Shown here: piece after piece, positions 1 to 52,456 of the stretch
Layout of the letters: every line of letters begins with the position of its first letter
Numbering within the stretch: position 1 is the first letter of the stretch
From: an uncultured Eubacteriales bacterium
GTDB lineage: Bacteria; Bacillota; Clostridia; Oscillospirales; Ruminococcaceae
Length of the DNA: 52,456 nucleotides
Direction of reading: 5' to 3'
NCBI GenBank assembly: GCA_900314975.1
Contig: OMXI01000012.1
Span: forward strand, 1 to 52,456
The notes under the pieces: generated by a model
Databases searched by the model: none
Told to the model about the DNA's origin: nothing
The model's input: only the letters and a program-made list of their open reading frames with translations
Program-made: the position numbers and the translations under genes

Positions 1-29
1 TTTGCAATTATATTATACCACAAAAAGAA

Positions 30-71
30 GAGCTTTGCACTACCTTTTTGGAGTGCGAAGCTCTCTTTTTT
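30..71. terminator. Bidirectional terminator downstream of lysC
   Basis: A 12-bp stem (30-41 with 52-63, one G-U pair) and 10-nt loop is flanked by A-rich sequence on the left and a T-run on the right, so it can end transcription from both directions: leftward lysC and any rightward gene from before the window. Confidence 0.8.
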
Positions 72-77
72 GCTCTA

Positions 78-98
78 GGGCTGCAACAGCCCCTTTTT
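78..98 (+). terminator. Second small terminator hairpin, plus strand
   Basis: GGGCTG and CAGCCC (78-83, 87-92) form a six-pair stem with a CAA loop, followed by CTTTTTT. It has a T-tail only on the plus strand, so it would back up the hairpin at 30-71 for a gene entering from the left. Confidence 0.55.
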
Positions 99-113
99 TG
101 TATGTATGACTTT

Positions 114-1439
114 TTATTTTTCAAGCTGTGTATCAACGAAGATGCTGTATATAGCCTGCATAGCCTTTTCAAAGTCGTTCTCGCTCACGCCGATTATGAT
201 GTTAAGCTCGCTCGAACCCTGGTCTATCATCTTAACGTTGACCCTTGCGTGTGCAAGTGCGGAGAATATCCTGCCTGCTGTACCTCTGTTGGACTTCATC
301 GCACGTCCAACGACTGCGATAAGTGCAAGGTCTGTTTCAATGTCGATAACATCCGGCTTGCAGTTGCGGTGGATACCTGCAAGTATCTCCTGCTCCTTTG
401 GCGCAAACTCCTGCTGGTGAACGACGATAGACATTGTATCGATACCCGAAGGCATATGCTCAAAGCAGATACCGTTCTTTTCAAACACCTCAAGGACACG
501 TCTGCCAAAGCCTATCTCGGCGTTCATCATATCCTTTTCTATATTGATAGCTGTAAAGCCCTTTTTGCCTGCGATACCCGTGATAGTGAACTGCGGCTTC
601 TGCGAGGTGGACTCAACGATGAACGTGCCGTCGTCCTCGGGAGCATTGGTATTCTTGATATTGATAGGTATACCTGCTTTTCTTACGGGGAAGATAGCGT
701 CCTCGTGCAGAACCGTTGCGCCCATGTATGAAAGCTCACGAAGCTCCTTGTAGGTGATTATCTTGATAGTCTGCGGGTCTTTGATAACACGCGGGTCTGC
801 AAAGAGGAAGCCCGACACGTCTGTCCAGTTTTCATAAAGGTCAGCGCCCACAGCAGCCGCTACGATAGAGCCTGTTATGTCAGAGCCGCCTCTTGAAAAT
901 GTCTTGATAGTATCGTTTGGCATTGAGCCGTAAAAACCCGGGATAACTGCATTGTCAAGTCCGTCAAGCTTTGCCTTGAGCGCCTTGTTTGTCTTTTTGG
1001 AATCAAAATGTCCCTGCTCGTCAAAGAAGATGACGTCAGCAGCGTCTATAAAGTTGTAGCCAAGGTAATTGGCAAGCACTATTCCGTTGAGGTATTCGCC
1101 TCTTGATGCGGCATAATCGCGTCCTGCCTTGCCGATAAAGCAAGCATTGATGATTTCAAATTCCTTGTCAAGAGAAAGGTCAAGACCAAGCTCGCTGATG
1201 ATGCCGTTGTATCTTTCCTTTATCTTATCAAAAGCCTTTTTGAAATCCTTGCCCTTTGCTGCAAGGTCATAGCAGCCGTAGAGCATATCCGTTACCTTGG
1301 TGTCAGCAGAATCTCTTTTGCCCGGTGCGCTGGGAACTACAAATCTTCTTGAGCTTTCAGCAGTGATGATAGCCTTTACCTTCTCAAACTGCTTTGCGCT
1401 CGCCAGTGAGCTTCCGCCGAATTTAACAACTTTTGTCAT
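114..1439 (-). CDS. lysC: Aspartate kinase (aspartokinase), monofunctional
   Basis: Phosphorylates aspartate, the first step towards lysine, threonine, methionine and diaminopimelate; cytosolic. The 441-aa protein opens with the amino-acid kinase signature VVKFGGSSLA (residues 4-13), has a kinase domain to about residue 290 with SRGGSDITG, and ends in a regulatory region of two ACT-type subdomains (about 300-441). The length fits a single-function enzyme with no homoserine dehydrogenase fused. Start ATG at 1439 has a GAGG site 7 nt upstream and a clear promoter at 1491-1519, leaving a leader of only about 45 nt, too short for a lysine riboswitch. Feedback control is therefore probably through the ACT domains. 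It is transcribed alone; the upstream HAD gene has no visible terminator, so some read-through is possible. Confidence 0.95.
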   Translation of the reverse strand: MTKVVKFGGSSLASAKQFEKVKAIITAESSRRFVVPSAPGKRDSADTKVTDMLYGCYDLAAKGKDFKKAFDKIKERYNGIISELGLDLSLDKEFEIINACFIGKAGRDYAASRGEYLNGIVLANYLGYNFIDAADVIFFDEQGHFDSKKTNKALKAKLDGLDNAVIPGFYGSMPNDTIKTFSRGGSDITGSIVAAAVGADLYENWTDVSGFLFADPRVIKDPQTIKIITYKELRELSYMGATVLHEDAIFPVRKAGIPINIKNTNAPEDDGTFIVESTSQKPQFTITGIAGKKGFTAINIEKDMMNAEIGFGRRVLEVFEKNGICFEHMPSGIDTMSIVVHQQEFAPKEQEILAGIHRNCKPDVIDIETDLALIAVVGRAMKSNRGTAGRIFSALAHARVNVKMIDQGSSELNIIIGVSENDFEKAMQAIYSIFVDTQLEK

Positions 1440-1490
1440 ACAAAAACCTCATTTACATTAGTATTGATACTTATTAACAGTACAAATAAT

Positions 1491-1519
1491 AGTATACAAA
1501 ACTTTGCTTTTTACGTCAA
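1491..1519 (-). promoter_or_regulatory. Promoter of lysC
   Basis: On the minus strand: TTGACG (1519-1514), 17-nt spacer, TATACT (1496-1491). Confidence 0.75.
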
Positions 1520-1623
1520 TGTGCATTTTGACAAATATATATGAATTTTTATCTGTTCGTTTGTGAAATACGCTTGTTCACGGCAGACAAACATTGTGTA
1601 GCCGAATCAAGTGCAGATGTATC

Positions 1624-2286
1624 TCACAGCAGTACATCAAGTTTGTCGTTAAGCTCTGAAAGTGAGTCGAAACAGCCGTAGAGCAGAGGCTTTGTCTGTT
1701 TGTCAGGCAAGGACAGGTCTGGTATCATAACAGGCTTGCAGTGTGCGTCATATGCCGAGCGTATGCCGTTGGGGGAGTCCTCAAGCGCAAGGCAGTTCTC
1801 GCACGGCAGCCCCAGCGCCTTTGCAGCAGCTATGTAGATGTCGGGCTTTGGCTTGCCGTTTGCTATAGTGTCACCCGTAACCAGCTCGTCAAAATAATGC
1901 AAAACCCCTGCTTTTGTAAGGTACATATCAGTGCGCTGCCTGTCTGTTGCAGTTGCCACGGCGAGCTTTAATCCACGCTGCGACAGGCTTTCAAGCAGCT
2001 CGTCAAGCCCCTGCTTTTTCTCTATGCCGTTTTGCGCGATATATGCGTTCATCAGCTCTATCCTTTTTGCCCGTACAGCGTAGTAATCAAAGTCTTTCCC
2101 GAAAATGCTTTGCAGGTGCGGCTGTGCATATTTCGCCGCAAGCGAGCGTATACCGAGCACGTGCTGCTTTTGCATATCAAAGCCGTAAAAAGCCGCAGCC
2201 TCACACCAAAAGCGCGTCAGCAACTTCTCGGTGTCAAGCATAAGACCGTCCATATCGAAAATAACGCCTTTTATGGTTTGTGCCAT
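1624..2286 (-). CDS. HAD-superfamily hydrolase, beta-phosphoglucomutase-like
   Basis: A 220-aa cytosolic phosphatase or phosphomutase of HAD subfamily IA. Visible motifs in order: motif I DMDGLMLDTE (about 11-20) with the nucleophile and acid/base Asp pair, motif II ATATDR (about 115-120), the conserved Lys in GKPKPD (about 144-149), and motif III LEDSPNGI (about 168-175). The helical cap lies between motifs I and II. The substrate cannot be read from sequence; beta-phosphoglucomutase, phosphoglycolate phosphatase and sugar-phosphate phosphatases share this layout. It has its own promoter, divergent from the PP2C gene, and a GGAGAG ribosome site before ATG 2286. No hairpin terminator is seen after it, so transcripts may run into lysC. 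Confidence 0.85.
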   Translation of the reverse strand: MAQTIKGVIFDMDGLMLDTEKLLTRFWCEAAAFYGFDMQKQHVLGIRSLAAKYAQPHLQSIFGKDFDYYAVRAKRIELMNAYIAQNGIEKKQGLDELLESLSQRGLKLAVATATDRQRTDMYLTKAGVLHYFDELVTGDTIANGKPKPDIYIAAAKALGLPCENCLALEDSPNGIRSAYDAHCKPVMIPDLSLPDKQTKPLLYGCFDSLSELNDKLDVLL

Positions 2287-2324
2287 AGTTTTAACTCTCC
2301 TTTGTGTGAAATCTGCCCAAAAAT

Positions 2325-2353
2325 ATTATACATTTTTCAGCGCGCAAATGCAA
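2325..2353 (-). promoter_or_regulatory. Promoter of the HAD hydrolase gene
   Basis: On the minus strand: TTGCAT (2353-2348), 17-nt spacer, perfect TATAAT (2330-2325). It lies back to back with the PP2C promoter. Confidence 0.65.
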
Positions 2354-2362
2354 GCGTTTAAA

Positions 2363-2397
2363 TTGACAAGGGTATTAAAATATGTTATCATTATAAT
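2363..2397 (+). promoter_or_regulatory. Promoter of the PP2C gene
   Basis: TTGACA at 2363-2368. The -10 is either TATCAT (2386-2391, 17-nt spacer) or the perfect TATAAT next to it (2392-2397, 23-nt spacer, too long). Transcription would begin around 2398-2404, which argues against an ATG start at 2404. Confidence 0.6.
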
Positions 2398-2418
2398 GTA
2401 TGAATGGGGGTGAGAACG

Positions 2419-3750
2419 GTGAATTACTATATCTATGGGTATACCTCAAAGGGCGATGTACGCAGCGAAAACGAGGACAGGATACTTATAGACGGCAGGA
2501 TAAAAAGCGACGGGAGCCGCTATTCTATCGTTTCAGCACCGTTCATTACCGCAGTATGCGACGGAGTTGGCGGCGAAAAGGCGGGCGAGCTTGCTGCGCA
2601 GACCTGTCTTGAAGAGCTTGCAAAGGTGCAGTACCGTTCGGGTGTTGACATCAAGGGAGCTGTCAACGATATTCACCGCAAGGTCAAGAAAAGCGGTGTT
2701 ATCGGGCAGGGTACGCTGAATATGCAGACCACGCTTTGCGCTTTGGCTGTTGACGAAAACGGCGAGGCTGTGTGCATAAACGTGGGCGACAGCCGTATGT
2801 ACAGGTACGTCAACGCCGCGATAAGACAGATATCTACCGACCAGTCATACAGACAGTTCGTATACGAGCACGGCAGCGAGGGCGAGGAGGAGCATATCGA
2901 CCCAAAGCTGCAAAATGCTATCGTTTCGTCGATAGGCAGCCTTTCCAATGACCCCGAAATAGAGGTAGTGCAGCTTGTGACGCGCTTTGGAAAAGAACCA
3001 GATGATATGATACTTATCGTTTCCGACGGCATTTCCGATTTTGTCAGCGAGCAGCAGCTTGAAATAGGTATGGGTCTTGACCTGCCGATAGGGCAGAAGC
3101 TTGAGGCTATCGCGCAGCTTGCTGTTGACAACGGCAGCCAGGATAACATCTCGATAATCGGCATAAAGCCGTACATAACCAAGCAGGAGCTTGAGGCGAT
3201 AACGTCGGATAAAAAGGGCGAGACTGTCAACATTCAAAAGCTGATAGCAGAGACCGACGAGCTTGGCGACATTCTCACGTTTGACCTTGATGAGATACTT
3301 TCAAAGCCGCTTGAAGAGCTTATCGACCACCAGCCGCAGCCTATGCCCAAGCCAAAGCCAAAGGCTGAACCAAAGAAAGAACCGATACCGCACAGCGAGT
3401 CTGCGGCAAAAACTGAAACAATAACGCAGCCCGAGCCTGTAAAAGTACCCGAGCCGACAGATACACAGCAAAGTGCTGTACAAAACAAAGAGGAGGAGAC
3501 TATGACAGCGCATAACGAAAGTGAAAAGCCGCAGCAGACGAATTTGCCTGACGAGCTTGTTCAGACGCAGGATATAGGTGAGCAGTTCAAACAGCAGCTG
3601 ACGCAGGCACAGGAAAATGTGAATAATACCGAGCAGACCGAGCAAAAGGGCGAAAAGAAAAAGATAGATTTCAGCCTGCACACGATTGAGCTTACGCATC
3701 AGTCTGCATCAAGCCTTGCACGCCTTGAAAAGCTGTTTGGCAAAAAGTAA
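2419..3750 (+). CDS. PP2C-family Ser/Thr protein phosphatase with long disordered tail
   Basis: A metal-dependent (Mn/Mg) phosphatase that removes phosphate from Ser/Thr. The first ~265 residues are a PP2C domain with the metal-binding signatures SENEDR, CDGVGG, VGDSRMYRY, SDGISD and the final QDN. All key acidic residues are present, so it should be active. Residues ~265-410 are Pro/Glu/Lys/Gln-rich low complexity. The last ~30 residues (KIDFSLHTIEL... to LEKLFGKK) look ordered and amphipathic, perhaps a docking segment. No TM segment is seen. GTG 2419 is preferred to ATG 2404 because GGGGGTGAG sits 5-12 nt before it and the promoter leaves almost no leader for the ATG. PP2C genes usually sit beside a PASTA kinase; here the nearest kinase-like gene is 33 kb away and looks catalytically dead. 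Confidence 0.88.
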   Translation: MNYYIYGYTSKGDVRSENEDRILIDGRIKSDGSRYSIVSAPFITAVCDGVGGEKAGELAAQTCLEELAKVQYRSGVDIKGAVNDIHRKVKKSGVIGQGTLNMQTTLCALAVDENGEAVCINVGDSRMYRYVNAAIRQISTDQSYRQFVYEHGSEGEEEHIDPKLQNAIVSSIGSLSNDPEIEVVQLVTRFGKEPDDMILIVSDGISDFVSEQQLEIGMGLDLPIGQKLEAIAQLAVDNGSQDNISIIGIKPYITKQELEAITSDKKGETVNIQKLIAETDELGDILTFDLDEILSKPLEELIDHQPQPMPKPKPKAEPKKEPIPHSESAAKTETITQPEPVKVPEPTDTQQSAVQNKEEETMTAHNESEKPQQTNLPDELVQTQDIGEQFKQQLTQAQENVNNTEQTEQKGEKKKIDFSLHTIELTHQSASSLARLEKLFGKK

Positions 3751-3756
3751 AAAATT

Positions 3757-3788
3757 GCGCTGTAGTGTTGATACATTACAGCGCTTTT
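3757..3788 (+). terminator. Terminator after the PP2C gene
   Basis: An 11-bp stem (3757-3767 with 3774-3784, one G-U) and 6-nt loop, followed by TTTT. Confidence 0.75.
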
Positions 3789-3809
3789 GATGTTTAACTG
3801 CATTGTTTA

Positions 3810-3838
3810 TTGACTTTGAAAAGGGTTTGAGTTATAAT
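3810..3838 (+). promoter_or_regulatory. Promoter of pyk
   Basis: TTGACT (3810-3815), 17-nt spacer, perfect TATAAT (3833-3838). Confidence 0.8.
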
Positions 3839-3868
3839 ATATATTGATTTGAAACGGGGGAATAGCAA

Positions 3869-5287
3869 ATGAAAAAAACAAAAATCGTATGTACAATAGG
3901 TCCGTCAACAGATGATGACAGCATTCTGCGCGAGATGATGAAAAACGGAATGGACGTTGCAAGGTTCAACTTTTCACATTCCGAGCATGATGTGCATAAA
4001 AAACGCTTTGAGCAGGTGTGCCGTCTGCGTGACGAGCTTGGTCTTAATATAGCGACCCTGCTTGATACAAAGGGTCCCGAGGTACGTCTGAAAACCTTTG
4101 AAAAGGGAAGCGTTGTGATAAATGACGGCGACAGCTTTACGCTGACTACACGCGATGTACAGGGCGATGAAACTATCTGCTCTATAACCTTCGGCAATCT
4201 TCCCAAGGACATCTCGGTGGGTACGTCTATCCTTATTGATGACGGCGCTATCGAGCTTTGCGCACAGAGCGTAAACAGTACGGATATCGTGTGCAAGGTA
4301 GTGCGCGGCGGTAAGATATCCGACCACAAGGGCATAAATGTTCCCGATGTAAACCTGTCAATGCCGTATATCTCCGATGCGGATATGAAAGACCTCGAAT
4401 TCGGCGCAAAAATGGGGTTTGACTACATCGCGGCATCATTCGTAAGAACAGGTGCAGATGTTATTTACCTGCGCAAATTCACCCAGTCGCTCGGCTGGTT
4501 CAACCCAAGGATAATCGCAAAGATCGAGAACGCACAGGGCGTTGAGAATATCGACGAGATACTCCAGGCAGCTGACGGCATTATGGTAGCGCGCGGCGAT
4601 ATGGGCGTTGAGATACCGTTCGAGAAGATACCTGCTATACAGAAAGAGCTTATCAAAAAGGCTTACAACGCGGGCAAGAACGTTATCACCGCAACGCAGA
4701 TGCTTGAATCTATGATCTCCAACGCGCGTCCGACAAGAGCCGAGATAACTGACGTTGCAAACGCTATCTATGACGGAAGCTCGGCGATCATGCTCTCGGG
4801 CGAGACCGCCGCAGGCAAGTATCCCGTTGAGGCGGTAAAGACGATGAGCCGTATCGCAGAAACTACCGAGGGCGCTATCGACTATATCGGCAGATTCAAA
4901 AAGCACGCCGACGACCTTGACCCGACCATTACCGATGCAATCGCCCACGCAAGCGTTACCACCGCGCACGATTTGAAAGCGGCGGCAATTCTGACTGTTA
5001 CAAAGAGCGGCGGCACGGCGAGAACGCTTTCCAAGTTCAGACCAAACTGCCCGATAATCGCGCTGACGACTGATGAAACGACCTGCCACCAGCTGAATTT
5101 AAGCTGGGGCATAGAGCCCGGTCTTATGGACGAAAAGGACAACACCGACCAGCTTATTGAGCACGCTATACAGGTCTCGCTCGAAAAGGGCTATCTGAAA
5201 AAGGGCGACCTTGTGGTCATTACTGCGGGCGTGCCGCTTGGCATAAGCGGCACCACGAATCTTCTGAAAGTTGAAAGGGTAGACTGA
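3869..5287 (+). CDS. pyk: Pyruvate kinase
   Basis: Converts phosphoenolpyruvate and ADP to pyruvate and ATP, the last ATP-yielding step of glycolysis. The 472-aa length is that of the plain enzyme without the extra C-terminal PEP-utiliser domain some Firmicutes carry. Family landmarks: KTKIVCTIGPS at the N-terminus, RFNFSHSEH, the substrate loop LDTKGPEVR, VARGDMGVEIPFEKIP, and ATQMLESM followed by PTRAEITDVANAI. The C-terminal allosteric domain follows from about residue 345. It has its own promoter, a GGGGG ribosome site and a terminator, so it is a single-gene unit. It complements pfkA at 37.6 kb. Confidence 0.97.
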   Translation: MKKTKIVCTIGPSTDDDSILREMMKNGMDVARFNFSHSEHDVHKKRFEQVCRLRDELGLNIATLLDTKGPEVRLKTFEKGSVVINDGDSFTLTTRDVQGDETICSITFGNLPKDISVGTSILIDDGAIELCAQSVNSTDIVCKVVRGGKISDHKGINVPDVNLSMPYISDADMKDLEFGAKMGFDYIAASFVRTGADVIYLRKFTQSLGWFNPRIIAKIENAQGVENIDEILQAADGIMVARGDMGVEIPFEKIPAIQKELIKKAYNAGKNVITATQMLESMISNARPTRAEITDVANAIYDGSSAIMLSGETAAGKYPVEAVKTMSRIAETTEGAIDYIGRFKKHADDLDPTITDAIAHASVTTAHDLKAAAILTVTKSGGTARTLSKFRPNCPIIALTTDETTCHQLNLSWGIEPGLMDEKDNTDQLIEHAIQVSLEKGYLKKGDLVVITAGVPLGISGTTNLLKVERVD

Positions 5288-5294
5288 TAACAGC

Positions 5295-5331
5295 AAAGAC
5301 CTCCTGCATTTAATGTGCGGGAGGTCTTTTT
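5295..5331. terminator. Bidirectional terminator between pyk and the anti-sigma gene
   Basis: A 14-bp stem (5295-5308 with 5316-5329, one G-U) and 7-nt loop, followed by T-run on the plus strand and with AAA on the other side. It serves two convergent genes. Confidence 0.85.
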
Positions 5332-5335
5332 GTGC

Positions 5336-7054
5336 CTATTTATTCAGATAATCAGCAATCTTCTGTGCCTTTTCCTTTCCGATGTTGAACACTTTCGGCG
5401 TGCCGAAAACATCTGCATAAAGGTATCCGTCCTCGCTGACCTTTATGCTCTTGCCCTTGCAACCAAGTATGCTGATATCAACATTTATTTCGGCGAGCTT
5501 TTTGCTGTCGTCATACTTGCTTGTGTCTGATTCGATCACGTTCTTTTCGCCGTCATCAAATATCACATCCCACACCTTGTCGGCTGCAAGCGGCTTTTGG
5601 GACTTGCTCGTGTACGTTGCGTAGTATTTCATACCGATGTCGTTTGCATACTCGTAAAGAGTGCTTGGTGAGAAGTCCTTGGCTGTGAAAACGTACCAGT
5701 TGTCGTCGATTACTACTCCGAAATTGTTAGTATACTTTATCGCATAAGCGCACTTTGATTTGACGTGTTTGAGCTGCGCGCTGTATCCGCCAATGGAATT
5801 ATTTGATCTTTCTTCCATATAGAATTTATCTGTATTGCGGTATTTTTTGTAAAACTCCTCCGTATAAATAATAGCTCCGCCGTAGCTGTCGCTGTTCTCT
5901 ATTTCCTGCGGCGATACAGTGCTGCCTGTTGTACGGTAGATAAAACTGCTGCGCCCGTAATTTGAAGTAATTTCAAACACCGTGTATTTCTTGCTTACAT
6001 CGTTTTCGTCAAACAGCTTTGATACGCTGCTGCTGTCTGATGAACGCTTTTGCTCGCTTTCGCCCTGCTGCCTGCCCTCATAGATAAGCTCGTAGCCTCG
6101 GCAGCTCGATGTGAGGTAGGTCTTTAAGCGCTGGACTTTTTTGGTGTCTATCCTGAATATCTTTGCGCTGCCAAGAAGATTTGTAAACAGCATTCCGTCA
6201 TCGCTGAACGACATTGTGATGTTCTTATATCCAAGCACATCCATATTTGTGCTGATGCTGACGCGCTTTGTAAAACCGCCCTTTGCAAGTATGTCGTTGG
6301 GGTCGCTTAAAGCTGTCATAGATGATGTGTCGGAGAACAGTATATCCCACACCTTTTTCTTGTCAATTCCCTCGAACTCTATCTCTCTGCCGTCGTTGAG
6401 CGTGTAGTATGCCGAGCCGAAAGAGATGTTGTTTTCAAGGTCAAGGCTTTCGGCAAATTCCTTGAACGTATGCGGAATGAACTCGGTATTGACATATGCG
6501 TAGTAAACTTCCTCACCCTTGAATTTGACCGCCATAGCATAGTTTATGTTTATGCCCTTTATTGCGTACTCGATACATTCTATGGTGTAGGTCTTATTTG
6601 TGAGCGGGTCGGTTGCGCGTGCTTCGGCGTATGGGTTGAGTACGCCGTACATGGGCGAGAAATTAATTCTGTCTGCTGGCACTAAGGTGTTTGTCGATAC
6701 AAATTTTTGCAGACCTCCCATTTCGGAGAAACGCTCGCTGTTGTTTTTTTCTTCCCAGCTTTTCTCTTTGGCAATATTAGCAAACGAGCTGTCATCAGCT
6801 TTGATTATCCTCTTTTCGTAGCCTGTATCATCTGCTGCGCTCGTGCTTGAATTTGTTTTTGACTTGTCACTTTGCACACCGCTGCTGAACAGCACCGCCA
6901 TTACGCCAAGGCATACAATAAGTGCAAAGCTCGATGCAAGCGCAAGATACTTCCACGGAAAGACCGTGACTTTTATTCTCTCCTCGGGAAGCGCCTCTAT
7001 GATGTACTCCTCGTCGATTTCCGAGAGAGCCTTTGCTGTTTTTATGTTTTTCAT
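5336..7054 (-). CDS. Membrane anti-sigma-type protein with duplicated extracellular domain
   Basis: A 572-aa protein encoded immediately after an ECF sigma factor with an ATGA overlap, the usual position of a cognate anti-sigma factor. Residues 1-35 are cytosolic, 36-58 form one TM helix, and the rest is outside the cell after a Ser/Thr/Asp-rich linker. The ectodomain holds an internal duplication: about 160-314 matches about 428-570. Shared landmarks are KVWDILF/KVWDVIF, the pattern D-V-L-G-Y-K / D-I-S-I-L-G-C-K-G-K, S-D-D-G-M-L / S-E-D-G-Y-L, and a closing KVQRLKTYL / KAQKIADYL helix. No HCC zinc anti-sigma motif is visible in the cytosolic part, and I do not recognise the family of the repeat. 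The anti-sigma role rests on position and topology, not on a recognised domain. Confidence 0.7.
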   Translation of the reverse strand: MKNIKTAKALSEIDEEYIIEALPEERIKVTVFPWKYLALASSFALIVCLGVMAVLFSSGVQSDKSKTNSSTSAADDTGYEKRIIKADDSSFANIAKEKSWEEKNNSERFSEMGGLQKFVSTNTLVPADRINFSPMYGVLNPYAEARATDPLTNKTYTIECIEYAIKGININYAMAVKFKGEEVYYAYVNTEFIPHTFKEFAESLDLENNISFGSAYYTLNDGREIEFEGIDKKKVWDILFSDTSSMTALSDPNDILAKGGFTKRVSISTNMDVLGYKNITMSFSDDGMLFTNLLGSAKIFRIDTKKVQRLKTYLTSSCRGYELIYEGRQQGESEQKRSSDSSSVSKLFDENDVSKKYTVFEITSNYGRSSFIYRTTGSTVSPQEIENSDSYGGAIIYTEEFYKKYRNTDKFYMEERSNNSIGGYSAQLKHVKSKCAYAIKYTNNFGVVIDDNWYVFTAKDFSPSTLYEYANDIGMKYYATYTSKSQKPLAADKVWDVIFDDGEKNVIESDTSKYDDSKKLAEINVDISILGCKGKSIKVSEDGYLYADVFGTPKVFNIGKEKAQKIADYLNK

Positions 7055-7605
7055 ACGCCGATCCCCTCCTTTTGCAGATATATCCGCAGGTCATCTCTTG
7101 TTCTTTTTAGTGTCATCTTTACCTTGCTTTCTCCCAGACCGTGCATTTTTGCTATCTCTTTGACGGTGCAGAAGTACCAGTAGCGCTGCACGAAAAGCAC
7201 ACGCTCCTGCTTGTCAATGCTGCCGAGAAAGCGGTTTACAGCATCGCGTATCGCGATTGAGTCCGAAAGCTCGTCACTGCCGCTTGAAAAGAATTCCTCG
7301 ATTTCATCAAAAACCGCCTCGGTCTTGCCGCTGCCGCGCTTTTTGGCGTGGTTCTTTTCGTATCTGTCAAGCGCAAGGTTACGGATTATTTTTGAAAGAT
7401 ACGCTTTAAGTGACCTCGGACGCTGCGGCGGAATGGTCTCCCAAAGCTTCATATATGCGTCGTTCACGCACTCCTCGGTATCTTCCTTGCTTTTGAGGAT
7501 ATTAGAGCATATCTTTGTGCAGTAAGCGCCGTAGCTGTCTTTTGTCTCGCTTATAGCCTGCTCACTGCGCACAAGAAACAGTTCAACTATTTTTTCGTCG
7601 TCCAT
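7051..7605 (-). CDS. ECF-type RNA polymerase sigma factor
   Basis: A 184-aa extracytoplasmic-function sigma factor. Region 2 covers about residues 40-85 (DTEECVNDAYMKLWE, then RSLKAYLSKIIRNLALDRYE). Region 4 is the C-terminal helix-turn-helix around TVKEIAKMHGLGESKVKMTL (about 148-167). The two are joined by a short acidic linker, with no region 1.1 or 3, as expected. The possible GTG start at 7614 is three codons upstream, but ATG 7605 has GAGGTG at a 6-nt spacing and is preferred. The stop overlaps the start of the membrane partner gene by 4 nt, so the two are translationally coupled. A promoter of ECF type lies just upstream (7633-7660), suggesting autoregulation. The signal sensed is unknown. 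Confidence 0.9.
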   Translation of the reverse strand: MDDEKIVELFLVRSEQAISETKDSYGAYCTKICSNILKSKEDTEECVNDAYMKLWETIPPQRPRSLKAYLSKIIRNLALDRYEKNHAKKRGSGKTEAVFDEIEEFFSSGSDELSDSIAIRDAVNRFLGSIDKQERVLFVQRYWYFCTVKEIAKMHGLGESKVKMTLKRTRDDLRIYLQKEGIGV

Positions 7606-7632
7606 ATCGGTCACCTCGCTTCCTTATCTACA

Positions 7633-7660
7633 TAGACGGGGAGTAAGCCTACCTCGTCAC
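7633..7660 (-). promoter_or_regulatory. Candidate ECF-type autoregulated promoter
   Basis: On the minus strand GTGAC (7660-7656), 17 nt, CGTCTA (7638-7633), about 28 nt upstream of the sigma start. A -10 containing CGTC is characteristic of ECF sigma factors, and no housekeeping-type promoter is visible here. Confidence 0.55.
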
Positions 7661-7695
7661 AAAAATCAAGCCCACCGTATTTCAGTGGGCTTTTG
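7661..7695 (-). terminator. Terminator after aroF
   Basis: An 8-bp stem (7668-7675 with 7685-7692) with flanking GATTTTT on the minus strand; 6 nt beyond the aroF stop. It also has TTTT on the plus side. Confidence 0.75.
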
Positions 7696-7700
7696 CATTA

Positions 7701-8720
7701 TCAGATGTAGAATTTCTTGCCTTCAAACTCAACTCTGCGTTTGAGGTCGGTCATCAGGTCGTCAAACTGCTGTGGGTTAAGCGACTGCGCACCGTCACAC
7801 CAAGCTTTCGGCGGGTCGTTGTGTACCTCTACCATAAGACCGTCAGCGCCTGCGGCAACAGCAGTCTTTGCCAGCTGCGGAACCATCCACGAAATGCCTG
7901 TAGCGTGGCTCGGGTCAATGATAACAGGCAGGTGAGTTTTGTGCTTGAGCATAGGAACAGCGGCAATATCAAGCGTATTTCTTGTAGCGGTCTCAAATGT
8001 TCTTATGCCTCTTTCGCACAAGATTACGTTCTCGTTTCCGCCAGCCATAATGTACTCTGCACTCATCAGCCATTCTTCAATAGTATTTGCAAGACCTCTT
8101 TTGAGCAGTATCGGTTTATTACACTTACCCAGTTCTTTGAGCAGGTCAAAGTTCTGCATATTTCTTGCGCCGACCTGTATCACATCAACGTCGTCAAACA
8201 TATCAAGATGTACAAGGTTCATTATCTCGGTAACTATCGGCAGACCTGTTGCTTTCTTTGCTTCAAGCAGCAGCTTCAATCCCTCGCCTGCAAGACCCTG
8301 GAAGGAGTACGGCGAGGTCCTCGGCTTGAACGCGCCGCCGCGCAGCAGGGTAGCGCCGCTCTTTTTAACGTCCTGTGCGACCTCGATTATCTGCTCCTCT
8401 GTCTCGACCGAGCAGGGACCTGCGATAACATTGAATATGCCCTCACCGAATGTAACCTTATCAGTAACCTTTATATAGGAGTCCTCGGGGTGCATTTTGC
8501 GGTTAGCCTTTTTGTATGGCTCTGAAACACGCTTAACGTCGGCTATGTAGTCAGCACTTTTAAGGTTGTCGATATCAAGCTTGGTGGTATCACCGATGAC
8601 GCCGACGATAGTGGTGTTATCGCCCTCACTTAAATTGGTTTTCAGACCCTTTGCGTGAATGTCGGAAATAAGCTCCTGTACGTTGTCTTTGGTTGCATGT
8701 GAATTGAAAATAATAATCAT
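7701..8720 (-). CDS. aroF: 3-deoxy-7-phosphoheptulonate (DAHP) synthase
   Basis: Condenses PEP and erythrose 4-phosphate to DAHP, the entry step of the shikimate pathway. The 339-aa protein is of the class with an N-terminal ferredoxin-like/ACT-type regulatory domain (about 1-70, MIIIFNSHATKDNVQELI...) followed by the TIM barrel (about 75-339). Barrel landmarks: VIAGPCSVE, RGGAFKPRTSPYSFQG, KRGLANTIEEW, ILCERGIRTFE, IDPSHATG and EVHNDPPKA. Feedback control by aromatic end products through the N-terminal domain is likely in this class, but the ligand cannot be told. It has its own promoter and terminator and lies downstream of pheA-ispF on the same strand. Confidence 0.95.
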   Translation of the reverse strand: MIIIFNSHATKDNVQELISDIHAKGLKTNLSEGDNTTIVGVIGDTTKLDIDNLKSADYIADVKRVSEPYKKANRKMHPEDSYIKVTDKVTFGEGIFNVIAGPCSVETEEQIIEVAQDVKKSGATLLRGGAFKPRTSPYSFQGLAGEGLKLLLEAKKATGLPIVTEIMNLVHLDMFDDVDVIQVGARNMQNFDLLKELGKCNKPILLKRGLANTIEEWLMSAEYIMAGGNENVILCERGIRTFETATRNTLDIAAVPMLKHKTHLPVIIDPSHATGISWMVPQLAKTAVAAGADGLMVEVHNDPPKAWCDGAQSLNPQQFDDLMTDLKRRVEFEGKKFYI

Positions 8721-8787
8721 TTGGTATTCTTTCCTTTCCTACTGTTACGCTTTAAAGCTTTTATGCTTTTAAGCTTTTATGTACTAA

Positions 8788-8816
8788 AGTATATCACTAT
8801 TCACCTCGTTTGTCAA
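8788..8816 (-). promoter_or_regulatory. Promoter of aroF
   Basis: On the minus strand TTGACA (8816-8811), 17-nt spacer, TATACT (8793-8788). The ~60-nt leader contains a run of AAAAGC-type near repeats (about 8750-8780). Confidence 0.8.
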
Positions 8817-8885
8817 GCCAAATTTTTATTGTATGATCTTATAATTTTTGTTCACTTTTAAGTATAGAGAGCTTTTTGAAACTAC

Positions 8886-9407
8886 TTATCGCAAAAACGG
8901 CATACTCCCGGTAAATGCGCCGAAAAAGCCGACATTACGCTCGTTGAGCAGGCACACGGCAGTTGCGGAGATACCCTCCATATTGCCCGTAAAGCCAAGA
9001 CCCTCCTCGGTGGTCGCCTTGACGGAAACCTGCGACATATCTATACCGCAAGCCCTTGCGATATTAAAGCGCATATGTTTTATGTGAGGGGAGAGCTTTG
9101 GTTTCTGCGCGCATATGGTAGAGTCGATATTGACTATCCTGTAGCCTTTTTGCTCGATAAGCCTGCACACATTCCTTAAAAGCTCTATGCTGTCTGCACC
9201 GCTGTAGCGCGGGTCTGTGTCGGGGAACAGCTTGCCGATATCGCCAAGCGCCAAAGCACCGAGCAGCGAATCCATTATCGCGTGAACAAGCACATCTGCG
9301 TCGGAATGTCCGAGCAAGCCCTTGTTGTGATAAATATGCACTCCGCCGAGGATAAGCTTTCTGCCCTCGACCAGCTTGTGAACGTCGTAACCGTGACCTA
9401 TTCTCAT
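8886..9407 (-). CDS. ispF: 2-C-methyl-D-erythritol 2,4-cyclodiphosphate synthase
   Basis: Forms the cyclic diphosphate in the non-mevalonate (MEP) isoprenoid pathway; a cytosolic trimer with one zinc per active site. Zinc ligands appear as D8 and H10 in HGYDVHKL, and the His in [24 protein letters not shown] and the C-terminal [12 protein letters not shown] motif are also present. At 173 aa it is about 15 residues longer than typical IspF; the extra tail ([16 protein letters not shown]) is hydrophobic and of unknown use. Start ATG 9407 overlaps the pheA stop by 4 nt (ATGA), and its AGGAGG ribosome site lies inside the pheA end. It therefore shares the pheA promoter. Confidence 0.95.
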
Positions 9408-10534
9408 TGCCTTGCACCTCCTGTAATGTCCTCATAGTTGCCTAAAAACTTGAAATATGCAAGCTCCTGCGACAGCTCGTTTATCAGCATAGCGACCTGT
9501 TCATCGCGTATGCTTCCCTCAAAATCGAGATAGAAAACTACGTCAAAATCGGTGTTAGCTATCGGTCGGGACTCGATCATCGTAAGGTTAAGCCCTGCTA
9601 CAGAGAACTTTGTCAGCAGTCTGTACAGTGCCGATTTTTCGTGCGGCAGGGAGAGTATGACAGAGATTATATTTGCGCCCTTCGAGCAGAGCGTCTGCTT
9701 TGAGATGATAATGAACCTCGTGAAATTCTCGGGCACGTTTGCGATATCTTCTGCGAGTATATCGAGCCCGTTGAGCAGTGCGCATTCCTTTGAGCATATC
9801 GCGCCAAACGGCTGGTCGCTGTGCGCAGCAAACTCCGCCGCAAGCGCGGTGTTAGCGTGGCTGTGTCCTTTCAAGCCGTGCTGCTTTATAAACTCCGAGC
9901 ACTGCATAAGCGCCTGCTCGTGCGAATAAACTATCTTTATATCCTCTATGCTTGTACCTTTTTTCGCCGCAAGGCAGTGGGTGATCTTCTGCTTCATAGT
10001 CGCGCAGATCTTCAGATCGTACTTTTTCAAAAGCTCATAGGTAGCCACGACAGAGCCTGCGGTCGAGTTTGCTATAGGCACAACACCGAAATCCGCCTTG
10101 CCGTTTTCAAGCGCCTCAAACACCTGTTCAAAGTGGTCGTAAAACTCGATAATGCCGTTTTTGAACGGTTTAGTACTTGCTATATGCGAAAACGAGCCTT
10201 TTGTGCCCGGGACTGCCACGCGGCAGGGCTTTTGCATATCAAGAGGGAAGTGCTCGATAGTATTATTGTCCGCAAAAAACTCGCGGTACTGTCTGCACTT
10301 TGATATATCCATTATCGTCTGATAAAGCACCTGTGAGGAGCTTTTCAAATCGTCGGGGAACATTTCTTTCATTTTGTCAAGAATGTCCTTTTCACGTCCG
10401 CGCTGAAAAACAGGCATTGAGTTTTCTATTTTGTAGCGCGAAACGTCAAGGCAAAGCCCCATACGCTTTATAAACAGCTTTGCAATTTCCTCGTCGATAC
10501 CGTTGATTTGCTCTCTTAACTCGTCAAGCTCCAT
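9404..10534 (-). CDS. pheA: Bifunctional chorismate mutase / prephenate dehydratase
   Basis: Converts chorismate through prephenate to phenylpyruvate, the phenylalanine branch of aromatic synthesis. Domains in order: AroQ-type chorismate mutase helices (about 1-85, [20 protein letters not shown] with the Arg in SRYKIE), prephenate dehydratase (about 100-280, with the NFTRF motif carrying the catalytic TRF), and an ACT domain (about 290-376) containing the phenylalanine-binding ESRP motif. ATG 10534 is chosen over the longer ORF because GGAGG lies 8 nt before it and the promoter -10 sits where the upstream start would be. Phenylalanine feedback through ESRP is expected from the family. It is followed directly by ispF. 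Confidence 0.95.
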
Positions 10535-10565
10535 AAATATTTCCTCCAAACAATTTATCACAACC

Positions 10566-10594
10566 ATTTTACCACATTTTCAGATTTTTTTCAA
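10566..10594 (-). promoter_or_regulatory. Promoter of pheA-ispF
   Basis: On the minus strand TTGAAA (10594-10589), 17-nt spacer, TAAAAT (10571-10566). Confidence 0.65.
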
Positions 10595-10603
10595 GTAGCA
10601 AAG

Positions 10604-10629
10604 CAAAAGACTCCGCAAGCTGCGGAGCC
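10604..10629 (-). terminator. Terminator after the lipoprotein pair
   Basis: A 9-bp stem (10609-10617 with 10621-10629) with a 3-nt loop, ending in TTTTGC on the minus strand. It separates the lipoprotein unit from pheA. Confidence 0.75.
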
Positions 10630-10636
10630 TTGAAAG

Positions 10637-11419
10637 TTACTGCTTTTTATATTCCTTGTATATCTCTTGGGCATTATTTATCGCGTTTTCGTCGCAATCA
10701 GTTATCTCGGTGACACCGAACAGTATCGGAAACTCCTGTCCGTCATACTGAACGGTTATCTGCGCAAAGCCGCCGTCATTGCCTCTGAAACAGAAACAGA
10801 TAGTACCCTCCGAACCTGTAACGTCCGACTTTATCTTGTAGTACTCGTTTATTACGTCGTTCTTATCGTCAACGACCGCTTTGATGAAATCGCCCGTAAA
10901 GCCGAAAAGCAAATCGCTGTTCTGAGATTTCCTTTTGCTGTCTGTGACCTTTTCCTCGGTGTAGGTCTTGCTGGTGTGGTCAAAAATCAAAGATGTATCG
11001 CCGCCCGTGTAGACCATTGTTCTGTTTGAGTACGGGTCTTTGCTGGTGTTTGACACCTTGCCGTCCTTGATATTGAGGAATATCTCCGAGCTCATATTTG
11101 CGGTCGATTTCATTACCAGCCTGTAGCCGCTTTTGCCGTATTTATCTTTCAAACCGTCATAAAGGCGCTTGCTGCTGTTTACATCGTAACCGATAGCGTT
11201 GGTTTTAGCCGCTTGTGAGCTGTCGGATGCAGAAGAATCTTTTTCAGAGCTGCCCGATGACGATGTGTCGCTTTTCGAGCTGTCCTGCTTTGATGATTGT
11301 GAAGATGACGAGTTTTCTGTCTTGCTTGAGCTGCCCGAGGAGCTGTCAGCACATCCGACTGCTGCACAGCAGCAGATTACCATTGCCGCTGCTATACTCA
11401 AAAGTTTGCTTGATTTCAA
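10637..11419 (-). CDS. Predicted lipoprotein, Ser-rich linker plus unrecognised domain
   Basis: A 260-aa secreted lipoprotein. It has a signal peptide (1-22) ending in the lipobox AAVGC with the lipidated Cys at 23, then a Ser/Asp/Lys-rich linker to about residue 70. A globular domain follows (about 75-260) rich in beta-type sequence (GYRLVMKSTANMSSEIFL, then MVYTGGDTSLIFDHTSKTYTEEK). The domain layout resembles that of the lipoprotein encoded just upstream, suggesting an old duplication, though identity is low by eye. A substrate- or lipid-binding role of the LppX/LprG type is possible but unsupported. Start is TTG 11419 with AGAGGTG upstream. The 72-nt gap to the upstream gene has no convincing terminator, so the two are probably co-transcribed. 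Confidence 0.7.
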   Translation of the reverse strand: MKSSKLLSIAAAMVICCCAAVGCADSSSGSSSKTENSSSSQSSKQDSSKSDTSSSGSSEKDSSASDSSQAAKTNAIGYDVNSSKRLYDGLKDKYGKSGYRLVMKSTANMSSEIFLNIKDGKVSNTSKDPYSNRTMVYTGGDTSLIFDHTSKTYTEEKVTDSKRKSQNSDLLFGFTGDFIKAVVDDKNDVINEYYKIKSDVTGSEGTICFCFRGNDGGFAQITVQYDGQEFPILFGVTEITDCDENAINNAQEIYKEYKKQ

Positions 11420-11491
11420 TTGCTACACCTCTGGTTACTGTACTTGGAATGCGTCAGACAACATTTTGTCCGACCCGAAAAAACGGATATA

Positions 11492-12349
11492 TCAGTTGGC
11501 TTGTATAAGCGCACCGGTACTCGCCGTATTTGTCCAGCCCGAAAGGTCAGGCAGAACGATTGACTGCTCACCCTGCTGGAACAGAGTTACCTCAACGGTC
11601 GACTTTACGCCCTGTGATGTAACATCTATCTTTTTAGGAGCGCCTGTTGCCTTGTCATAGTAGTAGGTAGCCTCTGAAGTAGTTGTTGCGCCTGTTGCTT
11701 TTGACTGATTGATCTTGACCTGCTCAACTATCATACCGTTTTCTTCCTTGGTGCTGATAATTTCATACATACCCTCGGGAACAACGTCAGCCATACCTGT
11801 CATACCGCCGCCTGCATTGGTTGATACGCTGTAGGATTTCTTTGTGGAGTCAAGAATATAGGTCTTGCCGTCGATAATGTAATATTCCTGTGCATATGAT
11901 ACGCCGCCCTGTGAAGCAGAGATCTTCATATAGACATTATCGCCGTTTGCCTTGAACTCCATAGGCATATCAATGCCCATATAATTCATCTTAAGGTTCA
12001 TAGCGAACTTTTTGGCAGCGGTCTGCTGCTGGAACTTATATGTATAGGAATCCTCGAACTTGATAGCGCCGCCCTGCTGATGACCCTGCTGTGAAGCGGT
12101 AGTATCAGGTGTGCTTGACTGTGAACCTGATGTGGTGGTAGTAGTTTCAGCTTCTGACGAAGATGAACTGTCATCCTGCGCCTTTGAAGAATCGTCGCTG
12201 CTGCTTGAATCATCAGCGCTGCTTGAATCAGCTGCGCTTGAAGATGAGCTTGCAGAAGTGCCTGCTGTTGAGGATTCGTCCTCCGAGCAGCCTGCGAACA
12301 TAGCAGTGGTCATACCGAGTGCAACAATAAGTGCAAGGATCTTTTTCAT
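11492..12349 (-). CDS. Predicted lipoprotein, Ser/Asp-rich linker plus beta-rich domain
   Basis: A 285-aa lipoprotein with signal peptide and lipobox (MFAGC, Cys 21). A strongly Ser/Asp/Glu/Thr-rich linker runs to about residue 95, and then a domain of repeating beta-strand pattern follows (YKFQQQTAAKKFAMNLKMNY, NVYMKISASQGG, YYIIDGKTYILDSTKKSY, ATYYYDKATGAPKKIDVTS). The alternation of short strands that read out a small 'status' (YIIDGKTYILD) recalls LolA/LppX-type outer-leaflet lipoproteins, but I cannot assign a family. It is the first gene of a two-lipoprotein unit with its own promoter at 12411-12439. Function unknown; anchoring on the outer face of the membrane is well supported. Confidence 0.72.
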   Translation of the reverse strand: MKKILALIVALGMTTAMFAGCSEDESSTAGTSASSSSSAADSSSADDSSSSDDSSKAQDDSSSSSEAETTTTTSGSQSSTPDTTASQQGHQQGGAIKFEDSYTYKFQQQTAAKKFAMNLKMNYMGIDMPMEFKANGDNVYMKISASQGGVSYAQEYYIIDGKTYILDSTKKSYSVSTNAGGGMTGMADVVPEGMYEIISTKEENGMIVEQVKINQSKATGATTTSEATYYYDKATGAPKKIDVTSQGVKSTVEVTLFQQGEQSIVLPDLSGWTNTASTGALIQAN

Positions 12350-12410
12350 AGGTGTATACCCCTCTCTTAAAATTTTCTATTCTCAAAATTGCCGATTTCC
12401 GACATACATA

Positions 12411-12439
12411 AGTTTATCATATTTGCGAAAAACCGTCAA
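12411..12439 (-). promoter_or_regulatory. Promoter of the lipoprotein pair
   Basis: On the minus strand TTGACG (12439-12434), 17-nt spacer, TAAACT (12416-12411). Confidence 0.7.
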
Positions 12440-12575
12440 TAACAGTTTTAAACAAATCAAAAGACCAAAAAAACAGCCTTTTGTTTGTTTTAACAACAAA
12501 ATGTGTTCAAAATGAAAGCTGTATGACAGTCTTGTGATAACGCACAAATGCTGGTATTATATACGCATTGCAATG

Positions 12576-12606
12576 AAAAAACTCCTCTGCTAAAAACAGG
12601 GGAGTT
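12576..12606 (-). terminator. Terminator after the FabG-like gene
   Basis: A 10-bp stem (12580-12589 with 12597-12606, one mismatch or wobble) and 7-nt loop, ending in TTTTTC on the minus strand. Confidence 0.75.
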
Positions 12607-12616
12607 ATTATGCCTT

Positions 12617-13348
12617 TCATATCCAGCAGCCGTCAACTCTGATGACCTGCCCGTTGATATAGTCCGATTTATCGCTTGCAAGGAATGAGATAACGTTTGC
12701 AACGTCCTGCACGGTGCCGAGTCTGCCGCTGGGTATTTCCTCAAGCACGGCTTGTATTTCCTCCTGTTCAAGCTCTGCATTCATCTTTGTGTCGATATAG
12801 CCGCAGGATATGCAGTTTACTCTGATGCCGCTGGGGGCTTCTTCACGCGCCAGAGCCTTTGTAAAGCCGATAAGCCCTGCCTTAGCCGCGCTGTATGCAA
12901 CCTCGCACGACGCACCCTTTTCGCCCCACACCGACGAAATGTTGATGATGTTTCCGCTTTTTGCTCTTATCATATCACCCAGCACCTGACGTGCAGTTTC
13001 CATACAGCCGATAAGATTAGTGTTTATCATTCTGGTGATGTCCTCGCAGCTGTTGCTTGTGAAAAGACAAATCTTTGAGATACCTGCATTGTTAACAAGC
13101 AGCGCAACCTCGCCAAGCTCTTTCTTTATAAGGCTCAAAGCGCTTGTGATACTTCCGCTGTCGGTAATATCGCACCCTACCGCTATCGCCTCAAAGCCTT
13201 GTGATTTCAGCTCGGCAGACAGCTCGTTCGCTGCACTTTCGTTTGTATTGAAACCCAGTGCTACGGCATAGCCGTCCTTTGCAAGCTGCCTTGCCGCAGC
13301 ACTGCCGATGTCACCGCTTGCGCCGGTTATAAATGCTACCTTTCTCAT
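12617..13348 (-). CDS. SDR-family oxidoreductase, FabG-like
   Basis: A 243-aa NAD(P)H-dependent short-chain dehydrogenase. Visible family motifs: the cofactor loop TGASGDIG (about 8-15), NNAG (about 87-90), the catalytic Ser in NISSVWG, the YSAAKAG motif supplying Tyr and Lys, and a C-terminal substrate-loop region ending in VDGCWI. It resembles 3-oxoacyl-ACP reductase (FabG), but no other fatty-acid genes are nearby, so the true substrate is open; lone FabG-like SDRs often act on other ketones. SD GGAGGTG precedes ATG 13348. Its own promoter (13378-13406) and terminator make it a single-gene unit. Confidence 0.88.
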   Translation of the reverse strand: MRKVAFITGASGDIGSAAARQLAKDGYAVALGFNTNESAANELSAELKSQGFEAIAVGCDITDSGSITSALSLIKKELGEVALLVNNAGISKICLFTSNSCEDITRMINTNLIGCMETARQVLGDMIRAKSGNIINISSVWGEKGASCEVAYSAAKAGLIGFTKALAREEAPSGIRVNCISCGYIDTKMNAELEQEEIQAVLEEIPSGRLGTVQDVANVISFLASDKSDYINGQVIRVDGCWI

Positions 13349-13377
13349 AGCCGCACCTCCGAAATGTTGTTAAACCA

Positions 13378-13406
13378 AATATAACACATTCCGCGCACTT
13401 TTGCAA
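13378..13406 (-). promoter_or_regulatory. Promoter of the FabG-like gene
   Basis: On the minus strand TTGCAA (13406-13401), 17-nt spacer ending in TGTGT, TATATT (13383-13378). Confidence 0.6.
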
Positions 13407-13586
13407 CTACAACTTTATATCGTTCACCCATTCGCGCGCAAGCTCGGCGTTTTCCTCACTTGTGTTAAATACACTTCCGCTTTTTACGGTAAAATTATCT
13501 GTGATAATAAGCGGTTCATCACGGGGTACTATATTTTTTGGCGTGTATATCTTTGTGCCGTCATTTGACTGTTTTTGCTTTTTCAA
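13407..13586 (-). CDS. Small hypothetical protein (59 aa), TTG start
   Basis: A short polar protein starting MKKQKQSNDGTKIY and ending EWVNDIKL. No signal peptide, TM helix or known motif is visible. I chose TTG 13586 because AAAGGAG lies 8 nt upstream; the longer reading from ATG 13640 has no ribosome site and begins just after the valS terminator. No separate promoter is evident in the ~65 nt between the valS terminator and the start, so it may depend on read-through from valS. Its stop is at the FabG promoter -35. It could be a real small protein or a decaying fragment. Confidence 0.5.
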   Translation of the reverse strand: MKKQKQSNDGTKIYTPKNIVPRDEPLIITDNFTVKSGSVFNTSEENAELAREWVNDIKL

Positions 13587-13649
13587 AATTGATTTCTCCT
13601 TTCGTTTTGGTATTACTATTGTTTCCCGCGGTGCATACATTATTACAAT

Positions 13650-13678
13650 AAAAAAACGGCAATGCGTTTACATTGCCG
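13650..13678 (-). terminator. Terminator after valS
   Basis: A perfect 8-bp stem (13657-13664 with 13671-13678), 6-nt loop, T7 tail on the minus strand, immediately after the valS stop. Confidence 0.85.
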
Positions 13679-13686
13679 TAATTTTG

Positions 13687-16311
13687 TTATCTGTTATTCA
13701 GCGCCGCGAGGGATTCATTTATCTTTGCCATTTTTTCCTCTGCCTTTGCCAGTTTTGCCTTTTCAGTCTCGATGAGCTGCGCAGGTGCTTTGGCTATAAA
13801 TCCCTGATTGTTCAGCTTTTTGGAAAGGAAATCTATGTCCTTTTGTACCTTTTCCTTGTCCTTGTTAAGACGTGCTGTTTCCTTTTCAACATCAATGATG
13901 TCGGAAAGCGGGATAAAGAACCTTGCGCAGTCGGTTACGACAGTTACGCAGTCCTTTTCATCCACATTATCGCAGATAGTTACCTCGCTTGCATAAGCAA
14001 GGCGCTCAAAGAACATCTCGCCCTTTGCGAAGATGTCTTTCTGCTGTGTCTCGATAAACAGCTTTGCCTTTTTGGAAGGCGGAACGTTCATCTCGCCGCG
14101 GCAGTTTCTTATGCCCTTTATGCCAGCGATTATCTTTTCAAATGCCGATTCGTCATCTGCATAGACGAGCTTTTCGTCAAAAACAGGGAAGTCCTGGAGC
14201 ATTATCGCGCTGCCGTCATTGACAAGCGCCTGCCATATCTCCTCTGTAATAAACGGCATAAACGGGTGCAGCAGCTTGAGCATGCCTTTCATTACCCACA
14301 CAAGCACCTGCTGTGCGGTAGATTCTGTTTCGCCGCCTGCTGCGATACGCGGCTTTGTCAGCTCGATGTACCAGTCGCAGTAAACGTCCCAGATGAAATC
14401 GTAAAGCTTTTGTACTGCTACGCCAAGCTCGAACTTGTCAAGGTTGTCGCCTACCTCTTTTGCGAGCGTGTTGAACTTGGAGATTACCCACCTGTCCTCA
14501 ACGTTGAGGTTTTCGGGGAGCTTGTCGGCCTTGAATCCGTCGGGCAGATTCATCATAATGAATCTTGCGGCGTTCCATAGCTTGTTTGCAAAGTTTCTTG
14601 AAGCCTTTACCTTATCCTCGATGAAACGCATATCGTTTCCGGGTGAGTTGCCTGTTGCAAGCATGAATCTCAGTGCATCTGCACCGTAGTTTGCGATTAT
14701 CTCAAGCGGGTCGATACCGTTGCCGAGAGACTTGGACATCTTTCTGCCCTGTGCATCTCTTACAAGTCCGTGAATAAGTATAGTGCTGAACGGCTTTTCG
14801 TGCATATACTCCATACCTGCGACCATCATTCTCGATACCCAGAATGTGATGATATCATAGCCCGTTACGAGCGTATTGGTCGGGTAGTAGTATTTGAGCT
14901 CCTCCGTCTGCTCGGGCCAGCCTAGTGTCGAGAACGGCCACAGCGCTGACGAGAACCAGGTGTCCAGCGTGTCGGGATCCTGTCTCATCGGCTTGCCGCA
15001 CTTTGGACAAACTGCGCTGTCATCTTTGGTTACGACCATCTCGCCGCAGTCGTCGCAGTAAAACGCAGGTATCTGATGACCCCACCACAGCTGACGGGAA
15101 ACACACCAGTCGCGGATATCCTCCATCCAGTGATAGTAGTTCTTGTCAAATCTTGCAGGGATAAACTTTGTTTCGCCAGACTTTACAGCCTCAATCGCAG
15201 GCTTTGCAAGCTCCTTCATTTTAACGAACCACTGCAGCGATACTCGCGGCTCTACTGTAGTTCCGCAGCGGTAGCAGGTGCCGACGTTATGCTCGTGTTC
15301 CTCAACTCTTACAAGGAAGCCGCCTTTTTCCAGGTCCTCAACAATCTTCTTGCGCGCCTCGTATCTGTCCATACCGGCATATGCAGGGTAGTCGTCAACT
15401 ATCTTTGCGTCCTCGGTAAGAACGTTTATTATCGGCAGATCGTGTCTTGCACCAACCTCAAAGTCGTTGGGGTCGTGGGCTGGTGTTATTTTAACAACGC
15501 CCGTACCAAATTCCATATCTACATAGCTGTCCGCAACAACAGGGATCTCTCTGTTGACCAGCGGCAGCATAACTGTCTTTCCGACAATGTCCTTGTATCT
15601 TTCGTCCTTTGGATTTACAGCGATAGCCGTATCACCAAGCAGAGTTTCGGGTCTTGTCGTAGCAAGCTCAACATAGCCGCTGCCGTCTGTAAGAGGGTAT
15701 CTCAGATGCCAGAAATGACCAGCCTGATCCTCGTAAACGACCTCTGCATTGGATATAGATGTTTTGCAGTGAGGACACCAGTTGATTATCCTCTCGCCGC
15801 GGTAGATAAGTCCCTTGTTGTAATAGCTTACAAAAACCTCTTTTACAGCCTTTGAGCAGCCCTCGTCCATTGTGAAGCGTTCTCTTGACCAGTCGCATGA
15901 CGAGCCGAGTTTTTTGAGCTGCTCAACAATGCGTCCGCCGTACTGCGCTTTCCATTCCCACGCGCGCTTCATAAAGCCGTCTCTGCCCAGGTCGTCTTTG
16001 GTAACGCCCTCTTTACGCATAGCCTCAACTATCTTTGCCTCTGTTGCAATAGCAGCGTGGTCGGTACCGGGCAGCCAGAGTGTGCTGAAACCGCTCATTC
16101 TCTTCCAGCGGATAAGTATGTCCTGCAAGGTCTCGTCAAGCGCGTGACCCATATGCAGCTGTCCTGTGATGTTCGGGGGCGGCATAACTATGCAGTACGG
16201 CTCTTTTTCGGGGTCGGGCTGCGCCTTGAACATCTCACCGTCCATCCAGAACTTGTATATTTTGTCCTCTACCTGTGCAGGCTCGTAAACCTTGTTGAGT
16301 TCTTTTTTCAT
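13687..16311 (-). CDS. valS: Valyl-tRNA synthetase
   Basis: Charges tRNA-Val; a cytosolic class I synthetase of 874 aa, the normal length. It carries PPPNITGQLHMGHA with the HIGH-type motif HMGH (about 50), the editing domain (about 190-330), zinc-type Cys pairs (CYRCG and later FYCDDCG, CPKCG), the KMSKS signature (GRKMSKSLGNG, about 525), the anticodon-binding domain and a C-terminal coiled coil (about 805-870). Promoter at 16357-16385 gives a ~45-nt leader, so there is no room for a T-box, which often controls this gene in Firmicutes. A tRNA-Val(UAC) gene lies at 51.6 kb. Confidence 0.97.
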   Translation of the reverse strand: MKKELNKVYEPAQVEDKIYKFWMDGEMFKAQPDPEKEPYCIVMPPPNITGQLHMGHALDETLQDILIRWKRMSGFSTLWLPGTDHAAIATEAKIVEAMRKEGVTKDDLGRDGFMKRAWEWKAQYGGRIVEQLKKLGSSCDWSRERFTMDEGCSKAVKEVFVSYYNKGLIYRGERIINWCPHCKTSISNAEVVYEDQAGHFWHLRYPLTDGSGYVELATTRPETLLGDTAIAVNPKDERYKDIVGKTVMLPLVNREIPVVADSYVDMEFGTGVVKITPAHDPNDFEVGARHDLPIINVLTEDAKIVDDYPAYAGMDRYEARKKIVEDLEKGGFLVRVEEHEHNVGTCYRCGTTVEPRVSLQWFVKMKELAKPAIEAVKSGETKFIPARFDKNYYHWMEDIRDWCVSRQLWWGHQIPAFYCDDCGEMVVTKDDSAVCPKCGKPMRQDPDTLDTWFSSALWPFSTLGWPEQTEELKYYYPTNTLVTGYDIITFWVSRMMVAGMEYMHEKPFSTILIHGLVRDAQGRKMSKSLGNGIDPLEIIANYGADALRFMLATGNSPGNDMRFIEDKVKASRNFANKLWNAARFIMMNLPDGFKADKLPENLNVEDRWVISKFNTLAKEVGDNLDKFELGVAVQKLYDFIWDVYCDWYIELTKPRIAAGGETESTAQQVLVWVMKGMLKLLHPFMPFITEEIWQALVNDGSAIMLQDFPVFDEKLVYADDESAFEKIIAGIKGIRNCRGEMNVPPSKKAKLFIETQQKDIFAKGEMFFERLAYASEVTICDNVDEKDCVTVVTDCARFFIPLSDIIDVEKETARLNKDKEKVQKDIDFLSKKLNNQGFIAKAPAQLIETEKAKLAKAEEKMAKINESLAALNNR

Positions 16312-16356
16312 TTCAGATTATCCTTTCTTTGATTTTTGCATAATCATACAGCATAT

Positions 16357-16385
16357 ATTATCGCACTTTTCGCATTTATTGTCAA
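16357..16385 (-). promoter_or_regulatory. Promoter of valS
   Basis: On the minus strand TTGACA (16385-16380), 17-nt spacer, GATAAT (16362-16357). Confidence 0.75.
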
Positions 16386-16501
16386 GTGCAATTATTTAAA
16401 AATATAACGCATAAAGGCATATTTCAGCCTGACTTGTGCAAAATGAACATAATGCGGCATACCTCTTTTTAAAATTTGTCAAAAAAATGTGCCGTACCCC
16501 C

Positions 16502-16530
16502 TTGACAAATCATAAAAAAAGGTTTACACT
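16502..16530 (+). promoter_or_regulatory. Promoter of the hrcA-grpE-dnaK-dnaJ operon
   Basis: TTGACA (16502-16507), 17-nt spacer, TACACT (16525-16530), placed directly before the CIRCE operator. Confidence 0.85.
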
Positions 16531-16534
16531 ATAG

Positions 16535-16561
16535 TTAGCACTCGAGGCATAGGAGTGCTAA
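16535..16561 (+). promoter_or_regulatory. CIRCE operator (HrcA binding site)
   Basis: A perfect 9-9-9 inverted repeat: TTAGCACTC, nine nucleotides, GAGTGCTAA. It covers the expected transcription start, so bound HrcA would block the operon; heat inactivates HrcA and relieves it. Confidence 0.97.
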
Positions 16562-16604
16562 CACTTAAAACTAACGATTGCTAACAAAGTTAGAAGGTGA
16601 GCGA

Positions 16605-17645
16605 ATGGACGACAGAAAGCTGAAAATTCTAACGGCTGTCGTTGACGAGTATATCGTAACGGGCGAGCCTGTAGGCTCAAAGGCGATAATGAAACACGTC
16701 AAGGCATCATCGGCAACGATACGCAATGAAATGGCAGAGCTTGAAAAGCAGGGCTACCTTGAACAGCCGCATACATCAGCAGGGCGCGTACCGACCTACA
16801 ACGGCTACCGTCTGTATGTTGACAGACTTGTGCAGTCCGACCCGCTTTCAGCCGACGAGAAAAAAGAGCTTGACGATATGCTCGGTTCGAGCTTTATCTC
16901 CGAGGACGACCTTGTGGAGAGTGCATCGCTTGCGCTTTCACAGCTTACAAAGTGTGCAACCGTGGTTGCGGATTCTACCCCGAAATTCTCAATGATATCA
17001 AAGGTAGAGGTCGTTCCGACAGGCAAGAGAATGTACGTTATTTTAATGGTCACCTCAAGCGGTACGATAAGAAACAAAGCGTTCAGACTTGAATTCGACC
17101 TTGATAACGAGCAGCTTGAGTTTTTCAACAACTTTGTCAAGGAAAACCTTGACGGTCTGCCGCTCAGTGAGCTTTCTGACGAGTACGTTGATAAAATGGT
17201 TGCGGCTATGGGCGCGTATATGATGACACTTTCACCTATCTTCAGCGAGGTCATCAAAATGACCAAAGAGATGCGCTCGCAGGACGTAAAGGTCAAGGGT
17301 CATAAGAATCTGCTGACCTGCAAGGATTTCAACCAAAACGAGATAATCTCGTTCCTTGATGATGATAAGCAGCAGATATCCCAGTTTATCGACGAGACTT
17401 TTTCAGACCTGCACGTTATGTTCTCTGACGAAAAGGACGGATTTGTTATACACAACTCGTCCGTTATCACAGCACCGTATAAGAAAAACGGAAAAAACGC
17501 GGGTTCGCTCGGTCTTATCGGTCCGATGCGGCTTGACTATAAAAAATTTATTCCTTATCTTGAATACTTTACCGACAGGATAACGCAGATGCTGACAGAG
17601 CACAGCGCTGATGAACAGACGGATATAAGCGAGGATAATGAATAG
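16605..17645 (+). CDS. hrcA: Heat-inducible transcription repressor HrcA
   Basis: Represses class I heat-shock genes by binding CIRCE, which lies 44 nt upstream of its own start, and is itself kept active by GroEL. The 346-aa protein starts MDDRKLKILTAVVDEYI, with an N-terminal winged helix (PVGSKAI..., SSATIRNEMAELEKQGYL, QPHTSAGRVPT) and a long dimerisation and insert region, ending in an acidic tail. ATG 16605 with AAGGTGAG 5 nt before it is preferred to the TTG-initiated extension at 16578. It is the first gene of a four-gene heat-shock operon; grpE follows after 42 nt. Confidence 0.96.
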   Translation: MDDRKLKILTAVVDEYIVTGEPVGSKAIMKHVKASSATIRNEMAELEKQGYLEQPHTSAGRVPTYNGYRLYVDRLVQSDPLSADEKKELDDMLGSSFISEDDLVESASLALSQLTKCATVVADSTPKFSMISKVEVVPTGKRMYVILMVTSSGTIRNKAFRLEFDLDNEQLEFFNNFVKENLDGLPLSELSDEYVDKMVAAMGAYMMTLSPIFSEVIKMTKEMRSQDVKVKGHKNLLTCKDFNQNEIISFLDDDKQQISQFIDETFSDLHVMFSDEKDGFVIHNSSVITAPYKKNGKNAGSLGLIGPMRLDYKKFIPYLEYFTDRITQMLTEHSADEQTDISEDNE

Positions 17646-17687
17646 TACAGAAAGGCTGGCGACAAAACCTTGAGTAAGGAAAAAGAA

Positions 17688-18272
17688 ATGGAAAACGACA
17701 AAGAGCTTGAGCAGCAGGAAGCTGCTGAAGATACTGCCAAAGAGCAAGTGAGCGAGCAAAGCGGGGACGTTTCAGAGCAAGCTGCGCAGGAGGAAGAAAC
17801 TGCGGCGGAACAAGAAACGCAGCCCGAGCCTTCCGAGGAGGAAAAGCTGAAAAAAGAGCTTGAAGAAAGCAAGGATAAATACCTGCGGCTTATGGCTGAA
17901 TACGATAATTTCAGAAAGCGTTCAGCAAAGGAAAGATTAGAGCTTTCCGCAACGGTCAAGGGCAACACGATAGGCGAGATACTCCCCGTGTTTGACAACT
18001 TTGAAAGAGCGCTTGCCGCCGAGACGGAGGACACCAACTACAAGGCAGGTGTCGAGATGATCTTTAAGCAGTTCGGTGATATGCTCACCAAGCTCGGCGT
18101 TGAGATAATCGACCCGATAGGGCAGACATTTGACCCCAATATCGCTAACGCGGTCAACCAGATTGAAGACGAGAACCTCGGCGAAAACGAGGTCGCACAG
18201 GTCTTCCAGAAAGGCTACAAGATAGGCGATAAGGTAATAAGATACGCTATGGTAGTCGTAGCAAATCCATAA
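17688..18272 (+). CDS. grpE: Nucleotide exchange factor GrpE
   Basis: Releases ADP from DnaK in the Hsp70 cycle. A 194-aa protein with a Glu/Gln-rich disordered N-terminal third (residues 1-65), a long coiled-coil helix (KKELEESKDKYLRLMAEYDN followed by FRKRSAKER), and the C-terminal beta-domain (VGVEMIFKQF..., GQTFDPNIANAV, VFQKGYKIGDKVIRYA-type ending), as in the family. ATG 17688 has AAGGA 8 nt upstream; a TTG at 17670 would add MSKEKE but lacks a well-placed ribosome site. Second gene of the operon; dnaK follows after 45 nt. Confidence 0.95.
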   Translation: MENDKELEQQEAAEDTAKEQVSEQSGDVSEQAAQEEETAAEQETQPEPSEEEKLKKELEESKDKYLRLMAEYDNFRKRSAKERLELSATVKGNTIGEILPVFDNFERALAAETEDTNYKAGVEMIFKQFGDMLTKLGVEIIDPIGQTFDPNIANAVNQIEDENLGENEVAQVFQKGYKIGDKVIRYAMVVVANP

Positions 18273-18317
18273 ACACAGTTAACAATAAGTTTTAAATAAG
18301 GAAAGGAAGAATGACTT

Positions 18318-20180
18318 ATGGCAAAGATAATCGGTATCGACCTCGGTACAACAAACTCATGCGTAGCAGTTATGGAGGGCGGCGAGGCTGTCGTTATCCC
18401 TAACAGCGAGGGCGCAAGAACAACACCTTCGGTTGTCGGCGTATCAAAGAACGGCGACAGACTTGTAGGACAGGTAGCAAAAAGACAGGCAGTAACAAAC
18501 TTTGACAACACCGTTATCTCTATCAAGAGACATATGGGAAGCGATTTCAAGGCTAAAATGGGCGGCAAGGAGTATACTCCGCAGGAGATCTCCGCAATGA
18601 TACTCCAGAAGCTCAAGGCTGATGCAGAGGCTTACCTCGGCGAGAAGGTAACAGAGGCTGTTATCACAGTTCCTGCTTACTTTACTGACTCGCAGAGACA
18701 GGCTACAAAGGATGCCGGTCAGATCGCCGGACTTACAGTTAGGAGAATTATCAACGAGCCTACCGCAGCTGCACTTGCTTACGGAATCGATAAGGAAGAG
18801 GACCAGAAGGTAATGGTCTATGACCTCGGCGGCGGTACATTCGATGTATCTATCATCGAAATGGGCGACGGCGTTACAGAGGTTCTTGCAACAGCAGGAA
18901 ACAACAGACTCGGCGGCGACGACTTTGACCAGAGAATAATCGACTGGATGATAAAGGAGTTCAAGGCTGCTGAAGGCGTTGACCTTTCTAACGACAAAAT
19001 GGCTATGCAGAGACTTAAAGAGGCTGCTGAAAAGGCAAAGATAGAGCTTTCATCAACACCTAACTCTACAATCTCCCTGCCGTTCATCACAGCTGATGCA
19101 ACAGGTCCAAAGCACCTTGAACTGACACTTACTCAGGCTAAGTTCAATGAGATGACAGCAGACCTCGTTGAAGCTACAATGGGTCCTGTTCGTCAGGCAC
19201 TTGCAGATTCGGGTCTGTCGGCAAACGATCTTCAGAAAGTCCTCATGGTCGGCGGTTCTTCAAGAATTCCTGCCGTTCAGGAGGCAGTCAAGAAGTTCCT
19301 GGGCAAAGAGCCTTTCAAGGGCATCAACCCTGATGAATGTGTTGCACTCGGTGCTGCATACCAGGGCGGCATTCTCGGCGGCGACGTTAAGGAAGGTCTG
19401 CTGCTGCTGGACGTAACACCGCTGTCACTGGGTCTTGAAACAATGGGCGGCGTTTGCACAAAGCTTATTGAGAGAAATACAACTATCCCTACAAAGAAGT
19501 CGCAGATATTCTCAACCGCAGCTGATAACCAGACAGCTGTTGAGATCAACGTTTTGCAGGGTGAGCGTGAGTTCGCAAAGGACAACAAGCAGCTTGGTAT
19601 GTTCAAGCTCGACGGTATCGCTCCCGCACCTCGCGGCGTTCCGCAGATAGAGGTAACATTTGATATCGACGCAAACGGTATCGTTCATGTTTCCGCAAAG
19701 GATCTGGGTACAGGCAAGGAGCAGGATATCACGATCACATCCTCTACAAATATGTCCAAGGAGGACATCGACAAGGCAGTTAAGGAAGCAGAGGCTTTTG
19801 CTGCGGAGGATGCAAAGAAGAAGGAAGATGTTGACGCAAGAAACCAGGCTGACCAGATGTGCTTCCAGTGCGAAAAGGCACTCGGCGAGTTCGGTGACAA
19901 GGTAGACGCTGCCGACAAGAGCGAGTGTGAGGGCAAGATAAACGCACTTAAAGAGGCTCTCAAGGGCAGTGATATCGAGGCTATCAAGGCAAAGAACAAG
20001 GATCTTGAGGAGTGCTTCCAGAAGATAGCTACAAAGGTTTACCAGCAGGCAGGCGCACAGGCACAGGGCGCACAGGGTTTTGACCCGAGCAGCATGGGCA
20101 ATATGGGCGGCGCTGCACAGCAAAGCTCCAATAACGGCGGCGACGACGTTATCGACGCTGATTTCAAGGACGCTGAATAA
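18318..20180 (+). CDS. dnaK: Chaperone protein DnaK (Hsp70)
   Basis: The ATP-driven Hsp70 chaperone, 620 aa. The nucleotide-binding domain has phosphate-1 motif [12 protein letters not shown], phosphate-2 [10 protein letters not shown], and the adenosine motif VGGSSRIP. The hydrophobic interdomain linker is seen as [12 protein letters not shown], followed by the substrate-binding domain and helical lid. The C-terminus ends with a Gly/Ala/Gln-rich stretch and the acidic [10 protein letters not shown], typical of bacterial DnaK. The Gram-positive form lacks the 24-residue insert of proteobacterial DnaK near the N-terminus. Strong AAGGAAAG ribosome site. dnaJ follows after 98 nt that contain a stem-loop. 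Confidence 0.98.
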
Positions 20181-20196
20181 TCGCATAAATGCATCG

Positions 20197-20222
20197 CCTC
20201 TGTCCGATAATTCGGGCAGAGG
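20197..20222 (+). other. Stem-loop in the dnaK-dnaJ intercistronic region
   Basis: CCTCTGTCCG and CGGGCAGAGG (20197-20206, 20213-20222) pair over 10 bp with one G-U or mismatch and a 6-nt loop. No T-run follows, so it is not an ordinary terminator; it may protect the upstream mRNA end or attenuate dnaJ. Confidence 0.6.
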
Positions 20223-20278
20223 TAGTGCTGTATTAAAGACAAATAAGGAGTTTGCTCTCTAAAACGGAGTGATGACAT

Positions 20279-21433
20279 ATGGCAGATAAAAGAGATTACT
20301 ATGAGGTGCTTGGCGTTTCAAAAAGCGCTTCGGATGATGAAATAAAAAAAGCGTTTCGTAAAATGGCAAAGCAGTACCACCCAGACCTTCACCCCGGCGA
20401 TAAGCAAGCAGAGGAGAAGTTCAAAGAGGTAAACGAGGCTTACGAGATACTTTCAAACCCCGAAAAGAAGTCAAGGTATGACCAGTTCGGCTTTGCGGGC
20501 GTTGACCCAAACTACGGCGCGAGTGCAGCAGGTGCAGGCGCAGGCGGCTTCGGCGGCTTTGGCGATATGGGAGATGTTTTCGATTCTATCTTCGGAGGCT
20601 TTGGCTTCGGCGGTGGTTCAAGAGCTTCGTCAAATCCTAACGCACCAAGGCGCGGCACGGATATAAGAGCAACTGCTAATATAGACTTTATGGAGGCTTG
20701 CAAGGGCAAGACCGTAAAGGTAAGAGTGAACAGAACGGTGCAGTGTGATGAATGTCACGGCAGCGGCGCAGCAGCTGGTTCGTCCACAAAGACCTGTCCG
20801 GAGTGTAACGGTAAAGGTCAGAAGGTAATTACGCAGCAGTCGCTTTTCGGAAGAGTACAGCAGGTTGTTACCTGCGACAGATGTAAGGGCAAGGGCAAGA
20901 TCGTTGATACGCCGTGCCGTAAGTGCGGCGGACAGGGTATGACCAAAAAAGCTGTCGACCTTGATGTTGATATCCCTGCAGGTATCGCAGACGGACAGAT
21001 GGTTCGCCTTGCAGGTGCAGGAAACGCAGGTACCAACGGCGGCTCAAACGGTGACCTGCTCGTGAGCATAAATGTTCGCCCCGACCCGATTTTCGAGCGT
21101 GACGGCTATGACGTGTGGACGGAGATACCGATAACCTACACACAGGCGGCACTTGGTGACGAGATAACCATACCGACTGTCGATGGCAAGGTAACGTATA
21201 CCGTTCCCGAGGGAACGCAGTCGGGTACAGTTTTCCGCTTAAGAGGAAAGGGCATACAGAAGGTTCACAGCACAAGCCACGGCGACCATTATGTAAGAGT
21301 CAATATCGAGGTGCCGAGAAATCTTTCAAAGGAGCAGAAAAACATTCTGCGTGACTATGAAAAAACGCTTTCCGATAAAAACTACGTAAAGCGCAAGAGT
21401 TTCTTTGACAAGCTTAAAGATAAGTTTTCATAA
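20279..21433 (+). CDS. dnaJ: Chaperone protein DnaJ
   Basis: Co-chaperone that delivers substrates to DnaK and stimulates its ATPase. The 384-aa type I J-protein has a J domain (1-70) with the HPD motif in YHPDLHPG, a Gly/Phe-rich region (about 78-120), a four-repeat zinc-finger domain ([32 protein letters not shown]), and the C-terminal substrate-binding domains. Last gene of the CIRCE operon, ended by a strong bidirectional terminator at 21438-21466. Confidence 0.98.
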
Positions 21434-21437
21434 AAAT

Positions 21438-21466
21438 AGAGGATGCAGTTTTTGCATCCTCTTTTT
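21438..21466. terminator. Bidirectional terminator between dnaJ and the GNAT cassette
   Basis: A perfect 10-bp stem (21438-21447 with 21453-21462), 5-nt loop, T-run on the plus strand and A-run on the other side. It closes both convergent units. Confidence 0.9.
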
Positions 21467-21501
21467 CGTTTTGCTCTCTTCTTTCTTCTGTTCTTTAAAA
21501 G

Positions 21502-21957
21502 TCACAAACCCATTATATATATCTGACACGGGTTTGCCTCGTCCCAATAATTCGGCATTACCTCAAACTCTTTGAATCCGAGGCTTAAGTAAAACTTGTT
21601 GGTGCGGTCATAGTCCTCGTACATTCCCATTCTTACGGTCTTGACCTGCATAAAAGAGCAGCCTTGCTGTGCTGCCGCCTTCTTTGAAGCCTCAAACAGC
21701 TGTCTGCCCAAGCCTTTGCGGTGGTACTGCTTGAGTACACCCATTACGGCAAGCTCGACCGTGTCTTTGCCTGTTTGTTTCAGACAAAGGAAACCTACGG
21801 GTCTGTCGTTTTCAATTGCAGCGAAAAAAGGTTCGTGTGCACTTTGAGCAATAAACTGCTCTCTGCTTTGCTCTACCTCGAACCATTCGGGCAGCGCCTC
21901 AAGTATCTGTCTTGCGATTTGTTTTTTCTGCATTTGGTCAAAAATCTGTGTTATCAA
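21502..21957 (-). CDS. GNAT-family N-acetyltransferase
   Basis: A 151-aa acetyl-CoA-dependent acetyltransferase. The core GNAT motif A is visible as VMGVLKQYHRKGLGRQLFE (about 92-110, Q/R-x-x-G-x-G/A type), followed by the motif B region ending NKFYLSLGFKEFEV. The substrate is unknown. Start is TTG 21957, with the GGGAG ribosome site lying inside the last codons of the methyltransferase gene, only 1 nt apart, so the two are translationally coupled. It is the last gene of a six-gene minus-strand run that begins with the transglutaminase-like gene at 24902. Confidence 0.85.
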   Translation of the reverse strand: MITQIFDQMQKKQIARQILEALPEWFEVEQSREQFIAQSAHEPFFAAIENDRPVGFLCLKQTGKDTVELAVMGVLKQYHRKGLGRQLFEASKKAAAQQGCSFMQVKTVRMGMYEDYDRTNKFYLSLGFKEFEVMPNYWDEANPCQIYIMGL

Positions 21958-21958
21958 T

Positions 21959-22753
21959 TCAATCTCCCTTTAATGTCAGTTCTGCCAAAGCGACATAGTG
22001 CTGTATCTCAAACTGCTGGGGAGCCTCGTTCATAAGCATTTCCCAATGGTCCTTGTCCCACGCTTCGAGCTTTTCGCCCGAAAGGGAAGCGCCTACGCCG
22101 CGGCAGGCTCTTATGCGACCGTGCCAGCTTTCGCGTGTGAACTCAACGGGTACTCTGAACTGCTCTTCAAGTGTTATGTCGAAAAACTCGCTGTACTGCG
22201 GCGGTATCCACACAGGCTTAACCGTATCACCCGCGCCGTTCCAGTCGGGATTGTATTTGTGGATTATCTCCTCGCTCCTGCCCGCGATCTTGTCCTCAAA
22301 CGGCAGCCAGCCCATATATAGAATAAGGAATTTTCCGCCCGGCTTGAGTATTTTTGCGAGCTTTGGTGCAAGTATGTCGTGGTTTGGATACCATATGCAC
22401 TGACCGGCTGTAACGACGTCAAATGTGTTTTCAGGGTAGTCGATATCCTCTGCCTGACAGGTGTAAAACTCTATGTCCATACCTTGCTCTTTTGCAAGAA
22501 TTTTTGCCTGCTCTATCTGCTGCGCGGCAATATCCGTGCCTATCCACTTTGCACCGAAACGGTACATATAACGCGGCAGCACGCCCGTTCCCGTACCGAT
22601 ATCAAGCACGGTCTGACCCTTGACACACAGTCCTCTTTCAATTATCTTATCATAAAACTGCGGCGGATAGATATCTCTGAACTTTGCGTAGTCCTGCGAT
22701 GTCTTTCCCCAGTCAAACGGTTTTCCGCCGTCAATGTCGTTTATTTTCTGCAT
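21959..22753 (-). CDS. Class I SAM-dependent methyltransferase (UbiE-like)
   Basis: A 264-aa methyltransferase with the SAM-binding motif I VLDIGTGTGVLPRY (about 49-62), the acidic residue of motif II (WIGTDIAAQQIEQA), motif post-I (CQAEDIDYPENTFDVV) and LKPGGKFLI as motif III. The C-terminal ~90 residues (WIPPQYSEFFDITLEEQF..., WHGRIRACRGVGASL) form a separate part seen in Firmicute methyltransferases of unknown substrate. AGGGGAG precedes ATG 22753. It is coupled to the downstream GNAT gene and follows a small membrane-protein gene after 21 nt. Confidence 0.85.
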   Translation of the reverse strand: MQKINDIDGGKPFDWGKTSQDYAKFRDIYPPQFYDKIIERGLCVKGQTVLDIGTGTGVLPRYMYRFGAKWIGTDIAAQQIEQAKILAKEQGMDIEFYTCQAEDIDYPENTFDVVTAGQCIWYPNHDILAPKLAKILKPGGKFLILYMGWLPFEDKIAGRSEEIIHKYNPDWNGAGDTVKPVWIPPQYSEFFDITLEEQFRVPVEFTRESWHGRIRACRGVGASLSGEKLEAWDKDHWEMLMNEAPQQFEIQHYVALAELTLKGD

Positions 22754-22774
22754 CTTTTTCTCCCCTATAATTTA

Positions 22775-22957
22775 TTATTCAGGCTCTGCTGAATTTGAGC
22801 TTCTGCCTTTTTCGATAAAGCTCAAAAGTATACATACCGACATTACCGTCGTTGCCGCAATCAGTGCGATGCTGCTTTCAAATATCAGACTTATGACTGA
22901 CAGCACGAATGATACAGCTGTAAGTATACTTAAAACCTTTTCCTTTGTTACCCTCAT
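22775..22957 (-). CDS. Small membrane protein, 60 aa, two TM segments
   Basis: Starts MRVTKEKVLSILTAVSFV, with hydrophobic stretches at about residues 8-25 and 27-46 and a short charged C-terminal tail (EKGRSSNSAEPE). A hairpin-like two-TM topology is likely. ATG 22957 with GGGGGAAA upstream is preferred over a longer GTG/ATG-led reading that would overlap the neighbouring GNAT gene. No family recognised. Its place in the middle of a six-gene run suggests it belongs to that unit. Confidence 0.6.
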   Translation of the reverse strand: MRVTKEKVLSILTAVSFVLSVISLIFESSIALIAATTVMSVCILLSFIEKGRSSNSAEPE

Positions 22958-22994
22958 TTTTTGTTTCCCCCTGCAATTCTCACCCTTGGCTCCG

Positions 22995-23513
22995 TCAGGC
23001 GTACAGCTCAAATGTCATTTCTTTTCTTATCTCGCTGCTGCCTTTATTTTTTCGTCCGTTTGCACAGCCTATGCAGAAAAATCCGAGCTTGCTCATAACG
23101 TTCTGGCTTGCTCTGTTCTCCCAGTCGCAGTGCGCAATAAAGTGCCTTATGCAAAGCTGATGCTCCGCAAAGTCTATCACAGCGCCAGCCGCTTCGGTGG
23201 CATACCCCTTGCCGTGATAGTGTCTGTCAAGTATCCAGCCAAGCTCCGCCGTATCTTTTGCACTGCGCAGATATACCCCTATACCGCCGATGTGCCTGCC
23301 GTCTGCTATCACCGCAAACTCGTAATAGTCAGGCTTTTGCTTGTGCCACTGCTGCTGGCATTGTTCAAGGAACTCTCTTGTTTCCTCGATATTATCATTG
23401 GGCAAATACATCATATATTTTGTATTGTCTTTGTCCGATGAATATGCATGTGTTGTTTCAAGATCCTGCATACATATTGGACGCAGGAGCAGTCTTTGTG
23501 TCCTGATTTCCAA
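22995..23513 (-). CDS. GNAT acetyltransferase, RimJ/RimL type
   Basis: A 172-aa acetyltransferase of the RimJ/RimL subtype, which acetylates protein N-termini or small molecules. The family opening RTQRLLLRP (4-12) is clear, as is the acetyl-CoA motif LDRHYHGKGYATEAAGAV (about 93-110) and the closing NVMSKLGF. Substrate unknown. Start TTG 23513 with AAGGGG upstream. It lies 46 nt after the TetR gene without a visible terminator or promoter between, consistent with co-transcription. Confidence 0.85.
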   Translation of the reverse strand: MEIRTQRLLLRPICMQDLETTHAYSSDKDNTKYMMYLPNDNIEETREFLEQCQQQWHKQKPDYYEFAVIADGRHIGGIGVYLRSAKDTAELGWILDRHYHGKGYATEAAGAVIDFAEHQLCIRHFIAHCDWENRASQNVMSKLGFFCIGCANGRKNKGSSEIRKEMTFELYA

Positions 23514-23559
23514 TTTGGTTACCCCTTAATTTCTACTTGTTTTTTGTTTTATTCCAGCT

Positions 23560-24183
23560 CTATTTCAGCGAAAGCTGTGTGAATATCCTGTCTTTATCAA
23601 AATCCCCGTCTATAAAACCGGGTATATCTTTTATTGCCTTGTATGTTGCAAGGCTCGTCTGTGTCAGTATAAGAAGCATTTCCTCGTCTGTATATGTACA
23701 GTTGCCCGTAACAATAAGTGTCGCAAAGCTCAATGACATCAGCCATAGATTCCTGTAATAGCATTCTGCGGTGTGCTTGTCAACATTGTATATCTTCATT
23801 ACCGATTCAACAACAAGCGACAGCGTAAATTTAAACTCGTCGTAAGCGTGTTTTCTGCCGTCGGGCGTAGTCTTGAAAAACAGCATTTTGAAAAGCTCTG
23901 GTTCGTTCTTTGCAAGAATAAGGAACTGATGACCTACACCCAGAAACGGGATCTTTTCGTCAAGTCCCTGCAAAATGTACTCGTGATAAAGCTCTCTTGC
24001 GCGGACAAGCACATCATCCTTAATGCTGTTTATCGTGTCAAAATACGTGAAGATCGGGTGAGTAGAGACCCCGAGCGCCGCTGCAATGCTTCTTGCGGTA
24101 ACAGCGTCTATTCCGCTGTTTCTTGTTATCTCCATCGCAGCGTCAAGTATCTGTTCCCTGGTCACTATTTTCTTCGGCGGCAT
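23560..24183 (-). CDS. TetR-family transcriptional regulator
   Basis: A 207-aa repressor-type protein. The N-terminal DNA-binding domain (about 8-55) has the TetR pattern TREQILDAAMEITRNSGIDA, then TARSIAAALGVSTHPIFTYF as the helix-turn-helix. The C-terminal ligand-binding half (60-207) is variable and gives no hint of the ligand. AAGGAG precedes ATG 24183. The gene is second in a six-gene run, 20 nt behind the transglutaminase-like gene. The shared promoter region carries two inverted repeats (24960-24985) suitable as its operator, so the cassette is probably self-repressed. Confidence 0.88.
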   Translation of the reverse strand: MPPKKIVTREQILDAAMEITRNSGIDAVTARSIAAALGVSTHPIFTYFDTINSIKDDVLVRARELYHEYILQGLDEKIPFLGVGHQFLILAKNEPELFKMLFFKTTPDGRKHAYDEFKFTLSLVVESVMKIYNVDKHTAECYYRNLWLMSLSFATLIVTGNCTYTDEEMLLILTQTSLATYKAIKDIPGFIDGDFDKDRIFTQLSLK

Positions 24184-24203
24184 AGATTTCTCCTTGTCTT
24201 TTG

Positions 24204-24902
24204 TTATGAATTTCTAATCTTTTTAACGTTTCTGTTCATTAAGTGTCTTCCAAGATGCCTGTACGCAAATACCTTTAGCGGCGACAGTTCCTGTCCGTGC
24301 TCTTTCAAAAGCTCGTCAGGGGAGTCGTAAATTCCGAAATCCCGGTTTATACCCTCGCTTTGTATATATGTGTCGTTCATATCAAAGTCTGTAACGGGAT
24401 TTTTGAAATCCTTGACCGCTACACCGTAGCCAAAGAACGCACCGCTGCATCTGCTGAATTTTCTTTGCAGCTTTGTCAGATACTCGTTATCGAGTATGAA
24501 CGCTTCAAGCTCAAACCACCTGCCGTCAAGCATTACCTCGACCCAGCTGTGAAAAACGTTCTTTGGAGCGTTATTGTAAACAAAGCCTGTCATTGCGCCC
24601 TTTTGCAGCTTTTTGTCTATCGTGAAGCCGTGTATGCGGCAGGGAATACCGCAGCAGCGCAAAAGCGCCATAAAGAGCGTACCCTTTGTGTTGCACTGCC
24701 CGTAGCCGTCTGAAAGGACCTTTGTAGCGCAAATGCTGTCGTCGGTATTATAACCGAACTTTATTTCATCTCTGACGAAATTATAAATCGCTTTAACGCG
24801 CTCTTTTTCGTCAAGAGCCTTCCAGTTTCTTTTCTTTATCAGTTTCTGTATAGGTGCGCTCGAGTAGTCGAGCATTGGTGTTTCCATCAAATATTTCTGC
24901 AT
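24204..24902 (-). CDS. Transglutaminase-like (papain-fold) protein
   Basis: A 232-aa protein of the transglutaminase-like cysteine peptidase superfamily. The Cys-His pair is clear: GYGQCNTKG (Cys 70) and VFHSWVEV (His 118). At the third catalytic position, usually Asp, the sequence reads WFELEAF, suggesting Glu 133. No signal peptide is seen, so it should be cytosolic, acting as a peptidase or amidase rather than a cross-linker. AGGAG site before ATG 24902. It is the first gene of the six-gene TetR-associated run and closest to the promoter. The physiological substrate is unknown. Confidence 0.75.
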   Translation of the reverse strand: MQKYLMETPMLDYSSAPIQKLIKKRNWKALDEKERVKAIYNFVRDEIKFGYNTDDSICATKVLSDGYGQCNTKGTLFMALLRCCGIPCRIHGFTIDKKLQKGAMTGFVYNNAPKNVFHSWVEVMLDGRWFELEAFILDNEYLTKLQRKFSRCSGAFFGYGVAVKDFKNPVTDFDMNDTYIQSEGINRDFGIYDSPDELLKEHGQELSPLKVFAYRHLGRHLMNRNVKKIRNS

Positions 24903-24959
24903 CTTGTTTTTCTCCTCTTGTTCTTTGACATACTATGCAAGTGAAGTAAAATAATGCAT

Positions 24960-24985
24960 AACAATTGTTGTGTAACGCCTGTTAC
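24960..24985. promoter_or_regulatory. Candidate TetR operator (two inverted repeats)
   Basis: The perfect palindrome AACAATTGTT (24960-24969) is followed 2 nt later by GTAAC-GCCT-GTTAC (24972-24985). Both lie in the leader just downstream of the promoter. Confidence 0.45.
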
Positions 24986-24996
24986 CATACAAGCAC

Positions 24997-25026
24997 AATA
25001 TATCATAATAATATAGTATCTGTCAA
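24997..25026 (-). promoter_or_regulatory. Promoter of the transglutaminase-TetR cassette
   Basis: On the minus strand TTGACA (25026-25021), 18-nt spacer, TATATT (25002-24997). Confidence 0.7.
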
Positions 25027-25032
25027 TGCTTT

Positions 25033-25075
25033 TCACCAAAAACTCACGAAACTTTCATTTTAGTCCCGTGAGTTT
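25033..25075 (-). terminator. Terminator after the metal-efflux operon
   Basis: A 9-bp stem AAACTCACG with CGTGAGTTT (25040-25048, 25067-25075), 18-nt loop, continuing into TTTTGG on the minus strand. It sits just before the neighbouring promoter at 25026. Confidence 0.65.
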
Positions 25076-25095
25076 AAAATTGCTTTAAATTTTCT

Positions 25096-27288
25096 TCATA
25101 CTTTTGAGCAGCGCAGTGCGTTCAGTATGGCAAGCAGTGCAACGCCGACATCTGCAAAAACTGCCATCCACATATTCGCAAAGCCCAGTGCACCCAGCAG
25201 CATTACAAGCAGCTTTACGCCCAGAGCAAACACAATGTTCTGCTTAACTATCCGCATCGTTTTGCGAGCCGTGTGTACAGCTTTTGGTATGCTTGTCGGG
25301 TCATCGTTCATAAGCACCACATCAGCTGCTTCAATAGCAATATCCGAACCAAGCCCGCCCATTGCTATGCCGATATCGGCGCGCGCGATAACAGGCGCGT
25401 CGTTTATTCCGTCGCCCGCAAAAGCTACAAGTCCGCCGCTTTTTTCAGCCATAAGCTGCTCGACCTTTTCGACCTTGTTTTGCGGCAAAAGGGATGCAAA
25501 GAACTTGCTTATGCCGAGGCTCTGAGCAACAGTCTGCGCCGTTTCGGGTCTGTCGCCTGTGAGCATAACTGTCTGTATACCGATATCAGAAAGGCTCTTT
25601 ACCGCGCTTTTTGCCTGCTGCCTTATCTCGTCGCCGAGTGATATGCTTCCGCAGTAAACACCGCCGCAGGCAACATAAACTGTTGTGTATATGCTGTCAT
25701 CGCTTTGCACGCTTATTCCGTTTTGTTCAAGCAGTTCGCGCTTGCCGCAAAGTATCTTTTTACCGCCAGCCGTGCAGCTCATTCCGTATCCCGATATCTC
25801 GGAAATATCGCTCACTTCGCCGCTGCCTATCTGCTTGCCGTATGCTTTGAGTATCGAAAGTGCGATCGGGTGATTTGAACCCGATTCAGCAAAAGCCGCA
25901 TACTGCAAAAGCTGCTGTTCGCTGATATTTACAGGCTTTGTGCTGATAACGCTGAATGTGCCTTTTGTGAGTGTTCCCGTTTTGTCGACCGCAAGTGCGG
26001 AGCATTTTGAAAGCGCCTCTATAGCCTTTGCGCCTTTGACAAGTATGCCTTGCTTTGATGCACCGCCGATACCTGCAAAAAATCCGAGCGGGATCGATAT
26101 AACAAGTGCGCACGGGCAGGATATTACAAGGAACAGAAGTCCTCTGTAAAGCCATTTGCCGAACTGCGAGAAACCGAGGAAACAGCAGGGGATAAGTGTG
26201 AGCAGAACCGCGCAAAGTACAACTGCGGGAGTGTACACCCTTGCAAAGCGCGTGATGAACTTTTCTGTTTCCGCTTTCTTTTCCGAGGCGTTCTCAACCA
26301 TATCCATAATGCGTGCAACCGCGCTGTCACCGAACTTTTCGGAAACCCTGACCTTTATTACGCCCTCAAGGTTTGTGCAGCCGCTCATAACGTTTGTACC
26401 TTCGCTGACTGCAACGGGCAGGAATTCTCCCGTTATCGCAGAGGTGTCAAGCTGTGAGCTTCCCTCAATAACGCAGCCGTCAAGCGGCAGTCTTTCGCCC
26501 GCCTTGACGATTATGATGTCACCGCGCTCGACCTGCTCGGGCGGTATCCGAACCTCTTTGCCGTCTTTAACTATACGCGCAAATTCGGGCTTTAGCTCCA
26601 TAAGCTTTGTGATAGATTTGCGTGACTTTTCGACCGCGATATCCTGAAAAAGCTCGCCCACCTGGAAAAACAGCATTACCGCCGCTGCCTCGTCATAATA
26701 TCCCAGCGCGACCGCGCCGACAGTGGCTATGAACATCAGAAGTGTTTCATCGAAAGCCTCGCCGTGCAAAAGATTGCGCAGCGCAGATATTACAACATCG
26801 TAGCCTGCAATCGCATACGCACAGAGCGCAAGGATAGTGCAGGGAAGCTCAAACGGCAGGACCTTTGAAAGAGCGAACAGCACGCCAGCAAATACAAATC
26901 TTGCTATGTCAAATGCGTGGCTCTCGCTCTCACCGTGGCTGTGCGAGTGTTCGTGTGAATGCTCGTGACCGTGTGTGTGCTCGTGACCGTGTGTGTGTTC
27001 GTGTTCATGCCCGTCACAGTGGCAGTGCTCGTACTCGTGGTGATGCTCGTGTTTTTCTTTCTGCTCGTAATCAAGCACCTCAACGTCAGGCTCAAGCTTT
27101 TTCACTATAGCCTTTACCTGACTCTCGATGCTTGAAACATCGCTCTGTTCGTGCCTTACGATAAGCTTTTTGCGGATAAAATCCATATCCGCAGATTCGA
27201 CTATATCAAGGTCATTCACCCTGATAGCGATTTTCTGTGCGCAGTTTGGGCAGTCAAGCCCTTTAAGCCAATAAATCGTCTTGGTCAT
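25096..27288 (-). CDS. P1B-type Zn/Cd/Pb-transporting ATPase (CadA/ZntA-like)
   Basis: Pumps divalent soft metals (Zn, Cd, Pb) out of the cell. The 730-aa membrane ATPase has an N-terminal HMA domain with GLDCPNCA, a His-rich linker (about 80-124, more than 20 His), eight predicted TM helices, the TM6 metal site SCPCAL, the phosphorylation motif DKTGTLT (Asp 435), SNHPIALS and the hinge GDGINDAP. TM7-8 carry the Lys (VKLLVM, ~692) and Asp (FADVG, ~713) that mark the P1B-2 Zn/Cd group rather than copper pumps. ATG 27288 is taken as start (a GTG three codons earlier is possible). Last gene of the ArsR-led operon, so expression should rise with zinc or cadmium. Confidence 0.93.
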   Translation of the reverse strand: MTKTIYWLKGLDCPNCAQKIAIRVNDLDIVESADMDFIRKKLIVRHEQSDVSSIESQVKAIVKKLEPDVEVLDYEQKEKHEHHHEYEHCHCDGHEHEHTHGHEHTHGHEHSHEHSHSHGESESHAFDIARFVFAGVLFALSKVLPFELPCTILALCAYAIAGYDVVISALRNLLHGEAFDETLLMFIATVGAVALGYYDEAAAVMLFFQVGELFQDIAVEKSRKSITKLMELKPEFARIVKDGKEVRIPPEQVERGDIIIVKAGERLPLDGCVIEGSSQLDTSAITGEFLPVAVSEGTNVMSGCTNLEGVIKVRVSEKFGDSAVARIMDMVENASEKKAETEKFITRFARVYTPAVVLCAVLLTLIPCCFLGFSQFGKWLYRGLLFLVISCPCALVISIPLGFFAGIGGASKQGILVKGAKAIEALSKCSALAVDKTGTLTKGTFSVISTKPVNISEQQLLQYAAFAESGSNHPIALSILKAYGKQIGSGEVSDISEISGYGMSCTAGGKKILCGKRELLEQNGISVQSDDSIYTTVYVACGGVYCGSISLGDEIRQQAKSAVKSLSDIGIQTVMLTGDRPETAQTVAQSLGISKFFASLLPQNKVEKVEQLMAEKSGGLVAFAGDGINDAPVIARADIGIAMGGLGSDIAIEAADVVLMNDDPTSIPKAVHTARKTMRIVKQNIVFALGVKLLVMLLGALGFANMWMAVFADVGVALLAILNALRCSKV
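26963..26998 (-). repeat. Two tandem 18-bp repeats coding for the His-rich linker
   Basis: Two near-identical 18-bp units (26963-26980, 26981-26998) encode HEHTHG twice, inside a longer stretch of HEH/HSH codons. It probably grows and shrinks by slippage. Confidence 0.8.
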
Positions 27289-27312
27289 AGTGACCACCGA
27301 CCCTTTCTAATG

Positions 27313-28110
27313 TCAGTTTATTTCAAGTGTTTTTCCGCATTTTATATACGAAATATTATTGTTTTTGTTTTTGAGATATTTGTAAGCATCTGTTCCCGTA
27401 CAGTGACAGGTGTAAATCTTTACGTCCTCAAATTCATTGATAGCCGCCGAAAGCTCGTCAAGCTGTGACCTCGGTACAGTTTTTCTGCTCACGGGGTCAA
27501 ATACGTGAAATCCTCCGATACAGTACGCAGGTCTGACGTCGGGAACGCTTTTGAGTATATTTATAACTCCCGAATGTCCGCAGCCCATTAGCACAACGTT
27601 TTTGTTTTCGCGTATCAGCAGGTTATGCTCGTGGCGGAAATCGTCAAGTTCTTTACCGGCGTAGAGGTTCATATTCGCCTGCGAGTGAAAGCCGCCTGAA
27701 TATTTTGCTGTGAACAGCATCAGCTCGTCGTCTATCTTGTAATTGCCGTTTACCAGCACAATCCTGCGGTCATCTGCAAGATTTTTATCAAGTGAAACGC
27801 TTATCTTTAAGAACAGCACCTTTACCGAATGTTTGTCAAAAGCGCTTTGCTGCAAATATATCTTTGCGGTCTTATTTATTTCAAGAAATCTTTTCAAAGC
27901 GCCGCCGTGGTCTTTGTGACCGTGCGAGATAATTACGGTATCGACTTGTGAAAGGTCGATGTGTTTCTTTACGGCATTTTCAAACAGCGTTGAGTTCGGG
28001 CCAACATCAAAAAGCAGCTTGTGCATTTTTGTTTCAATGTAAAATGATAGTCCGTGTGCCGATTTTACTGAGCCGTCTGAAATGTTTTCCACAAGAGCAG
28101 TTATTTTCAT
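27313..28110 (-). CDS. MBL-fold metallohydrolase in the metal-efflux operon
   Basis: A 265-aa metallo-beta-lactamase-fold protein. The metal-binding motif is SHGHKDHGG (H-x-H-x-D-H), further likely ligands are in GFHSQANM, MGCGHSGVINI and IGGFHVFD, and the C-terminal part ends VKIYTCHCTGTDAYK. The pattern matches the archaeal/bacterial family annotated as 7,8-dihydropterin-6-methyl-aminobenzene-phosphate synthase-like, whose true bacterial substrates are unclear. ATG 28110 has AAGGTG upstream. It lies between the ArsR sensor (18 nt) and the metal ATPase (24 nt), so it should be induced by the same metal; why a hydrolase is needed there is not obvious. Confidence 0.8.
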   Translation of the reverse strand: MKITALVENISDGSVKSAHGLSFYIETKMHKLLFDVGPNSTLFENAVKKHIDLSQVDTVIISHGHKDHGGALKRFLEINKTAKIYLQQSAFDKHSVKVLFLKISVSLDKNLADDRRIVLVNGNYKIDDELMLFTAKYSGGFHSQANMNLYAGKELDDFRHEHNLLIRENKNVVLMGCGHSGVINILKSVPDVRPAYCIGGFHVFDPVSRKTVPRSQLDELSAAINEFEDVKIYTCHCTGTDAYKYLKNKNNNISYIKCGKTLEIN

Positions 28111-28128
28111 TGTTGTCACCTTATTATA

Positions 28129-28443
28129 TTATTCGCTGATGTGTTCCATACCCATGCTCAGTATCGTAGCAACGTGTTCGTCTGATACCGAGTACAGCAC
28201 CGATTTGCCGACCTTGCGGTACTTGACCAGCCTTGCCTGCTTTAAAACTCTCAGCTGGTGCGATACTGCCGATTGTGTTGAGCCGACTATCTCGGTAATG
28301 TCAGAAACGCTCATCTCGCTGTCAAGTATAGCGTAGAGTATCTTGACCCTTGTTGCATCGCACAGCATCTTGAAAAGCTCTGCGAGGTCGTATATCTCCT
28401 CGTCAACAGGCATTGCGTCCTTTATCATTTCGATGTTATCCAT
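28129..28443 (-). CDS. ArsR/SmtB-family zinc-type metal sensor
   Basis: A 104-aa winged-helix repressor. The recognition helix region is VSDITEIVGSTQSAVSHQLR (about 46-65), with beta-wing VKYRKVGKSVLYS. The C-terminal alpha5 helix holds D88, H90, H101 and E104, which is the same D-x-H-x10-H-x2-E spacing as the alpha5 zinc site of SmtB and, with His for Glu, of CzrA. The N-terminal alpha3 site of CadC (CxC) is absent, so a zinc (or cobalt) sensor is more likely than a cadmium/lead one. ATG 28443 has AAGGAGG 9 nt upstream and is preferred to a longer reading from 28473. It would repress its own operon through the site at 28499-28520. Confidence 0.92.
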   Translation of the reverse strand: MDNIEMIKDAMPVDEEIYDLAELFKMLCDATRVKILYAILDSEMSVSDITEIVGSTQSAVSHQLRVLKQARLVKYRKVGKSVLYSVSDEHVATILSMGMEHISE

Positions 28444-28498
28444 ACTGTTTTCCTCCTTCTGAAAGGGAATCATCTCAAATTATCAATTATCGAATGAA

Positions 28499-28520
28499 CA
28501 TATGAATATCTGTTCATATG
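28499..28520 (-). promoter_or_regulatory. ArsR operator
   Basis: A perfect inverted repeat CATATGAA-N6-TTCATATG, the TGAA-N6-TTCA core known from SmtB/CzrA-type operators. It lies 1 nt beyond the -10, over the transcription start. Confidence 0.85.
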
Positions 28521-28521
28521 T

Positions 28522-28549
28522 ATTATAGCATACTGTGCATAAAAGTCAA
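28522..28549 (-). promoter_or_regulatory. Promoter of the metal-efflux operon
   Basis: On the minus strand TTGACT (28549-28544), 16-nt spacer, perfect TATAAT (28527-28522). Confidence 0.75.
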
Positions 28550-28624
28550 TGAACAAATTGTTAACATTATGCCTTTCCCCGAAACTGAAATAGCATTGCA
28601 GGAAGAATTTTTTACAAAAGGGTA

Positions 28625-28654
28625 TTTACAAATATGGTGCCTATGTGCTATAAT
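28625..28654 (+). promoter_or_regulatory. Promoter of the topoisomerase pair
   Basis: TTTACA (28625-28630), 18-nt spacer ending TGTGC, perfect TATAAT (28649-28654). Confidence 0.7.
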
Positions 28655-28705
28655 AAATCTAAATATTGTGTATCACATCATAATTACAGGAGAGTTGATT
28701 GAATA

Positions 28706-30691
28706 ATGGCAAAAAAACAGGATTACTCAAATGAAGATATAGTATCTTTAAAAGGTGCGGACAGAGTGCGCAAGCGCCCTGCGGTAATTTTCGGTTCCGA
28801 CGGGCTTGACGGCTGTGAGCATTCGGTTTTTGAGATACTTTCAAACTCTATCGACGAGGCACGCAACGGCTTTGGCAGCAAGATAATTCTCACCAAGTTC
28901 AACGATAATTCTATCGAGGTGGAGGATTTCGGACGCGGCTGTCCCGTTGACTATAACCAGCGCGAAAAGCGCTACAACTGGGAGCTTGTTTACTGCGAGC
29001 TTTACGCAGGCGGTAAATATAACACCAACGACGGCGAAAACTACGAGTTCTCGCTGGGTCTGAACGGTCTGGGTGCGTGCGCTACACAGTATGCTTCGGA
29101 GTATATGGACGTTGAGGTTTGCCGTGACGGACAGAAATATTCTCTGCATTTTGAGAAGGGCAACAATATCGGCGGGCTGAAAAAAGAGCCTTGCACCAAA
29201 AAGTACAAGACAGGTACAAAGACACGCTGGCGTCCCGACCTTGACGTTTTCACCGATATTGCAATCCCGAAGGAATACTTTGAGGACGTGCTGAAAAAGC
29301 AGGCTGTGGTTAACCCCAAGGTAGAGTTTGTTCTGCGTTACCAGCGTGAGAACAATTCCTTTGAGGAGCAGACGTTTGTTTATGAAAACGGTATTGCCGA
29401 CTATGTTGCAGAGATTGCAAACGATACCAATATGACCTCGGTACAGTACTGTACTGCCGACAGGGTAGGCCGTGACAGAGAGGATAAGGACGACTACAAG
29501 GTAAAGCTGTGCGTTGCGTTTACTTTCTCAAACAAGGTCAAAAAGCTGGAGTATTTCCACAACTCAAGCTTCCTTGAGCACGGCGGTTCTCCCGAGGACG
29601 CTGTGAAGAGCGCGTTTACCTCGCAGATAAACGCGTACCTCAAAAACAACAACAAATATCTTAAAAACGAAAAACCTATTACTTTCCCCGATATAGAGGA
29701 CTGCCTCGTGCTTGTTTCAAGCTCGTTCTCAACGCAGACTTCGTATGCAAACCAGACCAAAAAGGCTATCACCAATAAGTTCATCAAGGACGCGATGACC
29801 GATTTTCTCAAGCATCAGCTGGAGATATACTTTATAGAAAATCCCGACGAGGCACTGAAGATAGCCGAGCAGGTGATGATAAACAAGCGCAGCCGTGAGT
29901 CTGCCGAAAAGACAAGGCTGAATGTTGTCAAGAACCTCACGGGTAAGATGGATCTTGCAAACCAGGTGGAAAAGTTCGTTGACTGCCGTTCAAAAGACCT
30001 CTCGCAGAGAGAGCTTTACATCGTGGAGGGCGACTCGGCGCTGGGTTCTGTTAAAATGGCGAGAAACGCAGAGTTCCAGGCAGTCATTCCCGTAAGAGGA
30101 AAGATACTCAACTGCCTCAAAGCCGACTATGATAAGATATTCAAAAACGAGATAATAGTTGACCTTATAAAAGTCCTCGGCTGCGGTGTTGAGGTAAAGA
30201 CAGGCAAGAACAAGGAGTTTTCGATGTTCTCGCTCGATAACCTGCGCTGGAACAAGATAGTTATCTGTACCGATGCCGATGTCGACGGCTTCCAGATAAG
30301 AACGCTGATACTCACGATGCTTTACAGGCTCACACCGACGCTTATCGAAAAGGGCTATGTGTATATCGCCGAGTCACCGCTGTTTGAGATAACCACCTCC
30401 GACAGAACATACTTTGCATATGATGAACCCGAGAAGGCGAAGATAATGCAGATGATCGGCAATAAGAAATGCACCGTACAGCGCTCAAAGGGACTTGGTG
30501 AGAACGAACCCGAAATGATGAGCCTTACCACGATGGATCCGTCTACAAGGCGGCTTATCAAGGTTTGCCCCGATGATATGGAAATGACGCAGTGGATGTT
30601 CGATATGCTGCTGGGTGACGATCTTGCAGGAAGAAAAGAGTTCATCACCAACAACGGTATCGACTATCTCGAAATGGCTGATATTTCTTGA
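28706..30691 (+). CDS. Divergent type IIA topoisomerase subunit B (GyrB/ParE-like)
   Basis: ATPase and TOPRIM subunit of a type IIA DNA topoisomerase, 661 aa. GHKL ATPase motifs are present but divergent: FEILSNSIDEA (N and E/D of motif N), EDFGRGCPVD, and YAGGKYNTNDGENYEFSLGLNGLGA in place of the usual GGKFxxxxYKxSGGLHGVG. The TOPRIM part reads VEGDSALGSVKMARN near residue 440 (normally EGDSAGGSAKxGRD), PVRGKILN, and TDADVDGFQIRTL near 525 (normally DGAHIRTL). The metal-binding acidic residues remain. The ending QRSKGLGENEP replaces QRYKGLGEMNP. It is probably the second, topoisomerase IV-like enzyme of this organism rather than the main gyrase, but gyrase is not ruled out. ATG 28706 has AGGAGAG 11 nt upstream. 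Subunit A follows after 39 nt. Confidence 0.85.
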   Translation: MAKKQDYSNEDIVSLKGADRVRKRPAVIFGSDGLDGCEHSVFEILSNSIDEARNGFGSKIILTKFNDNSIEVEDFGRGCPVDYNQREKRYNWELVYCELYAGGKYNTNDGENYEFSLGLNGLGACATQYASEYMDVEVCRDGQKYSLHFEKGNNIGGLKKEPCTKKYKTGTKTRWRPDLDVFTDIAIPKEYFEDVLKKQAVVNPKVEFVLRYQRENNSFEEQTFVYENGIADYVAEIANDTNMTSVQYCTADRVGRDREDKDDYKVKLCVAFTFSNKVKKLEYFHNSSFLEHGGSPEDAVKSAFTSQINAYLKNNNKYLKNEKPITFPDIEDCLVLVSSSFSTQTSYANQTKKAITNKFIKDAMTDFLKHQLEIYFIENPDEALKIAEQVMINKRSRESAEKTRLNVVKNLTGKMDLANQVEKFVDCRSKDLSQRELYIVEGDSALGSVKMARNAEFQAVIPVRGKILNCLKADYDKIFKNEIIVDLIKVLGCGVEVKTGKNKEFSMFSLDNLRWNKIVICTDADVDGFQIRTLILTMLYRLTPTLIEKGYVYIAESPLFEITTSDRTYFAYDEPEKAKIMQMIGNKKCTVQRSKGLGENEPEMMSLTTMDPSTRRLIKVCPDDMEMTQWMFDMLLGDDLAGRKEFITNNGIDYLEMADIS

Positions 30692-30730
30692 TTTGAATAG
30701 TTTAGCACTAAACCCGAAAGGACAGATTAT

Positions 30731-32968
30731 ATGCCAAGGAAAAAGAGCAAGGAGACTGCGCTCCCGAAGAAAAAAAGCGATGCTTATATCGACGGCGCAG
30801 GACTCGTTGTTGAACAAAAGATAACACAGACGCTTGAAACAAACTATATGCCCTACGCGATGAGCGTTATAGTTTCAAGAGCGTTCCCCGAAATAGACGG
30901 CTTCAAGCCCTCGCACAGAAAGCTGCTTTATACAATGTATAAGATGAACCTTTTGAGCGGAGGTCTTACAAAGTCGGCAAATATCGTCGGTGCGACAATG
31001 CGGCTCAATCCTCACGGCGACGCTACAATATACGAAACAATGGTTCGTCTTTCAAGAGGCAACGAGGCGCTTTTGCACCCATACGTTTTAAGCAAGGGTA
31101 ATTTTGGCAAGCAGTATTCAAAGAATATGGCTTATGCCGCATCGCGTTATACCGAGGCAAAGCTTGAGCCTATCTGCGACGAGCTTTTCAAGGATATCGA
31201 CAAGGACACGGTGGATTTTGTACCCAACTACGATAACACCACTACCGAGCCTACGCTTTTCCCTGCGACTTTCCCGACTATTCTTGTCAACGCAAACGCA
31301 GGTATAGCCGTTTCTATGGCGAGCCAGGTGTGTCCGTTCAATCTCGGCGAGGTGTGCGAAACGACCGTCGCACTTATGAAAAATCCCGAGTTCAACGCAC
31401 TTGAAACGCTCAAAGGACCTGATTTCCCGGGCGGTGCGAATATGCTCTACGACGAGGAGGAGCTTGACAAGATATACCGCACGGGCAGAGGCTCGGTAAG
31501 GCTGCGCGCCAAGTATGATTTTGACAAGACAGCAAGGTGCATAGAAATAACCGAGATACCCTATACCACCAACGTTGAGGCGATAATCGACAAGATAAGA
31601 CTGCTTATCAAGGCAAATAAGATAAGAGAGATATCGGGAATCAGAGACGAGACTGACATCAACGGTCTTAAAATCGCTATAGATGTTAAAAAAGGTGTTG
31701 AGGTCGATAAGCTGATGCAAAAGCTGTATAAGCAGACTCCGCTTGAGGATACCTTCAGCTGCAATTTCAATATCCTTGTAAAAGGCTACCCAAAGGTAAT
31801 GGGTGTGTATGATATAATCAAGGAATGGGTGGCTTTCCGTATAGGCTGCGTTAAGCGCAGAACTGCCTTTGATATGAAGAAAAAGCAGGACAAGCTGCAT
31901 CTTCTCAAAGGTCTTGGAAAGATACTGCTTGATATTGACAAGGCAATTAAAATAGTGCGTGAGACCAAGGAAGAATCCGACGTTGTTCCGAACCTTATGA
32001 TAGGCTTCGGCATTGACGAGATCCAGGCAGAGTATGTTGCCGAAATTAAACTGCGTCACCTCAACCGCGAGTATATCTTAAAGCGCACCGAGGAAACAAA
32101 GGCTTTGGAGGACGAGATAAACCGCCTTGCAGAGCTTTTGGAAAGCGACAGAAAGATAAAGCAGGTCATCATAAAAGAGCTTGAGGAGGTTAAGAAAAAG
32201 TACGCACAGCCAAGAAAAACAGGCTACTACTACGCGACTGACGTTGTCGAGATAGACGAGGCAGAGGAGATACCCGACTATCAGTGCGAGATTTTCCTGT
32301 CAAGCGAGGGATATTTCAAAAAGTGTACACCGCAGTCGCTGCGTATGGCAAGCGAGCAAAAGCTCAAAGAGGGCGACTTTATCTCACAGCACGCAGAGAC
32401 CACCAACAAGAGCGACCTTATCTTCTTCTCTGACAAGTGCAGCGTATATAAGGCAAAGCTGTCGCAGTTTGCCGATACAAAGGCTTCCGCTATGGGTGAC
32501 TATATCCCCGCAAAGCTTGCCTTTGAAAAGGACGAGAACGTTGTGTATGCGGTCAATACTGTCGACTACAAGGGCTATATGATATTTGTATTTGAAAACG
32601 GCAAGGTTGCCAAGGTGCCTTTGGATTCGTACGAAACAAAGACCAACCGCAAAAAGCTGACCTCGGCATATTCGGGCAAGTCAAAACTCGTCAAAATGTT
32701 CTGGGTGGAGGAAAATGCCGATATTATGCTGCGCACGACCAACGGCAGAGCGATGATTTTCAACACCTCGCTGCTTATGCCAAAGGCTTCGCGCGACACG
32801 ATAGGTGTTCAGGTAATGACCTGCAAGGCAAAGTCTACCGTCGAAAAGGCGTTCGTTATCAGCGAGCAGACTGCCGCAGAGCTGTCAAAGTACCGCAGCA
32901 AAACGATACCTGTTGCAGGCTCTTTTGCAAAGGATATCGAAGACCCAGACCAGATGACCCTGATATGA
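30731..32968 (+). CDS. Divergent type IIA topoisomerase subunit A (GyrA/ParC-like)
   Basis: DNA breakage-reunion subunit, 745 aa, partner of the B subunit before it. Landmarks: a Lys/Arg-rich N-terminus, YAMSVIVSRAFPEIDGFKPSHRKLL, the active-site Tyr 140 in AASRYTEAKL, VDFVPNYDNTTTEP, and a C-terminal region (about 480-745) that should form the DNA-wrapping propeller but is shorter than in GyrA; no GyrA box (QRRGGKG) is visible, which favours a ParC-like role. The quinolone-contact region reads NPHGDATIYETMV: the usual Ser is Ala 98, the acidic residue is Glu 102. SD is AAAGGA-type upstream of ATG 30731. Ended by a strong hairpin terminator at 32973. Confidence 0.86.
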   Translation: MPRKKSKETALPKKKSDAYIDGAGLVVEQKITQTLETNYMPYAMSVIVSRAFPEIDGFKPSHRKLLYTMYKMNLLSGGLTKSANIVGATMRLNPHGDATIYETMVRLSRGNEALLHPYVLSKGNFGKQYSKNMAYAASRYTEAKLEPICDELFKDIDKDTVDFVPNYDNTTTEPTLFPATFPTILVNANAGIAVSMASQVCPFNLGEVCETTVALMKNPEFNALETLKGPDFPGGANMLYDEEELDKIYRTGRGSVRLRAKYDFDKTARCIEITEIPYTTNVEAIIDKIRLLIKANKIREISGIRDETDINGLKIAIDVKKGVEVDKLMQKLYKQTPLEDTFSCNFNILVKGYPKVMGVYDIIKEWVAFRIGCVKRRTAFDMKKKQDKLHLLKGLGKILLDIDKAIKIVRETKEESDVVPNLMIGFGIDEIQAEYVAEIKLRHLNREYILKRTEETKALEDEINRLAELLESDRKIKQVIIKELEEVKKKYAQPRKTGYYYATDVVEIDEAEEIPDYQCEIFLSSEGYFKKCTPQSLRMASEQKLKEGDFISQHAETTNKSDLIFFSDKCSVYKAKLSQFADTKASAMGDYIPAKLAFEKDENVVYAVNTVDYKGYMIFVFENGKVAKVPLDSYETKTNRKKLTSAYSGKSKLVKMFWVEENADIMLRTTNGRAMIFNTSLLMPKASRDTIGVQVMTCKAKSTVEKAFVISEQTAAELSKYRSKTIPVAGSFAKDIEDPDQMTLI

Positions 32969-32972
32969 TCGT

Positions 32973-33005
32973 AAAGCAGACAGCCTTTGATACTGTCTGC
33001 TTTTT
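32973..33005 (+). terminator. Terminator after the topoisomerase pair
   Basis: An 11-bp stem (32973-32983 with 32993-33003) and 9-nt loop running into TTTTTC. Confidence 0.85.
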
Positions 33006-33019
33006 CGTTTGCGGCGTTG

Positions 33020-33048
33020 TTGACTTTGGGAGATTTGTGTGATATAAT
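33020..33048 (+). promoter_or_regulatory. Promoter of the zinc-ribbon membrane protein gene
   Basis: TTGACT (33020-33025), 17-nt spacer containing TTTGTGTGA, TATAAT (33043-33048). Confidence 0.75.
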
Positions 33049-33082
33049 ATTGAAAAATACATATTGCAGGGGAGTGATATGC

Positions 33083-33889
33083 ATGGATTGCCCGAAATGC
33101 GGTAAAAAAATAGGCGATAACGACAACGTCTGCAGCAACTGCGGCGTCGTTATCAAAGAGGGCGGCGAAAACACAAAGCTGTCCACAAAGCTTTTCAATA
33201 AAAAGAATAAAAAGAAAAATCCGCTTGAAACATCAACGCTTGGCAAGACCGAAAAGCTGCGCAGCAAATTCGGTATGAAACACTTGAAGATACTGCTTGC
33301 AATCATTGCAGTTGCACTTGTTGTACTGCTTATCATCACGCTTATAGTCAGCATAGCAAGCGGCAAGGGCAAAAAGCTCGCAAGAAATACTGCCGAGTAT
33401 ATCGGTACGACTGTTGCCGTGGCAGAGACGAAAATGGATATGCATTTCAGCGATAAATCTGCATATTCGGGGCTTAACAGAGCACTTGAGTTCAATTACG
33501 TTGAGGAGAGCGAGGATTCCGTCAAGGTCGACGGTGTCACATATCCCGAGTGGGCAGTGCTGATAACTACCGACAAAAAGCAGAAGATACAGTCTGTAAA
33601 GTACTGCGACTTCAAGCTGCTGAAAAAGAATATCAAGGGTGTTGAGTGCGATAAGCTGATAAACCTTGACAGGTTTGATAAAGGCGTATCTTTTGACAAA
33701 GTTGAGGATGCGATAGATATTGACCCGTACTCAATAACCTATTCGCTTGACCTTGTGACGTACCGTTACAGATACTGGTATGATTCTGACACGGGCGACG
33801 AGCAGCAGGTAATTCTTGACGTTTCCTTTGACGGTGACAACAAGTTCCTTTACTACACATCGACCCTTGTTTATCCCGAAAATCTTTAA
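33083..33889 (+). CDS. Zinc-ribbon single-pass membrane protein, unknown function
   Basis: A 268-aa protein that begins with a zinc ribbon (CPKCG and CSNCG, Cys 3, 6, 17, 20), then a Lys/Asn-rich cytosolic linker, one TM helix at about 68-92, and an extracellular domain (about 93-268) rich in Asp, Lys and Tyr with beta-strand character. No recognised family for the outer domain. ATG 33083 has AGGGGAGT upstream; a longer reading from 32987 would start inside the terminator and is rejected. It has its own promoter and shares a bidirectional terminator with the convergent LCP gene. The layout (cytosolic zinc ribbon, TM, outer domain) recurs in the pseudokinase gene nearby. Confidence 0.75.
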   Translation: MDCPKCGKKIGDNDNVCSNCGVVIKEGGENTKLSTKLFNKKNKKKNPLETSTLGKTEKLRSKFGMKHLKILLAIIAVALVVLLIITLIVSIASGKGKKLARNTAEYIGTTVAVAETKMDMHFSDKSAYSGLNRALEFNYVEESEDSVKVDGVTYPEWAVLITTDKKQKIQSVKYCDFKLLKKNIKGVECDKLINLDRFDKGVSFDKVEDAIDIDPYSITYSLDLVTYRYRYWYDSDTGDEQQVILDVSFDGDNKFLYYTSTLVYPENL

Positions 33890-33897
33890 TCACAAAC

Positions 33898-33942
33898 AAA
33901 GAACCGTATTACGCTTAGCTGCGCAAATACGGTTCTTTTTAT
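33898..33942. terminator. Bidirectional terminator between zinc-ribbon protein and LCP genes
   Basis: A perfect 13-bp stem (33898-33910 with 33926-33938) and 15-nt loop, T-run on both strands. Confidence 0.88.
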
Positions 33943-33945
33943 TAT

Positions 33946-35349
33946 CTAATCAAATATCGCTTCTTTTATACGCCTGCGGCACTTTTCAATGTCAACATCA
34001 AGAGTTGACTGACCTGCGTGCTCGCCGTACTCAAATTCATTATCTGCGGGTATGCGAAGCTCTTTTATTTCATAGCCCAGGTAAAAAGGCGCCTTGTAGC
34101 CGTAGAAGAACAGGTCTGTCTTTGACATATTTGTCGTGAGGCTTGACATCACTGCTTTCATAAATCCGAACTTTTTGAAAACATTAACGTCCTTGACCTT
34201 TTCAATCAGCTTGGTCATAACTGTGCGCTGCCTTTGTGTCCTTTGGAAATCTGCGTTTCCGACACGGCGCATACGCGCGTATGAGAGTGTCTGGTTGCCG
34301 TTAAGCTCGACTCTTCCGCCTTTTTTAAGATAGTCCTTTGTATCTGGGTCGCCGTTGAGCCTGTTCTGTTCAAGCGTACATTCGTTCATAGCCTCGACTT
34401 CCTCGTCTGTGACCTCGACAGTTATTCCGCCGACAGAATCGGCTATTTTTGTGAACGAACTGAAATCAATGTAGACATAGTCGTCTATCTCCAGTCCGAA
34501 ATTGTACTTTATCGTGTCCATAAGCAGCTCTGCACCGCCGAAAACATACGCCGCATTGAGCTTGTTTCGGTAAAGTCCGTCAGGCTCGTCGTCGTTGTAC
34601 ATCTTTGTTCCGTCATTGTAATAACCCACAAGCGGCAGATACATATCACGCATCAGCGAGGTCATTGTTATCACTTTTTTCTCGGTGTTGACCGACATCA
34701 CCATCATAACGTCAGTCCTGCCCTTTGTGTTGGGGTCACGCGTGTCACAGCCGATGATAAGTATGTTCTTGATGTTTTTGTCGGTTATTGTGGCTTTTAT
34801 GGATCCGTCACGCTTGCCCGTTTCAACAACGTTTACCTTGCTTACAAAGTACACAAGCATTATGTTGTATATCAGAAACAATCCGACAAGTACAGAAAGC
34901 ACCGCGATTATAACGCGCTTGACAATGCTTTTTTTCTTTGTTTGTTCCACTCGCGGCGTTCCTCCTCTTGTTTCTCGCGGTATGCCTTTCTCTGTGTGTT
35001 CCTGCTGTGAAATCTGTCTGCGTACAGCTTTTTCGGGCGCGCGCCTTTGCTCGTTTGTGCGCTGCCTGCGCGGTCTTTCGCTTGGTCTTGAAGGTCTGTC
35101 GTGCGGCTGTTTGCGCTTGGGGTGAACGTATTCGCGCCGCGCACGCTGCTGTCTTTGCGGGTAGCTTTGCTGCTGTACCTGCGGCGGATACTGCTCAAAC
35201 TCAAAGTCGACATCGCTGTTGAAATAATCGGTGTTGTCCATAGCGCTGTATTCGCTCAGCTGCTTGTAATACTGCTGCGTATAGCTTTCATCATCGCTGC
35301 CTTGCGGTGTAAATCCTCTGTTTGTGTTATCGTTATATCTGTTGTCCAT
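33946..35349 (-). CDS. LCP-family (LytR-CpsA-Psr) cell-wall glycopolymer ligase
   Basis: LCP proteins attach teichoic acid or other anionic polymers from a lipid carrier to peptidoglycan on the outer face of the membrane. The 467-aa protein has a long Gln/Arg/Pro-rich cytosolic part (1-140), one TM helix (about 143-168), and the LCP domain (about 195-430) with NILIIGCDTRD, the Arg-containing TSLMRDMYLP, NKLNAAYVFGG, DSVGGI and LSYARMRR. These contain the Arg and Asp residues that bind the pyrophosphate lipid. ATG 35349 is preferred over 35415, with AAGGAGG 13 nt upstream. The promoter faces away from the pseudokinase gene in a shared 292-nt region, suggesting related wall roles. Confidence 0.92.
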   Translation of the reverse strand: MDNRYNDNTNRGFTPQGSDDESYTQQYYKQLSEYSAMDNTDYFNSDVDFEFEQYPPQVQQQSYPQRQQRARREYVHPKRKQPHDRPSRPSERPRRQRTNEQRRAPEKAVRRQISQQEHTEKGIPRETRGGTPRVEQTKKKSIVKRVIIAVLSVLVGLFLIYNIMLVYFVSKVNVVETGKRDGSIKATITDKNIKNILIIGCDTRDPNTKGRTDVMMVMSVNTEKKVITMTSLMRDMYLPLVGYYNDGTKMYNDDEPDGLYRNKLNAAYVFGGAELLMDTIKYNFGLEIDDYVYIDFSSFTKIADSVGGITVEVTDEEVEAMNECTLEQNRLNGDPDTKDYLKKGGRVELNGNQTLSYARMRRVGNADFQRTQRQRTVMTKLIEKVKDVNVFKKFGFMKAVMSSLTTNMSKTDLFFYGYKAPFYLGYEIKELRIPADNEFEYGEHAGQSTLDVDIEKCRRRIKEAIFD

Positions 35350-35386
35350 TGTTAAGGAAATGCCTCCTTGATTTTGTACAAGCACA

Positions 35387-35415
35387 ATTATATAATATTG
35401 CTGCGCGCTTGTCAA
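35387..35415 (-). promoter_or_regulatory. Promoter of the LCP gene
   Basis: On the minus strand TTGACA (35415-35410), 17-nt spacer, perfect TATAAT (35392-35387). The 160 nt between this promoter and the divergent one at 35580 are AT-rich; I see no clear operator or RNA in them. Confidence 0.85.
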
Positions 35416-35579
35416 ATCATTTGTGCTGTTTTCATCTGACTTTCACTTGCAGTAGTCATTGTATACAAAATATACACAATACTTGTGCTATTTCGCAATA
35501 AAGTACACTATATACGGGTTTAAGTTGTTACAGAATTAAAACAAATTGTTTCATAATATCAACATTTTACTCTTTAAAC

Positions 35580-35608
35580 TTGACTTGCACAAAGATTTCT
35601 GTTAATAT
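35580..35608 (+). promoter_or_regulatory. Promoter of the pseudokinase gene
   Basis: TTGACT (35580-35585), 17-nt spacer, TAATAT (35603-35608). Confidence 0.7.
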
Positions 35609-35641
35609 AAAGTGATACAAAATTTCCAAAGGAGGTTCGGT

Positions 35642-37498
35642 ATGGATCCACGTGAACAGTTGTGTATGGGCTGTATGAACGAGTTAGACCCGAGCGGACA
35701 GTGCCAGTATTGCAGCTATACGGAAAATATACCGCATCTGCAAGCTTATCTTGCGCCAAAAACAGTACTTGATAACAGATATATCATAGGTAAGATGCTT
35801 TCGTACAACGGCGAGGGTGCATCTTATATCTGCTACGATATGGTCGGCAAATGTAAGTGCGTGTGCCGTGAGTACATGCCGGATACCCTGTGCGAGAGGG
35901 ACAGCAGCACGCAGGAGCTTGTTGTAAATAAGGACTGCCTTGCAAAGTATAAGACGTTTATGTCAGAGTTTGCCGATGTGAACAGAACGCTCTCAAAAAT
36001 GCGCAATCTTCACCACATCGCTACTGCAAGGGATATGTTCAATGCAAATAACACGACCTACGTCATATTAGAGTATGTCGAGGGCGTTTCGCTCAAAAAG
36101 TTTTTGCAGTCAAACAGCGGATTTCTTTCTTGGGAACAGGTCAAAAAGCTGTTCGTTCCGCTGTTTACCACATTAAGCATTATCCATAATGCAGGCATAA
36201 TCCACAGAGGCATTTCGCCCGAGAATATAATCGTCACAACAGACGGTGAGCTTAAGCTCACAGGCTTTTGCATAAGCTCTATAAGAACATCGAACACAGG
36301 CTTGCTGCCAGAGTTCTATTCGGGATATACTGCACCCGAGCAGTATTCTTCACTCGAATGGCAGGGCACCTGGACAGACGTCTATGCTCTTGCCGCAGTG
36401 CTTTACAGAATACTTACCGGTACTATGCCGCTTGATGCGCAGACAAGAACCAAAAACGATACCATGGTCGAGCCTGCAAGGATAAATCCGCGCATCTCGC
36501 CGCATATATCAAGAGTTATAGCAAAGGCTATGGCTGTAAAGGGCGAGGAGAGAATACAGACGGTCACAGAGCTTGTTTCTGCACTGTTTGAACAGCGCCC
36601 AAGGCAGCATATCGAAATGGAAAAAGGCTCAACGCAGACTATTCCCGTTCAGCATCTTCCGCGAAATAACCGTGATTATCAAAGCGACAGAAGACAGCCG
36701 CAGAAGCAGGGCGCTCCCGCAAAGGCAAAGAAAAAGAGCAGTGCCGCTATTATCGTAAGCTGGGTGTTTATCGCAGTTATACTCGGTCTTTGCATATTCC
36801 TGCTGTATCTGCTGTTTTCAGGTCCGTCGGATAATGACAGCAATTCGTCATCATCTGTAAGAGTTATTGATTTCAGCAAGAAGGACAGTCAGGCGGAAAG
36901 CTCTTCAAATGCTGAAACTGATTCCTCAAAAGAAGAAAGCAGCGATACAGGTCTTGGTGAGGGTGCTATCATGCCGAAAATGGTCGGCGTAAGACTCGAT
37001 GTGGTCAAGCAGCAGATAGGTGATAATTTCACGCTGAAGATTGACTGGTATTTCTCCGATACTGACGAAAGAAACGTAGTAATCGGTCAGAGTATCCCGG
37101 AGGGTGAGAGCTATGACCCGTCCCAAAAGCCTGAGCTTGTGCTGAAAGTATGTTCAGGTCCCGAGAATGTGCCTGTTCCCGCATACTACGGTCTTGACCA
37201 GAAGGCTTATCTTGACCTGCTCAATGACTGGAATATCAAGTATAAGGTCACCGAGATGAGAGGCACGCAGACTGCCGGAATGGTTATCGGTACAAGCATT
37301 TATCCCGGAAACAAGATAAATGTCAAGAACGGTGATGTGCTTATCGTCTATGTTTCCGACGGTAAGGAGACTACCACCACTACTGCAAAGACGGAGCCTG
37401 AACCAAGCGAAACAGAACCGCAGAATACAAAGTCTGAAACGCAGCAGACACAGGCTACCGCAAATACAGAGAAATCACAGCCAAACGGCGAAGAATGA
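35642..37498 (+). CDS. Zinc-ribbon, protein-kinase-like (probable pseudokinase), PASTA membrane protein
   Basis: A 618-aa membrane protein with the plan of PknB/PrkC wall-sensing kinases plus an N-terminal zinc ribbon (Cys 8, 11, 21, 24). The kinase-like domain is about 45-320, the TM helix about 367-393, two PASTA repeats lie at about 440-505 and 507-575, and a Thr/Glu/Pro-rich tail ends it. PASTA domains bind muropeptides or lipid II. The kinase core looks dead: the VAIK Lys is Arg 76 (VCREYMP), HRD reads H188-R-G190, and DFG reads G208-F-C210. Asn 195, the APE motif (TAPEQ, ~230) and the fold outline remain. It is therefore more likely a scaffold or regulator than an enzyme. ATG 35642 has AAAGGAGG 6 nt upstream. 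A hairpin over the next promoter may end its transcript. Confidence 0.88.
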   Translation: MDPREQLCMGCMNELDPSGQCQYCSYTENIPHLQAYLAPKTVLDNRYIIGKMLSYNGEGASYICYDMVGKCKCVCREYMPDTLCERDSSTQELVVNKDCLAKYKTFMSEFADVNRTLSKMRNLHHIATARDMFNANNTTYVILEYVEGVSLKKFLQSNSGFLSWEQVKKLFVPLFTTLSIIHNAGIIHRGISPENIIVTTDGELKLTGFCISSIRTSNTGLLPEFYSGYTAPEQYSSLEWQGTWTDVYALAAVLYRILTGTMPLDAQTRTKNDTMVEPARINPRISPHISRVIAKAMAVKGEERIQTVTELVSALFEQRPRQHIEMEKGSTQTIPVQHLPRNNRDYQSDRRQPQKQGAPAKAKKKSSAAIIVSWVFIAVILGLCIFLLYLLFSGPSDNDSNSSSSVRVIDFSKKDSQAESSSNAETDSSKEESSDTGLGEGAIMPKMVGVRLDVVKQQIGDNFTLKIDWYFSDTDERNVVIGQSIPEGESYDPSQKPELVLKVCSGPENVPVPAYYGLDQKAYLDLLNDWNIKYKVTEMRGTQTAGMVIGTSIYPGNKINVKNGDVLIVYVSDGKETTTTTAKTEPEPSETEPQNTKSETQQTQATANTEKSQPNGEE

Positions 37499-37536
37499 TA
37501 CTGTATAAAAAGTGATAAGAAAATGTTAAGTAATTT

Positions 37537-37564
37537 CAAAGCCCTTGACAATTCAGGGGCTTTG
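37537..37564 (+). other. 12-bp hairpin overlapping the pfkA -35
   Basis: CAAAGCCCTTGA (37537-37548) and TCAGGGGCTTTG (37553-37564) pair over 12 bp (one G-U) around a CAAT loop. The left arm contains the first four bases of the pfkA -35. Only TGTT follows, so as a terminator for the pseudokinase it would be weak. Confidence 0.65.
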
Positions 37565-37573
37565 TGTTATGAT
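37545..37573 (+). promoter_or_regulatory. Promoter of pfkA
   Basis: TTGACA (37545-37550), 17-nt spacer ending TTTGTGT, TATGAT (37568-37573). Confidence 0.8.
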
Positions 37574-37620
37574 ATTCGGGGAAAAATTGTTCATTTAACG
37601 ATATATAGGAGGACGAATCA

Positions 37621-38577
37621 ATGAAAATCGGTGTTTTGACAAGCGGCGGAGATGCTCCGGGAATGAATGCGGCTGTAAGAGCTGTTTGCCGTTCTGCATT
37701 GTACAAGGGTATGGAAGTTGTAGGTATCATGAGAGGCTACAACGGTCTGCTTAACGGAGAAGTTATCGAGATGAACGCAAAGACCGTTTCAGGTATTATC
37801 CAAAGAGGCGGTACATGCCTTTATACTGCAAGATGCAACGAGTTCAGAAATATGGAAGGCGTTTTGAAGGGCAAGCAGAAGTGCGAGGAAATGGGACTTG
37901 ACGGAATCGTTGTTATCGGCGGTGACGGCTCGTTCAGAGGCGCAGCTGACCTTTCAAAAGCAGGTATCCCCTGCATTGGTATCCCCGGAACTATCGACAA
38001 CGATATCGCTTGCACAGATTATACCATTGGTTACGATACAGCTATGAACACAGCCATGGAAATGGTTGATAAGATCAAGGATACTGCACAGTCCCACGAC
38101 AGATGCTCTGTTGTTGAGGTAATGGGCAGAAAAGCGGGCTACATAGCTATAAATGTTGCAGCAGCTGTAGGCGCAGAGGCTTGCATCACTCTTGAAAAGG
38201 ATTATGACCTTGACGAGATAGCAAGAAGAATGATCGAGTCAAAAACACAGGGCAAGACTCATTTTATCATCATAGTTGCAGAGGGAATCGGCAAGACCGA
38301 CTACATCACAAAGACCCTTCAGGACCTCACAGGCGTTGAGTCAAGAGCAACAGTTCTCGGTCACGTTCAAAGAGGTGGTTCGCCTACACTGCGTGACAGA
38401 GTTGCAGCTACAAGACTCGGCTATCACGCTGTTGAGCTGCTTGAGCAGGGTATCGGCAACAGAGTTTGCGGCTTCCGCAAGGGTGAGGTTTACGACGTTG
38501 ATATCCAGGAAGCGTTGAGCATGAAGAAGCCTTTTGAGGATGAGCTTTACGATATCCTTTATAAGACTGCATTCTGA
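37621..38577 (+). CDS. pfkA: ATP-dependent 6-phosphofructokinase
   Basis: Phosphorylates fructose 6-phosphate, the committed step of glycolysis. The 318-aa length is that of the classical bacterial enzyme. MKIGVLTSGGDAPGMNAA opens it; GGDGSFRGA and PGTIDNDI show Gly at the two positions that distinguish ATP users from pyrophosphate users (which have Asp and Lys there). GHVQRGGSPT lies in the regulatory and active-site region. AGGAGG precedes ATG 37621. A GNAT gene starts 2 nt after the stop (TGA-TA-ATG), so the two are translationally linked. Promoter at 37545 is embedded in a hairpin. Confidence 0.97.
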   Translation: MKIGVLTSGGDAPGMNAAVRAVCRSALYKGMEVVGIMRGYNGLLNGEVIEMNAKTVSGIIQRGGTCLYTARCNEFRNMEGVLKGKQKCEEMGLDGIVVIGGDGSFRGAADLSKAGIPCIGIPGTIDNDIACTDYTIGYDTAMNTAMEMVDKIKDTAQSHDRCSVVEVMGRKAGYIAINVAAAVGAEACITLEKDYDLDEIARRMIESKTQGKTHFIIIVAEGIGKTDYITKTLQDLTGVESRATVLGHVQRGGSPTLRDRVAATRLGYHAVELLEQGIGNRVCGFRKGEVYDVDIQEALSMKKPFEDELYDILYKTAF

Positions 38578-38579
38578 TA

Positions 38580-39098
38580 ATGAGATTAAGACCATATGTC
38601 CACAGCCGCGACTTTGAAAAGATAAAGAACTGGGTGACTGATGAGCGCGCACACGCACTGTGGTGCGCGAACCGCATTAAGTTTCCGCCGGAAAGTGAAG
38701 AATTTGCCGATTTCATCAGAGAACTATTTGATAGAACGGGAGACTGTCCTTTCACTGCTACGGAAGATGACGGAAACGTTGTCGGTTTTATCTGCTGTTC
38801 GGTGAACTGCGAAACGAACGAGGCTATGCTTAAATTCGTAATCGTTGACCCATCGCAGCGCGGCAAGGGATACGGCAAAGAAATGGTAAGGCTTGCGGCA
38901 CAGTATGCCTACGATATAGCAAAGGTCGGTTTGGTGCATCTTAATGTGTTCACCGCAAACGCTGCTGCACGCAGGTGCTACGAGAAAGCAGGTTTTACCG
39001 AAAGAAACACCGCTCCCGATGCGTTCGAGTTTAACGGCGAATCGTGGGGCAGGTGCAATATGACTATAATGAGGGATAAGCTCCCGATTTGTAGATAA
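38580..39098 (+). CDS. GNAT-family N-acetyltransferase
   Basis: A 172-aa acetyltransferase with the acetyl-CoA motif VDPSQRGKGYGKEMVRLA (about 98-115) and the closing NAAARRCYEKAGF. N-terminal region RLRPYVHSRDFEKIKNW is RimJ-like. Substrate unknown. It starts 2 nt after pfkA, with no room for a separate promoter, so it is co-translated with the glycolytic gene; a regulatory link is possible but not shown. Confidence 0.88.
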   Translation: MRLRPYVHSRDFEKIKNWVTDERAHALWCANRIKFPPESEEFADFIRELFDRTGDCPFTATEDDGNVVGFICCSVNCETNEAMLKFVIVDPSQRGKGYGKEMVRLAAQYAYDIAKVGLVHLNVFTANAAARRCYEKAGFTERNTAPDAFEFNGESWGRCNMTIMRDKLPICR

Positions 39099-39109
39099 AA
39101 AAATAACAA

Positions 39110-39217
39110 CAGAGTAGAGGTTTAAGCGTTAAGTGCCTGCCGGACGGGGAGTTGTCGGCGGGACGAAAAGGGAACGGCTTTTGCAAGCCCTTGCGGTTTA
39201 AATCTCGCATCCCGCTG
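39110..39217 (+). promoter_or_regulatory. THF (tetrahydrofolate) riboswitch
   Basis: The sequence shows the class landmarks: GAGTAG at the 5' end, GCGTTAAGTG, an inner helix CCTGCCG with CGGCGGG, the loop GACGGGGAG, a second arm with GCGGTTTAA complementary to GGTTTAA, and 3' GCATCCCGCT, which can form the long-range pseudoknot with the GGGG loop. It precedes folT, the usual partner. No T-run terminator lies between it and the gene, so control is probably at translation; the platform is not resolved. Confidence 0.9.
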
Positions 39218-39287
39218 AATGTGTAATAGGAGCTTTTCATAGACCCCGTTATGCACAAAGCGACGGCTCGCATAAGGAGGTATGTTT

Positions 39288-39911
39288 ATGAAGAGCTTTT
39301 TTCGTATGTTCGTGACTTCGGCAAAGGAATTCAAGAGCATCAAATGTATTACGATAACGGGCGTGTTTATCGCAGTTTCAATGCTTATTGAATCATTCTC
39401 GATCGACATCCGATTTGCAAAGCTGAACTTTGCGTTTGTCGCAATAGCTGTTATCGGTATGCTGTTCGGACCGACAGTTTCGCTGTTTGCAGGCTTTGCG
39501 TGCGACGTTGTTGGATTTATGGTTCACCCAACAGGCGGATTTTTGCCCGCATATACGCTGGTTGCAGGTCTTCAGGGGCTTATCTACGGCGTATGCCTGT
39601 ACCATAAGAACGATAAGCACTCAATACTGATCGGAAATAACGTAACCAATAAGCAGAAAGATATCACGCTGTTTGTTAAAATAGTTATTGCAAGACTTAT
39701 TGATGTTATTGTCATCAACCTTTTTATCAACACTGCACTCAATCTGCATTACGGCTTTATCCCCAAGGCTGCATATTCTTCCGCAATAGTTGCAAGAATA
39801 GCAAAGAATGTTATTGAGCTTGTTGTTGATATCCCGCTTTTGTTCATTATTCTTCCTGTATGCCTTGTGGCTTACAAGAGAACGGTAAGAAGCAGAGTCA
39901 AAGCTAACTGA
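39288..39911 (+). CDS. folT: Folate-family ECF transporter S component
   Basis: The substrate-binding membrane subunit of an energy-coupling-factor folate transporter, 207 aa. About six hydrophobic segments are present (about 18-38, 48-62, 65-85, 90-105, 125-150, 175-197). It begins KSFFRMFVTSAKEFKSIKCI, with FGPTVSLFAGFACDVVGF and HPTGGFLPAYTL, typical of FolT. ATG 39288 is preferred to 39282 because AAGGAGG lies only 1 nt from the earlier ATG. The THF riboswitch upstream supports the folate assignment. The shared energising module (EcfA, A', T) is not in this window. Ended by a strong terminator. Confidence 0.92.
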   Translation: MKSFFRMFVTSAKEFKSIKCITITGVFIAVSMLIESFSIDIRFAKLNFAFVAIAVIGMLFGPTVSLFAGFACDVVGFMVHPTGGFLPAYTLVAGLQGLIYGVCLYHKNDKHSILIGNNVTNKQKDITLFVKIVIARLIDVIVINLFINTALNLHYGFIPKAAYSSAIVARIAKNVIELVVDIPLLFIILPVCLVAYKRTVRSRVKAN

Positions 39912-39917
39912 ATCCTA

Positions 39918-39948
39918 AAACGAGGAAATGTGCTTTCCTCGTTTTTTC
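39918..39948 (+). terminator. Terminator after folT
   Basis: A 12-bp stem (39918-39929 with 39935-39946), 5-nt loop, T-run. Confidence 0.9.
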
Positions 39949-39972
39949 TTGTCGGAAAAATCACTTTAACGC

Positions 39973-40001
39973 TTGCAATAGTTTGAAATATGGTGTATAA
40001 T
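39973..40001 (+). promoter_or_regulatory. Promoter of proC
   Basis: TTGCAA (39973-39978), 17-nt spacer ending GGTG, TATAAT (39996-40001). Confidence 0.7.
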
Positions 40002-40033
40002 AACTTTTGTATGATGATAAGGAGATGACCTTA

Positions 40034-40834
40034 ATGGAAAATGTAGGATTTATTGGCTGTGGAAATATGGGATTTGCTATAATGAAAGGCATACTTTCAA
40101 GCGATATGAGCAGCGATATCAAGCTGTTTGCTTATGATAAGTCGGAGGCTGCTCTGGACAGAGCCATGTCCGCAGGTGTTGTGGGTGTAGGCAGTGCCGC
40201 TGATGTGGTTTCCTGCTGCAAGTATGTTTTCTTTGCTATAAAGCCGCAGCAGCTTGACGAGGTTCTCGATGCGGCTGCAAAGCAGGTTACGGCAGATACG
40301 GTCATAGTTTCGATACTTGCAGGTGTTACAGACGAGTATTACGCTAAAAGAACCGTTGCTAACGTAAAGGTAGTGCTTGTAATGCCTAATACACCGTTTT
40401 TGCTCGGAGAGGGCGCAACTGCGCTTTCACGCTCCGGAAGCGTTACAGACGAGGAGTTTGACCTTGTGTGCAAAATCTTTTCGTCGGGCGGGATAAGCAA
40501 AGTCATTGCAAAGGACAAGATGAAAGAGATAATCGCGATAAACGGTTCATCTCCCGCATTTATCTATCTTTATACAAAGTATTTTGTTGACTACGCAAAA
40601 AGCGTCGGCATAGACGAGGAAACCGCCAAAGAACTGTTTGCGAAGTCTCTTATCGGCTCGGCAAAAATGATTACCGACAGCGGAAAGAGCCTTGACGAGC
40701 TTATCGAAATGGTATCCTCAAAGGGCGGTACGACTATCGCAGGTCTTGAAAAGCTGCGCGAGGGCAACCTTGCGGGCGCTGTCGAGAACTGCTGCAAGGC
40801 TTGCACAAACAGAGCCTACGAGCTTTCAAAGTGA
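40034..40834 (+). CDS. proC: Pyrroline-5-carboxylate reductase
   Basis: Reduces pyrroline 5-carboxylate to proline with NAD(P)H, the last step of proline synthesis. The 266-aa protein has the Rossmann start VGFIGCGNMGFAIMKG, KPQQLDEVL, MPNTPFLLGEGATAL and the C-terminal helical signature SSKGGTTIAGLEKLREG, all typical of ProC. ATG 40034 (AAGGAG 9-10 nt upstream) is preferred to the longer reading. The next two genes encode membrane proteins at 55 and 33 nt, with no promoter or terminator visible between, so proC probably leads an operon of unrelated function. Confidence 0.96.
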   Translation: MENVGFIGCGNMGFAIMKGILSSDMSSDIKLFAYDKSEAALDRAMSAGVVGVGSAADVVSCCKYVFFAIKPQQLDEVLDAAAKQVTADTVIVSILAGVTDEYYAKRTVANVKVVLVMPNTPFLLGEGATALSRSGSVTDEEFDLVCKIFSSGGISKVIAKDKMKEIIAINGSSPAFIYLYTKYFVDYAKSVGIDEETAKELFAKSLIGSAKMITDSGKSLDELIEMVSSKGGTTIAGLEKLREGNLAGAVENCCKACTNRAYELSK

Positions 40835-40889
40835 ATTAAAGACAGCTTGGGTGCATATACATTTACCATATCGGAAGGGTGTGGTAAAT

Positions 40890-41492
40890 ATGCGGATAAG
40901 AAAAGTCGGAATATATACAGGAAGGTTTTACGCAGGGCTGTTGTGCGTGCTGCTTGTGGGTGTGCTGCTTGGAAGCCTGTTTTACGGCTCAATGGACACG
41001 GGCATTGTGAAAAGGCTCAATTCAGCGCAAACGGGTTATGTGTCGTTAAGGCAGAATCTTGATTTTTCAAAGATACTGCTCAGGACGTTAAGCTCGTCGA
41101 CGGCATTTCTGCTTGTGATATTTGTTTCGGGCTTTTGTGCGCTCGGACAGCCTGTCGCCGTGATAACGCTTGCAATTCGCGGATTAGGACTGGGCGTTGT
41201 GCTTTCACAGATGTACAGCGCGTACGGTGTACATGGTATGCTTTACAGCGCACTGCTCGTTGTTCCCAACGGTCTTATCTGCTCGCTTGCATTGGCGCTG
41301 GGGGCAAGAGAGGCGATATGCCTTTCAAACCAGTATGCTGTTTATACACTGTCGGACAGGCAGGAAAACGGTCTGCGCGAAACGGTAAGGCTGTACTGTA
41401 CGAAGTTTTTGGTGCTTGAAGCGGTGCTTGCCGTGTCTGCGGGAGCTGACTGCCTAATAGCGTGGATGACAAAAGGGCTTGTGCCCGTTTAA
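40890..41492 (+). CDS. SpoIIM-like integral membrane protein
   Basis: A 200-aa protein with about five TM segments (about 14-31, 62-84, 88-105, 118-140, 172-192). The pattern RGLGLGVVLSQMYSAYG, then LLVVPNGLICSLALALGAREA, matches the SpoIIM/DUF95 family. In B. subtilis SpoIIM belongs to the engulfment complex with SpoIID and SpoIIP, but many SpoIIM-like proteins occur in non-sporulating contexts. Neither SpoIID nor SpoIIP is nearby. ATG 40890 (AAGGGTG upstream) is chosen; the longer reading overlaps proC and is not real. Second gene of the proC run. Confidence 0.65.
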   Translation: MRIRKVGIYTGRFYAGLLCVLLVGVLLGSLFYGSMDTGIVKRLNSAQTGYVSLRQNLDFSKILLRTLSSSTAFLLVIFVSGFCALGQPVAVITLAIRGLGLGVVLSQMYSAYGVHGMLYSALLVVPNGLICSLALALGAREAICLSNQYAVYTLSDRQENGLRETVRLYCTKFLVLEAVLAVSAGADCLIAWMTKGLVPV

Positions 41493-41525
41493 ATAAAAAG
41501 TAAGGAATGAAAAAGGAGAGTCCAA

Positions 41526-42335
41526 ATGGGTTTAATGCCGAGAGAGCCAAGCCATAGCGGTGTGCTTAAAACACCGCACGAAAAAAGTGGCTTTATCAAA
41601 TACGCGTCGATCTACTTCAGTCATTTCTGGAAGCTTATGGCGCTGAATTTTACCTATGTACTGTTTTGCCTTCCCCTGATAACGATAGGTCCTGCGACTG
41701 CCGCACTGACAAAGGTTTGCAGAAACTATTCGCAGGAAAGGCACGCTTATCTGTTTGCGGATTTCTGGGCAGCATTCAAGCAGAATTTCAAGCAGGGACT
41801 TGTTTTCGGACTGCTTAACCTGTCTTTGACCGCCGTTTTTGCTGTAGGCTTGCCGTTTTATAAGCAGTGGGCGGAAATGATGCCGATAATGTATGTGCCG
41901 ATGTTTATAATGTTTGCGTTTATGATAGTTGTCGTTATGATGGATTTTTACATCTACATAATGGTTTCATCGACACATCTTACTGTAAAGCAGATACTCA
42001 AGAACTCGTTTATACTTGCTTACCTCGGACTTAAAAAGTCGCTTATCTGCTTTGTGGTGTATGTGCTGTTTATGTCGGTATGCTTTTTCCTTTTGCCTGT
42101 ATCGGTCATAATACTTGCCACACTTCCGTTTGCGTTCATTTCATTCCTGAACTGCTCGCTTTGCTATCCCGTGGTAAGAAAGTACATAATTCAGCCATAC
42201 TATGACCAGCTTGGCGAGGAAAACCCCGAGGATGTATATCTTGAAACGGGTGACGACAGGATCTTCAAGGACGCACCCGAGTACGAGAGCGCCGATCAGA
42301 AGAAGGCAAAGAAAAAGAAGAAAGTCGTTAAGTAA
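41526..42335 (+). CDS. DUF624 (YesL-like) membrane protein
   Basis: A 269-aa protein with the DUF624 plan: an N-terminal cytosolic stretch, LMALNFTYVLFCLPLITIGPATAAL (first TM, 36-60), and four further hydrophobic segments around 90-115, 120-145, 170-195 and 195-220, followed by a charged Lys-rich C-terminus. YesL-type proteins often accompany sugar-uptake genes in Bacilli, but no such genes are near. AAGGAGAG precedes ATG 41526. It shares a bidirectional hairpin terminator with prfB. Confidence 0.82.
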   Translation: MGLMPREPSHSGVLKTPHEKSGFIKYASIYFSHFWKLMALNFTYVLFCLPLITIGPATAALTKVCRNYSQERHAYLFADFWAAFKQNFKQGLVFGLLNLSLTAVFAVGLPFYKQWAEMMPIMYVPMFIMFAFMIVVVMMDFYIYIMVSSTHLTVKQILKNSFILAYLGLKKSLICFVVYVLFMSVCFFLLPVSVIILATLPFAFISFLNCSLCYPVVRKYIIQPYYDQLGEENPEDVYLETGDDRIFKDAPEYESADQKKAKKKKKVVK

Positions 42336-42342
42336 TAAAAAT

Positions 42343-42378
42343 AAGAGATGCCGTTTTATGATGAACAGCATCTCTTTC
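42343..42378. terminator. Bidirectional terminator between DUF624 and prfB
   Basis: A 9-bp stem (42343-42351 with 42368-42376) with 16-nt loop, followed by TCTT on the plus strand and preceded by A-runs. Confidence 0.7.
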
Positions 42379-42384
42379 TTATTG

Positions 42385-43506
42385 TTATTGCTTTTCAATA
42401 TTGCCAAGTGAAAGCGCTTTGAGATATGCGTTGATAAAGCCGTCAATGTCTCCGTCCATCACAGCGTTGACATTTGCTGTTTCATAGCCTGTGCGAACGT
42501 CCTTTACCAGCGTGTACGGCATAAATACATAGTTTCTTATCTGCGAGCCCCACGCTATCTCTTTTTGTACGCCCTTGATGTCGCTTATCTTTTCAAGGTG
42601 TTCCTGCTCCTTGATTTTAACAAGCTCTGAACGCAGCAGCTTCATAGCATACTCTCTGTTCTGGAACTGGCTTCTTTGCGTCTGGCACGAGGTCACGATG
42701 CCTGTCGGCTTGTGTATAAGGCGTACAGCAGATGACGTTTTATTGATGTGCTGACCGCCCGCACCTGACGAACGGAATACCTGCATCTCAATGTCCTCGG
42801 GTCTGATATCGACCTCGATAGTGTCGTCAATTTCAGGCATTACATCAGCCGCAGAGAATGATGTTTGCCTTGCGCCTGCGGCGTTGAAAGGCGATATGCG
42901 CACAAGTCTGTGTACGCCTGCCTCGCTTTTGAGATAACCGTAAGCGTTCTCGCCCTCGACCATAAGAGTTACCGTTTTAAGACCTGCCTCACTGCCTTCA
43001 AGAAAATCAAGTGTGGATACCTTGAAACCATGCTTTTCAGCCCAGTGAGTGTACATTCTGAACAGCATCTCTGTCCAGTCCTGCGCCTCTGTACCGCCTG
43101 CACCTGCGTGAAGCGTGATAATAGCATTTAGCTTGTCATACTCGCCCGTGAGCAGAGTTGCAAGTGATGCCTCGTCAACCTTTTGTTTGAGCTTTTCCAC
43201 CTCGAGCTTGATTTCCTCGACCATGCTCTCGTCATCTTCTTCGGCTGCCATTTCAAGCATGACCTCGATATCCTCGTATGATGTGGTGAAATCTTTGTAT
43301 TTTTCCAGCTTGCTTTCAAGGTTCCTGGTTTCCTGCAAAACCTTTTGCGAATTGTCCATATCGTCCCAGAATCCAGGCTCTGCTGCCTTTTCGTGAAGTT
43401 CCTCGATACGTTCCTTGCTGCGCTCGATGTCGTAAACGTCGTGAAGCTCTTTTATTGTCGGATTGAGCGCTTCAAGCTGCGATTTGAGGTTTTCTAAAAA
43501 TACCAT
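42385..43506 (-). CDS. prfB: Peptide chain release factor 2
   Basis: Recognises UGA and UAA stops and releases the peptide. The 373-aa protein has SPF (RISPFNAAGARQ, the RF2 codon-recognition tripeptide) and the GGQ loop GAGGQHINKTSSAVR. It reads as one continuous frame: in most bacteria prfB has an in-frame UGA near codon 26 in a programmed +1 frameshift site (RGYL), but here that region reads LHDVYDIERSKERIEEL without a stop. AAGGAGA precedes ATG 43506. Own promoter at 43538-43566. Confidence 0.97.
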   Translation of the reverse strand: MVFLENLKSQLEALNPTIKELHDVYDIERSKERIEELHEKAAEPGFWDDMDNSQKVLQETRNLESKLEKYKDFTTSYEDIEVMLEMAAEEDDESMVEEIKLEVEKLKQKVDEASLATLLTGEYDKLNAIITLHAGAGGTEAQDWTEMLFRMYTHWAEKHGFKVSTLDFLEGSEAGLKTVTLMVEGENAYGYLKSEAGVHRLVRISPFNAAGARQTSFSAADVMPEIDDTIEVDIRPEDIEMQVFRSSGAGGQHINKTSSAVRLIHKPTGIVTSCQTQRSQFQNREYAMKLLRSELVKIKEQEHLEKISDIKGVQKEIAWGSQIRNYVFMPYTLVKDVRTGYETANVNAVMDGDIDGFINAYLKALSLGNIEKQ

Positions 43507-43537
43507 ATATCATTCTCCTTATATACTGCTTGGTATT

Positions 43538-43566
43538 ATTATAGAACTTTTTTTCATAAAAGTAAA
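43538..43566 (-). promoter_or_regulatory. Promoter of prfB
   Basis: On the minus strand TTTACT (43566-43561), 17-nt spacer, TATAAT (43543-43538). Confidence 0.65.
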
Positions 43567-43585
43567 GAAAAAAATGAAAAAACTA

Positions 43586-43614
43586 TGGTAATTTTCAAAA
43601 AAGTGTGCTATAAT
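43586..43614 (+). promoter_or_regulatory. Promoter of the RING-like gene
   Basis: Extended -10 TGCTATAAT (43606-43614, TATAAT 43609-43614) with only a weak -35, TGGTAA (43586-43591). Confidence 0.55.
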
Positions 43615-43654
43615 GAAATGAAATATAGATACAAAACAGAAAGGAAAAACGAAA

Positions 43655-44596
43655 ATGGCTACATATACAGGCGCAAAATGTATAGTTTGCAATGACACAT
43701 TCAAAGACGGCGATGATGTTGTTGTATGCCCGGACTGCGGAACACCCTATCACCGTGACTGCTATAAACAAGCGGGCAAATGTGTTAATGAAGAACTGCA
43801 TCAAAACGGCGGCTCGTGGGTCAAGTCGGTCGACGAGGGCGGCGAGGGCATAAGATGCAGACGCTGCGGCTTTAACAATGACAAGGATAAGCTGTTTTGC
43901 GAAAGCTGCGGTACACCTCTGCACGAAACAGACAGCGAGGCTGCTGACAGAGAACGCAAGGAGGGCGCATACCGCGATGGAGTGCCAAATGAAGGCAGAA
44001 TAGAGCATTCACCTTTTGGCGACAGAACGGTCTATGATAAGGATTCGGTCATCGACGGTATCAAACTTGAGGACTATGCGGGATATGTAAAGAACAATCC
44101 GTTTTCATTTCTTATGAGCTTTATCAGATTTGGCAAATACGGCGGAAAGCTGTCGCTGAATATCGGTGCGTTCCTTTTCCCCGAGGTGTACTATCTGTTC
44201 AGAAAGATGAACCTTATTGGCATAATCTCGCTGATAGTTTGTACTGCACTTTCAGTACCCGTAATGATAGCTAATTTCGCAGTCGGCTATGCGGGATATA
44301 AAATAACTTTTCCGTTTGATGTTTCAAGCGATTCGTTCGTTATTTTGTCCACGTTCTGCTGGTATACGCTTATGGCGTGGAGAGTGTTCTCGGGACTGCT
44401 GGCAAACTATCTCTATTATAAGAAAGCAAAGAACGATATCGGTCTGATAAGAAAAACTGCTGACGGCGAAAAGGAAGTCAAGGAAATGCTTTCCGCAAAG
44501 GGTGGAGTTTCGTGGGTAGCAGCAATGTGCGGCTACTGTATGTATGTTTCGCTTGTTGTTGGCAGCGTGTTTGCTATAAACCAGATATTCAAGTAA
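43655..44596 (+). CDS. RING-finger-like / zinc-ribbon membrane protein (DUF2628 type)
   Basis: A 313-aa protein. Residues 9-43 form a RING-type zinc cluster (C9, C12, C25, C28, H33, C36, C43; CPDCGTPYHRDCY), residues 68-85 a second zinc ribbon (CRRCG, CESCG), followed by an acidic linker. The C-terminal half (about 140-313) has three or four hydrophobic segments (about 192-218, 232-252, 285-308) and fits DUF2628-type membrane proteins. The RING-like motif belongs to the prokaryotic RING family; it need not imply ubiquitin-type ligation. No E1/E2-like genes are near. The start has GGAAAAACG upstream and its own promoter. It precedes the rpsF operon but is separated from it by a promoter. Confidence 0.8.
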   Translation: MATYTGAKCIVCNDTFKDGDDVVVCPDCGTPYHRDCYKQAGKCVNEELHQNGGSWVKSVDEGGEGIRCRRCGFNNDKDKLFCESCGTPLHETDSEAADRERKEGAYRDGVPNEGRIEHSPFGDRTVYDKDSVIDGIKLEDYAGYVKNNPFSFLMSFIRFGKYGGKLSLNIGAFLFPEVYYLFRKMNLIGIISLIVCTALSVPVMIANFAVGYAGYKITFPFDVSSDSFVILSTFCWYTLMAWRVFSGLLANYLYYKKAKNDIGLIRKTADGEKEVKEMLSAKGGVSWVAAMCGYCMYVSLVVGSVFAINQIFK

Positions 44597-44633
44597 GTTA
44601 ACAAAAAATTTACAAATGCAAAGATTCGTATCG

Positions 44634-44662
44634 TTGACAGGGTACGGACCTTGTGTTATAAT
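44634..44662 (+). promoter_or_regulatory. Promoter of rpsF-ssb-rpsR
   Basis: TTGACA (44634-44639), 17-nt spacer ending CTTGTGT, perfect TATAAT (44657-44662). Confidence 0.88.
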
Positions 44663-44671
44663 ATTATGGTA

Positions 44672-44712
44672 TCCTTGCTTGTACTTATATGTGCAGGCGA
44701 AATCCAAAAGGA
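44672..44712 (+). promoter_or_regulatory. Candidate leader hairpin hiding the rpsF ribosome site
   Basis: An 8-bp hairpin (44677-44684 with 44691-44698, G-U pairs) stacks on TCCTT (44672-44676) paired with AAGGA (44708-44712), which is part of the rpsF Shine-Dalgarno site; 9 nt bulge out on the 3' side. Such a structure could be the S6:S18 autoregulatory leader, but I do not see the CCG element expected there. Confidence 0.45.
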
Positions 44713-44724
44713 GGTGTAAGAATA

Positions 44725-45012
44725 ATGGCAAAGGTCAATGAAAATTACGAAGCAATGGTTATTTTCAGCACAAAGCTCGAGGACGAGGGCGCAGCTCTTA
44801 TCGAGAAGTTTGATGCAATGATCAAGGACAACGCTGAATCAGTTGAGATGAACAACTGGGGAAAGCGTAAGCTCGCTTATGCTATTAACTACGAGACGGA
44901 AGGAACTTATGTACTGTGGACATTCACAGCAAAGCCTGAGTTCCCGGCTGAGTTTGAGAGAGTTCTCAAGATCACAGACGGCGTTATCCGTTTTCTTGTT
45001 ACTAAAAAGTAA
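44725..45012 (+). CDS. rpsF: 30S ribosomal protein S6
   Basis: Binds S18 on the platform of the 30S subunit. The 95-aa protein has the S6 fold markers NYEAMVIFSTKL, WGKRKLAYAINYETEGTY and FTAKPEFPAEFERVLKITDGVIRFLV. ATG 44725 has AAAGGAGGTG 7-14 nt upstream; a reading from 44689 is rejected. First gene of the classical rpsF-ssb-rpsR operon, ssb after 68 nt. Confidence 0.96.
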   Translation: MAKVNENYEAMVIFSTKLEDEGAALIEKFDAMIKDNAESVEMNNWGKRKLAYAINYETEGTYVLWTFTAKPEFPAEFERVLKITDGVIRFLVTKK

Positions 45013-45080
45013 CAGTTACTGCAAAGTAACATTTATCGCAAAGCAGGCAAGAATCAGATCGCAGAAAAGAGGGAATAGTT

Positions 45081-45575
45081 ATGCTTAACAGAGTAATTTT
45101 AATGGGCAGGATCACACAGGATCTGGATTTGAGACAGACGCCTAACGGCACACCTGTACTCACCTTTAATGTAGCAGTCGACAGAGGCTATGCAAAGCAG
45201 GGTGAGGACAAACAGACTGACTTTATCACCTGTGTTGCTTGGCAAAAGACCGCTGAGTTCATTAGCAGATACTTTGGCAAGGGCAGAATGATCGCTATCG
45301 AAGGCAACCTTCGCACAAGAACATATGACGATAAAAACGGCAGCAAACATTATGTTACCGAGGTCTATGTTGATAATGCAAGCTTTACGGGCGAGCCAAA
45401 GCAGGGCGGTTCATCAGGCTCCTATTCTTCAGGCGGCAGCTATTCCAACAACAATAACTACCGCAGCAATCAGCAGTCAGCAGCTCCTTCGCAGAGCAAT
45501 AACAACGAGGATCTTTCGATAGGTGACCTCGCTGATTATGAAGACGTGCTGAGTGATGACGGAGTACCGTTCTGA
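45081..45575 (+). CDS. ssb: Single-stranded DNA-binding protein
   Basis: Coats single-stranded DNA in replication and repair. The 164-aa protein has the OB-fold core (MLNRVILMGRITQDLDLRQT, then FNVAVDRGY, DFITCVAWQKTAEF, GKGRMIAIEGNLRTR) within about 1-110, a Ser/Gly/Asn-rich disordered linker, and the conserved acidic tail DDGVPF that binds partner proteins. It sits between rpsF and rpsR as in most Firmicutes. Confidence 0.97.
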   Translation: MLNRVILMGRITQDLDLRQTPNGTPVLTFNVAVDRGYAKQGEDKQTDFITCVAWQKTAEFISRYFGKGRMIAIEGNLRTRTYDDKNGSKHYVTEVYVDNASFTGEPKQGGSSGSYSSGGSYSNNNNYRSNQQSAAPSQSNNNEDLSIGDLADYEDVLSDDGVPF

Positions 45576-45623
45576 TTTGAAACGATTGATTATTACATCT
45601 GAATGTTAGGAGTGAAAATAACA

Positions 45624-45869
45624 ATGCCAATGGAAAAGAATTCTGCAAGACCTATGAAGAGAGGTCGCAAGAAGGTTTGTATGTTCTGTGCAGACAGAGC
45701 TGAAACTATCGACTATAAAGATATCGCAAAGCTCAGAAAGTGTATGACAGAGAGATCCAAGATCCTTCCAAGACGTGTTACAGGCACCTGTGCTTATCAT
45801 CAGAGAGAGCTTACCAAGGCTATCAAGAGAGCTCGTCACGTAGCACTTATCCCATACGTTTCTGACTAA
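45624..45869 (+). CDS. rpsR: 30S ribosomal protein S18 (Cys-containing, zinc-type form)
   Basis: Partner of S6 on the 30S platform. The 81-aa protein has the S18 core [25 protein letters not shown] and [14 protein letters not shown]. It carries C19, C22, C40 and C56 (with H59), the zinc-binding (C+) type of S18; organisms under zinc limitation often also have a C- copy, not seen here. ATG 45624 (GGAGTG 10 nt upstream) is the preferred start. Last gene of the operon, followed by a terminator. Confidence 0.96.
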
Positions 45870-45883
45870 TAGTGCGCTTTATT

Positions 45884-45912
45884 GAGGTATCCTTTATAGG
45901 ATGCCTCTTTTT
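45884..45912 (+). terminator. Terminator after rpsR
   Basis: A 10-bp stem (45884-45893 with 45898-45907), tetraloop TTAT, T5 tail. Confidence 0.88.
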
Positions 45913-45936
45913 GCTTTTATTGGTGCGTTTATACAC

Positions 45937-45965
45937 TTGCAAATATCATTGCATTGTGCTATAAT
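45937..45965 (+). promoter_or_regulatory. Promoter of lon-ysxC
   Basis: TTGCAA (45937-45942), 17-nt spacer ending TTGTGC, TATAAT (45960-45965). No CIRCE or CtsR-type repeat is visible. Confidence 0.75.
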
Positions 45966-46026
45966 ATATCTGTAGGCAGCATAAAGAAATAACCTGCATA
46001 AAACAAAGAAAGAAAAGGACTTGACT

Positions 46027-48441
46027 ATGAGCGATAGAATAAATACCAAGGATACGGTTATAATGGCGTTCGTGCCGACAAGAGACCTTGTGGTGTTCCC
46101 AAACATGACAGTATATTTTGATGTCGGAAGAAATTTCTCCGTAAGAAGCATCAAAAATGCTATGGAAACAGATACACCTGTTTTTCTTGCGGCTCAAAAG
46201 GATGTTAATATTGAAAATCCCGAGAAGAAGGACTGCTATGCAATAGGTACGGTCGTGCGCGTTAAGCAGATAGTAAGAACGGGCAGCGTTTACCGTGTGC
46301 TTGTTGAGGGTCTTAACAGAGCAAAGCTTGTCAATATGTTTGAACGCAAGACCTACTACGAGGCTGAAATCAAGTTCATACATAACTACCCAAGAGAAAA
46401 GCTGGAAAAAACAGAGGTCATAGCGCTTTTCAGAGAGGTTCTCAAAGCGTTTGAGGAGTACGCAAAGCTGCTGCCGAGAATGCCGCAGGAGCTTTATTCG
46501 CAGATACTTGGCGCAAAAACACCTATCGAGCTGTTTGAGAGCCTTGCGTTTAACATCTCGCTTTCTTTCCAGGACAGACAGCATCTGCTTGAAGCATCTA
46601 CCGTGGGCGAAAAGCTCGCACTGCTGCTTTCGATACTGTCAAGAGAGATAGAGGTGCTGTCGCTTGAACAGCAGATTCACGACCAGGTTAGGACACAAAT
46701 AGAGGATAACCAGCGCGAGTATTATATCCGCGAACAGATAAAGGCTCTTCAGCGCGAACTTGACGGCGAGGAAAGTGAGAGCGAGGGCGGCGAGGTCGAA
46801 AAGTACACGCAGAGCATTAAAAAGCTCGGACTTGATGAAAAAAGCGAGGAAAAGCTGCTGGGCGAGGTAAAGCGCCTTTCGCGTATGCCTATGGGCTCGC
46901 AGGAGGCTGTTGTTGTTACAAACTACCTTGATACCGTGCTTTCGCTGCCGTGGAACAGCTTTACTAAGGACAGAACGGACGTTAAAAAGGCTGCGAAGAT
47001 TCTCGACGAGGATCACTACGGTCTGAAGAGAGTCAAGGAGAGAATCCTTGAAAATCTGTCCGTAAGAGCGCTTGCACCGAATGTACGCGGTCAGATACTC
47101 TGCCTTGTGGGACCTCCGGGAGTTGGTAAAACATCTGTTGCAAAGAGCATTGCAAGAGCGCTCGGCAGAAACTATGTGCGCGTTTCTCTCGGCGGCGTTA
47201 AGGACGAAAGCGATATAAGAGGTCACAGAAAGACCTATGTCGGCTCAATGCCGGGACGCATAATCAACGCAATGAAACAGGCGGGCAGTATGAACCCTGT
47301 AATGCTGCTTGATGAAATAGACAAAATGTCAAATGATTTCCGCGGCGACCCGTCGTCTGCTATGCTTGAGGTGCTTGACAGCGAGCAGAACAATGCGTTC
47401 AGAGACCATTATCTTGAGCTGCCTTTCGATTTGAGTGAGGTGCTTTTCATAACGACCGCAAATACGCTTGAGACTGTTCAGGCTCCGCTGCTTGACAGAA
47501 TGGAGGTCATTGAGCTTTCAAGCTATACGAGAGAGGAAAAGTACAATATCGCAAAGCGCCACCTTATCAAGAAACAGCTTGAAAAGCACGGTCTTAAACC
47601 GTCCATGATGCGTATTTCCAACGATGCGCTTTATAAGCTTATCGACAGCTACACCAAAGAGGCGGGCGTGCGTAAGCTCGAAAGAACTATCGCCACACTT
47701 TGCAGAAAGGCTGCAAGGGAGATAGTTGAGAACGGTGTAAAGAGCGTTTCGTTCAATGTAAGCAATCTGAATAAGTATCTCGGACACGAAAAGTACCTTC
47801 CCGACCTTGTTTCCGCAGAGAACAGCGTGGGACTTGTAAACGGTCTTGCGTGGACCGCTGTAGGCGGAACTATTCTTCCGCTTGAAGTGCTTGTGCTTGA
47901 CGGAAAGGGCAAGGTCGAGCTTACAGGCTCGCTTGGCGATGTTATGAAGGAATCTGCAAGGATAGCCGTAAGCTACTGCCGCAGTATCGCGGATAAGTTC
48001 GGCATACAAAAGGATTTCTACGAAAAGAAGGATCTGCATATCAACGCCCCCGAGGGAGCTATCCCCAAGGACGGTCCGTCTGCGGGCGTGACAATGATAA
48101 CCGCAATAGTTTCGGCTTTGAGCGGTATCAAGGTGCGTTCTGATGTAGCTATGACGGGCGAGATCACGCTTACAGGCAAGGTGCTTGCAATAGGCGGCCT
48201 GCGCGAGAAAACAATGGCTGCGTATAAGGCAGGCGTAAAGACCTGCATAGTGCCGTTTGCAAATAAGGGCGATATGGACGAGGTCGAGGACATCGTAAAG
48301 ATGAATGTTGAGTTCATTTTCGCAAAAACTATTGACGAGGTGCTTGATACAGCGCTTGTCAAGGAAAAGAACGGACATAAGATGAATCTCGAGCTTATGC
48401 CGAACAAAAAGACCAGAGGCAGAAAGAAACTCACTGTATAA
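46027..48441 (+). CDS. lon: ATP-dependent protease Lon
   Basis: Hexameric AAA+ protease that degrades damaged and some regulatory proteins in the cytosol. The 804-aa protein has the N-terminal substrate domain (about 1-200), a coiled-coil, the AAA+ ATPase with Walker [10 protein letters not shown] and Walker B VMLLDEID, and the protease domain with the Ser of [10 protein letters not shown] and the Lys of [13 protein letters not shown]. The TTG at 46021 is two codons earlier; ATG 46027 with AAGGAC upstream is preferred. ysxC follows after 10 nt, an arrangement widespread in Firmicutes. Confidence 0.97.
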
Positions 48442-48451
48442 AGGAGCAGGT

Positions 48452-49117
48452 ATGAACATCAACAAAGCGGAGTTTGTCACATCGTATGCGAATTTCAAAC
48501 AGATACCAAAGTCCGACAGGCCGGAGATAGCCTTTTCGGGACGCTCAAATGTGGGTAAAAGCTCGCTGATAAACAAGATATTCAACCGCAAAAACCTTGC
48601 AAGAGTCAGCTCGATGCCGGGTAAGACCGTGACGATAAACTTTTATTCGCTTGAAAATATCTATATCGTTGACCTGCCAGGCTACGGCTATGCAAATGTC
48701 TCAAAGTCGGAAAAGAAAAAGTGGGGCGACCTTATCGGCGGCTACCTTGGCGACGGCGAAAGAGACCTTGCGCTTGTGTTCCAGCTGATAGATATGCGCC
48801 ACGCACCGTCGAAAGACGACCTGCAAATGCTCGATTTTCTTATCGACAGCGAGATACCTTTTGTTGTTGTGTTCACCAAGGCGGATAAGCTCAAACCCAC
48901 CCAGCGCAAAGAACGTATGGAAAGCTTTAAAACAGAGATACCCTGCTTTGAGGACATAACATATGTTGAGTTTTCAGCTGTCACCGGTGAGGGCGTTGAA
49001 GAGATACGCGGGATAATCGAGGACGTCGCGCAGGATGACGGCGAAACAGAGGCTGATACCGAACAGCCGCAGACTGATTATAACGGCGGTTTTCTTACGC
49101 CTAATAAGAAAATTTAG
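48452..49117 (+). CDS. ysxC: Ribosome biogenesis GTP-binding protein EngB (YsxC/YihA)
   Basis: GTPase needed for 50S subunit assembly. The 221-aa protein shows G1 [12 protein letters not shown]3 DLPGYGYA, G4 TKAD and G5 SAVTG. The C-terminal ~25 residues are an acidic tail ([13 protein letters not shown]...) not part of the core. AAAGGAG precedes ATG 48452. Co-transcribed with lon. No hairpin terminator is visible after it. Confidence 0.96.
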
Positions 49118-49147
49118 AATTTGTTCATAATTGGTTTTTAAATCTCC

Positions 49148-49176
49148 TTTACATTTCATCGCTTTTGTGTTACACT
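49148..49176 (+). promoter_or_regulatory. Promoter of the yerC operon
   Basis: TTTACA (49148-49153), 17-nt spacer ending TTTTGTGT, TACACT (49171-49176). Confidence 0.65.
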
Positions 49177-49186
49177 TTGATTATGG

Positions 49187-49215
49187 TTTAACACTTTACA
49201 TTATGAAATGTTAAA
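49187..49215 (+). promoter_or_regulatory. Inverted repeat, candidate YerC operator
   Basis: TTTAACA (49187-49193) and TGTTAAA (49209-49215) form a perfect 7-bp inverted repeat spanning the leader and the ribosome site of the TrpR-like gene. Confidence 0.4.
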
Positions 49216-49228
49216 GGAGACTTTTGTT

Positions 49229-49540
49229 ATGAAAGAACGTATGGAAATAAAGAACCTTGATGACCTCTACGAAGCAATACTGCATCTTGAAACGGTGGAG
49301 GAGTGCAGATCGTTCTTTAAAGATTTGTGTACTATCCCCGAGCTTAAAGCGCTTTCGCAGAGATTTCAGGTTGCGAGAATGCTTATGGATAACCACGTCT
49401 ACAGCGAGATAGTTCACGAAACAGGCGCGTCTACCGCTACTATAAGCCGCGTGAACAGATCACTCACATATGACGGAAGCGGCGGATACAGCATCGTCTT
49501 TGAAAAGATGAATAAAGAGAAAGAGAACGAAAACAAGTGA
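49229..49540 (+). CDS. YerC/YecD family TrpR-like DNA-binding protein
   Basis: A 103-aa protein of the TrpR-related YerC/YecD family. The helix-turn-helix is visible as SQRFQVARMLMDNHVYSEIV followed by GASTATISRVNRSL. It lacks any evident ligand domain, and the physiological role of YerC is not established. ATG 49229 (AAAGGAGA 10 nt upstream) is preferred to the reading from 49208. A promoter precedes it and a 7-bp inverted repeat lies in its leader, fitting autoregulation. The methyltransferase start overlaps its stop by 1 nt. Confidence 0.88.
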   Translation: MKERMEIKNLDDLYEAILHLETVEECRSFFKDLCTIPELKALSQRFQVARMLMDNHVYSEIVHETGASTATISRVNRSLTYDGSGGYSIVFEKMNKEKENENK

Positions 49541-50307
49541 TGAACGCTGACAATACGGGCTACGAGAGCTTTGCACGGTTTTATGATGCGCTGACAGACA
49601 ATGTCGGCTATGATAAAATCGCACAGCTTGTTCATACGCTCGTGCAAAAGTATGCCGATTATAAAGAGGTCATTCTTGACCTCGCCTGCGGTACGGGCAC
49701 TTTGAGCGAAAAGCTCGCGCAAAAAGGCTATGACGTTGTGGGCGTTGATAACTCTCCCGAAATGCTTGATGCGGCACAGCAAAGGCTTGACGGAAAGGAA
49801 TTGCCCGTAACTCTGCTTTTGCAGGATATGACCGAGCTTGACCTTTACGGCGCGGTGGATTGTACGGTCTGTCTGCTTGACAGCCTTAATCACCTGAACA
49901 ATAAACAACAACTTCAAAAAGCCTTTGAGCGTGTGTCAATGTTCACATGCGACGGAGGCTTGTTTGTATTTGATGTTAATACCGAATATAAGCACAGGCA
50001 GGTGCTTGCAAACAACGCCTTCAATTTCGATAAGCAGGATTTCTTCTGCGCGTGGCAGAACGAGCTTTCAGATAACGGCGATGTGCATATCTATCTTGAC
50101 TTTTTCTCAAAGGACAAAGACGGCAGATACACAAGGTACAGCGATGACTTTACCGAGATACTGTTTGATGATGATTTTATCCAAAGCGAGCTTGCGAGAA
50201 ACGGCTTTGAGCTGATAGGGAAGTATGACGACTTCTCGCTTGAACCTGTAAAGGAAACGAGCCAGCGCGTGCTTTGGGTGTGCAAAAAGAAAAACAAGGA
50301 TATTTAA
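49540..50307 (+). CDS. Class I SAM-dependent methyltransferase
   Basis: A 255-aa methyltransferase. It opens FARFYDALTDNVGYDKIAQL, with the SAM motif VILDLACGTGTLSEKLAQKG (about 46-65), VVGVDNSPEML as motif II, and LLQDMTELDL. The C-terminal beta-sheet region (YLDFFSKDKDGRYTRY...) is typical of small-molecule methyltransferases of Firmicutes. Substrate unknown. The TGATG overlap with yerC means translational coupling; hslO follows after 14 nt. Confidence 0.87.
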   Translation: MNADNTGYESFARFYDALTDNVGYDKIAQLVHTLVQKYADYKEVILDLACGTGTLSEKLAQKGYDVVGVDNSPEMLDAAQQRLDGKELPVTLLLQDMTELDLYGAVDCTVCLLDSLNHLNNKQQLQKAFERVSMFTCDGGLFVFDVNTEYKHRQVLANNAFNFDKQDFFCAWQNELSDNGDVHIYLDFFSKDKDGRYTRYSDDFTEILFDDDFIQSELARNGFELIGKYDDFSLEPVKETSQRVLWVCKKKNKDI

Positions 50308-50321
50308 GGAGAATGACCCGT

Positions 50322-51200
50322 ATGGGAAGAATTGTTCGTGCAATAAGCAAAGATGCGTCGGTGGTGTGCAGCGCTATCGACGGTAAGGATATAGTTGCAA
50401 GGATAGAACAGATACACAAGACCTCGGCTGTCTGCACGGCGGCGCTCGGCAGACTTGCTATGGGTACATCGCTGCTCGGCTTCGGTCTTAAGGGCGAAAA
50501 GGACAGCGTGACCGTGCGAATGGAGGGCGGCGGTCCTGCGGGAGCGCTTATCTGCGTTTCCGACAGTTTCGGTAATGTAAGGGCTTACATTCAGAACCCT
50601 GTCGTTGAGCTGCCGTTGAACGAAAAGGGTAAGCTCGATGTCGGCGGCGCAGTTGGCAAAGACGGTACTTTGAGCGTTGTCAAGGACCTTGGCTTGAAAG
50701 AGCCTTACTGCGGACAGGTGCCGATAGTTTCGGGCGAGGTCGCCGAGGATATAACAAGCTATCTTGCTTTGAGCGAGCAGATCCCGAGCGTGTGCGCTTT
50801 GGGCGTGCTTGTTAATCCCGACCTGACAGTAAACTGTGCAGGCGGTTTTTTAGTGCAGCTGCTGCCGTTTGCACCCGAAAGTGCGATTGACCAAATTGAA
50901 AAGAATATTAACTCAATGCAGTCTGTAACACAAATGATTTCAAGCGGAATGACCACCGAGGAGATAGCCCTCAAAGCGCTTGACGGACTTGAACCGAATA
51001 TACTTGACGATTTCAAGGTAGAGTACAGGTGTGACTGCTCAAGGGAAAGGGTTGAAAAAGCACTTATCTCTCTCGGCGAAAAAGATCTTAAAGAAATGGC
51101 TGAGGATCCTGAAACACAGGTCGAGTGCCATTTCTGCGACAAGAGATATGTATTTACTTCGGACGAACTGATACAGCTTGCCGAAAATGCTAAAAAATAA
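50322..51200 (+). CDS. hslO: Redox-regulated chaperone Hsp33
   Basis: A holdase activated by oxidation, protecting unfolding proteins in the cytosol. The 292-aa protein shows the N-terminal core and the C-terminal zinc redox switch: C237-x-C239 and C269-x2-C272 (YRCDCS, ECHFC). ATG 50322 has AAGGAG 10 nt upstream; ATG 50313 is too close to it. It lies in the yerC operon, alongside a methyltransferase and a small membrane protein. Confidence 0.96.
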   Translation: MGRIVRAISKDASVVCSAIDGKDIVARIEQIHKTSAVCTAALGRLAMGTSLLGFGLKGEKDSVTVRMEGGGPAGALICVSDSFGNVRAYIQNPVVELPLNEKGKLDVGGAVGKDGTLSVVKDLGLKEPYCGQVPIVSGEVAEDITSYLALSEQIPSVCALGVLVNPDLTVNCAGGFLVQLLPFAPESAIDQIEKNINSMQSVTQMISSGMTTEEIALKALDGLEPNILDDFKVEYRCDCSRERVEKALISLGEKDLKEMAEDPETQVECHFCDKRYVFTSDELIQLAENAKK

Positions 51201-51221
51201 TAACACTCAGGGGAGATATGA

Positions 51222-51551
51222 ATGAAAACAGCGCAGATCATTCTGGTAATAGTGCTTTTTGCTTTATCGGCTTTACTTGCATTTGCAGGGGTAAGACAGC
51301 TTCAATGTAAAGGCTATTGCTTTAACAATGCCTATATCTATGCCTCGGAAAAAGAAAGAGAGCAGACCGATTTTACACCATATTATAAACAGTCGGGCAA
51401 GGTGCTGCTTATGCTTTCGGGACTGTTTGCTCTGAACGGCGTGCGTGTTATCTTCAAATTGAAATTTTTGTTTTACGTTTCAATAGTTCTTATAGCCGGT
51501 ATACTTGCATATGCTATAGTGTCGTCTGTGAGAATAGAAAAGCATAAGTGA
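51222..51551 (+). CDS. Small membrane protein, DUF3784-like
   Basis: A 109-aa protein with three hydrophobic segments: about 5-23, 60-75 and 80-103. The pattern YKQSGKVLLMLSGLFALNG before the second resembles DUF3784 proteins of Firmicutes, whose function is unknown. A short loop with CKGYCFNNAYIY lies between. GGGGAGAT precedes ATG 51222. It is the last gene of the yerC operon; the next feature is the tRNA promoter. Confidence 0.65.
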   Translation: MKTAQIILVIVLFALSALLAFAGVRQLQCKGYCFNNAYIYASEKEREQTDFTPYYKQSGKVLLMLSGLFALNGVRVIFKLKFLFYVSIVLIAGILAYAIVSSVRIEKHK

Positions 51552-51581
51552 ATTTCCTGCATAAAAAATTGCAAAAAACGC

Positions 51582-51610
51582 TTGACAAATCATCGGTTAT
51601 GTTGTATAAT
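51582..51610 (+). promoter_or_regulatory. Promoter of the tRNA array
   Basis: TTGACA (51582-51587), 17-nt spacer, perfect TATAAT (51605-51610). Confidence 0.88.
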
Positions 51611-51617
51611 AAATTTC

Positions 51618-51637
51618 GTCACTTAAAGCAGTGACGA
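51618..51637 (+). other. Leader hairpin before tRNA-Val
   Basis: CGTCACT (51618-51624) and AGTGACG (51631-51637) form a perfect 7-bp hairpin at the expected RNA 5' end, 4 nt before the tRNA; possibly a processing or start-stabilising element. Confidence 0.5.
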
Positions 51638-51641
51638 TGTT

Positions 51642-51717
51642 GGGGGTATAGCTCAGCTGGGAGAGCATCTGCCTTACAAGCAGAGGGTCACAGGTTCGAT
51701 CCCTGTTGTCCCCACCA
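51642..51717 (+). tRNA. tRNA-Val (anticodon TAC)
   Basis: 76 nt. The acceptor stem GGGGGTA pairs with TGTCCCC, the anticodon loop has TAC, the T arm ACAGG-TTCGATC-CCTGT; CCA is encoded. Confidence 0.95.
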
Positions 51718-51721
51718 TTTT

Positions 51722-51795
51722 GGCCGGGTAGTTCAGCTGGTTAGAACGCTAGCCTGTCACGCTAGAGGTCGTGGGTTCGAGCCCCATTCCGGTCG
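51722..51795 (+). tRNA. tRNA-Asp (anticodon GTC)
   Basis: 74 nt. Acceptor GGCCGGG with TCCGGTC (two G-U pairs), discriminator G, anticodon GTC. CCA is not encoded. Confidence 0.95.
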
Positions 51796-51853
51796 TTTGG
51801 ATACTCTGTATCATTTCAAGTAACCTGTCCTACTTTTAAGTTTACAGAGTTAC

Positions 51854-51926
51854 GCCTCTGTAGCTCAGTAGGTAGAGCAGGGGACTGAAAATCCCCGTGT
51901 CGATGGTTCGATTCCGTCCGGAGGCA
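51854..51926 (+). tRNA. tRNA-Phe (anticodon GAA)
   Basis: 73 nt. Acceptor GCCTCTG with CGGAGGC, discriminator A, anticodon GAA. CCA is not encoded. It is separated from tRNA-Asp by a 58-nt spacer. Confidence 0.95.
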
Positions 51927-51936
51927 TAAAAAATAT

Positions 51937-52009
51937 GCGGCTTTAGCTCATCTGGTAGAGCGCCACCTTGCCAAGGTGGAGGTAGCGAGTTCGAGCCTCG
52001 TAAGCCGCT
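51937..52009 (+). tRNA. tRNA-Gly (anticodon GCC)
   Basis: 73 nt. Acceptor GCGGCTT with AAGCCGC, discriminator T, anticodon GCC. CCA is not encoded. Confidence 0.95.
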
Positions 52010-52015
52010 TCATAT

Positions 52016-52086
52016 GGCGCTATAGCCAAGTGGTAAGGCGTAGGTCTGCAACACCTTGATCCCCGGTTCAAATCCGGGTGGCGCCT
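52016..52086 (+). tRNA. tRNA-Cys (anticodon GCA)
   Basis: 71 nt. Acceptor GGCGCTA with TGGCGCC, discriminator T (expected for Cys), anticodon GCA. CCA is not encoded. Confidence 0.95.
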
Positions 52087-52089
52087 TTG

Positions 52090-52118
52090 AGAGCTGCACA
52101 AATGTGCGGCTCTTTATT
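52090..52118 (+). terminator. Terminator of the tRNA array
   Basis: AGAGCTGCACA with TGTGCGGCTCT (52090-52100, 52103-52113; one G-U, inner pair probably open) followed by TTATTT. Confidence 0.75.
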
Positions 52119-52217
52119 TATGCGCAAATATGATATTGTGCTTATCGACAAAAAAGGTTCAACTTTCTGCCACGTTATAGTTAACATCACGAATCGCGAA
52201 AAAGTTCGAAAAAAGCC

Positions 52218-52249
52218 TTGACAATGACGCTCAAAAGTGTTATTATAAT
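52218..52249 (+). promoter_or_regulatory. rRNA operon promoter P1
   Basis: TTGACA (52218-52223), 17-nt spacer ending AGTGT, TATTAT (52241-52246) overlapping TATAAT (52244-52249). Two A-tracts about 10 bp apart lie just upstream (about 52199-52214), as in UP elements. Confidence 0.8.
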
Positions 52250-52296
52250 TAAGCTGTCTGAATAAAAAAGACGGCTAAAAATATCACGAAAAAGAC

Positions 52297-52325
52297 TTGA
52301 CAAATAGTTTGATTAGTGATATACT
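52297..52325 (+). promoter_or_regulatory. rRNA operon promoter P2
   Basis: TTGACA (52297-52302), 17-nt spacer, TATACT (52320-52325). A-tracts precede it at about 52263, 52277 and 52289. Confidence 0.8.
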
Positions 52326-52456
52326 AATAAAGTTGCACAGCGTAAAGCCTGTACAGCGAACAGTATCTTGAAAATTGAACAATAAACGAAACGAAACCCT
52401 TGGAAATACTTTGAGTAAAAATCGAAGTAGGAAGAAGTCAAGCAGAAGACGAAAAA
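52326..52456 (+). other. Leader of an rRNA operon (16S gene beyond the window)
   Basis: The region after P2 carries TATCTTGAAAATTGAACA (about 52369-52380), the phrase typical of Firmicute rrn leaders near boxA, and no ORF. The 16S start sequence itself is not reached. The identity is therefore inferred from the tandem promoters, the leader phrase and the tRNA array before it. Confidence 0.75.

Follow-up and report, generated by a model that had tools for sequence, protein, structure and literature searches.

What is left for a wall-sensing receptor kinase to do once its catalytic residues are gone? Gram-positive bacteria typically sense their wall with PASTA kinases, and the accepted view is that these act by phosphorylation. 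A protein built along these lines, yet altered at the active site, is encoded in the 52,456-nucleotide stretch of an uncultured Ruminococcaceae genome analyzed here (the window), which belongs to an assembly of 2.92 Mb in 91 contigs that is 98.5% complete. The gene and the features of its product are as follows.

35628..35635, forward strand: ribosome-binding site AAAGGAGG, 6 bases 5' of the ATG, read directly
35642..37498, forward strand: pseudokinase gene, 618 aa, ATG start
35663..35713, forward strand: four-Cys zinc ribbon, C8-x2-C11...C21-x2-C24 (alignment and predicted structure)
35759..36607, forward strand: pseudokinase domain, residues about 40-322 (family match, alignments and structure prediction)
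35867-35869, 36209-36211 and 36263-36265, forward strand: codons of R76, G190 and G208
36632..36646, forward strand: TQTIP motif, residues 331-335, in the juxtamembrane linker (linker of low confidence in the model)
36743..36817, forward strand: single TM helix, residues 368-392 (predicted helix and hydrophobic sequence)
36971..37360, forward strand: two extracellular PASTA-type units, residues about 444-508 and 510-573 (the second matched by Pfam, both present in the model)

The strong ribosome site reported in a preliminary description of this DNA holds up, and the frame is open. An in-frame GTG at 35612 finds no support as the start, as the orthologous proteins begin at the same methionine as the ATG. 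From its N terminus the protein consists of the zinc ribbon, the kinase fold, a low-confidence linker, the TM helix, a spacer, and the two PASTA-type units. The mean pLDDT of the model is 79.8, with most 10-residue blocks of the kinase and PASTA regions at 88-96 (92-96 by blocks for the PASTA units), the zinc ribbon, a putative metal site, at about 86-93, and the activation segment (211-240) at 58-77. PASTA domains are present in 42 of the 43 family members scanned.

According to the preliminary description, Arg 76 replaces the VAIK lysine, HRD has become H-R-Gly190, and DFG has become Gly208-F-Cys; alignment and model confirm all three substitutions. The catalytic columns are well placed, because PpkA, which among solved structures matches best both in sequence and in fold (PDB 5hnv, 5x1r), carries KEYMP, HRDIS, and DFG in the columns aligned to R76, G190, and G208, and no other Lys or Asp fills these places. 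Relatives were fetched with two sequence patterns lying outside the HRD and DFG motifs and were kept by similarity (the best 80 of 552); the HRD aspartate occurs in none of these 80. In an 80-row alignment of the window protein with 79 of these best 80 of 552 loci, the DFG aspartate occurs in three rows, the beta3 position is Arg in 51 and Lys in 23 of 78 lettered rows, and the cysteines of the zinc ribbon are invariant (C11, C21, and C24 in 78/78 lettered rows, C8 in 68/68).

The losses exceed those first listed. As a reference we used 12 active zinc-ribbon kinases, all of which have Asp at 190 and 208, Ala at 74, and Glu at 113, the last being the alphaC position as set by alignments with active kinases and PpkA. 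They were compared with 107 rows defined by a missing HRD aspartate, so that the HRD count of these rows is not itself evidence and the independent count is the zero among the best 80 of 552. In all 107 the alphaC Glu is replaced by L, M, V, or F (V113 in the window protein); position 208 is Asp in four and Glu in one, no row has an acidic residue at 190, and the Asn195 position is Thr in 48. At 74, 94 of 105 lettered rows have V, T, L, M, or I instead of the VAIK Ala and 10 have another residue, the Ala being kept in one. Of the three G-loop glycines, two have been replaced, by S at 54 and N at 56, and the Phe of the active kinases at 58 is E. The activation loop is a few residues shorter than in the active zinc-ribbon kinases and contains no large insert. 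By these alignments the catalytic base, the metal-binding Asp, the alphaC Glu, the adenine-pocket Ala, and two G-loop glycines are lost, while the kinase fold is kept. Because N56 (99/105 HRD-less rows), E58 (100/105), W164, and F171 are newly fixed in place of the active-kinase residues, they indicate new constraint rather than drift.

Judging from the lost residues, the protein would not phosphorylate and would probably lack the usual ATP-Mg binding. Some anion binding at beta3 is possible, since 74 of 78 lettered rows of the alignment (window plus 79 of the best 80 of 552) carry Arg or Lys there, and it counts against a catalytically dead protein that four of the 107 HRD-less rows retain the DFG Asp. 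These residues bear on whether the protein could be an atypical enzyme, transferring phosphate through other residues or carrying out AMPylation or glutamylation as SelO or SidJ do. Activities of this kind are known in some pseudokinases (PMC12599244), and the beta3 Arg or Lys and the nearly invariant N56 and E58 would be consistent with such an activity. However, the usual metal site is entirely gone, with no acidic residue at 190, few at 208, and frequent Thr for Asn195, and the adenine-pocket Ala is replaced almost throughout; we therefore regard an atypical enzyme as very unlikely.

Could the gene simply be decaying? An orthologue is found in 26 of 28 same-genus genomes (25 at full length, one as a contig-edge fragment). 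The two genomes that gave no match are G009, in which the linked gyrA-type gene is missing too, and G011, which is 70% complete; a missing contig can explain both absences. The nearest named relative among the best 80 of 552, from an uncultured Ruminococcus MAG (L080), is 89% identical, and against it dN/dS rises from 0.011 for the kinase domain to 0.049 for the PASTA units, 0.19 for the linker, and 0.27 for the tail, at a dS of 0.7-1.4; farther pairs are saturated, and for them only the order of the regions is safe. Identity of the pseudokinase domain to its counterparts in eight genomes is 97.2, 94.7, 94.0, 93.6, 84.4, 87.2, 83.3, and 83.7%, compared with 98.9, 97.7, 96.2, 95.8, 92.1, 92.1, 89.1, and 89.8% for the PrkC kinase domain in the same order and 84.9, 77.1, 76.4, and 76.4% for the active zinc-ribbon kinase in the first four; in G006 the active zinc-ribbon kinase stands at 91.9% and the pseudokinase domain at 98.9%. 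In all eight genomes, then, PrkC is somewhat better conserved than the dead domain, which in turn exceeds the active zinc-ribbon paralogue in 5/5 comparisons and is under strong purifying selection. A pseudogene, frameshift, or assembly error, which only the unusual residues themselves would suggest, is set against the open frame, the strong ribosome-binding site, the recurrence of these residues in 26 of 28 same-genus genomes, and a dN/dS of about 0.01, and its likelihood is negligible. An error in one strain's sequence, named at the outset as an outcome that would overturn the finding, is excluded by the 26 genomes that keep the gene.

The substitutions extend beyond the genus. The HRD Asp is missing from the best match in each of eight other genera of the family (8/8), and from both of the matches that were fetched among 24 genomes of other families of the order. 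A tree of 120 rows, computed with the three trait columns removed and including 13 HRD-bearing rows chosen from the fetched sequences, places the 107 HRD-less rows on one side of a branch (support 97), with one change in HRD, five in DFG, and 11 in the Lys. On this tree the loss of HRD is a single event in one clade, although rows L045, L046, and L051_2999 join near the base with low support and a second HRD loss among them is possible. Maintenance rather than decay, as originally proposed, is borne out by the shared substitutions in the orthologues, the low dN/dS, and the single HRD change. The accompanying idea of three independent losses fares less evenly: the HRD loss is fixed and the DFG loss nearly so, but the beta3 Lys/Arg is labile, with 11 changes from Lys to another residue.

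The origin of the layout differs from what was first supposed. The N-terminal four-Cys ribbon and the EY(M/F)P motif after beta3, followed by WTDVY, are common to the pseudokinase and the active zinc-ribbon kinases, and the window protein has all the marks of this zinc-ribbon EYxP lineage apart from the active-site residues. One active zinc-ribbon kinase, L050 (855 aa), has four PASTA repeats (one of the five active ones scanned by Pfam). Because active kinases have the ribbon and L050 also has PASTA, the layout predates or parallels the catalytic loss; as far as the sequences indicate, the zinc ribbon plus PASTA form need not have arisen in the pseudokinase, and the statement that a kinase had gained a zinc ribbon is not supported. 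The PknB/PrkC architecture was correctly recognized in the TM helix and PASTA units, but the kinase domain is nearer to PpkA and the zinc-ribbon kinases than to PrkC. The L050 kinase (L050:2-2566, reverse strand) also has a Listeria-Bacteroides repeat, and its neighbor is another zinc-ribbon kinase, which matches a solute-binding domain weakly and below the cut-off. Another degraded zinc-ribbon kinase, its HRD, DFG, and beta3 Lys gone, is found among zinc-ribbon kinases in genome G005 (L051:3346-6003, reverse strand).

Three genes adjoin or lie close to the pseudokinase gene in the window.

33083..33889, forward strand: zinc-ribbon/TM protein, possibly with a BLIP-like ectodomain, a recurrent upstream neighbor
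33946..35349, reverse strand: LCP-family ligase (family match), divergent from the pseudokinase gene
37621..38577, forward strand: pfkA-like gene, the usual downstream neighbor in the genus

The zinc-ribbon/TM gene (whose structure prediction used a start one residue earlier, 33080) is present in 26 of 29 genomes of the genus, the window's own included, and precedes the pseudokinase gene on the same strand in 20 of the 80 loci (best 80 of 552). Divergent members of its family lose the zinc ribbon and keep the ectodomain, which is possibly BLIP-like. We dropped its joint absence with the pseudokinase from G009 and G011 as a sign of functional linkage, because a missing contig, as discussed above, can explain both. 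The divergent LCP ligase, cited earlier as a hint of a wall role, is indeed there but does not serve as such evidence: it is divergent and adjacent in 4/80 loci (best 80 of 552) plus the window, an arrangement local to the window's nearest relatives, and it was rejected as a general partner. A gene of the LCP cluster lies 2-9 genes away in four more of the best 80 of 552 loci. The downstream gene, which we take to be pfkA-like from its sequence, is next in 21 of 81 neighborhoods (best 80 of 552 loci plus the window). Other neighbors vary by lineage and include pfkA- and presumed gyrA/gyrB-type genes, M42 peptidases, GNAT, methionine gamma-lyase, and Spo0A; this pattern looks like plain synteny. 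A membrane protein encoded at 43655-44596 (forward strand) has several Cys pairs that by eye resemble a RING or zinc-ribbon start.

The reading that we favor, with a probability of about 0.6, is that of a receptor or scaffold that crosses the membrane once, has been maintained although catalytically dead, and works by protein contacts. It is supported by the absence of the HRD Asp from the best 80 of 552 relatives, the single clade, the modeled fold and PASTA units, the dN/dS of 0.011, PASTA in 42/43 members, and an intact PrkC in the genome. Outside the membrane, the two PASTA units would contact peptidoglycan or its precursors, the kind of ligand bound by the PASTA family. Inside, the rigid pseudokinase domain and the zinc ribbon could relay the PASTA state through protein contacts, most likely with PrkC, the active PASTA kinase, or with PrkC substrates, and with the co-encoded zinc-ribbon/TM protein with its possibly BLIP-like ectodomain. 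These are candidate partners, and it counts against them that no more than 20 of the best 80 of 552 loci have the zinc-ribbon/TM gene upstream and that a PrkC orthologue is found in 8/10 genus genomes searched.

The preliminary description had asked whether a second, intact PASTA kinase exists. The genome has six Pkinase matches in six ORFs, and one of these, on C88, is such a PrkC (718 aa; AVK, HRDIKPQN, and MDFG motifs; three PASTA matches). A special case of the receptor or scaffold reading is accordingly that the pseudokinase is an allosteric or dominant-negative partner that damps or activates PrkC by N-lobe pairing or through shared PASTA ligands. Besides the PASTA-bearing PrkC itself, this draws on the analogy with the degraded C. 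difficile kinase CD2148, which modulates PrkC-dependent phosphorylation (PMC9674922, available part). Yet the two kinase domains are only 24% identical; PrkC-like matches occur also in genomes without the pseudokinase, so that co-occurrence is uninformative; and two of the 10 genus genomes, both incomplete assemblies (G006, 91% complete; G004, 83%), gave no PrkC orthologue. We consider such a partnership possible, if on balance unlikely. A wider version, likewise less likely than not, would be an ancient, family-wide lineage of PASTA pseudokinases in Ruminococcus-type bacteria that reads peptidoglycan, acts purely allosterically in complex with the BLIP-like ectodomain protein, and sets PrkC output, much like animal receptor pseudokinases.

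Other signaling genes are present in the genome. An Stp1/IreP-like PP2C phosphatase with a long C-terminal tail (2422-3750, forward strand) lies about 32 kb from the pseudokinase gene and scores 117.2 bits against NF033484, whose cut-off is 230. The active zinc-ribbon/LRR kinase (C89), another of the six Pkinase matches, is part of a reverse-strand run (L197:3573-9571) with a PP2C-like protein, a double-FHA ABC-type protein, and a membrane protein; this resembles a compact phospho-signaling operon, the roles of the PP2C-like and membrane proteins being read by eye. Apart from the two matches in the double-FHA protein, the genome shows no FHA match. A further ORF of 776 aa (G000:C41:45103-45468; L003, L006, L061) has two PASTA matches and no kinase match listed.

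The linker offers another possible mode of action. TQT[IVL] occurs there in 36 of 80 rows (window plus 79 of the best 80 of 552 loci), compared with a mean of 0.15 and a maximum of 2 in 500 shuffles; the rows are related, and the figure describes conservation in one part of the family rather than 36 events. TQTIP could be a phosphosite or a docking motif. FHA domains have a preference that fits pT-x-x-I. In M. tuberculosis, the C-terminal tail of MviN is phosphorylated by PknB and recruits FhaA (PMC12599244). By analogy PrkC would phosphorylate the TQTIP tail, where an FHA protein or another phosphopeptide reader would dock, a scheme that overlaps the favored one. Its attractions are the motif kept in an otherwise variable linker and the double-FHA protein beside the active zinc-ribbon kinase. 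However, 14 of 26 pseudokinase-bearing same-genus genomes have no FHA match, the motif is kept in all nine of these that have a row in another alignment, and 44 of the 80 rows (window plus 79 of the best 80 of 552) lack the motif; FHA docking is therefore ruled out as a general mechanism, and the MviN-like scheme as a whole seems rather improbable. A reader other than FHA, or PrkC itself, may act at TQTIP.

For the receptor or scaffold that we favor, the nearly unchanged kinase part in gut and rumen ruminococci, despite the lost residues, suggests contacts rather than phosphate transfer. A deeply conserved PASTA receptor whose kinase lacks the catalytic Asp (0 in the best 80 of 552 relatives) would amount to a natural experiment in separating non-catalytic from catalytic output. 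Bacterial pseudokinases have been little studied, and this family, from bacteria of the rumen and gut, is one whose extracellular half suggests a likely signal.

Several known systems invite comparison. With PknB/PrkC/StkP (NF033483) the pseudokinase shares extracellular PASTA units after one TM helix; it differs in lacking the catalytic triad, in its N-terminal zinc ribbon, and in a kinase domain of another branch, and scores 169.3 bits against a cut-off of 450. The zinc-ribbon EYxP kinases of Clostridia, its nearest active relatives among the tree rows, share the ribbon, and they and PpkA, which belongs to type VI secretion, share (K/R)EY(M/F)P after beta3, QG(T/P)WTDVYA, and APEQY or PEEQY; AVK/AIK, HRDISP, and LIDFG are retained in them and lost in the pseudokinase. 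EssB/YukC is not known to carry a PASTA unit or a zinc ribbon. That protein is likewise a TM pseudokinase of Firmicutes acting as a scaffold but, unlike the present one, is part of type VII secretion (PMC12599244, available part). CD2148, by description, also accompanies an intact PrkC in a clostridial cell as a second Hanks kinase that is degraded; it has lost 6 of 12 conserved residues, did not autophosphorylate, and modulates PrkC-dependent CwlA phosphorylation, but as far as the accessible text of PMC9674922 goes it lacks PASTA domains.

Among the families in the accessible portion of PMC12599244, DYD and ActPs2 share the beta3 Lys to Arg change and membrane association with the pseudokinase, and DYD also the loss of the alphaC Glu. 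R76 and V113 fit the DYD pattern, but G208-F-C stands in place of the DYD motif; the HRD Asp is Gly or Ala here and Asn in ActPs2, and the DYD and DLHK families keep HRD and/or DFG (same source). MviN (MurJ) and ActPs3, compared by description, likewise place a dead kinase domain on a wall-linked membrane protein, with tail phosphorylation as a possible mode. The pseudokinase has PASTA units and no flippase part, an FHA reader is not general for it, and its loop is a few residues shorter than in active zinc-ribbon kinases where ActPs3 has an activation-loop deletion. The families in that portion of PMC12599244 all differ from this one, PASTA appearing there in the reference list only, and titles and abstract openings on bacterial pseudokinases, PASTA, PrkC, zinc ribbons, and Ruminococcus revealed no PASTA pseudokinase family, which may bear another name in subscription papers or supplements. 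Bacterial membrane pseudokinases as such are already known; what is new is the form that joins a zinc ribbon to PASTA units and is kept across a bacterial family.
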